Part shown: positions 1 to 39,957 of the stretch, piece by piece | Layout of the letters: each line of letters begins with the position of its first letter | Position numbering within the stretch: the stretch's first letter is position 1 | Assembly (NCBI GenBank): GCA_028720145.1 | Contig: JAQYLJ010000005.1 | Coordinates: 72,112 to 112,068 of the forward strand | DNA length: 39,957 nt | Source: Clostridia bacterium | GTDB taxonomy: Bacteria > Bacillota > Clostridia > Oscillospirales > CAG-272 | Reading direction: 5' to 3' | Notes under the pieces: model-generated | The model's database searches: none | The model's input: only the letters and a program-made list of their open reading frames with translations | Told to the model about the DNA's origin: nothing | Position numbers and translations under genes: made by a program

Positions 1-1
1 A

Positions 2-1747
2 GGAGACTGCTATACCGTCGTCAACGAACAAGGCAATGAATACTCTGTATCCTCATACGACCTTTCAAACGGTTACTATCCGAATATCACTTCCGGTACA
101 TATAGTATCAACATCACGGTGAATATGTCCAACGCGGCGGGACAGGCGTTTCAGGTCTCGCAAGCGATCGCCTACGGCGCGCGTTATGCCCGTGCGATGG
201 ACGGAACAGCCAATCTCGATCAGGTCACGGTCGAATATCCTTCGACATATGACCACGAAAACTCTTGTTACTCCTCGAGTACTCACACGATTCATTTGAT
301 CCCAACAGAGTCAACTCCCATATTGTATAACGATTGGGAGACCATTCTGCACGAGTACGGTCACCACATTGAAACTCTCTACGGGGTCGGAGAGACTGTT
401 GGAGTGAAGCATTTCATTGACCAAACAAACATGAAAAACACATATGTTACCAATAAGTTCGCCGCGAACGAAATAAAAGAAAAAGCGTTGGCACTGGCTT
501 GGCGTGAAGGATGGGCAACTTATTTTGCTTTGAGTGCGCAAGACTATCATCTTTCCGAACTGTCTACAATCCCGAACGCCTGCAACGACTCTCTCTATCA
601 ATCTCCTAATTGCATCTATTCTTTGGGAGAAGGAAGCGAATTTACCGTCACTTACCTGCTGTATATGCTACGCGAATCGACCTATTGCGGGGTAGACTAC
701 TCCCTCGGCGACGAAAGCATCTGGAATTCCACCATGGCATCTGACGCTAATGACATTTGGGAATTCATCTTCTATCTGTATGCAAACGATGTAGGAGACA
801 TCGATTATTTAGGTGTTCTCTTGGGCAGATGCTCCTATATCCCGAACAATATTGTGCCCGACACATGTGAGCTCTATCAGGATACCCTTACCATCGTATG
901 GGAGAGATGCTCATCAGCGACCCTTTGTCCCGATTCTCGGCTGACCTTCTCATTTTATGACAAAGACATGACCCCGATTCTTTCAAAATCATTTGACCAA
1001 GACACCTCGCAAACCACAGGATATACCTCTGCCACCTTTACGGCAAACGAGTGGCAGCAACTGGTCACACAGTGTGGGGGAACTCTTCACTGGCGAGTCG
1101 GCGTCTACCACAATGACGGGAACTACCGAACCGGTCCCTACTATTCTCCACTATATTCGCATGAATTTTTCGTGGATTCGAGCACTCTGTCCACCGAAGT
1201 GGTCTACAATCGCTCCCTGTTTTCAAACAGCGGTCCCTGTCTGTGGTTCCGCTTTACGGCTCCCGAGAGCGGCACCTACGGATTCAAAACCACAGGCGAA
1301 GTCGATACATACGGAGAGCTCTTTTCCGCGCCGGTCGCAGGAATGACCTCGACCGATAATCTGCTTCTGTCCGATGACTCCTCGGGAGACGGAGAGAACT
1401 TCTCCATGTTCTATACCCTGTCAGCGAACCAAACCGTATATCTTCGCATTCGTTCCCTGACGGGCGCACAGGGGTATTTCTCTGTCCATACCACCTGCCA
1501 CCACCACACCTTTGTGGCAAACGGATTCAGTAACCATGTCTGCAACTGCGATATCTGCGGAGCACACATTCAGGAAGAACACTGCTTCGTCACAATAAAC
1601 TTCAAAGGCAATGTAAGCCACACCTGTCTTGTCTGCGGGTACACTTACGGTGGAAATGGTCCGATCCATCTCTCTTTCCCGCGCTCGGGCAATGTTGCCG
1701 CGGTCGTCACAAGCACCTCTTTCGAGAGCAAGGGCGATGAGGAATAA
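2..1747 (+). CDS. Secreted HExxH metallopeptidase-like protein, 5' end missing
   Basis: The frame is open from base 2, so the N-terminus and any signal peptide lie outside the window; 581 residues are visible. HEYGHHIE is encoded at 350-373, and about 48 residues later WREGWATYFA offers a Glu that could be the third zinc ligand, the layout of gluzincin-type peptidases. A segment at about 1240-1495 (FRFTAPESGTYGF, then DTYGELF, a DDSSGDGENF stretch and TVYLRIRS) resembles the beta-sandwich pre-peptidase C-terminal (PPC) domain of secreted hydrolases. The last 85 residues hold a Cys/His cluster (CHHHTF, HVCNCDICGAH, HTCLVCGYTYGG), probably metal-binding. Export is inferred from this architecture. 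No specific peptidase family is recognised. Local base composition is more A+T-rich than the housekeeping genes further on. Confidence 0.75.
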   Translation, partial: GDCYTVVNEQGNEYSVSSYDLSNGYYPNITSGTYSINITVNMSNAAGQAFQVSQAIAYGARYARAMDGTANLDQVTVEYPSTYDHENSCYSSSTHTIHLIPTESTPILYNDWETILHEYGHHIETLYGVGETVGVKHFIDQTNMKNTYVTNKFAANEIKEKALALAWREGWATYFALSAQDYHLSELSTIPNACNDSLYQSPNCIYSLGEGSEFTVTYLLYMLRESTYCGVDYSLGDESIWNSTMASDANDIWEFIFYLYANDVGDIDYLGVLLGRCSYIPNNIVPDTCELYQDTLTIVWERCSSATLCPDSRLTFSFYDKDMTPILSKSFDQDTSQTTGYTSATFTANEWQQLVTQCGGTLHWRVGVYHNDGNYRTGPYYSPLYSHEFFVDSSTLSTEVVYNRSLFSNSGPCLWFRFTAPESGTYGFKTTGEVDTYGELFSAPVAGMTSTDNLLLSDDSSGDGENFSMFYTLSANQTVYLRIRSLTGAQGYFSVHTTCHHHTFVANGFSNHVCNCDICGAHIQEEHCFVTINFKGNVSHTCLVCGYTYGGNGPIHLSFPRSGNVAAVVTSTSFESKGDEE

Positions 1748-1776
1748 CGATTAGGAAATAAATGCTATTTTTTCGC

Positions 1777-1805
1777 TTGCATTGTAGACATTTCATTCAT
1801 AGAAT
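1777..1805 (+). promoter_or_regulatory. Candidate sigma-A promoter for the exported-protein pair
   Basis: TTGCAT (1777-1782), a 17-bp spacer and TAGAAT (1800-1805) lie 61 bases before the start at 1867, in the gap after the peptidase-like gene. Two mismatches to consensus make this only moderately sure. Confidence 0.5.
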
Positions 1806-1866
1806 GGTATCATGTAATTGAAAAGACTGTACCCCAACATTCGATTGCTTTTGAAAGGAGTATCTC

Positions 1867-2841
1867 ATGAATTTTTCGCTTCGCAGTTTTCTCCGCAGGT
1901 CCGGTCTGTTCCTCTTGGTCGGTCTGTTCCTCTGTTCCATCTTCGGCGGGGGGAGTGCGCTCGCGGTATCGGCAACTGCGCAATCGTCTGAAAACAGATC
2001 GGAGCCGGACGCGGGGAATTGTATGCCCAAGGGCGATGAGATGCCCGCATTTCTAATCCTCGACCGCACCACCTATCTGCCCGAAGAGCCGATCACCGGC
2101 ATCTTCTGCTTTGGAATCGGCTCACCTATCAGAATTCCGGATATGTCTTATGCGTACTATTCCACCTATTTAAAATACATAGTGTGGGCGAAAGATCTGG
2201 GTTCCTATTACCAGTTGTTCGCTTCGGGTCCCTCGACCCCCGCATCCCCCGAGAGGACCGAGACCGAGTGGGTCGAACAGTACATCGCGCTCGATGAACG
2301 ATATCAGACCGAGGGGGGACCCCTTCTGTTTGACGGTGCGTACCTCTTAGCAAGTCGGAAAATGACGCACGAAGAGATGGAGAATCAATTCCGCATCAAT
2401 GAGTGGAGTCAACCGTTCGGGATTCTCGATTCTCCCTATCCGTCCGTGTATCGCGAGACCTATGTGAAATTCCGCTACTGTGAACGGGTCGTCATCCCGC
2501 GTGCACTGTTCACCGAGTCCGAGGGCACCATCACGCTCACAGGCAAACTGCAATCCTTCTTTGCAAACGACACCCTGCGTCATGCGAGTGCGTATGATCA
2601 GGAAGTGATTGATTATATTGTAGCAAGAGAAGACATCAATGAGAAGTTCAGAAATCAAAACAATCCCTACGTGGGGGATCCCTGTGTTTCGATCTCCTAT
2701 CGACTCGAAGAAACCGACAGCGGAACCGCCATTGTGTTTGACTCGCGAACAAGCGGGAGTTTCACTCTCGTGAGCGCTATCATCTATTACACCCCGCTTC
2801 CTCTCTCGCCTGACACCAAGAAAGGAGGAGAAGAATCGTGA
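1867..2841 (+). CDS. Exported protein of unknown function, paralogous to the next gene
   Basis: 324 residues. The start ATG at 1867 follows AAAGGAG with good spacing. The N-terminus is a clear Sec signal (basic MNFSLRSFLRRSG, hydrophobic LFLLVGLFLCSIF, then small residues near SALAVSA). After it comes a strand-like ILDRTTYLPEEPITGIF block, a pattern common in beta-sandwich domains of secreted Bacillota proteins, and near residue 210 VVIPRALFTESEGTITLTG. Both blocks have counterparts in the downstream lipoprotein, so the two look like diverged duplicates. The stop overlaps the next start by 4 bp (GTGA), implying coupled translation. The function is unknown; co-location with a secreted peptidase suggests a cell-surface role, but that is inference. 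Confidence 0.75.
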   Translation: MNFSLRSFLRRSGLFLLVGLFLCSIFGGGSALAVSATAQSSENRSEPDAGNCMPKGDEMPAFLILDRTTYLPEEPITGIFCFGIGSPIRIPDMSYAYYSTYLKYIVWAKDLGSYYQLFASGPSTPASPERTETEWVEQYIALDERYQTEGGPLLFDGAYLLASRKMTHEEMENQFRINEWSQPFGILDSPYPSVYRETYVKFRYCERVVIPRALFTESEGTITLTGKLQSFFANDTLRHASAYDQEVIDYIVAREDINEKFRNQNNPYVGDPCVSISYRLEETDSGTAIVFDSRTSGSFTLVSAIIYYTPLPLSPDTKKGGEES

Positions 2842-3695
2842 GAACCCGCAGTCATCTTCGCCACATTCTCGCCTGGGTCTTGCTCGCATCCCTTGTATTT
2901 CTCACCTGTTCTCTTCTCGTGGGGTGCTCTCCCGACACCGACACCGGTAACGACACCGGCAACGGCACCGAAGAAAACGGCAAAAACGATGAACAGCCAT
3001 CTCATGGAATGGTTCTCGTCGCCTATCGGTATTCCTCTGTCGTCACCTTGGAACGCACCGAATGGGCGGCGGGAGAACCCGTCACCATCTCGGTGGGGTG
3101 GGGAGACTGCTTGGAAAGCGCAGAAGATTTTCGAGCCGCTTACGGGGAGGATTCCTTCCTCGTACAATGGTTCATCAGCGGAGGGCAGTATCCTGCGAAA
3201 GCATTTAACTACACGCCCTATCGGGACTTTGAGTCTCCATATACCGACTATATGGCATGGGATTTCTCTCGGCAAAACAACCGAAAACTTCTTGCCCTCG
3301 CTGACCTCTACCATGAATGGGCGCGAAGCGGCGACATCCGTAGCGACTGTTTCGGGAACCGTCAGTTGTGCTTAAAGAGTGACAGATACACGTGTGAGGA
3401 GTTCTCGGATGCCTTCGTCGTCCCGACCGTGCTGGATACTTATGGTGCCATCTCGACAGCATCGTTTGCGAACACCTACACCTTTTCGATTCCCGTCGAA
3501 CTGTTTAACGAGAGATCCGGCGCTCTCCTGCTGCAATCCTATGTGTTCGACTTCACGCGAGGAGGAGACAGCGGATACCTGATCCCGGGAGAAGAGTTAA
3601 TCCTCGAATATACCCGAGGAGAAGATGGTTCCATCCTCTTTTCCGAGACGGTTTTCCTGACAACTCTTCTGTCAAACGCGGAAGTATCCTACTGA
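2838..3695 (+). CDS. Putative lipoprotein of unknown function
   Basis: 285 residues starting at GTG, overlapping the previous stop by 4 bp with GGAGGAG upstream. The N-terminus is a lipoprotein signal: basic residues, a hydrophobic stretch and the lipobox LLVGC. A low-complexity Asp/Thr/Gly/Asn linker (DTDTGNDTGNGT) follows the Cys, as expected for a tether away from the membrane. The mature part shares a layout with the gene before it: VVTLERTEWAAGEPVTISV against its ILDRTTYLPEEPITGIF, and FSIPVELFNERSGALLLQS against VVIPRALFTESEGTITLTG. The pair is probably anchored (this one) and released (the other) forms of one beta-rich family. No enzyme motif is visible. Confidence 0.75.
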   Translation: MRTRSHLRHILAWVLLASLVFLTCSLLVGCSPDTDTGNDTGNGTEENGKNDEQPSHGMVLVAYRYSSVVTLERTEWAAGEPVTISVGWGDCLESAEDFRAAYGEDSFLVQWFISGGQYPAKAFNYTPYRDFESPYTDYMAWDFSRQNNRKLLALADLYHEWARSGDIRSDCFGNRQLCLKSDRYTCEEFSDAFVVPTVLDTYGAISTASFANTYTFSIPVELFNERSGALLLQSYVFDFTRGGDSGYLIPGEELILEYTRGEDGSILFSETVFLTTLLSNAEVSY

Positions 3696-3732
3696 AATCT
3701 AACTTCTAACGCAAACTACCAACGCAAAAAAC

Positions 3733-3758
3733 AGGGCGCAACCGCAAGGTTGCGCCCT
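3733..3758. terminator. Bidirectional intrinsic terminator
   Basis: An 11-bp perfect stem (AGGGCGCAACC / GGTTGCGCCCT) closes a GCAA tetraloop between convergent genes. The flanking A-run (3725-3731) gives a U-tract for the minus-strand ackA-rhaD transcript; the plus side has a weaker T-rich tail. Confidence 0.8.
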
Positions 3759-3789
3759 ATCTCTATATTGTTTTGCAATGAAAACCCAA

Positions 3790-4614
3790 TTATTTGGTTT
3801 TCAAAATCCCGGCTTTCGGGGTGACTTTGAACGCAGCCGCGAGAATCTTCAGCTGCTCGTCGGTGATGGTATTCACCCGTTTGAGTCCCGCGGTGAGCAT
3901 ATAGATGGTCGCCGCCTTCTCCACCGTCTCGACCAGACCGAACGCCTCGTCCAGCGTCTTGCCCGCGCCGTAGAGACCGTGGAGCGCCCAGACGACGCTG
4001 CGCGCCGATTTCATCTTCTCGGCAGTGGCTTCACCGATTTCATTCGTCCCGCAGAGCATCCACGGGAGCACTTCCACGCCCTCGGGGAAGACCACGATGC
4101 ACTCGGTGCTCATCTGCCAAAGGGTATGGGTGAACTCGCAGGTGTCGAGCGGATGTACATAGGTCATCGCGAGCAGGTTGGTCGGGTGGCAGTGCATGAC
4201 GACTCGGTTCTCGGGGTCGACCGAGAGACGGGCGATATGGCTCATGAGGTGCGCGGGCAGTTCGCTCGTGAACTTCCCGCCGTCGCGGTAGCCCCAAAGC
4301 AGATCTGCCGTGGTGCCGTCGGAGGCAATCCGAATGATGCCGAGGTTGGTCTCGGGGTCCTCTTTGACATTCTTGAAATACTTGCCGGTCCCGGTGACGA
4401 TGAAATACTTCCCGGTGAGCGGTCCCGCGTCAAAGCCCGTCGGAATCTTGCGAATCACGCGCGTGATATCCAGATACGCCGCCACTTCTTCTTCGGAGAG
4501 CAGATAACTGATATTCCCCCCGTTGCGCTCGTCCCAGCCGAGACGGTACATATTGGCGGTGATGTCCTCCATCGCCTTCACAAAGGGCGCGGACAGAATG
4601 TCTTTTCTTTCCAT
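3790..4614 (-). CDS. rhaD: Rhamnulose-1-phosphate aldolase
   Basis: 274 residues, the usual length for RhaD. This class II aldolase splits L-rhamnulose 1-phosphate into DHAP and L-lactaldehyde. Visible motifs are WDERNGGN near residue 30 (phosphate loop), FTSELPAH with the catalytic Glu at 118, and zinc ligands His141 and His143 (HCHPTN) plus His212 (WALHGLYG). The His numbers coincide with those known for the E. coli enzyme. The gene lies 12 bp after ackA and probably shares its transcript. No rhamnose isomerase, kinase, transporter or regulator is in the window, so the rest of the pathway must be elsewhere; the enzyme could also serve fuculose-type substrates. DHAP made here enters glycolysis. 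Confidence 0.93.
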   Translation of the reverse strand: MERKDILSAPFVKAMEDITANMYRLGWDERNGGNISYLLSEEEVAAYLDITRVIRKIPTGFDAGPLTGKYFIVTGTGKYFKNVKEDPETNLGIIRIASDGTTADLLWGYRDGGKFTSELPAHLMSHIARLSVDPENRVVMHCHPTNLLAMTYVHPLDTCEFTHTLWQMSTECIVVFPEGVEVLPWMLCGTNEIGEATAEKMKSARSVVWALHGLYGAGKTLDEAFGLVETVEKAATIYMLTAGLKRVNTITDEQLKILAAAFKVTPKAGILKTK

Positions 4615-4626
4615 GACTGTATCTCC

Positions 4627-5832
4627 TTATTTCGTTACGATATCCAGCGTTTCTTTGGCGATCATGAATTCCTCGTCGGTCGGAATCACCAGCACCTTGG
4701 TCTTGGCACCGGGCGCGGTGATGTCGCCTGCCGTGCCGCGTTTCAGCGCTGCGTTCTTGTCCTCATCGATGGCAATGCCGAGGTAGTCCATGTTGCGACA
4801 GATGTTCGCGCGGACGACGGGGTCATTTTCCCCGATGCCGGCGGTGAAGACGAGCGCGTCGCACCCGTTGAGTTCTGCGACAAGCGAGCCGATGATCTTC
4901 TTCGCCTGATGATAAAACACCTTCATGGCGAGTGCACAGCGATGGTCTCCCGCCGCCTCGCCCTCCATGACTTTACGGCAGTCCGCCATCCCCGTCATGC
5001 CGAGGAATCCCGACTTTTTGGTGAGAATGGTGTCCATCTCTTCGGGCGTGTACCCGTCGACCCGCATGAGATACGGGACGATGGTGGGGTCAATGGAGCC
5101 CGTCCGCGTCCCCATCATAATGCCTTCCTGCGGGGTGAATCCCATGGTGGTGTCCACGCAGACCCCGTCTTTCATCGCGGAGAAAGAAGAACCGCTCCCG
5201 AGGTGGCAGGTCACCATTTTGAGATCTTTCAAATCCCGCCCGAGGTACTTCGCCGCCTCGCCGCTGACATAGCGGTGCGAGGTGCCGTGGAACCCGTAAC
5301 GGCGGATATGGTGCTTCTCGACGATTTCATAGGGGAGCGCATAGGTGTACGCCTCTTCGGGCAGGGTGCGGTAGAATGCGTTGTCCGCGACCACCACATG
5401 CTTGACCCCCGGCATCAGACGCTGGCAGGCGGTGATCGCCGCGATGGCGGCAGGCGCGTGCAGCGGGTTGATGGGCGTGATTTCGTGCAGATAATCGAGC
5501 TCTGCCTGTCCGACGACATTGACGGTGAGTTTCTCGCCGCCATGGACGATGCGGTGCCCCACCGCGCCGATTTCATCGACCGAGGTAAGCACCCCGTAAG
5601 TCGCGTCGGTGAGCAGATTTAAGACCTGGGTAAACGCGGTCGAATGGTCGGGCAAATCCGTCTCATAGACATATTTTTTCTCCATGCCGGGTTTCACGTG
5701 CGACACCTTCCCCCGACTGCTCTCGACACCGATGTTCTCGCACAGCCCTTTGCACATGACCGCGCCCGTGTCCATGTCGAATAGTTGATATTTGAGGGAC
5801 GAACTCCCCGCGTTGATCACCAGAATCTTCAT
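4627..5832 (-). CDS. ackA: Acetate kinase
   Basis: 401 residues from the ATG at 5832, chosen because GGGAGA sits at good spacing upstream and MKILVINAGSSSLKY is the canonical N-terminus; a longer in-frame start at 5877 lacks support. The enzyme converts acetyl phosphate and ADP to acetate and ATP, the energy-yielding step of acetate fermentation. Visible ASKHA-fold motifs are NAGSSS (Asn7), VGHRIVHGG (Arg94), DNAFYRT (Asp150), GFHGTSH (His182), CHLGSGSS, MGTRTGSIDP and FTAGIGEN. Phosphotransacetylase, often adjacent in Bacillota, is absent; the partner here is rhaD. An adjacent promoter at 5884-5912 indicates transcription independent of the upstream HAD gene. Confidence 0.96.
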   Translation of the reverse strand: MKILVINAGSSSLKYQLFDMDTGAVMCKGLCENIGVESSRGKVSHVKPGMEKKYVYETDLPDHSTAFTQVLNLLTDATYGVLTSVDEIGAVGHRIVHGGEKLTVNVVGQAELDYLHEITPINPLHAPAAIAAITACQRLMPGVKHVVVADNAFYRTLPEEAYTYALPYEIVEKHHIRRYGFHGTSHRYVSGEAAKYLGRDLKDLKMVTCHLGSGSSFSAMKDGVCVDTTMGFTPQEGIMMGTRTGSIDPTIVPYLMRVDGYTPEEMDTILTKKSGFLGMTGMADCRKVMEGEAAGDHRCALAMKVFYHQAKKIIGSLVAELNGCDALVFTAGIGENDPVVRANICRNMDYLGIAIDEDKNAALKRGTAGDITAPGAKTKVLVIPTDEEFMIAKETLDIVTK

Positions 5833-5883
5833 ACTTGAAATCTCCCGATTTTTATCATAAAGTGTTTTCTTTTCCAAAAAAGA

Positions 5884-5912
5884 AGTATAACACGCTCACG
5901 CGCGAAAATCAA
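5884..5912 (-). promoter_or_regulatory. Promoter of ackA-rhaD
   Basis: On the minus strand TTGATT (5912-5907), a 17-bp spacer and TATACT (5889-5884) lie about 50 bases before the ackA start, in the gap after the HAD gene. Confidence 0.7.
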
Positions 5913-5921
5913 GAGTGAAAA

Positions 5922-6581
5922 TCAGCCGAGATCGAGATAAAAGTCGGAAAGCGCACGAATCTCGGTCTCCTCAAACTTCGCCCACGGGTCGCTCACCCCG
6001 ACGATGGGGAATCCCATCTCGCGTGCGGTGCGGATGGAGTAGAGCGAGTCCTCGAAAAAGAGACACTCGGCGGGTTTCACGCCGCCGAAGCGGTCGAGCG
6101 CCATCTCGAAGATGCGGGTGTTCTCTTTCCCGCTCTTGTCCTCGGTATCCTCCATCGTGAGCACGAACTCAAAATAGGGGGCGAGATCGGTCTTGTCAAG
6201 GCAGATATTCACATCGGCGTGCGGGGTCATGGTGAGAATCCCCATGTGGCATCCCGCCCCTTTGAGAGCGTCAAGGAGTGCCCGTGTCTTCGGCTTCGCC
6301 TTGACTTTGCTCTCATAGTAATACGCCATTCTGGTCGTCACGAAAGCAAAGAGCGAGGGGAGGTCGGCGGTGACACCGCGCGAGGCGAAATAGCCGAGAA
6401 TCTCGCCGTACCCGCGCGAGCGCGCGATGGCTTCGCGACCCGCGTCATCCAGGACGACCCCACGCTCCGCGAGATAGTCCTCGGGCAACTGTTTCCAGTA
6501 CGCCATGGAGTCGACCAATGTGCCGTCCATATCGAAGAGCGCGTATCGGTAGCGCGTCAGGTCGTCAAGGGGTGTAGTCAT
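5922..6581 (-). CDS. HAD-superfamily phosphatase (phosphoglucomutase/phosphatase-like)
   Basis: 219 residues from the ATG at 6581, which overlaps the topB stop by 4 bp (ATGA) and has GGAGG upstream. Motif I is FDMDGTLVDS with the nucleophile Asp17 and general acid Asp19; motif II is ILTMT; a Lys in DKSGKENTRIF fits motif III; motif IV is FFEDSLYSIRTA. The helical stretch after motif I fits a C1 cap of the beta-phosphoglucomutase/sugar-phosphatase group. The substrate cannot be read from sequence: phosphoglycolate, sugar phosphates or nucleotides are all possible. Overlap with topB implies translational coupling rather than shared function. Confidence 0.88.
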   Translation of the reverse strand: MTTPLDDLTRYRYALFDMDGTLVDSMAYWKQLPEDYLAERGVVLDDAGREAIARSRGYGEILGYFASRGVTADLPSLFAFVTTRMAYYYESKVKAKPKTRALLDALKGAGCHMGILTMTPHADVNICLDKTDLAPYFEFVLTMEDTEDKSGKENTRIFEMALDRFGGVKPAECLFFEDSLYSIRTAREMGFPIVGVSDPWAKFEETEIRALSDFYLDLG

Positions 6582-9343
6582 ATCAGAACCTCCTCGTCCG
6601 AGAGGATGCCTTTTTCCAGTTTCAAAAGCACGCGAGCGCCGTCGTCGGTCTCGAAGGGGGCGATCGTTTTCCCATGAGAGAGCAGTTGTTTCGCCTCCTG
6701 CTCGGTGAGGGTATGCCCGCGCCAGACGAAGGGAATCCGCAGTTGACACCCGCGGCTGTACCCGAGACAGCCCCAGTTCTGCCGTCCGCGCACCACTTTC
6801 TCCCCGCAGAGCGGACAGGTACCGACCACCGTGGGCGGTACGCTTGCGCGCGTGCCCGTGGTTTGGACTTTGGGCGGTTGTGCCGAAGCGGACACGGCGG
6901 ATTTCTTCCCGCTCGCATCGGTCTCCTTTTTACGGCGCGGTGCCTGTGTTTTCGGCACATCGTGGGCGGGGACGGGTTTATCGGCGTCCTGGAAAAGCAG
7001 TTTTGCCTCTCCGCCGCGGAGCGCGAGATACCCGCCCATCTTCTTCCCGTCGTTTTTGGAGATAAACCCGTCGAGATAGGGCGTCACGCCGTCACGGCAG
7101 AATGCCGCGAGTTCTTCTTCGGTGATCTTGCGTTTCAGAATGGTGCGTCCCATGCTGAACCCGCATTTCTTCACGCTGCAATGGTAGTCGAAACTGCCGT
7201 AGACCATCTTCTTCCCGCAGACGGGGCACTTGACATTCGGTACCGTCTCGCCGTCGCGGCTCTCTTCCATATCAAAGACCACTTTCCCGTCGCGCAGGAT
7301 GAGAGCCGACGAGAAACGCCGGTTGTTCTTGGAGACGAACCCGTCGAGAATCGGGGTCTTTCCCGTCTCCATGAGTTGCTTGACAATATCGGGGGTAATC
7401 ACCTTACGGCAGATATGGAATCCGACGCGGAAGGTGCAATCGGGGTTCTTACAGGCATACGCCTTTCCCCCGCGCTCGACCTCCCCGTGACAGACGGGGC
7501 AGACTCCGAGGATCTCGCCCTCGACGCCGGTGTCCCCCATTTTTTTCATGGCTTCTTCCCGATGCGAAAAGACTTCGAGGATTTCCTCTTCCGCAAGTCC
7601 CGTGCTCTCTTCGACCGTCATCTCGCCGCGGTACACTTTTTTGAGCGCCTGACCCATCTGTGAGGTCTTGTATTTATCCATGACAATCCCGAGTTCGGTC
7701 AGCGTCTCGATGAGGTATTCACCGTCCGGCAGAATCAGGTAGGTGTCTTTCTGGAGTTCGATATACTTGGAATTGCGCGCGTTATCGATGATGCCGGTGC
7801 GGGTCGCCTCGGTCCCGAGTTCGAGACCCTCGAAAATTGCGCGGTAGTCCTCTTCGTCACTCACGCCCTCGTCGGCGGATGCCGCGCCTGCTTTTTCTTC
7901 CTTGAACGGGTTTTTGAGATAGTTGTTTAAGGTCTCGATGGTATAGTGTTTCGGCGGGGTGGTCTGCTTTTCCTGCGGGGCGAACGCCGTCTCCACCGTC
8001 TCCCCGACTTCGAGATGCGGGAGAAATTTATCCTTTTTGGTATAGTCGTCGTACTTGGTCCAGCCCGCTTCCAAAATGACCGTCCCTTTGAGCACGAACT
8101 CTTCGTAATCTCCGCATTTGAGATGCAGTTCGCTCCGCTCGATTTTACACGGTTCGGAGCAGAACACCGCTACAAAACGGCGGAATACCGTGCTGTACAC
8201 CTGTTTCTCTTTTTCGGAGAGGTCGCCCGGTTTCGGTATCTTATAGGTGGGAGTCAAAGCCGAGTGCGACTCGATCTTGGAGTCGTCAAAGATATACTTG
8301 GAATCGCGGAACGCCACGGGGTACCCCATGTTCGCCACATTCCCGAGAATCTGCCGCACCTTCCCTTTCTCGGCGGTCGCCAGATACTCCGAGTTGGTAC
8401 GCGGGTAGGTCAGGTAACCTTTTTCATACAGTCCCTGCACGATGTCGAGGGACTCTTTCATCGACATTTTGAACTTCTTGCCGAGCAGGTTTTGCAGGGT
8501 CGAGAGCGAGTAGAGTTTCCCCGGCGGGAGGAAATCCTCTTTGGACTTCTTATCAGTCACCACGGTGACCGCGGCATTATAGCGGTCGGCGAGTGCCTTG
8601 GCATCGGCGAGTTTATCGCTCGCGAACTCTTCTTTCGATACGAGCAGGAGTTCTTCCCCCCGCACCTCGGTGCGGGATACGACCCCGTAGTAGGTCTCGG
8701 GGCGGAACGCGCGGATGGCGAGGTCGCGGTCGTAGATCGCCTTGACGATCGGGACAATCACGCGCCCGACGCGCAGCAGTTTTCCCGACAGAATCGAAGC
8801 GTAACGGGTGAGGTTCACGCCCCACAGCCAGTCGATGAAAGTGCGGGCGTACCCCTCGTTCGCCAGTCGGTCGTAGTCGCTGTCCGGCTTCATCTCCGCG
8901 AGGGCGGCGCGCACGGTCTGCGGCGTTTGGTCGGGGAGCCAAAGACGGGTCAGGGGTTTCGGGGTTTTGAGTGCTTTCTCCACACAGGTACGGACGATGA
9001 TCTCGCCTTCACGGTCGGCGTCCCCCGCGTTCACCACCTGCGTGACATCCGCGCGGTTGCAGAGCGACTCGATGAGCGCGAACTGCCGCTTGACCCCATC
9101 GTCTCCCGCGAGTTCATAGGCGAATGTCTTGGGGAAACACGGCAGATTCGCGAATGTCCAGCTGCGTGTCCCTTTCGGGGCGGGTGCGTAGTGCTCAACA
9201 TCCGCGAGGGAAAACAAATGACCGAATACCCATGTCACGAGGTATCCCGAACCTTCCATATACCCGTTTTTGCGCTGCATACCGCCGATGGCGTCGGCAA
9301 TATTGCGTCCGAGACTGGGTTTCTCGGCAATAATCAGAATCAT
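6578..9343 (-). CDS. topB: DNA topoisomerase III-type (type IA) with three C-terminal zinc ribbon-like units
   Basis: 921 residues from the ATG at 9343 (MILIIAEKPS). The upstream in-frame ATG at 9376 falls on the -10 box and is rejected. TOPRIM residues are Glu7 and the DxDREG motif (Asp108, Asp110, Glu112); the catalytic Tyr is Tyr313 in LTYPRTNSEY. Type IA enzymes pass single strands through a covalent 5'-phosphotyrosine break and decatenate replication or recombination intermediates. The C-terminus has three Cys-rich modules beginning CPVCHGEVE, CPVCGKKMV and CPLCGEKVV. Between the first two and after the second is a repeated ILDGFVSKN / YLDGFISKN element. The usual GRVQTP motif reads GRVIVP here. 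It is divergent from the metallophosphoesterase and coupled to the HAD gene. Confidence 0.92.
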   Translation of the reverse strand: MILIIAEKPSLGRNIADAIGGMQRKNGYMEGSGYLVTWVFGHLFSLADVEHYAPAPKGTRSWTFANLPCFPKTFAYELAGDDGVKRQFALIESLCNRADVTQVVNAGDADREGEIIVRTCVEKALKTPKPLTRLWLPDQTPQTVRAALAEMKPDSDYDRLANEGYARTFIDWLWGVNLTRYASILSGKLLRVGRVIVPIVKAIYDRDLAIRAFRPETYYGVVSRTEVRGEELLLVSKEEFASDKLADAKALADRYNAAVTVVTDKKSKEDFLPPGKLYSLSTLQNLLGKKFKMSMKESLDIVQGLYEKGYLTYPRTNSEYLATAEKGKVRQILGNVANMGYPVAFRDSKYIFDDSKIESHSALTPTYKIPKPGDLSEKEKQVYSTVFRRFVAVFCSEPCKIERSELHLKCGDYEEFVLKGTVILEAGWTKYDDYTKKDKFLPHLEVGETVETAFAPQEKQTTPPKHYTIETLNNYLKNPFKEEKAGAASADEGVSDEEDYRAIFEGLELGTEATRTGIIDNARNSKYIELQKDTYLILPDGEYLIETLTELGIVMDKYKTSQMGQALKKVYRGEMTVEESTGLAEEEILEVFSHREEAMKKMGDTGVEGEILGVCPVCHGEVERGGKAYACKNPDCTFRVGFHICRKVITPDIVKQLMETGKTPILDGFVSKNNRRFSSALILRDGKVVFDMEESRDGETVPNVKCPVCGKKMVYGSFDYHCSVKKCGFSMGRTILKRKITEEELAAFCRDGVTPYLDGFISKNDGKKMGGYLALRGGEAKLLFQDADKPVPAHDVPKTQAPRRKKETDASGKKSAVSASAQPPKVQTTGTRASVPPTVVGTCPLCGEKVVRGRQNWGCLGYSRGCQLRIPFVWRGHTLTEQEAKQLLSHGKTIAPFETDDGARVLLKLEKGILSDEEVLI

Positions 9344-9374
9344 GAAGTTGCCTCTTTTCTTGTGACTGGAAATC

Positions 9375-9403
9375 ATTGTATCATGTCACGCCCCCCTTGT
9401 CAA
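9375..9403 (-). promoter_or_regulatory. Promoter of topB
   Basis: Minus-strand TTGACA (9403-9398), 17-bp spacer, TACAAT (9380-9375), 32 bases before the topB start. Its -35 box is only 6 bp from the -35 box of the divergent plus-strand promoter. Confidence 0.8.
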
Positions 9404-9409
9404 ACCCGA

Positions 9410-9438
9410 TTGACAAAAAGTGAGAAGACCGCTATACT
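9410..9438 (+). promoter_or_regulatory. Promoter of the metallophosphoesterase gene
   Basis: TTGACA (9410-9415), 17-bp spacer, TATACT (9433-9438), 36 bases before the start at 9475. The two back-to-back -35 boxes form an inverted repeat (TTGTCAA, 6 bp, TTGACAA). Confidence 0.8.
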
Positions 9439-9474
9439 GATGATGAACGAAAACCGAGAGAAAGGAGGGGTGGC

Positions 9475-10200
9475 ATGAAGCCGATTTCGGTCACCGCATA
9501 TACCGTAGCGGCACCCGTCGCGGGCATCCGCTTCGCCGTGATTGCCGACCTCCATAACCAAAACGCCCGCGAGGTGTACGCCTGTGTCAAAGAGCTGAAA
9601 CCCGATGCCTGTCTCTTTGTCGGGGACCTCTTCGAGAGCCCGCCGAGACGGCGCGGTTTTTCCTACGATGAAGCAGCGTTGTGCCTGGAACTCTTGGCTC
9701 CGCTCTCAAAACTCTTTTGGGTCCCCGGCAACCATGATTTCACCCTGCCCGACGACCTCGCCGCCGCGATGGACCGTCTCGGGGTCACCCGACTGGATAA
9801 CCGCGCGGTGTTCTTCCGTGGGGTGTGGCTGGGGGGACTTTCCTCGGCACAGTATCTGACCAAAAAAGAGCCCGACCTCGCGTTTCTCTCCTCGTTTTCC
9901 CAAAAAACGGGGTTCAAACTGCTGCTCTCGCACCACCCCGAATACTATCCGAAATATATCCGCCAACTGCCAATCGATCTGACCCTCTCGGGGCACGCCC
10001 ATGGGGGACAATGGCGGTTCTTTGGACGGGGAGTCTATGCCCCGGGGCAAGGGCTGTTCCCCCGCTATACAAAGGGGTTATACGAGGGGCGGCTCCTCGT
10101 CTCATGCGGGCTCAAACACTCCCGCATCCCCCGCTTCTTCAACCCACGGGAAATCCTTTTCCTGACCGTCGGAGAGACCGAACCGCGTGTTTCGGAATGA
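9475..10200 (+). CDS. Calcineurin-like metallophosphoesterase (YkuE-like)
   Basis: 241 residues; AAAGGAGGGG precedes the ATG at 9475. The five metal-binding blocks of the family are present in order: DLH (Asp25, His27), GDL (Asp51), GNHD (Asn86, His87), LSHHPEYY and SGHAHGGQ. Together they bind a two-metal centre that hydrolyses phosphoester bonds. Size and motif spacing match the YkuE/YaeI group, some of whose members act on membrane phospholipids or UDP-sugar lipids, but no transmembrane anchor is visible and the substrate is not determinable here. It has its own promoter, divergent from topB, and a probable terminator overlapping its stop. Confidence 0.88.
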   Translation: MKPISVTAYTVAAPVAGIRFAVIADLHNQNAREVYACVKELKPDACLFVGDLFESPPRRRGFSYDEAALCLELLAPLSKLFWVPGNHDFTLPDDLAAAMDRLGVTRLDNRAVFFRGVWLGGLSSAQYLTKKEPDLAFLSSFSQKTGFKLLLSHHPEYYPKYIRQLPIDLTLSGHAHGGQWRFFGRGVYAPGQGLFPRYTKGLYEGRLLVSCGLKHSRIPRFFNPREILFLTVGETEPRVSE

Positions 10201-10214
10201 AATGCGCGGTTTTT
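10181..10214 (+). terminator. Probable terminator of the metallophosphoesterase gene
   Basis: AACCGCG (10181-10187) can pair with CGCGGTT (10205-10211), followed by a T-run to 10214. The 17-base loop includes the stop codon, and the short stem keeps confidence moderate. Confidence 0.5.
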
Positions 10215-10237
10215 CTTGTTCCGTCGTCAGGATGAGA

Positions 10238-10265
10238 TTGACATTTCCTGCGAAAAGTGTATAAT
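10238..10265 (+). promoter_or_regulatory. Consensus promoter of pheS-pheT-serS
   Basis: TTGACA (10238-10243), 16-bp spacer, TATAAT (10260-10265). Transcription would begin near 10272, leaving a leader of about 55 bases before pheS, too short for a T-box riboswitch. Confidence 0.85.
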
Positions 10266-10326
10266 AGTTCTTTGTAGATTAAAAGAATGGCAGTGCCCGC
10301 GCGGGTATTGCCTGTGAGAGGTATCT

Positions 10327-11349
10327 ATGAAAGAAACAATCGACGCCCTGCGCCGCGAGATAGCGGCGGCTCTCTCGGATGCGAAAAACGGAGAGGACCT
10401 CAAAAACTTCTTTGCGAAGTATCTTGGGAAAGCGGGCAGCATCACCGCTCTGATGAAAGAACTCGGGAAGTATCCCAAAGAGGAACGCCCCGCGGTCGGG
10501 AAACTGGTGAACGAGTTTCGCGATGCGGTCATGACGGATTTCAAGGCGAAAGAGGAAGAGGTCGCCCGTGCCGAACTCGCGGCGAAGTACGCGAGCGAGC
10601 AGACCGATATCACCATGCCCGCGAAACGGCGGACGCGCGGCGGGCTCCACCCCACCACCCTCGTGCGGGAAGAACTGTGCAACGCGTTTACCGGCATGGG
10701 ATTCACGGTCTACGAAGGGCGGGAGATCGAGGACGATTATCACAACTTCACTGCCCTCAACACCCCGAAGGACCATCCGGCGCGCGACAAGCAGGATACT
10801 TTCTATATCGGTGAAGACATTGTGCTCCGCACCCACACCTCCCCGGGGCAGATTCACTGTCTCGAAACCATGAAGCCGCCGTTCAAGGTGGTCATGCCCG
10901 GGCGCGTGTTCCGCTGTGACGACGACGCGACGCATACCCCCATGTTCCATCAGATGGAGGGGCTTGTGATTGACAAGAACCTCTCGCTCTGCGACTTGCA
11001 GGGTCTGCTCGACACCCTGGCGAAATCCATGTTCACCCCCGACACCCGCACCCGTTTCCGTCCCTCGTACTTCCCGTTCACAGAGCCGTCGGTCGAGGTC
11101 GATGTCTCCTGCTGTGAGTGCGGCGGCACGGGTTGCCGTCTGTGCAAAGGCACCGGCTGGATCGAGATTCTCGGCGGCGGTGTCGTGAACCGTCGGGTCA
11201 TCGCGAACTGCGGACTCGACCCCGATGAGTGGTCTGGGCTTGCGTTCGGCGCGGGTCTGGAACGCATCGCCATGCTCAAATACGGCGTCAACAACATTCA
11301 TATTCTCTACGACGGAGACCAAGATATTCTCCGCCAGTTCCGCAAATAA
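10327..11349 (+). CDS. pheS: Phenylalanine-tRNA ligase alpha subunit
   Basis: 340 residues, the normal length; the ATG at 10327 follows GAGAGG. PheS carries the class II catalytic core that activates phenylalanine and charges tRNA-Phe, working as an alpha2-beta2 tetramer with PheT. The first ~90 residues form the charged, probably coiled-coil tRNA-binding arm. Motif 2 is VFRCDDDATHTPMFHQMEG and motif 3 is GLAFGAGLERIAML. A four-Cys knuckle (Cys262, Cys265, Cys270, Cys273, around ECGGTGCRLCKGTGW) is a putative zinc site found in only part of the bacterial PheS family. pheT begins 12 bp downstream. Confidence 0.97.
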   Translation: MKETIDALRREIAAALSDAKNGEDLKNFFAKYLGKAGSITALMKELGKYPKEERPAVGKLVNEFRDAVMTDFKAKEEEVARAELAAKYASEQTDITMPAKRRTRGGLHPTTLVREELCNAFTGMGFTVYEGREIEDDYHNFTALNTPKDHPARDKQDTFYIGEDIVLRTHTSPGQIHCLETMKPPFKVVMPGRVFRCDDDATHTPMFHQMEGLVIDKNLSLCDLQGLLDTLAKSMFTPDTRTRFRPSYFPFTEPSVEVDVSCCECGGTGCRLCKGTGWIEILGGGVVNRRVIANCGLDPDEWSGLAFGAGLERIAMLKYGVNNIHILYDGDQDILRQFRK

Positions 11350-11361
11350 GGAGAGACACTC

Positions 11362-13770
11362 ATGTTATTGCCCATCAGTTGGTTACGAGATCTCGTGGAT
11401 CTCAAAAACATTGACAACGATACCGTGGAAAAGAGTCTCTTCTCCTGCGGGCTCGAAGTGGAAGAGAGAAAGCCCGCCGCTCCGGACATCTCGGGGGTCG
11501 TGGTCGGGAAACTGCTGTCGGTCGAAAAGATGGAGAACTCCGAACACCTGCAAATCTGCCATGTGGATTGCGGCGGGTTCGGAAAAGACATTCAGATCGT
11601 GACCGGCGCACAGAATATCAAAGCGAAAGACCGCGTGCCGGTGGCACTCCACGGCGCGACCGTCTACGGACGGGACGGCAAGGTCGTCACCATCAAGAAC
11701 GGGAAACTCCTGGGGGTTCCCTCGAACGGAATGCTCTGCTCGGGTGAGGAACTCGGCATCGACGACAACTGGTTCGAGGGTGCGAGCGTCTACGGGATTC
11801 TGATTCTCCCCGAGGACAGCGAACCCGGCACCGATGTCAAGAAGGTGCTGGATCTCGACGACGAAGTCTGGGACATCTCGATTACCGCGAACCTGCCGCA
11901 CTGCCAATCGGTGTTCGGCATCGCGCGGGAACTCGCGGCGCGTCTGGACAGACCCCTCTCCGTGCCGGATATCTCCTATACCGCGAAAGCCAAAGGGGAC
12001 GAGGCGGTGGACGTCACGGTGGAAGCACCCGACCTCTGCCCGCGCTATATCGGACACTATGTGAAAGACATTCGGATTGCTCCCTCTCCGCGCTGGATGC
12101 GTCGGAGACTGCTCCTCACGGGGCATAAACCCATCAACAATCTCGTCGACATTACGAACTATGTCCTGACCGAACTCGGACAGCCCATGCACGCCTTCGA
12201 CCTCGCGACTCTGGCGGGTAAGAAAATCGTCGTCCGCCGCGCGACCGAGGGCGAGAAGATCACCACGCTCGACGAAAAGGAGTTTTCTCTCACCCCCGAC
12301 CATCTCGTCATCTGCGACAGCGAAAAGCCGGTCGCACTCGCGGGCATCATGGGCGGGCTCAACAGCGAGATTCAGCCGACCACGACCGAAGTCCTCTTCG
12401 AGTGCGCGAAGTTTATGCGCGACAATGTCCGTCACACCTCCCGTGCGCTCGGGCAGTCTTCCGACTCCTCGCACCGCTATGAAAAGGGCGTGGACGAATA
12501 CACCACCGAGCGGGCGATGGCGCGTGCGCTCCATCTGATTGAAGAACTCGCGTGCGGGGTCATCACCGACACACATATCGACCGCCGCGCGAATGAGCAC
12601 CCCGTCCCCACCACCATCACGACCTCGTTCGAGAAGATCAACCGCGTCCTCGGGATTGAAGTCCCCCGCACCACGGTTGTCAATGTTTTGACCCGTATGC
12701 AGTACACCGTCTCGGTGAACGGCGACGCCCTGACCGTCGTCGCGCCCGGCTACCGTGAGGACATCGAGGACTATCCCGACCTCGCCGAGGACATTATCAA
12801 AATGTACGGCTACGAGCACATTACCCCCCGTCTGATGACCCCCGCCTCGATTACCGCAGGCGGTTACAGCCGTGAACAGCGCGACACCATGCGCCTCAAA
12901 GAGGTCTTTGTGCGCGAGGGATTCTTTGAACTCATCAACTACTCGTTCTTCTCGGAAAACGACCTCGATGCGCTCCGTCTGCCCGACGGCGACCCGAGAC
13001 GGAATGTCGTGCGGATTCAGAATCCTTTGAGTGAGAACTACGCTATCATGCGCTCCACCCTCGTCCCCTCGATTCTGAGAATCCTCTCGCATAACCAAAA
13101 GCGCGGACATGCGGACAGCCGCTTCTTTGAACTGGCGACCCGTTTCATCCCCGCCGAGAGTGCGGATGTGCTCCCCGTCGAGAAACAGACCCTCTGTTTC
13201 GGTCTCGCGGGAGAGGATGAGTCCTTCTTCACCGCCAAGGGGATTCCCGAAGCATTGGCGGAAGAGTTCGGGTTCCACTTCACCTACGAGCGCGGCGAAC
13301 AGCCGTTTCTGCACCCGGGCGAGACTGCGAAACTGCTCGTCAACGAAAAAGAGATCGGGTATATCGGTCGTCTCTCGTACGAGTGCGCGGAGGATTTCGA
13401 GCTCTCGGGCGGTGTCTATGTCGGTGAAATCGACTATGCCGCTCTTACGGCGGAATTTTCGCATCTCGTCCGCTATTCCCCCGTCTCCAAGTTCCCGCCC
13501 GTCTGCCGCGACCTCGCGCTCGTGACCGACGAGGGTGTCACTTGTGGTGCCGTGACCGATGCCATTCGCTCCGCCTGCAAGCAGGTCTCCCGTGTGGAAC
13601 TGTTCGATGTCTACCGCAGCGAACAGATCGGCGAAGGCAAGAAGTCCATGGCGTTCGGCGTGACCTTCACCCCTGCGGGGGACGAAGCTCTCACCCCCGA
13701 GGCGGTGGATAAGATGGTCGATAAGATTTTGAAATCCCTCGCTTTCCGCCTGCACATTTCGATTCGATGA
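11362..13770 (+). CDS. pheT: Phenylalanine-tRNA ligase beta subunit
   Basis: 802 residues; AAGGAGAG precedes the ATG at 11362. Order of domains: N-terminal EMAPII/OB tRNA-binding domain (about 39-150, with GKLLSVEKMENSEHLQICHV and SNGMLCS), B3/B4 editing domain (about 210-385, with NLVDITNYV and GQPMHAFD), B5 domain (about 400-475), catalytic-like core (about 490-690) and C-terminal anticodon-binding FDX-ACB domain starting near YSPVSKFPPVCRDLALV. PheT positions tRNA-Phe and hydrolyses mischarged Tyr-tRNA-Phe. It follows pheS by 12 bp and precedes serS by 27 bp, so all three probably share one transcript. Confidence 0.97.
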   Translation: MLLPISWLRDLVDLKNIDNDTVEKSLFSCGLEVEERKPAAPDISGVVVGKLLSVEKMENSEHLQICHVDCGGFGKDIQIVTGAQNIKAKDRVPVALHGATVYGRDGKVVTIKNGKLLGVPSNGMLCSGEELGIDDNWFEGASVYGILILPEDSEPGTDVKKVLDLDDEVWDISITANLPHCQSVFGIARELAARLDRPLSVPDISYTAKAKGDEAVDVTVEAPDLCPRYIGHYVKDIRIAPSPRWMRRRLLLTGHKPINNLVDITNYVLTELGQPMHAFDLATLAGKKIVVRRATEGEKITTLDEKEFSLTPDHLVICDSEKPVALAGIMGGLNSEIQPTTTEVLFECAKFMRDNVRHTSRALGQSSDSSHRYEKGVDEYTTERAMARALHLIEELACGVITDTHIDRRANEHPVPTTITTSFEKINRVLGIEVPRTTVVNVLTRMQYTVSVNGDALTVVAPGYREDIEDYPDLAEDIIKMYGYEHITPRLMTPASITAGGYSREQRDTMRLKEVFVREGFFELINYSFFSENDLDALRLPDGDPRRNVVRIQNPLSENYAIMRSTLVPSILRILSHNQKRGHADSRFFELATRFIPAESADVLPVEKQTLCFGLAGEDESFFTAKGIPEALAEEFGFHFTYERGEQPFLHPGETAKLLVNEKEIGYIGRLSYECAEDFELSGGVYVGEIDYAALTAEFSHLVRYSPVSKFPPVCRDLALVTDEGVTCGAVTDAIRSACKQVSRVELFDVYRSEQIGEGKKSMAFGVTFTPAGDEALTPEAVDKMVDKILKSLAFRLHISIR

Positions 13771-13797
13771 TGAATACTACCGTTTGGAGGACAATCC

Positions 13798-15084
13798 ATG
13801 TTAGACATGAAATTTCTTCGGGAGAATCCCGACATTGTCAAAGAGAACATTAAAAAGAAATTCCAGGACGCCAAACTGCCGCTGGTCGACGAGGTAATCG
13901 CGCTGGACGCGGAGGCGCGTCGGGTACAGGCAGAGGCGGACACCCTGCGGGCGAACCGCAACAAACTCTCGAAACAGATCGGCGCCCTGATGGCGCAGAA
14001 GAAGATCGACGAAGCGAACGAGGTCAAGGCACAGGTGGCGGCGAACGCCGCCCGCCTCGCGGAACTCGAAGCGCAAGAGCCCGTCCTCGAAGAGAAAATC
14101 AGAAAAATCATGATGGTGATTCCGAACATCATCGACCCCTCGGTCCCCGTAGGACGCGACGACAGCGAGAATGTCGAAGTCGAGCGGTTTGGAGAGCCCG
14201 TGGTGCCGGACTTCGAGATCCCCTATCACACCGACATTATGGAGCGGTTCGACGGCATTGACCTCGACGCCGCCCGCCGCGTCGCAGGCAACGGATTCTA
14301 TTATCTCATGGGCAATATTGCCCGCCTGCACTCCGCTGTGATTTCCTACGCGCGTGACTTTATGATCGGACGCGGTTTCACCTATTGCGTCCCGCCGTTT
14401 ATGATTCGCGCCGATGTCGTGACCGGGGTCATGTCGTTTGCCGAGATGGAGAACATGATGTATAAGATTGAGGGCGAGGACCTCTATCTCATCGGCACCT
14501 CCGAGCACTCCATGATCGGGAAATTCATCGACACCGTCAACCCCGAAGAGAAACTCCCCTACACCCTCACCTCGTACTCTCCCTGCTTCCGCAAGGAAAA
14601 AGGCGCGCACGGCATCGAGGAGAGAGGTGTGTATCGGATTCACCAGTTTGAGAAACAGGAGATGATCGTGGTCTGCAAGCCCGAGGACTCCAAGATGTGG
14701 TTCGACAAACTGTGGCAGAACACGGTCGATCTCTTCCGCTCGATGGATATTCCCGTGCGGACGCTCGAATGCTGCTCGGGTGACCTCGCAGACCTGAAAG
14801 TCAAGTCGCTCGATGTCGAGGCATGGTCACCGCGGCAGAAGAAGTATTTTGAGGTCGGCTCCTGCTCGAACCTCGGCGATGCGCAAGCGCGCCGTCTCCG
14901 CATCCGCGTCAGCGGTCCGAACGGCAAATACTTCGCCCATACCCTGAACAACACCGTGGTCGCGCCGCCCCGTATGCTGATTGCCTTCCTCGAAAACAAT
15001 CTGCAAGCAGACGGCTCGGTCAAGATTCCCGAAGTGCTCCGTCCCTACATGGGCGGCACCGCCCTGCTCGTCCCGAAACATTGA
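13798..15084 (+). CDS. serS: Serine-tRNA ligase
   Basis: 428 residues, standard length; TGGAGGACA precedes the ATG at 13798. Residues 1 to about 110 form the two-helix antiparallel coiled coil that grips the long variable arm of tRNA-Ser. The class II core follows, with LIGTSEHSMIG (serine pocket), motif 2 CFRKEKGAHGIEERGVYRIH and motif 3 around HTLNNTVVAPPRMLIAFLEN. Motif 3 keeps its essential Arg but replaces the common bacterial NGSGLAVGR wording. The enzyme charges tRNA-Ser and tRNA-Sec. It is last in the pheS-pheT-serS unit; no T-box is seen, and an intrinsic terminator follows. Confidence 0.96.
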   Translation: MLDMKFLRENPDIVKENIKKKFQDAKLPLVDEVIALDAEARRVQAEADTLRANRNKLSKQIGALMAQKKIDEANEVKAQVAANAARLAELEAQEPVLEEKIRKIMMVIPNIIDPSVPVGRDDSENVEVERFGEPVVPDFEIPYHTDIMERFDGIDLDAARRVAGNGFYYLMGNIARLHSAVISYARDFMIGRGFTYCVPPFMIRADVVTGVMSFAEMENMMYKIEGEDLYLIGTSEHSMIGKFIDTVNPEEKLPYTLTSYSPCFRKEKGAHGIEERGVYRIHQFEKQEMIVVCKPEDSKMWFDKLWQNTVDLFRSMDIPVRTLECCSGDLADLKVKSLDVEAWSPRQKKYFEVGSCSNLGDAQARRLRIRVSGPNGKYFAHTLNNTVVAPPRMLIAFLENNLQADGSVKIPEVLRPYMGGTALLVPKH

Positions 15085-15132
15085 GGACGAGGGAGAACGA
15101 CACAAACGGAATCAAAGATACAAACAAAACAG

Positions 15133-15165
15133 ACAAGCACCCGTTTTTCTTGGGTGCTTGTTTTG
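15133..15165 (+). terminator. Terminator of pheS-pheT-serS
   Basis: ACAAGCACCC (15133-15142) pairs perfectly with GGGTGCTTGT (15152-15161), followed by TTTT. Confidence 0.9.
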
Positions 15166-15210
15166 GTATTCGGTTCCGACTGCTTGTGACCAGTAGGAGA
15201 TTCGAGTATC

Positions 15211-15644
15211 TGCCACCAAAAAGCCCCCCGACCGAGCGGGGGGCGTGGGGGAGTAAAAGCGTCCGAATGGGCGGGGACGCGTGGGAGTCAAAGTCTTCAG
15301 TGCGCCGGAACCCATAGGGTTCCTCGTTGAGAATGCCACTACTCTGTTATGTCTTCTTTCTTTGGCGACGCATTCTCGCACAGGACTTCGTTCTCCTGCA
15401 CGCGCGCCGAATTGGAGCACAGATGCCTGCCACAAAAAAGCCTCCGCCCAAGCGGGGACGCGCGGGAGTCAAAGTCTCTGTGCTCGGAACCCGAGGGGTT
15501 CCTTGTTGAGAATGCATAGGCAAAGAGAAAAGGAGAGCGGAGCGACACATTCTCGCGCAGGACTTTTCCTCCTGCACGCGCGCCGAATTGGAGCACAGAT
15601 GCCTGCCACCAAAAAGCCCCCCGACCGAGCGGGGGGCTTTTTGG
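15211..15644. repeat. Palindromic tandem array apparently derived from tRNA-Gln fragments
   Basis: Three units start at 15211, 15428 and 15604 with TGCCACCAAAAAGCC or a near copy, so the periods are 217 and 176 bp. Units one and two share two well-conserved blocks: GGGGACGCG..GGGAGTCAAAG through GTTGAGAATGC, and CATTCTCGC..CAGGACTT through GAATTGGAGCACAGATGCC, separated by a variable ~35-bp spacer. Each unit is strongly self-complementary (GAGAATG/CATTCTC, CTGTGCTC/GAGCACAG, GCAGGA/TCCTGC). Pieces match the adjacent tRNA-Gln: GGAGTCAAAGTC equals its anticodon arm on the minus strand, while CAGGACTT..TCCTGCACGCGC resembles the same arm on the plus strand and TGCCACCAAAAAG its 3' end plus terminator. 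The third unit is a perfect 21-bp inverted repeat (15602-15622, 15631-15651) overlapping the tRNA 3' end. Apparent open frames here are unlikely to be genes. Confidence 0.8.
15611..15642. terminator. tRNA-Gln terminator
   Basis: AAAAAGCCCCCC and GGGGGGCTTTTT form a perfect stem with an 8-base loop, starting two bases after the encoded CCA of the minus-strand tRNA. It reads equally well on both strands. Similar but decayed hairpins begin units one and two of the adjacent array. Confidence 0.8.
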
Positions 15645-15721
15645 TGGCAGGGATAGCTGGACTCGAACCAGCGCGTGCAGGAGTCAAAGTCCTGTGCCTT
15701 AACCGACTTGGCTATATCCCT
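15645..15721 (-). tRNA. tRNA-Gln (anticodon UUG)
   Basis: On the minus strand a complete cloverleaf reads from the acceptor AGGGATA (15721-15715) to TATCCCT (15655-15649), discriminator G and an encoded CCA (15647-15645). The anticodon stem CAGGA/TCCTG encloses CTTTGAC with anticodon UUG at 15687-15685, decoding CAA and, by wobble, CAG. The D-arm GCCAAGTCGGTTAAGGC and T-arm CTGGTTCGAGTCCAG are canonical. A consensus promoter lies 14 bases upstream, and a terminator that is also the edge of the repeat array begins just after CCA. Confidence 0.97.
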
Positions 15722-15734
15722 ATAAGCGGATTAA

Positions 15735-15763
15735 ATTGTAGCACAACTTCGGGGGGTTGTCAA
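15735..15763 (-). promoter_or_regulatory. Promoter of tRNA-Gln
   Basis: Minus-strand TTGACA (15763-15758), 17-bp spacer, TACAAT (15740-15735), placing initiation a few bases before the tRNA 5' end. Confidence 0.85.
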
Positions 15764-15862
15764 CGGGTAACGCCGAAAAGATGCCGTTTTGGGCGTTTTC
15801 CTATATTGTGGCTATTGCGGCAGGGTTACGGGAGCGGGGACAGGGGACGCGCGGACTTCCAC

Positions 15863-15891
15863 TTGACTTTTCGGGCGGGGCGTGATACGCT
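15863..15891 (+). promoter_or_regulatory. Promoter of rnc
   Basis: TTGACT (15863-15868), 17-bp spacer, TACGCT (15886-15891), 27 bases before the rnc start. The -10 is weak. Confidence 0.6.
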
Positions 15892-15918
15892 ATCGTCAGA
15901 CAAACACGGGAGGCGCGT

Positions 15919-16668
15919 ATGACGGAGCAACAGAAAACGGAACTGGAGACAATCCTCGGCTATCACTTCAAAAACCCCATGCTGCTCGAACAGGCGTTCA
16001 CGCGCTCGTCGTATGTCAACGAGCAGGCGCAAGGGGGGCACCCCGCGCGCACACAATCGAACGAGGTGCTCGAATTTCTCGGAGACAGCGTGCTGTCCGC
16101 CGCGCTCGCCTATCTGCTCGTCAACCGCTATGGAGAGGTGAACGACCGAGGGCTCACGACCAAACTCGCGGAAGAGGACTTCACCATCATCAAGAGCAAC
16201 ATGAGCGACAAGCGCGCACTCGCCGCCGCCATTCGGCGGCTCGGGGTCAATCGCTATCTGAAAATCTCCCGCGGAGACAGAAACCAAAATGTCCTCGAAC
16301 AGGACTCTCCGAATGAGGACCTCTTCGAGAGCATCATCGCCGCCGTCGCCCTCGACTGCGGCATGGACTTCCCTGTCATTGTCGAGACGGTGAAACGGCT
16401 CGACGACATCGACCGCCTGCTCACCGTCAGCGGCGACCGCGCCCACGCGCAAAAGAATCCGAAAAGCGCCGTCAAAGAGTGGTGCGAGGGCAAACACATT
16501 CCCTACACCTACGAACTCATCGCTGCGGAAGGACCCGACCACGCGCGGACCTTCACCGTCCGTCTCACCGTCTCGGGCTATCCGTCCGTCACAGGTAGCG
16601 GGTCGAGCAAGCCCAAAGCGGAGATGTCCGCCGCCGCCGCTTTCCTCGCAATGAAAGAACAGAAATAA
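15919..16668 (+). CDS. rnc: Ribonuclease III
   Basis: 249 residues; GGGAGG precedes the ATG at 15919. RNase III cuts double-stranded RNA, maturing rRNA precursors and processing or degrading mRNA and antisense duplexes. The signature NEVLEFLGDSVL spans residues 48-59 and carries Glu52 and Asp56; the second acidic cluster is DLFESIIAAVALD near 133-145. A flexible linker leads to a C-terminal dsRNA-binding domain (about 175-249), recognised by NPKSAVKEWCEG and the GSGSSKPKAEMSAAAAFL end. In many Bacillota rnc sits with smc and ftsY; here it stands alone between tRNA-Gln and yebC with its own promoter and terminator. Confidence 0.95.
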   Translation: MTEQQKTELETILGYHFKNPMLLEQAFTRSSYVNEQAQGGHPARTQSNEVLEFLGDSVLSAALAYLLVNRYGEVNDRGLTTKLAEEDFTIIKSNMSDKRALAAAIRRLGVNRYLKISRGDRNQNVLEQDSPNEDLFESIIAAVALDCGMDFPVIVETVKRLDDIDRLLTVSGDRAHAQKNPKSAVKEWCEGKHIPYTYELIAAEGPDHARTFTVRLTVSGYPSVTGSGSSKPKAEMSAAAAFLAMKEQK

Positions 16669-16683
16669 TCATCTGATATAGTG

Positions 16684-16725
16684 AAAGAGGAGCCGAATTT
16701 ACGGCTCCTCTTTGTCTTTTCTTTT
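16684..16725 (+). terminator. Terminator of rnc
   Basis: A 12-bp perfect stem (16684-16695 with 16702-16713) and AATTTA loop, followed by a T-rich tail. Read from the minus strand it could also stop yebC transcripts, but only three U follow there. Confidence 0.85.
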
Positions 16726-16727
16726 TG

Positions 16728-17453
16728 TCAGGACTCCCAGTTGTGGAAGACGGCGGTCACATCGTCGTCCTCGTCCAGCTTTTCGAGCAGCAGGGTCATG
16801 AACTTGATATCGTCCTCGCTCGTGAGCGTGACATAGGAAGACGGCACCATCGCACGGTCGGCGCTCTCCAAGGTGTACCCCTTTTTGGTGAGTGCTTCCG
16901 CGACAGCGGTCACATCGTCGGTCTCGGTGTAGATTTCGTACACCCCGTCCGAGCCGTCAAAGTCGGTGGCACCCGCTTCGAGCGCCTCCTCCATGAGCTT
17001 CTCCTCGTCGATCTCGCCGTCCTCGTCGAGAATCTCGATCACGCCCTTTTCCTCAAACATGAAAGAGACGCAACCCGTGTTCCCCATATTGCCGTGATAC
17101 TTCGAGAAGTAGGAGCGGACATTACCTGCCGTACGGTTGCGGTTATCGGTCGCGGTCTCCACGATGACGGCGACCCCGGAAGGACCGTAGCCCTCGTAGG
17201 TGATTTCCTCAAAGTCGATGTCCTTCGCCTCGGAGAACTTTTTGAGGGTTCTCTCAATGTTGTCGTTCGGGACATTGTTGGCTTTCGCCTTGGCGATGAG
17301 TTCCCGCAGTTTGCTGTTGACATTCGGGTCGGGTCCGCCCGCTTTGATGGCGACCGCCATCTCTTTGCCGATACGCGTGAAAATCTTCGCCTTTGCGGCA
17401 TCGGATTTTTCTTTCTTGTGCTTGATGTTGTTCCACTTACTGTGTCCGCTCAT
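16728..17453 (-). CDS. yebC: YebC/PmpR (TACO1-type) translation or transcription factor
   Basis: 241 residues, typical length, with the family N-terminus MSGHSKWNNIKHKKEKSDAA and the conserved GGPDPNVNSKL, NVPNDNIERTLKK and YEGYGPSGVAVIVE stretches; the start follows AGGAG. The protein has three domains. Some members were described as DNA-binding regulators, while the mitochondrial relative TACO1 and recent bacterial work point to relief of ribosome stalling at proline-rich sequences. The gene lies 35 bp after argS in what looks like one transcript, a context that fits the translation role (inference). The acidic C-terminus (DEDDDVTAVFHNW) is normal for the family. Confidence 0.94.
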   Translation of the reverse strand: MSGHSKWNNIKHKKEKSDAAKAKIFTRIGKEMAVAIKAGGPDPNVNSKLRELIAKAKANNVPNDNIERTLKKFSEAKDIDFEEITYEGYGPSGVAVIVETATDNRNRTAGNVRSYFSKYHGNMGNTGCVSFMFEEKGVIEILDEDGEIDEEKLMEEALEAGATDFDGSDGVYEIYTETDDVTAVAEALTKKGYTLESADRAMVPSSYVTLTSEDDIKFMTLLLEKLDEDDDVTAVFHNWES

Positions 17454-17488
17454 GAGTATTCTCCTATCTAAATGAATCCTGAATTAAA

Positions 17489-19207
17489 TCAAATCTGTTC
17501 CGGCGATGCCATGCAAATGAGGTGCAGTCCCGTCTTTAAGACGCGGCTCGCGGCGGCGGTGAGTGCCACACGACTCTCGCGTTTCTCGGAATCCTCGCAA
17601 GAGAGAATGGGACATTCGTGATAGAACCTGTTGAATGCCGACGCGAGGTCGAGCAAATACCGCGTCACGATAGACGGCTCGTATTCTTCGAGTGCCGCGT
17701 TCACCCGTTCGGGGAACAGGGCAATCGTCTTGGCGAGTGCCGCCTCTTCGGGGGTCGCGTCCTGCGACTTCCACTTCGCCTCTCCCTCGTACTTTCTGAG
17801 TACCGAGCAGGTACGGGCATAGGTGTACTGGACATAGGGTCCCGTGTTCCCGTCGAACGAGAGCGCGTCTTCCAAAACGAAGTTGATATCCCGCATACGG
17901 TTATTCGAGAGATAGTGGAACACGATGGCACCCACGCCGACCTGTTCCGCGATGTCGTCCCGTCCCGCGAGCGCAGGGTTCTTCTCCACCATAATCTCTT
18001 TGACCTTCTCGATGGCGAGGGCAAAGAGGTCACGGAGCAGAACCACATTTCCCGTCCGCGTCGCGAGTTTCTCGCCGTTTAAGGACACCGTGCCGTAGGG
18101 TACATGGACGAGCCTGTCATACCACGGGTACCCCATCAGTTCCACCACCTTGAACCACTGGCGGAAGTGGAGACTCTGCTGTGCGCTCGTGACATAGACC
18201 ATGCGGTCGAAGTTGTAGGTCTCTTTCCGATAGACCGCCGCGGCGATGTCCCGCGTGGGGTACAGCGTGGAGCCGTCCCGTTTGAGAATCAGGCAGGGCG
18301 GCATCCCCCACTCTTCGAGGTCAACGATGGACGCGCCGTCGTCGATTTTGAGCAGTCCCATATCCCGCAGTTTCTGAACCTGCGCGGGCATTTTATCGGT
18401 GTAGAAACTCTCGCCGAGATAGGAATCGAAAGTGATTCCGAGCTGACGATAGGTCTTTTCGTATTCGGCGAGCGAAATCTCGACAAACCATTTCCACAGC
18501 GCGAGGTTCTCGGCGTCGCCCATTTCGAGTTTATGGAACTCGGCGCGGGACTCGTCCGCGAGGGCGGTGCCCTCCTCCTCGGCGATGGCGTTATTGATTC
18601 TCACATAGAGCGCGACCAAACGGTCGATGCCGCCCTCCTCAATCTCCTGTTTGTTGCCCCACTTCTTATAGGCGACAATCAGTTTCCCAAACTGGGTGCC
18701 CCAGTCCCCGAGATAGTTGATGCCGACGCAGTTCCAGCCGGCAAATTGATGAAGCAGTTTGAGCGAATGCCCGATGACGGTCGTCCCGAGATGCCCGATA
18801 TGAAAGGGTTTCGCCACATTCGGAGAGGAATAGTCGAAGACCGCGGTCTTCCCCGATCCGTTCAAGGGGGAGCCGTAAGTCTCGCCCCGCTCGGTGACCT
18901 CGGAAATCACTTTTGCCGCCAGAGCGGCACCGTCAAAGTAGAAATTCAAATACCCTTTGACCGCCTCGACCTTTTGGAAGAGCGGGTTATCCGCGAGTCC
19001 CGCGGCGAGGGCATCAGCAATCTGGACGGGTGCGCGGTGCAGGGTCTTCGAGAGCCGAAAACACGGGAGCGCGAGGTCTCCCATCGCGTCGTCCGGCGGG
19101 TATTCAAACATGCCGTATATTTCTTCACTCGAAATGCTCGCACCCGAAAACGCCTGCTCGGCAATCGCAGACAGGGTCTCGGCGGTGCGCTGTTTCAAAG
19201 AAATCAT
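17489..19207 (-). CDS. argS: Arginine-tRNA ligase
   Basis: 572 residues from the ATG at 19207, whose A is shared with the upstream TGA (TGATG). The longer in-frame start at 19384 lies inside the neighbouring gene and has no ArgRS-like sequence. This class I synthetase requires tRNA for arginine activation. The N-terminal Add-1 domain (about 1-115) recognises the tRNA D-loop; SSPNVAKPFHIGHLGTT is the HIGH motif region; GINYLGDWGTQFGKL follows; the KMSKS position reads EKLATRTGN, a form common in ArgRS. The C-terminal DALR anticodon-binding domain ends with VLKTGLHLICMASPEQI. Translation is probably coupled to the upstream kinase-like gene. Confidence 0.96.
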   Translation of the reverse strand: MISLKQRTAETLSAIAEQAFSGASISSEEIYGMFEYPPDDAMGDLALPCFRLSKTLHRAPVQIADALAAGLADNPLFQKVEAVKGYLNFYFDGAALAAKVISEVTERGETYGSPLNGSGKTAVFDYSSPNVAKPFHIGHLGTTVIGHSLKLLHQFAGWNCVGINYLGDWGTQFGKLIVAYKKWGNKQEIEEGGIDRLVALYVRINNAIAEEEGTALADESRAEFHKLEMGDAENLALWKWFVEISLAEYEKTYRQLGITFDSYLGESFYTDKMPAQVQKLRDMGLLKIDDGASIVDLEEWGMPPCLILKRDGSTLYPTRDIAAAVYRKETYNFDRMVYVTSAQQSLHFRQWFKVVELMGYPWYDRLVHVPYGTVSLNGEKLATRTGNVVLLRDLFALAIEKVKEIMVEKNPALAGRDDIAEQVGVGAIVFHYLSNNRMRDINFVLEDALSFDGNTGPYVQYTYARTCSVLRKYEGEAKWKSQDATPEEAALAKTIALFPERVNAALEEYEPSIVTRYLLDLASAFNRFYHECPILSCEDSEKRESRVALTAAASRVLKTGLHLICMASPEQI

Positions 19208-20028
19208 CAGAGTGTATCCTCCATTTTGACATAGTGTGCGGGGTCGACCGTCTCGTGCACGAGGGTCACGGGGACGAAGGTCCGCTCCGCGAGCGCATAG
19301 GCGAGCGCCACCTCGGGCGCACCCGTCAGATAGAAGTTGTCGTCCTGCGAGACGACCGTGGGCTTCTCCACTTCTCGCCCGCATTCCAGCGCGGTGTGGT
19401 AGGCATTCACCTTTTCCTCGTCCGGGGCATCATCCGGGTAGAAGAGCCGTTTCGGGGAGAGCAGGCAGGTCGGGGCATCTTCGCCCTCCTGCCATGCGCG
19501 GTACCCGCGCTCGATTTCGTCCGCGACTTCCTCGGGGGTGGCATAGGTGGTATCTACGACCAAATCGTAGTTAAAGAGGTCTTTGCAGTTGACATGATAG
19601 AGGTCAAAGTAGCGTTTTTTCTCGCTCTCTTTGCGCGCGCGGATGCGTGCCGCAGCCTCTTCCTCGGAGTCGAAATGCTCGGTGCTTCTCCCCGCGTTCA
19701 AGATGCGGAGCGCGGCGACCCGCGCGTCGGTCACGAGAAAGACGCGATACGACCCCTTGGTGAAGTGCCACGCCATGCGGGAGTCCACAATCATGCACTC
19801 GGGCTTGTCCGCAAGATGGGTCAGCGGTTCATCAATCTCCCAGTCGAGTTCGGGATGGGTCTCCATGTGAATATTGAACGCCGCGATGTCCATACCGAGA
19901 CGCGCCGCCACCTGTCGGGCGATTTTCCCCGTCCCGTAATAGGTCGCTCCGATGCGAGGGAGCAACAGATCGGCGACCGTGGATTTCCCACTGCCGAGGT
20001 CTCCTGCGAGTGTGATTTTATTCCGCAT
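19207..20028 (-). CDS. Cytidylate-kinase-like P-loop protein with C-terminal ParB/Srx-like region
   Basis: 273 residues. Residues 1 to about 175 look like the CMP kinase-like P-loop family: Walker A GDLGSGKST at 9-17, GATYYGTGKIARQVA, MIVDSRMAWHF, and an Arg/Lys-rich lid (RIRARKESEKKRYFDLY) followed by DLVVDTTYATPEEV. The last ~95 residues do not belong to that fold. They open with SPKRLFYPDDAPDEEKV and continue with EKPTVVSQDDNFYLTGA and ALAERTFVPVTLV, similar in layout to ParB/sulfiredoxin-like domains, but the usual Gly-x-x-Arg site is replaced by GAPEVALA. It could be a nucleotide or metabolite kinase with an inactive sensory tail (inference). It begins the transcript that includes argS, with a strong promoter and a 1-bp stop/start overlap. 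Confidence 0.7.
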   Translation of the reverse strand: MRNKITLAGDLGSGKSTVADLLLPRIGATYYGTGKIARQVAARLGMDIAAFNIHMETHPELDWEIDEPLTHLADKPECMIVDSRMAWHFTKGSYRVFLVTDARVAALRILNAGRSTEHFDSEEEAAARIRARKESEKKRYFDLYHVNCKDLFNYDLVVDTTYATPEEVADEIERGYRAWQEGEDAPTCLLSPKRLFYPDDAPDEEKVNAYHTALECGREVEKPTVVSQDDNFYLTGAPEVALAYALAERTFVPVTLVHETVDPAHYVKMEDTL

Positions 20029-20066
20029 ACATCTACCCCTCTTTTATATTCCAGTTTAACTGTATT

Positions 20067-20095
20067 ATTATATACCCCCGTTTTGTCGGTGTCAA
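20067..20095 (-). promoter_or_regulatory. Perfect consensus promoter for the kinase-like gene, argS and yebC
   Basis: Minus-strand TTGACA (20095-20090), 17-bp spacer, TATAAT (20072-20067), 38 bases before the start at 20028. Confidence 0.87.
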
Positions 20096-20123
20096 GAGGT
20101 GCTTTTTCGTGCCCCCTCGACAC

Positions 20124-20153
20124 AAAAACGGGGCGGCGGTGCCGTCCCGTTTT
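20124..20153 (-). terminator. Terminator of the ABC-F/rsmG unit
   Basis: On the minus strand AAAACGGG (20153-20146) pairs with CCCGTTTT (20132-20125), with an inner CGGC/GCCG stem and one mismatch, followed by another T. It lies about 70 bases after the rsmG stop and before the next promoter. Confidence 0.75.
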
Positions 20154-20220
20154 CGGAAGATCGTTGCAAAGTTTTGTCGGTAAAATTCCGAAGATTCCTC
20201 GGTGAAACCCTCAAGGTTTT

Positions 20221-20961
20221 TCAGAGGGGTTTCTTCGTGATTTGCGCCCATGTCCGCGGGTAGCCCGCAGGGGTTTTCTTTTGCTTTACGATTCTGATGA
20301 GCGCCCGCCCCTGCTCTCCGAGGACAGTAGAATGCAGCGGGGTATCGTCCACCTCCGCTATCTGCCCGCCGAGGATGGCGAGCGCGCGCTTCGCATCGGA
20401 CACCTCATAAGCCGCGTTCTTTCCTTTGAGGGCAATCACACTCCCGCCGACCCGCACGAACGGCAGGGTAATCTCGGAAAGGACGCGCAGTTCCGCGACA
20501 GCGCGGGCGACCGCGACATCATACTGTTCTCTCTCGGCGGGGTCGTTCCCCCCATCCTCGGCGCGCATGACCCGACAGGTCACGTTTTGGAGTCCGAGCA
20601 GGCGCGCGGTCTCTTCGACATACCGCACCTTTTTCTCGGTTGCATCCACGGCGAGGAGCCGTAAATCCGGGCGCAACACCGCAAGTGGGAGGGTCGGGAA
20701 ACCCGCCCCGCACCCGATGTCGATGACGCGCGCGTTCTTCGGGAGAACCTTCGCCGCCAAGGCGCAATCGGCATAGTGCAGATAGGCAATCTTGTCCGGC
20801 TCGCGAATGGCGGTGAGGTTATATTTCTCGCTCTCGGTGAGCAGGCGTTCGGTCAATGCGACAAAGGTCTTGACCTTATCAAAACTCAAAAGCCCGCCGA
20901 CACCGTTCTCGGAAAATGCTTTCTGAATCATCGCCCCGTGACGGGCGGCATCAAAGTCCAT
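20221..20961 (-). CDS. rsmG: 16S rRNA (guanine-527-N7)-methyltransferase
   Basis: 246 residues; AAAGGAGAG precedes the ATG at 20961. RsmG (GidB) uses S-adenosylmethionine to methylate N7 of G527 in the decoding-centre 530 loop; loss of this mark gives low-level streptomycin resistance in known bacteria. The N-terminal helical part carries LTESEKYNLTAIREPDKI; the Rossmann motif I is VIDIGCGAGFPTLPLAVLRP; later come LLAVDATEKKVRYVEE and VAVARAVAELRVL. Often rsmG lies near gidA/parA by the origin; here it is 31 bp downstream of the ABC-F gene, so that link is broken. Confidence 0.95.
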   Translation of the reverse strand: MDFDAARHGAMIQKAFSENGVGGLLSFDKVKTFVALTERLLTESEKYNLTAIREPDKIAYLHYADCALAAKVLPKNARVIDIGCGAGFPTLPLAVLRPDLRLLAVDATEKKVRYVEETARLLGLQNVTCRVMRAEDGGNDPAEREQYDVAVARAVAELRVLSEITLPFVRVGGSVIALKGKNAAYEVSDAKRALAILGGQIAEVDDTPLHSTVLGEQGRALIRIVKQKKTPAGYPRTWAQITKKPL

Positions 20962-20992
20962 TTCTGCTCTCCTTTCGGTTTTGTTTCCCTCA

Positions 20993-22603
20993 TTACTGGC
21001 GGGGCAACTCGCGCGGCAGCCGTCCGCGGGAGATGAGAAATTCCTCGTAGGTGCCGTGGTAGTCGGTCATGCCCTCGGGGGTAAGTTCAATCACCCGATT
21101 CGCGACCGTGTTCATGATTTCGTAGTCGTGAGAGGCAAAGAGAATGTTCCCCGCGAAGTCGCGCATCCCGTTGTTGACGGCGGTGATGGATTCGAGGTCG
21201 AGGTGGTTGGTCGGCTGGTCGATGATGAGGAAGTTCGAGCCGAAGAGCATCATGCGGGAGAACATACACCGCACTTTCTCGCCGCCCGACAGCACATTCA
21301 CCGGTTTATAGACCGCGTCGTTCGAGAAGAGCATCCGACCGAGGAAGCCGCGGAGATAGGTCTCTTTGGGATCGGAGGAGTAGGGGCGAATCCAGTCGAG
21401 AATGCTCTCGGTATGCCCCTCAAAATACGGGGTATTATCCCGCGGGAAATACGAGGTGGTGATGGAGACCCCGAAGTGGAACTTACCCGCCGTGGGCGTG
21501 AGTTCCTCCATCAGGCACTTAAAGAAAGCGGTAATCGAGCGCTCGTCGCCGATGAACCCGATTTTCTCGCCCCGTCCGACGAGGAACGAGACATCGTGGA
21601 ACAAAGTCTCGCCGTTCTCCGCGTACGAAAGCCCCTCGACCTGCAAAATGTCTTTCCCCGCCTCGCGGTCCATCTCAAAGCCGATGAACGGGTAACGGCG
21701 GGAGGATGCGGGGAGTTCCTCAATGGTAATCTTTTCGAGCAGTTTCCTGCGGGAGGTCGCCTGACTCGACTTCGACTTGTTCGCCGAGAAGCGCGCGATA
21801 AAGGTCTCGAGTTCCTTACGCTTTTCCTCGGCGCGCTTGTTCTGCTGTTTCATCATGCGCTGCATCATCTGCGAGGACTCGTACCAGAACTCGTAGTTCC
21901 CCACATACATTTTGATTTTGCCGTAGTCGATATCGACGATATTGGTGCAGACATCGTTTAGGAAATGGCGGTCATGGGACACCACGAGCACCGTGCCGAA
22001 GTAGTCCATGAAAAACTCTTCCAGCCACTCGACCGCTTCGAGGTCGAGACCGTTCGTCGGCTCGTCGAGCAGAATAATCCCCGGGTTCCCGAAGAGTGCC
22101 TGCGCCAAGAGCACTTTGACCTTTTGGCTCTCTTCCAAAGAGGACATGGTCTCGTAGAGGATGTCCACCGAAAGCCCAAGCCCCTGAATGAGCCGCGACG
22201 CGTCCGACTCGGCTTCCCATCCGCCCATCTCGGCGAACTCGCCTTCGAGCTCCGACGCGCGAATCCCATCTTCGTCCGAGAAGTCCTCTTTTGCGTACAG
22301 GGCGTCCTTCTCTTTCATCACATCGTAGAGCCGACGGTTCCCCATAATCACGGTGTCGAGCACGGTATATGCGTCAAACGCGAAGTGGTCCTGTCGGAGC
22401 ACCGACATACGGGTATTCGCGGAGACCGTAATCTCCCCTTTCGTGGGTTCGAGCTCTCCGCAAAGCAGTTTCAGAAAAGTGGATTTCCCCGCGCCGTTCG
22501 CGCCGATAATCCCATAGCAGTTCCCGTCCGTGAATTTGAGGTCCACATCTTTGAACAGCGTGTCGTTCCCGAAAGCAAAGGTCAGGTTACTGACTGTCAA
22601 CAT
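20993..22603 (-). CDS. ABC-F family ATPase (YkpA/YbiT-like)
   Basis: 536 residues from the ATG at 22603, chosen for the AAAGGA upstream and the canonical MLTVSNLTFAFG. Two nucleotide-binding domains and no membrane segments identify ABC-F, soluble factors that bind the ribosomal E site. NBD1 has an intact Walker A (GANGAGKST, 34-42) and Walker B (LLDEPTNGLD), with signature SLEESQKVKVL. A Lys/Arg-rich linker (MMKQQNKRAEEKRKELE) follows. NBD2 has a normal LSGGEKVRCM signature, but its Walker A position reads GDERSITAF, lacking the Gly-Lys-Ser/Thr, and its Walker B reads IIDQPTNHLD with Gln463 in place of the catalytic Glu. A degenerate second Walker A seems to occur in this subgroup; the Gln is less expected. 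It precedes rsmG by 31 bp. Confidence 0.9.
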   Translation of the reverse strand: MLTVSNLTFAFGNDTLFKDVDLKFTDGNCYGIIGANGAGKSTFLKLLCGELEPTKGEITVSANTRMSVLRQDHFAFDAYTVLDTVIMGNRRLYDVMKEKDALYAKEDFSDEDGIRASELEGEFAEMGGWEAESDASRLIQGLGLSVDILYETMSSLEESQKVKVLLAQALFGNPGIILLDEPTNGLDLEAVEWLEEFFMDYFGTVLVVSHDRHFLNDVCTNIVDIDYGKIKMYVGNYEFWYESSQMMQRMMKQQNKRAEEKRKELETFIARFSANKSKSSQATSRRKLLEKITIEELPASSRRYPFIGFEMDREAGKDILQVEGLSYAENGETLFHDVSFLVGRGEKIGFIGDERSITAFFKCLMEELTPTAGKFHFGVSITTSYFPRDNTPYFEGHTESILDWIRPYSSDPKETYLRGFLGRMLFSNDAVYKPVNVLSGGEKVRCMFSRMMLFGSNFLIIDQPTNHLDLESITAVNNGMRDFAGNILFASHDYEIMNTVANRVIELTPEGMTDYHGTYEEFLISRGRLPRELPRQ

Positions 22604-22934
22604 GGTTCTGTTTCCTTTTGTAAAGTTGTTTCCGGTGGTATGGGGACCACCCCACCCGTCTCCCTCGCGGCAGCAAAAAAGGCGCTCGCCGAGGGGCGTC
22701 TCGTTTAATCGTATCCTGTTTCGCACGGGAATTTGTGAACAATCTGTAAACATTCCTGCAAAGCTCACGGGAAGTACCGCCGAGGTACCGCCTACACGCC
22801 TGCCGCGGCGGGGGCGAAAATGCGTGAAAAGGCGCGATTCTCGCAGTACTTTTATAATAAAAGATTGACTATCTTTTCCTTATGTGTTATAATCATGCCG
22901 CAAAACAAAAAGAAACTACAGAGGAGATTTTATT
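22604..22934. other. Divergent intergenic region between the ABC-F gene and pgk
   Basis: 331 bases without a convincing gene. The pgk side holds a clear promoter (22865-22893). On the ABC-F side I see only the ribosome site near 22615 and no confident promoter; TTTACA-like and TATAAA-like hexamers exist but not at proper spacing. Confidence 0.6.
22865..22893 (+). promoter_or_regulatory. Promoter of pgk-tpiA
   Basis: TTGACT (22865-22870), 17-bp spacer, TATAAT (22888-22893), 41 bases before the pgk start. Confidence 0.85.
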
Positions 22935-24239
22935 ATGTCCATGTACCACAAGAAGAGTGTGGAGGATGTTGAGATCAAAGCGGGTACTCCGGTATTCGTG
23001 CGTTGCGACTTCAATGTCCCCATGAAAGACGGGAAGATCACTTCCGACAAGAGAATTGTCGAAGCACTCCCCACCATCAAATATCTGCTCGGCAAAGGGG
23101 CGAAAGTCATCCTTTCCTCCCACCTCGGCAAACCGCACAATGTGCTGACCGAGGGCTTCGGGCTCACGAAGAAAGAGAAGAAGAAAATCGAGGCACTCCC
23201 GGCAGAGGAGCAGGCAGCCGCAAAGGCAAAAGCACTCGCCGCCGCAGAGGGTGACCGCACGAAGTTCTCTCTGAAACCCGTCGCCGACCGTCTCGCAGAA
23301 CTGGGCATCCCGGTGACCTTCGCCACCGACATCATCGGTCCCGACGCGAAAGCGAAAGTCGCCGCGATGAAAGACGGCACCGCCGTCCTGCTCGAAAACA
23401 TCCGTTTCGACGCGCGTGAGGAGAAGAACGACCCCGAATTTTCAAAAGAACTCGGCGCATATGCGGAACTGTATGTCAACGACGCGTTCGGCACCGCACA
23501 CCGCGCACACGCCTCCACCGCGGGGATTGCCATGTATGCGGGGTTGCCGGCTGTCTGCGGCTACCTGATTCAGAAAGAAATCACCGTCATGGGCAACGCG
23601 CTCGAAGAGCCGAAACGCCCGTTCGTCGCCATCCTCGGCGGCGCGAAAGTCTCCGATAAGATCGGTGTCATCAACAACCTGATTGACAAGGTGGATACCC
23701 TCATCATCGGCGGCGGTATGGCTTACACCTTCTTCCGTGCGCTGGGCTGCCGCGTCGGCACCTCGCTCTGCGAAGAGGACAAACTCGATGTCGCGCGCGA
23801 GACCATGGCGAACGCACGCGCCAAGGGCGTGAACTTCATCATCCCCGTGGATAACATCATCGGTCGTGAATACGACGAGAACACCACGTTCATGCGCATC
23901 TACTCCAACGCGATTCCCGACGGCTGGATGGGTCTCGACATCGGACCTGTCACGAGAGAGCTCTTCGCGAAGACCATTCAGGGCGCGGGCACCGTGGTCT
24001 GGAACGGACCGATGGGCGTCTCCGAGTGGAAGAACTTCGCGGCAGGGACCGAGGCAGTCGCACAGGCAATCGCCGACAGCGGCGCGATCTCCATCATCGG
24101 CGGCGGTGACTCCGCGGCGGCAGTCGAGAAACTCGGCTATGCCGATAAGATGACCCACATCTCCACCGGCGGCGGCGCTTCCCTCGAATTCCTCGAAGGG
24201 AAAGAACTCCCCGGCATCGCCTGCCTGCAAGACAAATAA
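22935..24239 (+). CDS. pgk: Phosphoglycerate kinase with an N-domain insertion
   Basis: 434 residues against the usual ~395; GAGGAGA precedes the ATG at 22935. The enzyme transfers the acyl phosphate of 1,3-bisphosphoglycerate to ADP. Visible motifs are [58 protein letters not shown] and, near the C-terminus, [11 protein letters not shown] with [17 protein letters not shown]. The extra length lies at about residues 69-108, between HLGKP and [11 protein letters not shown], a Lys/Glu/Ala-rich helix-like stretch ([20 protein letters not shown]) where other PGKs have a short loop. It would project near the substrate-binding N-domain. tpiA follows 12 bp downstream. Confidence 0.96.
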
Positions 24240-24251
24240 GAGGTGGACGAG

Positions 24252-25010
24252 ATGGCAAGAACAGTCATTGCGGGTAACTGGAAAATGAACATGACCCCCT
24301 CCGAGACCAAGGCGTTCATCGAGACGCTGAAGCCGATGGTGGCGGGCAAAGATAAATGCGACATCGTCATCTGCGCGCCCTATGTGGACCTCGCGACCGC
24401 CGTCGAAGCGGCGAAGGGCTCCAACATCAAAATCGGCGCGGAGAATGTCCACTTCGAGGCAAAAGGTGCGTACACGGGAGAGGTCTCCTGCGCCATGCTG
24501 AAAGAGATCGGCTGTGAGTATGTCATCATCGGTCACTCGGAGAGACGGCAGTATTTCGGCGAGACCGATACCACGGTCAACCTCCGTGTGAAGGCCGCGC
24601 TCGCCGCTGGCTTCAAGGTCATCCTCTGCCTCGGCGAAGTCAAAGAGCAGCGGCTCGCGGGCATCACGGATGAAGTGGTGTCCATGCAGACCAAGCTTGA
24701 CCTCGCGGAAGTCTCGGAAGACGACCTCAAAAATGTCATCATCGCGTACGAGCCCGTCTGGGCAATCGGCACGGGTCTGACCGCCACCCCCGAACAGGCA
24801 GACGAGACCTGCGGCGTGATTCGCGATACCATCGCTGTGATCTACTCGTCGAAAGCCGCGAAGGAAATCACCATCCAGTACGGCGGCTCCATGAACGACA
24901 AGAACGCGGCGGAACTCCTCGCGAAGAAGAATGTCAACGGCGGACTCATCGGCGGCGCTTCCCTCGTCCCCGAGAAGTTCACCGCCATCGTCGACGCAGC
25001 GAACGCCTGA
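24252..25010 (+). CDS. tpiA: Triosephosphate isomerase
   Basis: 252 residues from the ATG at 24252, preferred over an in-frame GTG at 24243 because GAGGTGG then lies at proper spacing and MARTVIAGNWKMN is the canonical start. TIM interconverts DHAP and glyceraldehyde 3-phosphate. Catalytic residues are visible: Asn9 and Lys11 in GNWKMN, His95 in IIGHSERR and Glu167 in AYEPVWAIGTG; the phosphate loop is QYGGSMN and GGLIGGASL. It is co-transcribed with pgk; gap, pgm and eno, often in the same cluster, are not here. A strong terminator follows. Confidence 0.97.
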   Translation: MARTVIAGNWKMNMTPSETKAFIETLKPMVAGKDKCDIVICAPYVDLATAVEAAKGSNIKIGAENVHFEAKGAYTGEVSCAMLKEIGCEYVIIGHSERRQYFGETDTTVNLRVKAALAAGFKVILCLGEVKEQRLAGITDEVVSMQTKLDLAEVSEDDLKNVIIAYEPVWAIGTGLTATPEQADETCGVIRDTIAVIYSSKAAKEITIQYGGSMNDKNAAELLAKKNVNGGLIGGASLVPEKFTAIVDAANA

Positions 25011-25046
25011 TTTCACTTACCCTCGCCTTTTGGCGGAAACTAAAAC

Positions 25047-25066
25047 GGAATCCCGCGGGATTCCGA
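25047..25066. repeat. Perfect 20-bp palindrome downstream of tpiA
   Basis: CGGAATCCCGCGGGATTCCG is fully self-complementary and lies between the tpiA stop and the terminator. It has no T-tract of its own. It could form a cruciform, a 3' mRNA-stabilising stem or a dimeric protein site; nothing decides between these. Confidence 0.6.
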
Positions 25067-25072
25067 GAAACA

Positions 25073-25108
25073 AAACCGCAGAGACCTCATGTCTTCTGCG
25101 GTTTTTTC
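25073..25108 (+). terminator. Terminator of pgk-tpiA
   Basis: AAAACCGCAGA (25073-25083) pairs with TCTGCGGTTTT (25096-25106), with an inner GAC/GTC, followed by further T. Confidence 0.9.
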
Positions 25109-25151
25109 TATGTTTTTCGGGACAAAGGAATGCCCCGCCCCCGGCGAGGGA

Positions 25152-25841
25152 TTAACGCCAAGGGCGTTTCTTCCCGAGCCAGCCGTTTTCCTCCCAGTAT
25201 GCTTTTTCCGCCTTGCTCGCTCCCCAGTTATTCAGTTGCATCATTCTCATCATGGAAAAGATGAACTTGGTTTTGAAACCGACGCGGGGCTTTTTCTTTT
25301 GAATCTTACTTGCCAGTTTGTCCATATCCGCGGAGATTTTCGCTTTTTTCTTGTCGGAGACCTGTCCCCAGTTCATGGCTTGTACCGCGATGCCGTATGC
25401 TTTGATATACGGGACACCCCAGTAGAAGAGCGTCTTGGTAATGTCTTTGACCGCCGATTTCGCCCCCGTCCCCGCGGCGGTCGAGAGAACCACCGCCTTT
25501 TTGGAGAACATACAGGCGCGCGGCTTGTGTGACATCCAGTATGTAAAAGTCAAATCGATGAACGCCTTCATTGAAGCCGAGGCGTGAAAGCAATAGGTCG
25601 GCGTGGTGAAAATCAGGAGTTCCGCCTCTTCCACCGCCTGCATGATGCTGTTTTTCTCCTCGAAAAACGGGCAGTCTTCGCTCCTCTCCACGCACCGATA
25701 GCACCCGAGACAAAAATGGTCGAGGTCCCGCGGCAAGAAAAATTCCCGTATCTCGCCGTCGGGGAACCTGTCTGCGAGCATTCTCCCGATATGATAGGTA
25801 CTGCCTTTGTGATTCTGTCCGTGGATACATACGATTTTCAT
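25152..25841 (-). CDS. Flavodoxin-fold NAD(P)H oxidoreductase / iron-sulfur flavoprotein-like
   Basis: 229 residues. The N-terminus MKIVCIHGQNHKGSTYHIG is the FMN phosphate-binding loop of the NADPH-dependent FMN reductase family. A compact cysteine cluster follows (CLGCYRCVERSEDC, C-x2-C-x2-C-x6-C), matching the spacing of iron-sulfur flavoproteins that bind a 4Fe-4S cluster, though many clostridial flavin reductases have a similar cluster of unproven use. LLIFTTPTYCFHASASMKAF is the flavin-contact region. The C-terminal 60 residues are basic, with many Lys, and could be peripheral to the membrane. Likely role: electron transfer or quinone/xenobiotic reduction. AAAGGAAAAG precedes the start; no clear promoter is seen, and the gene is separated from the next upstream one by a terminator. 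Confidence 0.83.
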   Translation of the reverse strand: MKIVCIHGQNHKGSTYHIGRMLADRFPDGEIREFFLPRDLDHFCLGCYRCVERSEDCPFFEEKNSIMQAVEEAELLIFTTPTYCFHASASMKAFIDLTFTYWMSHKPRACMFSKKAVVLSTAAGTGAKSAVKDITKTLFYWGVPYIKAYGIAVQAMNWGQVSDKKKAKISADMDKLASKIQKKKPRVGFKTKFIFSMMRMMQLNNWGASKAEKAYWEENGWLGKKRPWR

Positions 25842-25959
25842 GTTTCTTTTCCTTTGCTGCGTTTTCTTGCCTCTCCAAGCGGTATTCTATCATAAAACGA
25901 GAGAAAAGAAAAGTGCGGGGAGCCATACGCCCGCGCGCAAGACACGAAATATACGCAAC

Positions 25960-25994
25960 AAAAGAGAAACGCCCCGCCGAGCGGGGCGCTTTTC
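25960..25994 (-). terminator. Terminator of rlmH and the adhesin-like lipoprotein gene
   Basis: An 8-bp perfect GC stem (25970-25977 with 25981-25988) and 3-base loop. The minus-strand tail TTTCTCTTTT follows, and the plus side ends CTTTTC, so it may work both ways. It sits 14 bases after the stop at 26008. Confidence 0.78.
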
Positions 25995-26007
25995 TTCTGT
26001 TTTTGGT

Positions 26008-26946
26008 TCAGTTGTCAAGGATTCGCGTGACAGCGACATTGCCGCTGACCGTCTCGATGTCATAGATCGCACCGCCGCCCGCGATATGATGGGTGATGCC
26101 GTTCACCGTCTCCTCGAAGCCCGTGAGGTTGTAGGTGCCGCTCACCGTCTCAAACGCGACGGTAAAGGCGCTCCCCGTGGGGAACATGAGTTTCACTTCT
26201 CCGCTCGTCGTGTCCACTTCTGTCTGCTCGGGGATGCATGATCCGTGCCAGAGACGGACATTCCCGCTCACGGTTGTGATTTTCAAAGTAGCGAGATTCT
26301 CGATTCTCTCGACATAGATTTCCCCGCTCGTCGTCTCGGCATCGAGGGTGCGTGCGGTCCCCTGCCCGCAAGACACTTCTCCCGAAACGCTCTTCAAACG
26401 CGCGGTGTCCGCCGAGCAACAGGTGACGAGCAGATTCCCCGAGACGCTTTCAATGTCGAATTTTTCCATCGTCATGTCGCCCATGTTCACGCCGGCGGAA
26501 TCGCTCCTGACCTTCACCTCACCGAGCGTCAGCCCTGCGGGGATAGTCACCATGAGGGTCTTGGCATCCACCGACTGTTTGGACTTTTTCGACTGTAAGA
26601 ACTTGATGCGCAGGGTGTCCCCGTCCAGCCAACGGTAGAGTGCGCTCTCCTCCTCAACGGGTGTGTGAGTATCTTTGTTACTTGTATAATACTCCTCCCG
26701 CACGGTGACGGCGGTCGCGTCCTCGCTCGCGTAGATTTGCACCTTACCGGCACCCCAGTCGATGTCCAGATGCTTCACCTCATCTGCGGTAAAGTCGCCA
26801 CCGCCAGCGGTATAGCGGTCGGCGTTCTCGTAGACATATTTCCCCGTCCAGCTCTTCGCAGTCGAAGAAAAGGTACAGGCGGTGAGCCCGAGAAACAGCG
26901 ATGCCGCCATGGCAAGCAGAACCAGTGTAGAAAATACTCTTTTCAT
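26008..26946 (-). CDS. Lipoprotein with DUF4097-type beta-solenoid repeats
   Basis: 312 residues from the ATG at 26946, chosen because AAAGGAG lies 8-9 bases upstream; an ATG 18 bases earlier overlaps that site. The N-terminus is a lipoprotein signal (MKRVFSTLVLLAMAASLF, lipobox LGLTAC). After a linker the protein has at least seven spaced copies of a (S/T)(V/T)SG(N/E/T) turn (SVSGN, SVSGE, TTSGE, TVSGN, TTSGE, TVSGT, TVSGN), typical of DUF4097 'putative adhesin' proteins predicted to form a beta-solenoid. No enzyme site is visible. Members often accompany envelope-stress or membrane regulators; here the neighbour is rlmH, 46 bp upstream and probably co-transcribed. The role is probably at the cell surface (inference). 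Confidence 0.8.
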   Translation of the reverse strand: MKRVFSTLVLLAMAASLFLGLTACTFSSTAKSWTGKYVYENADRYTAGGGDFTADEVKHLDIDWGAGKVQIYASEDATAVTVREEYYTSNKDTHTPVEEESALYRWLDGDTLRIKFLQSKKSKQSVDAKTLMVTIPAGLTLGEVKVRSDSAGVNMGDMTMEKFDIESVSGNLLVTCCSADTARLKSVSGEVSCGQGTARTLDAETTSGEIYVERIENLATLKITTVSGNVRLWHGSCIPEQTEVDTTSGEVKLMFPTGSAFTVAFETVSGTYNLTGFEETVNGITHHIAGGGAIYDIETVSGNVAVTRILDN

Positions 26947-26992
26947 ATCCGTGACTCCTTTCATGAATCGAGTAGTATATCAATATCGAATC

Positions 26993-27469
26993 TTATTTAT
27001 GATACTTTTTCCCCGCGAGAATGGTGAGCGAGCGGTAGAGACACTCCGCCGCGATGACCCGCGCGAGGGAATGCGGGAAAGTCATTTTCGAGAACGAGAG
27101 ACGGTAGTCGCACGCCCCCTTGACCGCGTCTGAGAGCCCGTGAGACGAGCCGATAAAGAGTGCGAGTTTCCCCGCCGCGTCCCCCGCCTCTCCGACGAGC
27201 GTGGCGAGGTCCTCCGAGGAGAGTTGTTTCCCCTCGACGCAGAGGGCGACTTTATAGGCATCCCGCGGGCAGGAGGCAAGCAGTTTCTCCCCCTCTTCGG
27301 TCAGAGCGGCGCCTATTTTCTTCGGGTCCTCCTCGTCCGGGATGCGCGTCTCGGGAATCACGATTTCTTTGAAAGTAGCATACGCGGAAATGCGTTTCGC
27401 ATACGCTGAAAACGCCTCTTTCAGGTAGGATTCTTTCAGCGTGCCGACGGCAAGTAGTGTAATCTGCAT
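26993..27469 (-). CDS. rlmH: 23S rRNA (pseudouridine-1915-N3)-methyltransferase
   Basis: 158 residues, exactly the usual size; GAGGAA precedes the ATG at 27469. RlmH is a dimeric SPOUT-fold enzyme that methylates pseudouridine 1915 in helix 69 of 23S rRNA using S-adenosylmethionine. The trefoil-knot motifs are LALFIGSSHGLSDAV, where most relatives have GGS or GGA, and RLSFSKMTFPHSLARVIAAE; the conserved end is LYRSLTILAGKKYHK. It heads a probable two-gene unit with the adhesin-like lipoprotein and is divergent from the small gene at 27581. Confidence 0.96.
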   Translation of the reverse strand: MQITLLAVGTLKESYLKEAFSAYAKRISAYATFKEIVIPETRIPDEEDPKKIGAALTEEGEKLLASCPRDAYKVALCVEGKQLSSEDLATLVGEAGDAAGKLALFIGSSHGLSDAVKGACDYRLSFSKMTFPHSLARVIAAECLYRSLTILAGKKYHK

Positions 27470-27580
27470 AGATTCCTCACAATTTTTGGGTTCCTATCCA
27501 CGACTTCCCTCGTTTGCCCGTTTGCTTATCATCCAATCCTATTCTTGTGGGAGTGTAAACCACTCCGCAGGAGGGATACC

Positions 27581-27772
27581 GTGACCCATTCGATGATGTT
27601 TTACAGTGCGCTCGCGCGGGACAGAAACGCAACGATGAACTATCGGGGCATGACCCCGGAGGAAAAGCGCGAGGTGCTCACCCGCGCCGTCCGCGCAAAA
27701 TCGAGTAAAGACCTCGGACTCATTGTCCTGTCGCTCGAAAACCGCGTCGACACAAGAGAGTTCGAGTTGTAA
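27581..27772 (+). CDS. Small conserved-type protein of unknown function (63 residues)
   Basis: A GTG at 27581 follows CAGGAGGG at ideal spacing and gives 63 residues (MTHSMMFYSALARDRNAT to VDTREFEL); a longer in-frame start at 27545 has no ribosome site. The sequence is charged and probably helical, with no signal or membrane segment. NYRGMTPEEKREVLTRA followed by a KSSKDLGLIV tail has the layout of short clostridial proteins in which a 'sl-sxexrq' helix precedes an 'SkeEM' helix; I know of no function for them. The gene is divergent from rlmH, convergent with the cysteine desulfurase gene, and ends in a hairpin overlapping the latter's stop. Confidence 0.65.
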   Translation: MTHSMMFYSALARDRNATMNYRGMTPEEKREVLTRAVRAKSSKDLGLIVLSLENRVDTREFEL

Positions 27773-27833
27773 CGCGGGGCACCCGCGCCTGTCGCATGGG
27801 AAACGCCCACAGACAACCGAATACCGTTGAACT

Positions 27834-27865
27834 ATGACCGCGCGGGAGACCGCGCGGTCATCTTT
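27834..27865 (+). terminator. Hairpin between the 63-residue gene and the cysteine desulfurase gene
   Basis: ATGACCGCGCG (27834-27844) pairs perfectly with CGCGCGGTCAT (27851-27861); CTTTT follows on the plus strand. The desulfurase stop (27858-27860) is inside the stem. Confidence 0.6.
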
Positions 27866-29027
27866 TCCGCACGAGGGTCGAGAGACCCTCGGCGAGCGCC
27901 GCGAGGAATCGGTCAATATCTTCGTGGGTGTTCTGCACCCCGAAACTCACGCGGATGGTGCAATCGGTCTCCTCGGGGGTGAGCCCAAACGCCAACATGG
28001 CGGAAGACAGATGGCTGTCGTGTGAGGAGCAGGCAGACCCGCCCGATACATACACACCGCGGGACGAGAGAAAATGCACCATGGTCTCGCTCTTGATTTT
28101 CGGGAGGGTGAGCGAGAGGATATGCGGTGCCGCCGTCGGCGGGAGATTCAACTTCACTTCCGAGAGCGCGGGGTTGTCGCGCACACCCGCTATCAGCGCC
28201 TCTCGCAGTGCCGAGAGGTGTCTCTCGGTCTCGGGGAGCGCCTGTTCTCCGAGGCGGACGGCGGTCGCGAACGCGGCGACCCCCGGGACATTCTCGGTCC
28301 CCGAGCGGAGCCCATTCTCCTGTCCGCCGCCGAGCAAAAGCGGGGCGATTCCGCGGTTCTTGGTTACTGCGGCACTGACCCAAAGCGCGCCGACCCCTTT
28401 CGGTCCGCGAATCTTATGCGAGGAGAGGGTCACGAGGTCTGCCCCCGTCTGCGTGACCGTGAGGGGGACTTTGAGAAACGCTTGGGTCGCGTCGATGTGC
28501 AGTACCGCGTCGGGCGCATGCTTACGCATGAGGCGCGAGACCTCTCCGAGCGGATAGCGCGCGCCCGTCTCGTTATTCACCGCCATCATGGTGACGAGGC
28601 ACACCGCGGGGGTGAGGGCGGCGGTCAGAGCATCCAAATCGAGCACCCCGTTTCGGGTGGGAATCTCGACCACCGTCAGTCCTTTGGCTTTCAACGCTTC
28701 GAGCGGGCGGGCGACCGAGGAATGTTCTCCCGCGGTCGTCAGAATCACCCCGCCGCGCATGAACCGCGGTTTCGCCTCCACTCGTCCGAGGATGGCGAGG
28801 TTATTCGCCTCGGTGCCGCCCGAGGTGAAAATCACCTGTCCGTCTTTGGCACCGAGGGCGTGGCGCACGGCATCCCGTGCGTCTTCCATGAGGTCCTCCG
28901 CCTCTTTGCCGCGGTTATGTCGCGAAGAGGGGTTCCCCCAGTTGTTCTTTGAAGTTTTGACATACGCGGCGAGCGCTTCCGGGGAGACCTCGGTCGTCGC
29001 GCTGTTATCCAAATATACTTCTCTCAT
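27858..29027 (-). CDS. Cysteine desulfurase, NifS/IscS family
   Basis: 389 residues. This PLP enzyme removes sulfur from cysteine as a persulfide for Fe-S clusters or tRNA thiolation. Motifs: YLDNSATT at the N-terminus, TSGGTEANNLAI, EHSSV with the PLP-stacking His102, HIDATQAF, Lys205 in LSSHKIRGPKG (Schiff base) and the persulfide Cys333 in SGGSACSS on the mobile loop. No scaffold (IscU/NifU) or ThiI gene is adjacent, so its acceptor is unknown. Its start overlaps the lipoprotein stop by 4 bp (ATGA), placing it last in a coupled three-gene unit with another PLP enzyme. Confidence 0.94.
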   Translation of the reverse strand: MREVYLDNSATTEVSPEALAAYVKTSKNNWGNPSSRHNRGKEAEDLMEDARDAVRHALGAKDGQVIFTSGGTEANNLAILGRVEAKPRFMRGGVILTTAGEHSSVARPLEALKAKGLTVVEIPTRNGVLDLDALTAALTPAVCLVTMMAVNNETGARYPLGEVSRLMRKHAPDAVLHIDATQAFLKVPLTVTQTGADLVTLSSHKIRGPKGVGALWVSAAVTKNRGIAPLLLGGGQENGLRSGTENVPGVAAFATAVRLGEQALPETERHLSALREALIAGVRDNPALSEVKLNLPPTAAPHILSLTLPKIKSETMVHFLSSRGVYVSGGSACSSHDSHLSSAMLAFGLTPEETDCTIRVSFGVQNTHEDIDRFLAALAEGLSTLVRKR

Positions 29028-30145
29028 TGATAGCGAATCGCCCCGAGCATCTGCTCCACATCGCCGAGGTGCGTTTCATAGGTCGCGGGGGTCGCGGTAT
29101 AGGTCAAGAGATAAAAGGTCCTCGCGTGTCCCGTCTCCCACAATAGATAGACGCTCACCCGCACCTCTTGCGCGCCGTGTTTCCCCGTAAAGGTCATGCG
29201 GCGGTAACTCGTCTCTCCGACGGTGGTCGCATCCTGCGCGTCCGCACCCTCGGGGAACGGGTCTTCCTCGACCGTGAAGTCGGTCAGATATTCCCTGTAC
29301 TCGGCTTTTAGGATTTTCACGAGGTCCATCTGGGTCAGACCGTTCGACTGAATCCCGAAGTATTCCATCTTCTTCGCGATTGCGTCGATACTCAGGGCTT
29401 CCAGACCGACCGCGGTGCCGTCCTCCGCAAGCGACGCGCCGATGAAGCCGTCCGAGAGATCGACATTCCACGTATTCGGGACATAGAAGTCCAGCCCGAA
29501 CGAGGTGAAACGGTTGGCTTTTTTCATCCCCGCGGGTGCCTCTGCATCGGTGAGTGCGAGGTCGGTCTTTCCTTGCGGGAGCGCGCCTGTCAGACGGAAG
29601 TTCCCCGCGATGCTGTCCATATAGCCCGAGGTCTCTTCATAGTCCACGGTTCTCGTCTGCGGGTTCTCGTCTTTCGAGGCGGTATAGGTCAGGACGAACA
29701 TCCCGTCCGCAGGCGTATTCCCTGCCAAAATGAAATACTGGCGGAAGCCGTACCGCACGCCGGCATAGCTCCCTTCATACGCGTAGTAGTAGGTGGGGCG
29801 GTCGGAGATATTCAGGTCGGTCGAGGAGGCGGTAAGGACATAGTCGGAGAAGTCCTCGCGGAGTTCGGTCTCCGACGCGCTCCAATAGTCGGTCATCTCG
29901 GTCTTGTCGGTCGTGACATAGGTCGCCGTCACATTGACGGTCGAGAGCGAGGAGAGATACCCCGTGAGAATCCCCGAGGTGCGACCCGCGTACCAGTCCT
30001 CGGGCAGATAGAAATAGAAACCGTCGGTCTCGGGGTCGGACACGAGTTGGAACCCCTCGGGGGTACCGTCGTTTTTCCCGCAGGAAGTGAAGAGTGCCGT
30101 ACAGAGTATTAGACACAGGACAAACAGGGTCACATACCGTTTCAT
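29024..30145 (-). CDS. Lipoprotein with two DcrB/PsbP-like domains
   Basis: 373 residues with a lipoprotein signal (MKRYVTLFVLCLILCTALF, lipobox LFTSC). The mature protein is an internal duplication. Each half begins with a surface block (FYFYLPEDWYAG; LDFYVPNTWNVDL) and ends with a FVLTYTAS..YMDSIAGNFR or YLLTYTAT..VEQMLGAIRY block. That order resembles the PsbP/DcrB-like fold seen in many clostridial lipoproteins; function is not established for these. It overlaps both neighbours by 4 bp (ATGA), so it is translated with the methionine-gamma-lyase-like enzyme and the desulfurase. Whether it takes part in sulfur metabolism is unknown. Confidence 0.8.
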   Translation of the reverse strand: MKRYVTLFVLCLILCTALFTSCGKNDGTPEGFQLVSDPETDGFYFYLPEDWYAGRTSGILTGYLSSLSTVNVTATYVTTDKTEMTDYWSASETELREDFSDYVLTASSTDLNISDRPTYYYAYEGSYAGVRYGFRQYFILAGNTPADGMFVLTYTASKDENPQTRTVDYEETSGYMDSIAGNFRLTGALPQGKTDLALTDAEAPAGMKKANRFTSFGLDFYVPNTWNVDLSDGFIGASLAEDGTAVGLEALSIDAIAKKMEYFGIQSNGLTQMDLVKILKAEYREYLTDFTVEEDPFPEGADAQDATTVGETSYRRMTFTGKHGAQEVRVSVYLLWETGHARTFYLLTYTATPATYETHLGDVEQMLGAIRYQ

Positions 30146-31395
30146 ACGGTCTCCCCCCTTTCTTTCAGAATGTTGCGGGCGGCAGACAGAATCCCCACCT
30201 TGCCGCTCTCGTAGGTGAGCCCGCCTTGGAAGTAGGCGAGATAGGGCGGGCGCATGGGTCCGTCCGCCGAGAGCTCAATGGACGAGCCCTGCGTGAAGGT
30301 CCCCGCCGCCATGATGACGGGGTCGCTGTACCCGGGCATCGCCCACGCCTCGCAGGTGACAAACGAGTCGACGGGAGAGCCGTACTGAATCCCGCGGCAG
30401 AACGCGGTCAGCATCTCGGGGGTCCCGCACTTCACCGCCTGAATGATATCCGCGCGGGGCGCGTCCCATTTCGGCTCGGTCTCAAACCCGAGCGCCGAGA
30501 AGACATAGGCGGCAAAATGCGCGGTTTTCAGCGCCTGCGCCACGATATGCGGCGCGAAGAACAGTCCCTTATACATAGATTTATTCTGCCCGAGGGTCGC
30601 GCCGACTTCGGTGCCCTCCCCGGGAGAGGTCAGACGGTAGCCGCACTTCTCGATGAGGTCAGCGCGCCCGACGAGATACCCGCCCGATTCGGCGATCCCG
30701 CCGCCCGGGTTCTTGATGAGCGACCCCACCGCGAGGTCGGCACCGCAAGAAGTCGGCTCGGTCTCCTCGACGAACTCGCCGTAGCAGTTATCCACCATGA
30801 CGGCGGCTTTGGTGCGCGCCTTGACGAACGCCGCGACCTCGCCGATGGTCTCCACCGTCAGAGTGGGTCTGTCCATATACCCCTTGGAGCGTTGGAGATA
30901 GACCACTTTCACGCGGTCGCCGTAGGTCTCGATGGCTCGTCCGATGGCGGGATAGTCGATGTCACCCGCGGGGGTGAGATCCACCTGCGCGTAGTCTACG
31001 CCGAAATCGCGGAGACTGCCGCACCCGGGTTTCCCCGTGAGCCCGATCACCTCGTCCAAGGTATCATAGGGTTTCCCCGTCACCGAGAGCAAGAGGTCGC
31101 CCGGGCGGAGAAGCGCGAAGAGCCCGATGGTGAGCGCGTGCGTCCCGCAGGCGATGGAATGACGGACAATCGCCGCCTCGGCACCGAACACGCGGGCATA
31201 GATGCGGTCGAGGGTCTCGCGCCCGATATCGTCATAGCCGTAGCCCGACGAGGGCAGAAACATACTCTCCGAGACGCGCTCACAGCGGAATGCGTCCAAG
31301 ACTTTCTCGGTATTCTTTTGTGCCACTTCGTCAATATGCTCGAAGAGGGGCGCGAGGGCGGTTTCCGCCTCGCGGGTGAGTTGTTTGAGGTCCAT
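30142..31395 (-). CDS. Methionine gamma-lyase/aluminium-resistance family PLP enzyme (YnbB-like)
   Basis: 417 residues, the usual length for this family, once named 'aluminum resistance protein'. It belongs to the fold type I PLP enzymes near cystathionine gamma-synthase. Visible landmarks are SGYGYDDIGRETLDRIYA, a cofactor-binding stretch VRHSIACGTHALTIGL, the aspartate/asparagine block AVMVDNCYGEF, and GSLIKNPGGGIAESGGY with the probable Schiff-base Lys. The reaction is probably gamma-elimination on a sulfur amino acid, but true substrates are rarely tested. AAAAGGAAAG precedes the start. It lies 54 bp after murD with no strong terminator between, so it may be co-transcribed with murD; two coupled genes follow. 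Confidence 0.88.
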   Translation of the reverse strand: MDLKQLTREAETALAPLFEHIDEVAQKNTEKVLDAFRCERVSESMFLPSSGYGYDDIGRETLDRIYARVFGAEAAIVRHSIACGTHALTIGLFALLRPGDLLLSVTGKPYDTLDEVIGLTGKPGCGSLRDFGVDYAQVDLTPAGDIDYPAIGRAIETYGDRVKVVYLQRSKGYMDRPTLTVETIGEVAAFVKARTKAAVMVDNCYGEFVEETEPTSCGADLAVGSLIKNPGGGIAESGGYLVGRADLIEKCGYRLTSPGEGTEVGATLGQNKSMYKGLFFAPHIVAQALKTAHFAAYVFSALGFETEPKWDAPRADIIQAVKCGTPEMLTAFCRGIQYGSPVDSFVTCEAWAMPGYSDPVIMAAGTFTQGSSIELSADGPMRPPYLAYFQGGLTYESGKVGILSAARNILKERGETV

Positions 31396-31449
31396 TTTTT
31401 CTTTCCTTTTGGGTTTTATCGGTTGCCGTTTTCGGCATATTTACAAAAA

Positions 31450-32739
31450 TCAGCGGGTCATGCCATGCGCCGCGAGGCACGCGCGATAGGCATCCCCCCG
31501 CGCGCGATACGAGGAGAACGCATCGAAAGATGCGGCGGCGGGAGACAGGACGAGCGTCCCACCCTGCGGGGTGCTTGCGAGCGCAAGTGCGACCGCGCGC
31601 TCAAAATCCGGCTCCAAGACGGCGCGCGGGGTGCCACGGTAGGCGGGATGGGACAGAAGAGAGGCGAGCATTTCTTCTCCGCATTCCCCGAAGAAGACCA
31701 CCTGTGCGGCGTAGGCAATCAGCGCGTCAGAGAGGGGAGTTAGATTCAGGTTCTTGTTTCTGCCGCCCGCGAGGACGGTCAGGGGTGCGGGGAGCCCTCG
31801 GAGGGTCACCGCGGTGCGGGCGGGCGTGGTATCAATCGAGGAGTCGTAACAGGTCACCCCGTGACATTCTCCGACCCGCTCACAGCGGTACCGCACCCCC
31901 GTGAAGGTCCGCGCCACTTCCGCGACCGCGGGCGCGGGGGCATCGGTCAAAGCGGCGGCACAGAGAAGATTCTCCCGTTGGTAGAGACCCGGAACCCGCA
32001 GGTCGCTCGTGTGCGCGAGAAATTCGTCACCGCGCAAAAGCTGTCCGTCTTTCATCCGATAATTGGCGTTCTCGACCGTCGCGGAAAAGGTCAGATGGGG
32101 ATAGGCGGGCGCGATGGGTGCGCGAGCATTCTCCACACGGCGGGCGGCACCAACAAAGATGTTGCGTTTTGCCCGCGCGTACTCTTCCATATCGGTATGC
32201 CAATTCAGATGGTTCTCGGTCAGGTTGGTGACCGCGGCGGCGGCGAGACGCGGGGTAAAAGTCATGAGCTGAAAACTGGAGAGTTCGAGCACCACCGCGT
32301 CCGCGGGGCGCATCTCGGAGAGAAACGGGAGGAGCGACACCCCGATATTCCCGCCGAGCCATGTATGTTTTCCCATAGCTTCCAAGAGGCGGGCGGCGAG
32401 GGTCGCGGTCGTCGTCTTTCCGTCGCTGCCCGTCACCCCATAGATGGGCGCGGGACACCCCTCGATAAAGAGTTCGATCTCCGAGGTCAGGCGCGCACCG
32501 CGCGCGAGCGCGCGAGCAATTCCCGGTATGTCGGGTCGGACTCCCGGGGAGCGCACGAGGACTTCCTCGGGGATCTCCTCCCACGAGGTCTTGACCGCAA
32601 GGGACGGATAGTCCCGCCGCACGGCATCCGCCTCGTTTGGCGACACATACAAGGTGGGATTTTGCTCCCCCCGCGATAAGAGATAGGTAACCGCGCTCTG
32701 TCCCGATAGACCGAGCCCGAGGATGGCATAAGACGGCAT
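31450..32739 (-). CDS. murD: UDP-N-acetylmuramoyl-L-alanine:D-glutamate ligase
   Basis: 429 residues; GGGAG precedes the ATG at 32739. MurD adds D-glutamate to UDP-MurNAc-L-Ala in the cytoplasm during peptidoglycan precursor synthesis. The N-terminal Rossmann-like domain begins YAILGLGLSGQSAV; the ATP loop is GVTGSDGKTTT (101-111, with Ser-Asp where many have Thr-Asn); ELSSFQL and NLTENHLNWH carry metal and substrate contacts; the C-terminal domain starts near DSSIDTTPART and includes VLAGGRNKN. It is separate from the usual mra/dcw cluster, with its own promoter, a layout known in some Clostridia. Confidence 0.94.
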   Translation of the reverse strand: MPSYAILGLGLSGQSAVTYLLSRGEQNPTLYVSPNEADAVRRDYPSLAVKTSWEEIPEEVLVRSPGVRPDIPGIARALARGARLTSEIELFIEGCPAPIYGVTGSDGKTTTATLAARLLEAMGKHTWLGGNIGVSLLPFLSEMRPADAVVLELSSFQLMTFTPRLAAAAVTNLTENHLNWHTDMEEYARAKRNIFVGAARRVENARAPIAPAYPHLTFSATVENANYRMKDGQLLRGDEFLAHTSDLRVPGLYQRENLLCAAALTDAPAPAVAEVARTFTGVRYRCERVGECHGVTCYDSSIDTTPARTAVTLRGLPAPLTVLAGGRNKNLNLTPLSDALIAYAAQVVFFGECGEEMLASLLSHPAYRGTPRAVLEPDFERAVALALASTPQGGTLVLSPAAASFDAFSSYRARGDAYRACLAAHGMTR

Positions 32740-32819
32740 GGCAATCGCTCCCGAAAGATAGTCGGTTCCCGTCCGTTTTTTGCGACATCCATATTTATCA
32801 ATCCTATTTTCTCAAAGAT

Positions 32820-32848
32820 ATTATATGAGAAAAGCCCCGCGAATGCAA
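32820..32848 (-). promoter_or_regulatory. Promoter of murD
   Basis: Minus-strand TTGCAT (32848-32843), 17-bp spacer, TATAAT (32825-32820), 80 bases before murD and just downstream of the rnpB terminator. Confidence 0.78.
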
Positions 32849-32858
32849 GAGAGGAACG

Positions 32859-32883
32859 AAAAAAGGAGAGGTTTCCCTCTCCC
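32859..32883 (-). terminator. Probable terminator of the rnpB transcript
   Basis: On the minus strand GGAGAGG (32882-32876) and CCTCTCC (32871-32865) enclose a 4-base GAAA loop and are followed by TTTTTT. It lies about 140 bases past the mature rnpB 3' end. Confidence 0.75.
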
Positions 32884-33020
32884 TTTTCGCGTTTGGGGCA
32901 TTCGCCCCGCAATATCGGTTCTCGGGGGTATTCCCCACCGCGGACGGTCGTCGCGGCATACGGAATCTCGCGGCAAGCGAGAAACCGCCCGCGAAGCCCC
33001 TCCGAAAATACCAAATAAGA
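32884..33020 (-). other. Hairpin-rich 3' trailer between rnpB and its terminator
   Basis: This ~137-base stretch has no plausible gene. Read on the minus strand it holds four short GC stems in succession: TCTCGC/GCGAGA, CCGCG/CGCGG, GGGG-AATA-CCCC and GGGGC-GAAT-GCCCC. It would be transcribed as the 3' extension of the RNase P RNA precursor and removed, or could persist as a small RNA. Confidence 0.5.
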
Positions 33021-33393
33021 AAACCAGACTTGTAAGCCGGGTTCTGTAAGCGCTCGCGCGCCCCGCAGTCATCTATCTTCACACACCGTTACCGATGTGT
33101 TCAGGACTTGCGTCCCTGCCGCCAACAGGATTCCGGCGGGCACCGTAGCGTTTCCGCTCTCCCGTAGGCGTTGCTTCGGATAGGGTTTACAGACCCTCTA
33201 TGTTGCCATAGAGCGTGGTGGGCTCTTACCCCGCCTTTCCACCCTTACCGCTTGCGCGGCGGTATCTCTCTGTTGCACTCTCCCGGAGGTCACCCTCGGC
33301 GGATGTTATCCGTTATCCTTCCCTGTGAAGCCCGGACTTTCCTCACGATACGACCTTTCGGCATGATATCGCGCGACTGCACCATCTGGTTCG
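33021..33393 (-). ncRNA. rnpB: RNase P RNA
   Basis: The minus strand holds the conserved regions of bacterial RNase P RNA in order: GAGGAAAGTCCGGGCT near the 5' end, GGTAAGGGTGGAAAGGCGGG and TAAGAGCCCACC in the middle, and ACAGAACCCGGCTTA near the 3' end. Helix P1 closes with AACCAGA (33391-33385) and TCTGGTT (33028-33022), which sets the ends to within a few bases. The length (~370) is normal. Its RNA is the catalytic part of the enzyme that trims tRNA 5' leaders. A perfect promoter lies immediately upstream, overlapping the thiT stop. Confidence 0.96.
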
Positions 33394-33397
33394 TCCT

Positions 33398-33426
33398 ATT
33401 ATATGCTTTCGCCGTTTTTTTGTCAA
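33398..33426 (-). promoter_or_regulatory. Perfect consensus promoter of rnpB, embedded in the thiT stop codon
   Basis: Minus-strand TTGACA (33426-33421), 17-bp spacer, TATAAT (33403-33398). The TGA stop of thiT (33425-33423) is part of the -35 box. A second TTGACG lies a few bases further upstream. Confidence 0.92.
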
Positions 33427-34289
33427 GCGTCAAGCGAACTGTCGTCGGTCGGTTCCTCGCTCGCGGTGTTCTTGGTCGCGACCATGCGGCGGATGAGGAG
33501 CAGGGCGACGGCGGCGGCAATCACAATGACGGTCACCACGGCGATGCGAATCCAGAAGTAGACCCCCGCATCCCCGAGCAGCGTGATATTGAATTCGCCC
33601 GTCTCGCCGTCTTGCAGATTGGCGAATACCGAAACGACATCGTAGATGAGACCCGCGACGATGAGGAGTGCCGCGCCACCGCCGAGCAGAGCGGTCGTGG
33701 TATTCCCGCTCACGGGGCGCGTGATGCGTTTGAGTTGCTCCTCGCGGAAGTCGATGAGCGAGCCGATATAGAAGGCGGCGAGCACCGTCACGATGGTCTC
33801 GGGAATCATGTAAGTGGCGTTATAGATGAGGGAGTAGCCGATGGCACCCGCGGTCGGGATGGAAAGACCCGCCCAGACGGTCGCGCCCGAAATCACATGG
33901 CAGATATAGCGGAGTACGCAGACAACGCCGGTACCTGCGGCGAGCGAAGCGCCTTGGTCACGGATGACCCGACGGAACATCCCCGCGAGACCGATTACGG
34001 TAAACGCGAGCAGGTAGTCGAGGAAAATCACCGCGATGACCGACGGTGCGCCCGTGACATAGGTCAGGTTTTTCAGCCCGAGAATCTGCTGCAAGACCGC
34101 GTAGGCGAGACCCGTGCCGAGACCCCAGCCGAGACCGTTCCGATAGGAAATCAGAATGATGGGGAGCATGGACGCGAGCGTGACCGAACCGCCGTACGGC
34201 AGGTCGGCGAGTTTGAGGAGACTCAAGACGGTGGCGAGGGCGATCATGAGGGCGCTCTCGACCAGTTTGCGTGTGTTCGATTGTTGCAT
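33423..34289 (-). CDS. thiT: ThiT-type thiamine transporter (ECF S component) with extra C-terminal membrane region
   Basis: 288 residues from the ATG at 34289, which follows GGAGG at good spacing; an in-frame start five codons earlier lacks one. About six hydrophobic segments in the first ~195 residues, with ALMIALATVLSLLKL, PIILISYRNGLGWGL and HVISGATVWAG, match the YuaJ/ThiT family, usually 180-200 residues long. The remaining ~90 residues add two more segments (ALLGGGAALLIVAGLIY and IAVVTVIVIAAAVALLLI) and an acidic tail. An upstream TPP riboswitch with its own terminator strongly supports thiamine as substrate. It would use a shared ECF energy module, not present here. Direct neighbour thiN activates the imported vitamin. 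Confidence 0.92.
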   Translation of the reverse strand: MQQSNTRKLVESALMIALATVLSLLKLADLPYGGSVTLASMLPIILISYRNGLGWGLGTGLAYAVLQQILGLKNLTYVTGAPSVIAVIFLDYLLAFTVIGLAGMFRRVIRDQGASLAAGTGVVCVLRYICHVISGATVWAGLSIPTAGAIGYSLIYNATYMIPETIVTVLAAFYIGSLIDFREEQLKRITRPVSGNTTTALLGGGAALLIVAGLIYDVVSVFANLQDGETGEFNITLLGDAGVYFWIRIAVVTVIVIAAAVALLLIRRMVATKNTASEEPTDDSSLDA

Positions 34290-34302
34290 AAAAACAACCT
34301 CC

Positions 34303-34338
34303 AAAATAAAATTGCCCCACAGAACCTCCGTGGGGCAG
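34303..34338 (-). terminator. Riboswitch-controlled terminator ahead of thiT
   Basis: On the minus strand TGCCCCAC and GTGGGGCA (34337-34330 with 34320-34313) form a stem followed by a T-rich run TTTTATTTT. It lies between the TPP aptamer and the thiT ribosome site, the expected position of an OFF-switch terminator. Confidence 0.88.
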
Positions 34339-34355
34339 TTACTATCATTTGTTTG

Positions 34356-34445
34356 AAATGAGAACTTCCTACGACGGTATCAACCGTATCAGGTTCGAGG
34401 ATTCGGACATTCGTCCGTCTCAGCCTTGCGGCACTCCTGTTCACT
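34356..34445 (-). promoter_or_regulatory. TPP (THI-box) riboswitch
   Basis: The minus strand carries the diagnostic pieces in order: GGAGTGCC, GGCTGAGA, a variable stem (GGACGAATGTCC), TCGAACCTGATACGG, TTGATACCGTCGTAGGAAG. These are the pyrimidine- and pyrophosphate-sensor parts of the THI box. Flanks GAAC and GTTC can close P1. TPP binding should favour the terminator that follows, lowering thiT expression. Confidence 0.95.
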
Positions 34446-34456
34446 ATTCAATTCTG

Positions 34457-35128
34457 TCAGGCTGGGTCTATTGTAGCACTTTTTCCCGCCATGTCAAGTT
34501 CTTTCGGCAAAAAAGTATCTCCGAAAAATACGAGCAGGGTTCCCTGCTCGACCGAAATCCGAGCGGTTTTCCCTTCGAGGAACCGATTCGACACCCCGAG
34601 CGGAATCGAGGGAGAGAGGGTGGCGTGTTCGAGCGGGTAATACACGCCGCGCTCGGTGACCCCGACGGCATCTCCCCCGACGGCGAAGACCGAAAATGTC
34701 CCTGTCGCGTCCTCCCCGAAAGTCAAGGAGGAGCCCGAAGTCATCGCCACCACGCGGTGGTCGTGACCGAAGAGAATCCCGAGGCAACCCGCCTCGGCGA
34801 GCGAGGCGAGCAACTGATAATTCGCGAAAGTGTGGTCGGCTCTCCCGCCCGTCCCGCCGAGGAGATAAAAGTCCCGATACCCGCGCGCAAGCCCTATCCG
34901 AATCGCCGCCGCCATGTCGGTCTCATCTTTTTCGACCGGCAGACGAATCACCTCGCCCTCGGTCGGCACTTCTCCTAGGGAATCGAAGTCGCCTATTGTG
35001 ACGCTCGGCATGACACCCGCCGCACGGCAAGCCGACAGCCCCGCGTCCGCGGCAATCACGAGGTCCTCCGCCGTCGGGCGGGGAAAAGACACGGGCGGGT
35101 CTCCCGCCCCCCAAATATAGCAAATCAT
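34457..35128 (-). CDS. thiN: Thiamine pyrophosphokinase
   Basis: 223 residues from the ATG at 35128, chosen for AAGGAG at good spacing and the MICYIWGAGDPP beginning; a longer in-frame start at 35233 is upstream of the promoter. The enzyme transfers pyrophosphate from ATP to thiamine, making TPP. Conserved blocks are AADAGLSACRAAGV, IGDFDSLG (Asp47, Asp49), KDETDMAAAI and LLGGTGGRADHTFANY, followed by the smaller beta domain with SNRFLEG and ISVEQGTLLV. It lies just upstream of thiT; its 3' end contains the thiT promoter, so thiN is expressed apart from the riboswitch and thiT under it. Confidence 0.93.
   Translation of the reverse strand: MICYIWGAGDPPVSFPRPTAEDLVIAADAGLSACRAAGVMPSVTIGDFDSLGEVPTEGEVIRLPVEKDETDMAAAIRIGLARGYRDFYLLGGTGGRADHTFANYQLLASLAEAGCLGILFGHDHRVVAMTSGSSLTFGEDATGTFSVFAVGGDAVGVTERGVYYPLEHATLSPSIPLGVSNRFLEGKTARISVEQGTLLVFFGDTFLPKELDMAGKSATIDPA
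34470..34497 (-). promoter_or_regulatory. Promoter of the riboswitch-thiT unit, inside the 3' end of thiN
   Basis: Minus-strand TTGACA (34497-34492), 16-bp spacer, TACAAT (34475-34470). All of it lies within the last 14 codons of thiN; transcription would start near 34463, just before the TPP aptamer. Confidence 0.75.
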
Positions 35129-35147
35129 CTTGTACTCCTTTTGCCTC

Positions 35148-35176
35148 ATGATACCATGCGGGTGTCCCCCCGTCAA
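35148..35176 (-). promoter_or_regulatory. Promoter of thiN
   Basis: Minus-strand TTGACG (35176-35171), 17-bp spacer, TATCAT (35153-35148), 20 bases before the thiN start, so the 5' leader would be very short. Confidence 0.6.
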
Positions 35177-35274
35177 GAGGGGAGCCACGGGGAAATCCCG
35201 TTGCCACCCGCCGTGCGACAGCGGTTCATCCAATCGAAAGTGTGCGCTTTTTTCGCTTTTCTTACAAAAAAATC

Positions 35275-35302
35275 TTGCAATTATTATGAAATATGCTATA
35301 CT
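35275..35302 (+). promoter_or_regulatory. Promoter of typA
   Basis: TTGCAA (35275-35280), 16-bp spacer, TATACT (35297-35302), 42 bases before typA, with an A+T-rich stretch over the spacer and upstream. Confidence 0.6.
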
Positions 35303-35343
35303 ATTGGAGTTGAATTTTTGAAAGTGGAAAAAGAGGAATCACG

Positions 35344-37176
35344 GTGAAAAGAACGGATTTGCGCAATATCGCGATCATCGCCCATGTCGACCACGGCAAG
35401 ACCACGCTGGTGGATGCCCTGCTCAAACAGGGGGGCGTCTATCGGGAGAATCAGGAAGTCACCACCTGCGTCATGGACTCGAACGACCAGGAACGGGAGC
35501 GCGGCATCACCATTTTGGCGAAGAATACCGCCGTCCATTACAAAGGGGTCAAGATTAACATTGTCGACACCCCCGGTCACGCCGACTTCGGCGGTGAAGT
35601 GGAGCGAGTGCTCAAAATGGTCAATGGTGTCATTCTGCTCGTCGACGCGGCGGAGGGACCCATGCCGCAGACCCGCTTTGTGCTCGAACACGCGCTCGCG
35701 CTCAATCACCGCGTGATTGTCGTCGTCAACAAAATCGACCGTCCCGACGCCCGTCTCGACGAAATCGAGGACGAGGTGCTCGAACTGCTGATGGAACTGG
35801 ACGCGACCGACGAACAGCTGGATTCTCCCTTCCTCTACTGCTCGGGCAGAGACGGGACCGCGACGAGAGACTACCACGAGCCGGGCAAGGATTTGACCCC
35901 GCTCTTCGAGACCATTCTCGACTATATCCCCGCCCCCGAGGGAGATGAGACCGCGCCTCTGCAGGCGCTCGTCTCCTGCATCGACTACAACAGTTTTGTC
36001 GGTCGTATCGGCATCGGACGCATCGAACGCGGCACGATGAAGCAGAACCAAGAAATCTCTATCTGCAACTACCATTCGGGCGAGGCACCCCACCGTGCGA
36101 AGATTGTCTCCATCTATCAGTTTGACGGTCTGAACCGTGTGCAGGTCCCCGAGGCGAAAGCCGGCGACATTGTCGCTTTCTCGGGTGCCGAGGATATCAA
36201 TATCGGTGACACCGTCTGCTCGACCGCGGCGGTGGAGCCCCTCGAATTCGTCAAGATTTCCGAGCCGACGATGGAGATGACCTTCTCGGTCAACGACTCT
36301 CCCTTTGCCGGCAAAGAGGGCAAATTCGTCACCTCCCGTCACCTGCGCGACCGCCTGTATCGCGAACTGCTCCGCGATGTCTCTCTCCGCGTCTCGGACG
36401 GCGACACCACCGACAGTTTCCGCGTCGCGGGCAGAGGGGAGATGCACCTCTCGGTGCTCATAGAGAGTATGCGCCGCGAGGGATATGAACTCACCTGTTC
36501 CAATCCGACCGTGCTCTACCGCGAAATCGACGGGCAAAAGTGCGAGCCGATGGAACTCGTCACCATTGATGTCCCCGAGGAATACATGGGGACGGTCATG
36601 GAGAAACTCGGCTCCCGCAAAGGGGAGTTACAGGATATGCAGCTTCGCGGCACCCGCGAGCGTCTGATTTACCGCATCCCGACCCGCTGTCTCTTCGGAT
36701 ACCGCAGCGAGTTCATGACCGCGACCCGCGGCGAGGGCATCATCAACTCGGTGTTCGACGGATACGCGCCCTATCGTGGGAATGTCACCATGCGGTTCAC
36801 CGGCTCTCTCGTGGCGAGCGAAACGGGCGAGACCACCTCGTACGGTCTCTACTATTCGCAGGACAGAGGTCCCCTCTTCGTCGGTCCCTCGGTGCCCGTC
36901 TATGAGGGCATGATTGTCGGGAGAAATCCGAAGCCCGGTGATATCGCCGTCAATGTCTGCAAAAAGAAGCATCTGACCGCCGTCCGTTCCACGGGCGCGG
37001 ACGAAGCACTGACGCTGATTACCCCGCACCAGCCCTCGCTCGAAGAGGCAATCGAGATGATTGCGGACGACGAACTGATCGAGGTCACGCCGAAGTCCAT
37101 CCGTCTGAGAAAGCGGATTCTCTCGACCCCCTTGCGGCTCAAAGCCGAGGCGGCAAGAAAGAACAAAGAGTCCTGA
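35344..37176 (+). CDS. typA: TypA/BipA ribosome-associated GTPase
   Basis: 610 residues, the normal length, starting at GTG 35344 behind AGAGGAA. TypA is an EF-G-like translational GTPase that binds 70S ribosomes and aids 50S assembly and stress adaptation. G-motifs are [10 protein letters not shown] (P-loop, residues 13-22), RGITI (switch I), [11 protein letters not shown] (switch II with the catalytic His), NKIDRPDA and CSGRDGT. Domain II and the EF-G-like domains III and V follow, then the TypA-specific C-terminal domain including [13 protein letters not shown]-like sequence (here [19 protein letters not shown]) and [17 protein letters not shown] strong terminator follows; it also bears on the next gene's ribosome site. 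Confidence 0.97.
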
Positions 37177-37187
37177 TCTCATAATTG

Positions 37188-37230
37188 AAATCCCCCTCTC
37201 ATATCCTGTCTTGGAGAGAGGGGGATTTTT
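37188..37230 (+). terminator. Terminator of typA, overlapping the ribosome site of the next gene
   Basis: AAATCCCCCTCTC (37188-37200) pairs perfectly with GAGAGGGGGATTT (37216-37228), followed by TT. The 3' arm supplies the purine-rich Shine-Dalgarno sequence of the gene at 37233, which would be masked when the stem forms. Confidence 0.82.
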
Positions 37231-37232
37231 CC

Positions 37233-38678
37233 GTGGAGACAATTTACCGTGTGTTTTTGGGTCCCGCCGTCCTCGCGGGACTCTTTTCGGTTGGCGGATA
37301 TTTTACGGTGCGGCTCAAATGCTTTTGGTGGCTCCACCCGAGAAAATGCATCCGAGAGATGCGGGGAGAGCGCTCTGCCGCGAGCATCTTCCCCGCGGTC
37401 ACGCTCGCGCTCGGCGGCACCATGGGCGTGGGGAATATCGCGGGGGTCGCCCTCGCCTGTCTCACGGGGGGTGCGGGCGCGATATTCTGGATGGTGGTGT
37501 CCGCCCTCTTCGCCATGGCGGTCAAGTACGCAGAGGTGGTCCTCGCCATGGACACGCGGGTGCAAAACGCAGACGGCACTTACACGGGCGGCGCGCCCTT
37601 TTACATGAGACGCGAGAACGGCAAAAACGGGGTTTTCCCCTATCTGTTCTCGGCGCTCTGCGTGCTGTCCGCTGTCTTTCAGGGGAGCATATTACAGGGG
37701 AACGCCCTCGGGGAATCCTGCGCGGAGACGCTCGGGGTTGCGCCTTGTTTGATCGGCATCGCCTTGGGGTTTCTCACCCTTTTCTTTCTCCTTTTTGCGC
37801 GGTCGTTCATCTTCCGCGCAACTTCTTGTCTGATTCCCGTCTCCACCGTCCTCTATCTCATTCTCTGTCTGTCGCTTCTCTTTCTCCGCCGCTGTGAGAT
37901 TCCCGCCGTCTTCGCCCGCATCTTTCGCGAGGCGTTCTCCCCACGGGCGGGGGTCGCGGGGGTCGCGGGGTACCTCTTTACGGATGCGGCGCGCATCGGA
38001 TGCGCCCGCGGGCTTGTCTCGAATGAGGCGGGCTGCGGCACCTCTCCCCTCGCCCATGTGAGCGCGTGCGGGACCTCTCCCGCCGGGCAGGGTCTCTGGG
38101 GAATCTTCGAGGTCTTCCTCGACACGGTGGTGGTCTGCACCCTGACCGCGCTCGTCTGTCTCTCCTCCGGCGCGGAAGGCGACCCGAACGCCCCGCTCTC
38201 CTATGTCACCGACGCGCTCGCGGTGCTCTTCGGCAGGGCGGCACAGCCGCTGCTCACCGCATCTGTCGCGGGGTTCGCCCTCGCGACGGTGGTTTCCTGG
38301 GCGTATTACGGGCTGACCTGTCTCTCTTCCCTCTCGCGTAGCGCATGGGTCAGAGTGCTCTATCTCGTCCTCTATGCGGGCGGGCTTATGGTCGGGGCGG
38401 TGGCGAAACCCGTCATGGTCTATCATCTCATTGATTTGCTCCTCGGGGTGATGACCCTGACGAATCTCTTTTTTCTCGTAAAAAAAGCAGACAGAGTGGT
38501 GGCTCTGTCTGCCGAAAGAGGTCTTATTCGACCGAGACCCGAATGTGCGACTGCAACCTCGCCCCGAGAGACGAAAGGCGCGCAAGCGAATCTTCCAGTT
38601 CCTGCTCCGAAATCTCGGGGGTCAGAACCGCGAGTTCCTCCCCGTCACTCCCGAGAATCTCCGCGTCCTCCCAAATGA
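37233..38678 (+). CDS. AGCS-family sodium:alanine symporter with an unusual C-terminal extension
   Basis: 481 residues from GTG 37233, eight bases after the GAGAGGGGG stretch; a TTG 48 bases earlier is possible but lies in the terminator. The protein has about ten hydrophobic segments and AGCS landmarks: ALGGTMGVGNIAGVALA, YTGGAPFYM and VSNEAGCGTSPLAHVSA, which bind Na+ and substrate. It would import alanine or glycine. The last membrane segment ends near FFLVKK (about nt 38490); the remaining ~60 residues are Arg/Pro-rich and are encoded antisense to hom, including that gene's terminator. The true ancestral stop may have been lost. A frameshift or recoding near 38490 cannot be excluded. Confidence 0.85.
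   Translation: METIYRVFLGPAVLAGLFSVGGYFTVRLKCFWWLHPRKCIREMRGERSAASIFPAVTLALGGTMGVGNIAGVALACLTGGAGAIFWMVVSALFAMAVKYAEVVLAMDTRVQNADGTYTGGAPFYMRRENGKNGVFPYLFSALCVLSAVFQGSILQGNALGESCAETLGVAPCLIGIALGFLTLFFLLFARSFIFRATSCLIPVSTVLYLILCLSLLFLRRCEIPAVFARIFREAFSPRAGVAGVAGYLFTDAARIGCARGLVSNEAGCGTSPLAHVSACGTSPAGQGLWGIFEVFLDTVVVCTLTALVCLSSGAEGDPNAPLSYVTDALAVLFGRAAQPLLTASVAGFALATVVSWAYYGLTCLSSLSRSAWVRVLYLVLYAGGLMVGAVAKPVMVYHLIDLLLGVMTLTNLFFLVKKADRVVALSAERGLIRPRPECATATSPRETKGAQANLPVPAPKSRGSEPRVPPRHSRESPRPPK
38481..38512 (-). terminator. Terminator of hom, inside the AGCS coding region
   Basis: On the minus strand GCAGACAGAG and CTCTGTCTGC form a perfect 10-bp stem with a 6-base loop, followed by TTTTTT. It begins 12 bases after the hom stop. 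Confidence 0.87.
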
Positions 38679-39738
38679 CGGTCACGGCGTTCTGCTCGAC
38701 CCCGGAGAGGGCGAGATAATGCCGTGTGCGATAGAGGCGGAAATCGGTGGGATAGTCCTCCTCACCAAGGGTCCACGTCTGCCGTTTCGCGTCCCCGCGA
38801 ACGACCGATACAATATCGGCGGCGACAGCCGAAGCGGTCGGGTGCGACCCTGCGCCCCGTCCGTAGAACATGACCTCGCCCGCGTAGTTGCACGAGACTT
38901 TAATGCCGTTAAAGACATCTTCAACCGATGAGAGGGGGTCGGTGCGTTTCACAAAGAAGGGAGAGACGAGGACGAAGGTCCCCCATGGTTTCTTCTCCAT
39001 CTTCCCGAGCAGTTTCAGGGTGTAGCCGTTTTTCTCGGCGATCCGCACATCCTTCTGACGGATGGCGGTGATGCCCTCGGTGTGGACTCTCGCGGGGTCG
39101 GGCAAAATGCCGGTCGCCGAAGCGGAGAGAATGCAAATCTTCCGACAGGCGTCGATGCCCTCAATGTCGGCGGCGGGATTCCGCTCGGCGTATCCCTTCT
39201 GCTGTGCCTCGGTGAGCGCCGCCTCGAAACTCGCGCCCGCGCGGAACATACGGGTCAGAATATAGTTGGTCGTCCCGTTCAGAATCCCCGAAATCCCCGT
39301 CACCTCATTCGCGGCGAGGTCGCGGACGATGGGGGCAATCACGGGAATCGCGCCGCCGGTCGATGCCTCGAAGAGGTAGTAGACACCCTTCTCCCGTGCG
39401 AGGGCGAGCAGTTCGACCCCGTAGGTGGCGACCAGTTCCTTATTGGAGGTGACGACGCTCTTCCCTGCGTCAAGACACGCGCGGGTGTACTCATATGCGG
39501 GGTGCAGTCCCCCCATCACCTCGGCGACGACCGAAACCTCGGGATCGGCGAGGATGGGGTCTATCGAACGGACGAGCAGGTTCGCATACGGAGAATCGGG
39601 CATATCCCGAATGTCCAGCGCGTATTTCAGTACGACTTCTTCGCCGCACCGCGCGGCGACAGTCGCGGCATTCTCCCGAAAGAGGTCCGCGACCCCGCGT
39701 CCCACGACGCCCAGTCCCAAAACGGCAATCTGTTTCAT
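38524..39738 (-). CDS. hom: Homoserine dehydrogenase
   Basis: 404 residues from the ATG at 39738 (MKQIAVLGLGVVG); an ATG three codons upstream is equally in frame and the ribosome site (GGAAAG, GAGAATT) does not clearly decide. The enzyme reduces aspartate semialdehyde to homoserine, the branch point to threonine and methionine. Motifs: Rossmann GLGVVGRGVA, EVMGGLHPAYEY, SNKELVA with the catalytic Lys, GILNGTTNYILT, AADIEGIDACRK and YGRGAGSHPTASAVAADI. The C-terminal ~90 residues resemble a shortened ACT regulatory domain, so threonine feedback is possible. Its last 155 bp overlap the AGCS gene tail to tail. Confidence 0.95.
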   Translation of the reverse strand: MKQIAVLGLGVVGRGVADLFRENAATVAARCGEEVVLKYALDIRDMPDSPYANLLVRSIDPILADPEVSVVAEVMGGLHPAYEYTRACLDAGKSVVTSNKELVATYGVELLALAREKGVYYLFEASTGGAIPVIAPIVRDLAANEVTGISGILNGTTNYILTRMFRAGASFEAALTEAQQKGYAERNPAADIEGIDACRKICILSASATGILPDPARVHTEGITAIRQKDVRIAEKNGYTLKLLGKMEKKPWGTFVLVSPFFVKRTDPLSSVEDVFNGIKVSCNYAGEVMFYGRGAGSHPTASAVAADIVSVVRGDAKRQTWTLGEEDYPTDFRLYRTRHYLALSGVEQNAVTVIWEDAEILGSDGEELAVLTPEISEQELEDSLARLSSLGARLQSHIRVSVE

Positions 39739-39771
39739 AATTCTCATTCTTTCCGAAAAACATTTGAGGAT

Positions 39772-39801
39772 AGTTTACCACAGACCCCGACAAGAAATCA
39801 A
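39772..39801 (-). promoter_or_regulatory. Candidate promoter of hom
   Basis: Minus-strand TTGATT (39801-39796), 18-bp spacer, TAAACT (39777-39772), 33 bases before the hom start. No T-box or S-box is recognisable in the short leader. Confidence 0.4.
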
Positions 39802-39842
39802 GAGAAATTTGGCGTATCGGGTCTCTCGGTGTCCTCGACCCA

Positions 39843-39864
39843 CGGGCAGGGCGCGCCCTGCCCG
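39843..39864. repeat. Perfect 22-bp GC palindrome
   Basis: CGGGCAGGGCG and CGCCCTGCCCG are adjacent without a loop, fully self-complementary. Function unknown; it lies upstream of hom, in sequence with no gene. Confidence 0.6.
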
Positions 39865-39893
39865 CCCCCACTCCGACGGAAAAACGCCCCCCG

Positions 39894-39950
39894 AACCGGG
39901 CGGTCTCGAAACCCCAAAACCGCTCTTTTTAAGGCGACACCCGGTTTTTT
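39894..39950. terminator. Possible terminator for a gene beyond the window
   Basis: AACCGGG (39894-39900) can pair with CCCGGTT (39940-39946), followed by TTTT. On the minus strand a different tail (GCGTTTTTCC) also follows the 3' arm, so it may end a minus-strand gene beyond the right edge. The long loop makes it weak. Confidence 0.3.
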
Positions 39951-39957
39951 GTTAGGC

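Follow-up and report, generated by a model that had tools for sequence, protein, structure and literature searches.

Described systems and the array behind tRNA-Gln

Tyrosine recombinases integrate at the 3' ends of tRNAs, and tandem tRNA pseudogenes are degenerate tRNA copies beside an intact tRNA. The GOLLD and ROOL RNAs are often found near tRNA genes and, to our knowledge, have no arms copied from a tRNA. The 3'ETS-leuZ sponge of E. coli is, as far as we know, single, and has no inverted tRNA copies, no tandem arrangement and no core common across tRNAs. It is described as a 53 nt RNA from the 3' external transcribed spacer of a tRNA transcript (PMC8166272); in that description it shares with the satellites proposed here a position downstream of the tRNA within one transcript, and possible functions in trans. 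Gut-1 RNA (RF01706), which occurs in the same genomes as these satellites, is listed as 'human gut only' (Weinberg 2010, PMC2864571).

We analyzed a window of 39,957 nucleotides (the whole stretch of DNA studied here), and found that its minus-strand tRNA-Gln(TTG) is followed downstream by two tandem units, 15427-15602 and 15210-15426, and a 22-bp palindrome. The features of this locus are listed below.

15735..15763, minus strand: promoter-like site of tRNA-Gln, TTGACA-17-TACAAT, 11/12 in a consensus scan (not evidence of function)
15645..15721, minus strand: intact tRNA-Gln, anticodon TTG (ARAGORN; Rfam tRNA 67.7 bits)
15602..15651, minus strand: terminator hairpin, with arms reaching into the tRNA-Gln 3' end
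15427..15602, minus strand: unit 2, adjoining the tRNA (repeats; fold z -3.5; homologous to the G060 unit)
15555..15581, minus strand: unit 2, tRNA anticodon arm plus variable loop, inverted copy (27 nt, 89% complementary)
15508..15554, minus strand: unit 2, hairpin E, GAGAATG/CATTCTC, arms 15548-15554 and 15508-15514
15486..15502, minus strand: unit 2, hairpin F, GGAACCC/GGGTTCC
15465..15476, minus strand: unit 2, direct anticodon-arm piece, GACTTTGACTCC on the tRNA strand
15428..15460, minus strand: unit 2, terminator-like end, T tract plus partial inverted tRNA 3' end
15210..15426, minus strand: unit 1, distal (repeats; fold z -2.4)
15378..15405, minus strand: unit 1, tRNA anticodon arm plus variable loop, inverted copy
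15329..15377, minus strand: unit 1, hairpin E, arms 15371-15377 and 15329-15335
15307..15323, minus strand: unit 1, hairpin F
15284..15295, minus strand: unit 1, direct anticodon-arm piece
15210..15244, minus strand: unit 1, terminator, 35 nt identical to 15603-15637

The order along the tRNA strand is tRNA-Gln, terminator, unit 2 (15602-15427) and unit 1 (15426-15210), and inverted and direct tRNA pieces flank a two-hairpin core in each unit. The arms of the terminator match perfectly over 22 bp (inverted repeat 15602-15623 / 15630-15651), with an A tract and a T tract on its two sides. The array is the convergence point of serS and tRNA-Gln, with rnc next on the plus strand, and the tRNA-Gln(TTG) was the sole full-length match to itself in its own assembly. 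Against 500 dinucleotide shuffles of the array, the inverted tRNA fragment scored 25 (shuffle maximum 16); the direct fragment, weaker alone, scored 19, equal to its shuffle maximum of 19. Unit 2 folded with z values of -3.5 (tRNA strand) and -2.1 (opposite strand). Unit 1 gave -2.4 on the tRNA strand; its full-length MFE structure is unlike that of unit 2, and its centroid retains the core. Tandem Repeats Finder reported no array within 15000-16000, because the two units are too diverged.

The motifs on which the original prediction relied were recovered at their positions: TGCCACCAAAAAG at 15211 and 15604, TGCCACAAAAAAG (one mismatch) at 15428, GGAGTCAAAGTC at 15284, 15465 and, within the tRNA itself, 15680, CAGGACTT at 15381 and 15558, and TCCTGCACGCGC at 15394 and 15570. 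It had counted three units, of which two are full units and the third is the terminator plus the intact tRNA. The perfect inverted repeat with the tRNA 3' end is present, with a length of 22 bp instead of the 21 bp given. The units had further been described as starting with a motif of tRNA 3' end plus terminator. Because the tRNA is on the minus strand, the plus-strand TGCCACC... is the inverted arm of the palindrome of tRNA 3' end and terminator and no direct copy.

We compared the array with Rfam 15, and no family scored above its gathering score. The tRNA covariance model (RF00005) matched only the intact tRNA-Gln, even at E up to 5, and did not recognize the units. Among hits that fell short of the gathering score, the terminator palindrome looked like microRNA precursors (mir-708 at 35.6 bits, cut-off 71), a resemblance that we attribute to chance. 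A scan of 12 related loci passed tRNA and Gut-1 only, neither of them on a unit, and GOLLD and ROOL had no match above the gathering score in the window or in these 12 loci. Gut-1 was likewise found nowhere in the window above its gathering score, and the array gave no match to it at E up to 5 either.

The units share some properties with each of these systems. As at tyrosine-recombinase integration sites, many units repeat the 3' part of the tRNA directly, beginning at the T-loop. At 176-336 bp, however, they are too short to hold an integrase or cargo between these copies, and they have long inverted copies and a covarying core. Like tandem tRNA pseudogenes, the units are degenerate copies adjoining an intact tRNA; unlike them, they alternate in orientation and carry foreign cores, their own terminators and a conserved fold. 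GOLLD and ROOL are also structured bacterial RNAs of unknown role, but far larger. Gut-1 consists of short hairpins with GAAAT-like spacers, in which no tRNA-derived arms were seen. Rfam and open-access full texts yielded no described RNA or mobile-element class matching a core with local-tRNA arms, and the conserved folded RNA core seems to be undescribed so far.

Gut-1 was found in 65 of the 69 genomes of the genus at E <= 0.001, and above its cut-off in 54 of 69. Three copies lie behind the class C unit (see below) of tRNA-Gln(CTG) in genome G060, where Gut-1 occurs within arrays of short hairpins with GAAAT-like spacers (L160, 927-1360).

Conservation of the tRNA-Gln array in a related species

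Among the 69 genus genomes searched, the closest relative is G060, whose tRNA-Gln is identical over 77 nt and is followed by three units at 336 bp spacing with 100% identity over 300 nt. A MAFFT alignment of the G060 units with the two window units gave a mean column identity of 72%; the second hairpin is misaligned there, and no pairs were counted on it. On the tRNA strand, the G060 unit is predicted to fold into the same parts as window unit 2 (z -3.8 against -3.5), and in both the predicted long stem of inverted and direct anticodon pieces bears two hairpins. Hairpin F of G060 is GGCACCC/GGGTGCC, with one compensatory pair relative to the window. The neighboring genes differ, with a BPD_transp_2 permease at the G060 array and serS and rnc at the window array, and the G060 rnc protein is 67% identical to that of the window. 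The tRNA-Gln was found in 0 of 29 relative loci around rnc (about 1.5 kb on each side), so synteny at rnc was rejected.

The proposal of repeated partial copies of the tRNA and its terminator, inverted and direct, is thus supported and extends to this relative, which carries the same architecture, and a structured RNA is plausible, as had been suggested. An element copying itself around the genome was not borne out: a DNA search of the window's own genome at E <= 0.001 returned only the window locus, which also argues against a MITE-like repeat, as that needs dispersed copies. At this threshold the units as such have no copies elsewhere in their own genome; the architecture recurs. In the genus, G060 was the only convincing match to the window units, and the other matches outside these two genomes were short, with E 0.002 or worse. 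The window core is a lineage-specific class (D), found in one relative. The class D units comprise three distinct sequences from two species with one clear compensatory pair, which suggests that their structure may be under selection.

tRNA-linked units across the genus and the class C core

To place the array in a wider context, we compared each tRNA with its own flanks, masking other tRNAs. In the window's own genome (G000), own-tRNA fragments were found downstream of 9 of 43 tRNAs, two of these matches being weak (Ala-ggc and Arg-tct), and upstream of none of the 43. In G060, where 38 of 39 tRNA matches entered the test, they were found downstream of 9 and upstream of 2 of 38. Since the upstream flanks are shorter, we also used flanks of equal length, which gave 9 against 0 of 43 in G000 and 9 against 2 of 37 in G060. 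For tRNA-Gln(TTG), fragments lay downstream at 13 and upstream at 2 of 50 genus loci (15 against 2 with equal flanks), and at 0 and 1 of 28 loci in other genera of the order. An earlier count (14 against 2 of 56 in the genus; 3 against 2 of 88 in other genera) had included other tRNAs in the same loci.

Inspection by eye showed a recurrent layout: a tRNA and its terminator, then an inverted piece of the T-arm, the core, a direct piece reaching from T-loop to CCA, and another terminator, often in tandem. The window units follow this layout, but their direct part is the anticodon arm only; the direct tRNA 3' end is absent from them and present in G060. The original prediction had linked the array to tRNA-Gln in particular. 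The same layout stands behind Ala, Arg, Cys, Glu, Gly, Leu, Met, Pro, Ser, Thr and Tyr tRNAs, and since other tRNA types carry units, a Gln-specific element is ruled out. The class A core was found behind Leu, Arg and Ala tRNAs, class B behind Arg, Leu, Met and Thr, and class C behind many tRNAs; class D is that of the window and G060. Unit presence at a given tRNA varies between species. The array is best read as one example of a class of tRNA-linked satellites, genus-wide and patchy in the family. The finding is real and larger than first stated, with good support for the layout as well as for the class C family.

At tRNA-Leu(GAG), tandem units occur in both G060 and G000 (L181, L191), and compensatory changes were seen by eye; the stem of their GGTATAACC hairpin is altered on both sides between the two genomes. 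Class A cores and related units (L176, L178, L138, L174, L177) have a GGU-apex hairpin in common; it is closed by either UCC/GGA or UUC/GAA, with one mismatch in L138, and the stems differ beyond that. A scan of named genomes with an exact class A pattern of 22 fixed bases matched two contigs, both CAMEJM01. The usual layout is reversed at two tRNA-Pro genes of G060 (L168, L170), which have 5'-part copies upstream.

To model class C, ten candidates were aligned with MAFFT; subtypes were mixed and P2 was misplaced, and seven stretches were kept as the seed (L079, L093 and L094 were dropped). Paired cells made up 94.2% of this seed against 81.1% in shuffles. The resulting model (R1) had matches in 60 of 69 genus genomes at E <= 0.05, seed genomes included. 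When 55 matches were aligned to the model, which leans the alignment toward structure, 98 double-change cells were found against 22.4 in shuffles. A MAFFT alignment of 30 class C sequences, independent of the model, gave 74 against 20.7, a value reached in 0 of 500 shuffles. RNAalifold recovered only the apical hairpin (6 pairs) from these 30 sequences. As the remaining pairs were placed by hand from columns, which can favor the structure, we applied slide controls, and pairing on the same alignment fell from 92.9% to at most 47.3%. Judged from these alignments, class C is a structured RNA family.

A core matched in so many genomes has to be set against the possibility that the arrays are a mutational by-product, in which terminator and tRNA hairpins provoke template switching during replication and alternating inverted and direct copies of tRNA ends then drift without function. 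The series of tRNA, terminator, inverted tRNA and direct tRNA is the layout expected of repeated fold-back copying, the genus is rich in short hairpin arrays (Gut-1 in 65/69 genomes, E <= 0.001), and units turn over rapidly between species. However, fold-back copying explains neither a covarying core matched in 60 of 69 genomes nor the similarity of the Gln-unit cores in two species whose rnc proteins are 67% identical, and we consider it unlikely.

We then examined where class C occurs. Of the 30 search loci, 22 had a same-strand tRNA upstream according to ARAGORN and eight had none, although a tRNA-Gly was seen by eye at one of these eight (L259). At 18 of these 22, the nearest class C copy begins 74-132 nt after the tRNA. 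In the order sample, class C was found in 12 of 295 genomes at E <= 0.001. Nine of these are among the 25 genomes of its own family (three of the genus and six of other genera; the other 16 had no match), and three are among the 270 outside it. Nine class C loci outside the genus comprise five behind a tRNA (Gly, Gln, Glu, Tyr, Pro) and four with no tRNA found. Class C copies with no tRNA in the stretch examined (L260, L281, L289, L292) may mark lost tRNAs or a second context. At tRNA-Gln(TTG), class C lies behind the tRNA in 12 of 55 genus loci, with one further weak and distant match, and in 0 of 29 loci of the order.

The class C model misses the Gln units of the window and G060, with no match in the window or L072 at E up to 0.001, or in L037 or L073 at E up to 0.01. 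The selection shown for class C is for this reason not transferable to the window units.

The arms of class C units were compared with the local tRNA. The test used 54 distinct matches (55 less one duplicate locus), of which 41 had a same-strand upstream tRNA and 13 were dropped. For the inverted arm, 26 of 41 units had flanks that fitted the local tRNA strictly better than any tRNA of the seven other amino acids; for the direct arm, this was so in 20 of 41. When the tRNAs were permuted 1000 times among the loci, the average was 3.2 units for either arm, and the highest counts were 10 (inverted) and 11 (direct). With one unit per locus, the counts were 22 inverted and 13 direct of 31. An earlier version (23 and 18 of 36) had used only some of the matches and counted repeated tRNAs as separate rivals. 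The shared core thus sits in arms fitted to each site.

Proposed transcription, folding and spread of the units

Our preferred reading, with a probability of about 0.48, is that the units are tRNA-linked RNA satellites, made on the tRNA strand by read-through of the terminator, with closing arms copied from the neighboring tRNA. Their function and spread are inferred.

G.T mismatches are compatible with an RNA fold on just one of the two strands. In 25 unit regions chosen by eye, the ratio of G.T to A.C on the tRNA strand was 13:3 for long-range repeats, 8:6 for hairpins and 8:0 for terminators, the positive control. Four column pairs of the class C T-stem gave 22:0, and two adjacent, poorly paired ones gave 5:4. 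The class C model pairs gave 3:3, and the RNAalifold pairs, which are energy-biased, 13:2. These counts are not independent, because the sequences are related; they lean toward RNA on the tRNA strand. The plus strand of the units likewise folds well; this speaks against the satellite reading, as do the near-even counts (8:6, 3:3 and 5:4), the varying presence of units at a given tRNA, the eight class C loci with no ARAGORN tRNA and the 16 family genomes with no class C match.

The same data bear on the possibility that the units are selfish, non-autonomous DNA cassettes, whose cores insert at the T-loop or other parts of downstream tRNA copies through a recombinase encoded elsewhere that recognizes folded single strands. 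The arms would then come from target duplication, and the covariation would reflect a DNA fold. Cassettes would account for the same core in different tRNA contexts with local arms, for the class C core directly after GGTTCG of the T-arm copy in the class C alignments, and for the patchy spread, including 3/270 genomes of other families; tRNA 3' ends are also classic integration sites. Against this, ordinary target duplication leaves the long inverted arms unexplained, and the one-strand G.T excess in part of the counts favors RNA. Scans of viral contigs with one exact class A and one exact class C pattern, which overlook diverged copies, gave 0 matches each, so that phage carriage was rejected. 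On balance we consider cassettes rather unlikely.

For the RNA satellites, a sigma-70 consensus scan found no promoter-like site inside the array, so read-through from the tRNA is the likely source, and the units would depend on read-through of a strong terminator. They would be co-transcribed with the tRNA and work through their RNA fold. The inverted arm has two possible partners, the direct copy within the folded unit and the tRNA within the read-through precursor, and so could couple tRNA folding or processing to read-through. The arrays may grow by unequal recombination between the repeated segments of tRNA end and terminator.

The terminated window transcript is predicted to retain the cloverleaf. 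In the predicted read-through transcript, the tRNA is drawn into a long helix with the inverted arm (z -8.15). At 19 of 24 class C loci, read-through folds placed at least 10 tRNA bases in downstream pairs. The controls, folded with 210 nt of downstream sequence, did so for 20 of 40 tRNAs that lack units and for 9 of 32 tRNAs of the order. These folds support the idea only, because tRNA MFE predictions are unreliable and co-transcriptional folding may prevent the pairing. A further possibility, which we regard as doubtful, is a tRNA-templated RNA switch, in which the inverted arm would either sequester the tRNA in the precursor or pair with the direct copy of the unit, and the conserved core (class C, D and others) would serve as a sensor or protein site. 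Such a switch would add a modular control layer to many individual tRNA genes in one bacterial family.

At the RNA level, the satellites would be attached modules that control or process single tRNAs; at the DNA level, they would form a novel type of miniature element whose ends are adapted to the target. The class C model makes either reading testable in existing gut metatranscriptomes. Insulation, by which hairpin stacks and two-way terminators would keep convergent transcription (here serS) from the tRNA gene, agrees with the convergence of serS and the tRNA on the array and with its repeated terminator-like sites, but requires neither tRNA-derived arms nor a conserved core and is very improbable.

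The RNase III-like gene adjoining the array (15919-16668) has two or three matches in 39 of 60 genus genomes, which are likely paralogues; a connection between these paralogues and the hairpin-rich genomes is only a thought. Elsewhere in the window, Rfam identified a TPP riboswitch (34349-34448) and an RNase P RNA (33017-33392), on the minus strand. A protein-coding reading of the array was rejected: no Pfam family matched, at E <= 0.001, the 213-aa plus-strand frame that spans 15281-15922 across array and tRNA, or the 384-aa frame through the G060 repeats (L072, 1637-2791, plus strand). Both long frames run antisense to the array and tRNA, and could be annotated as proteins.
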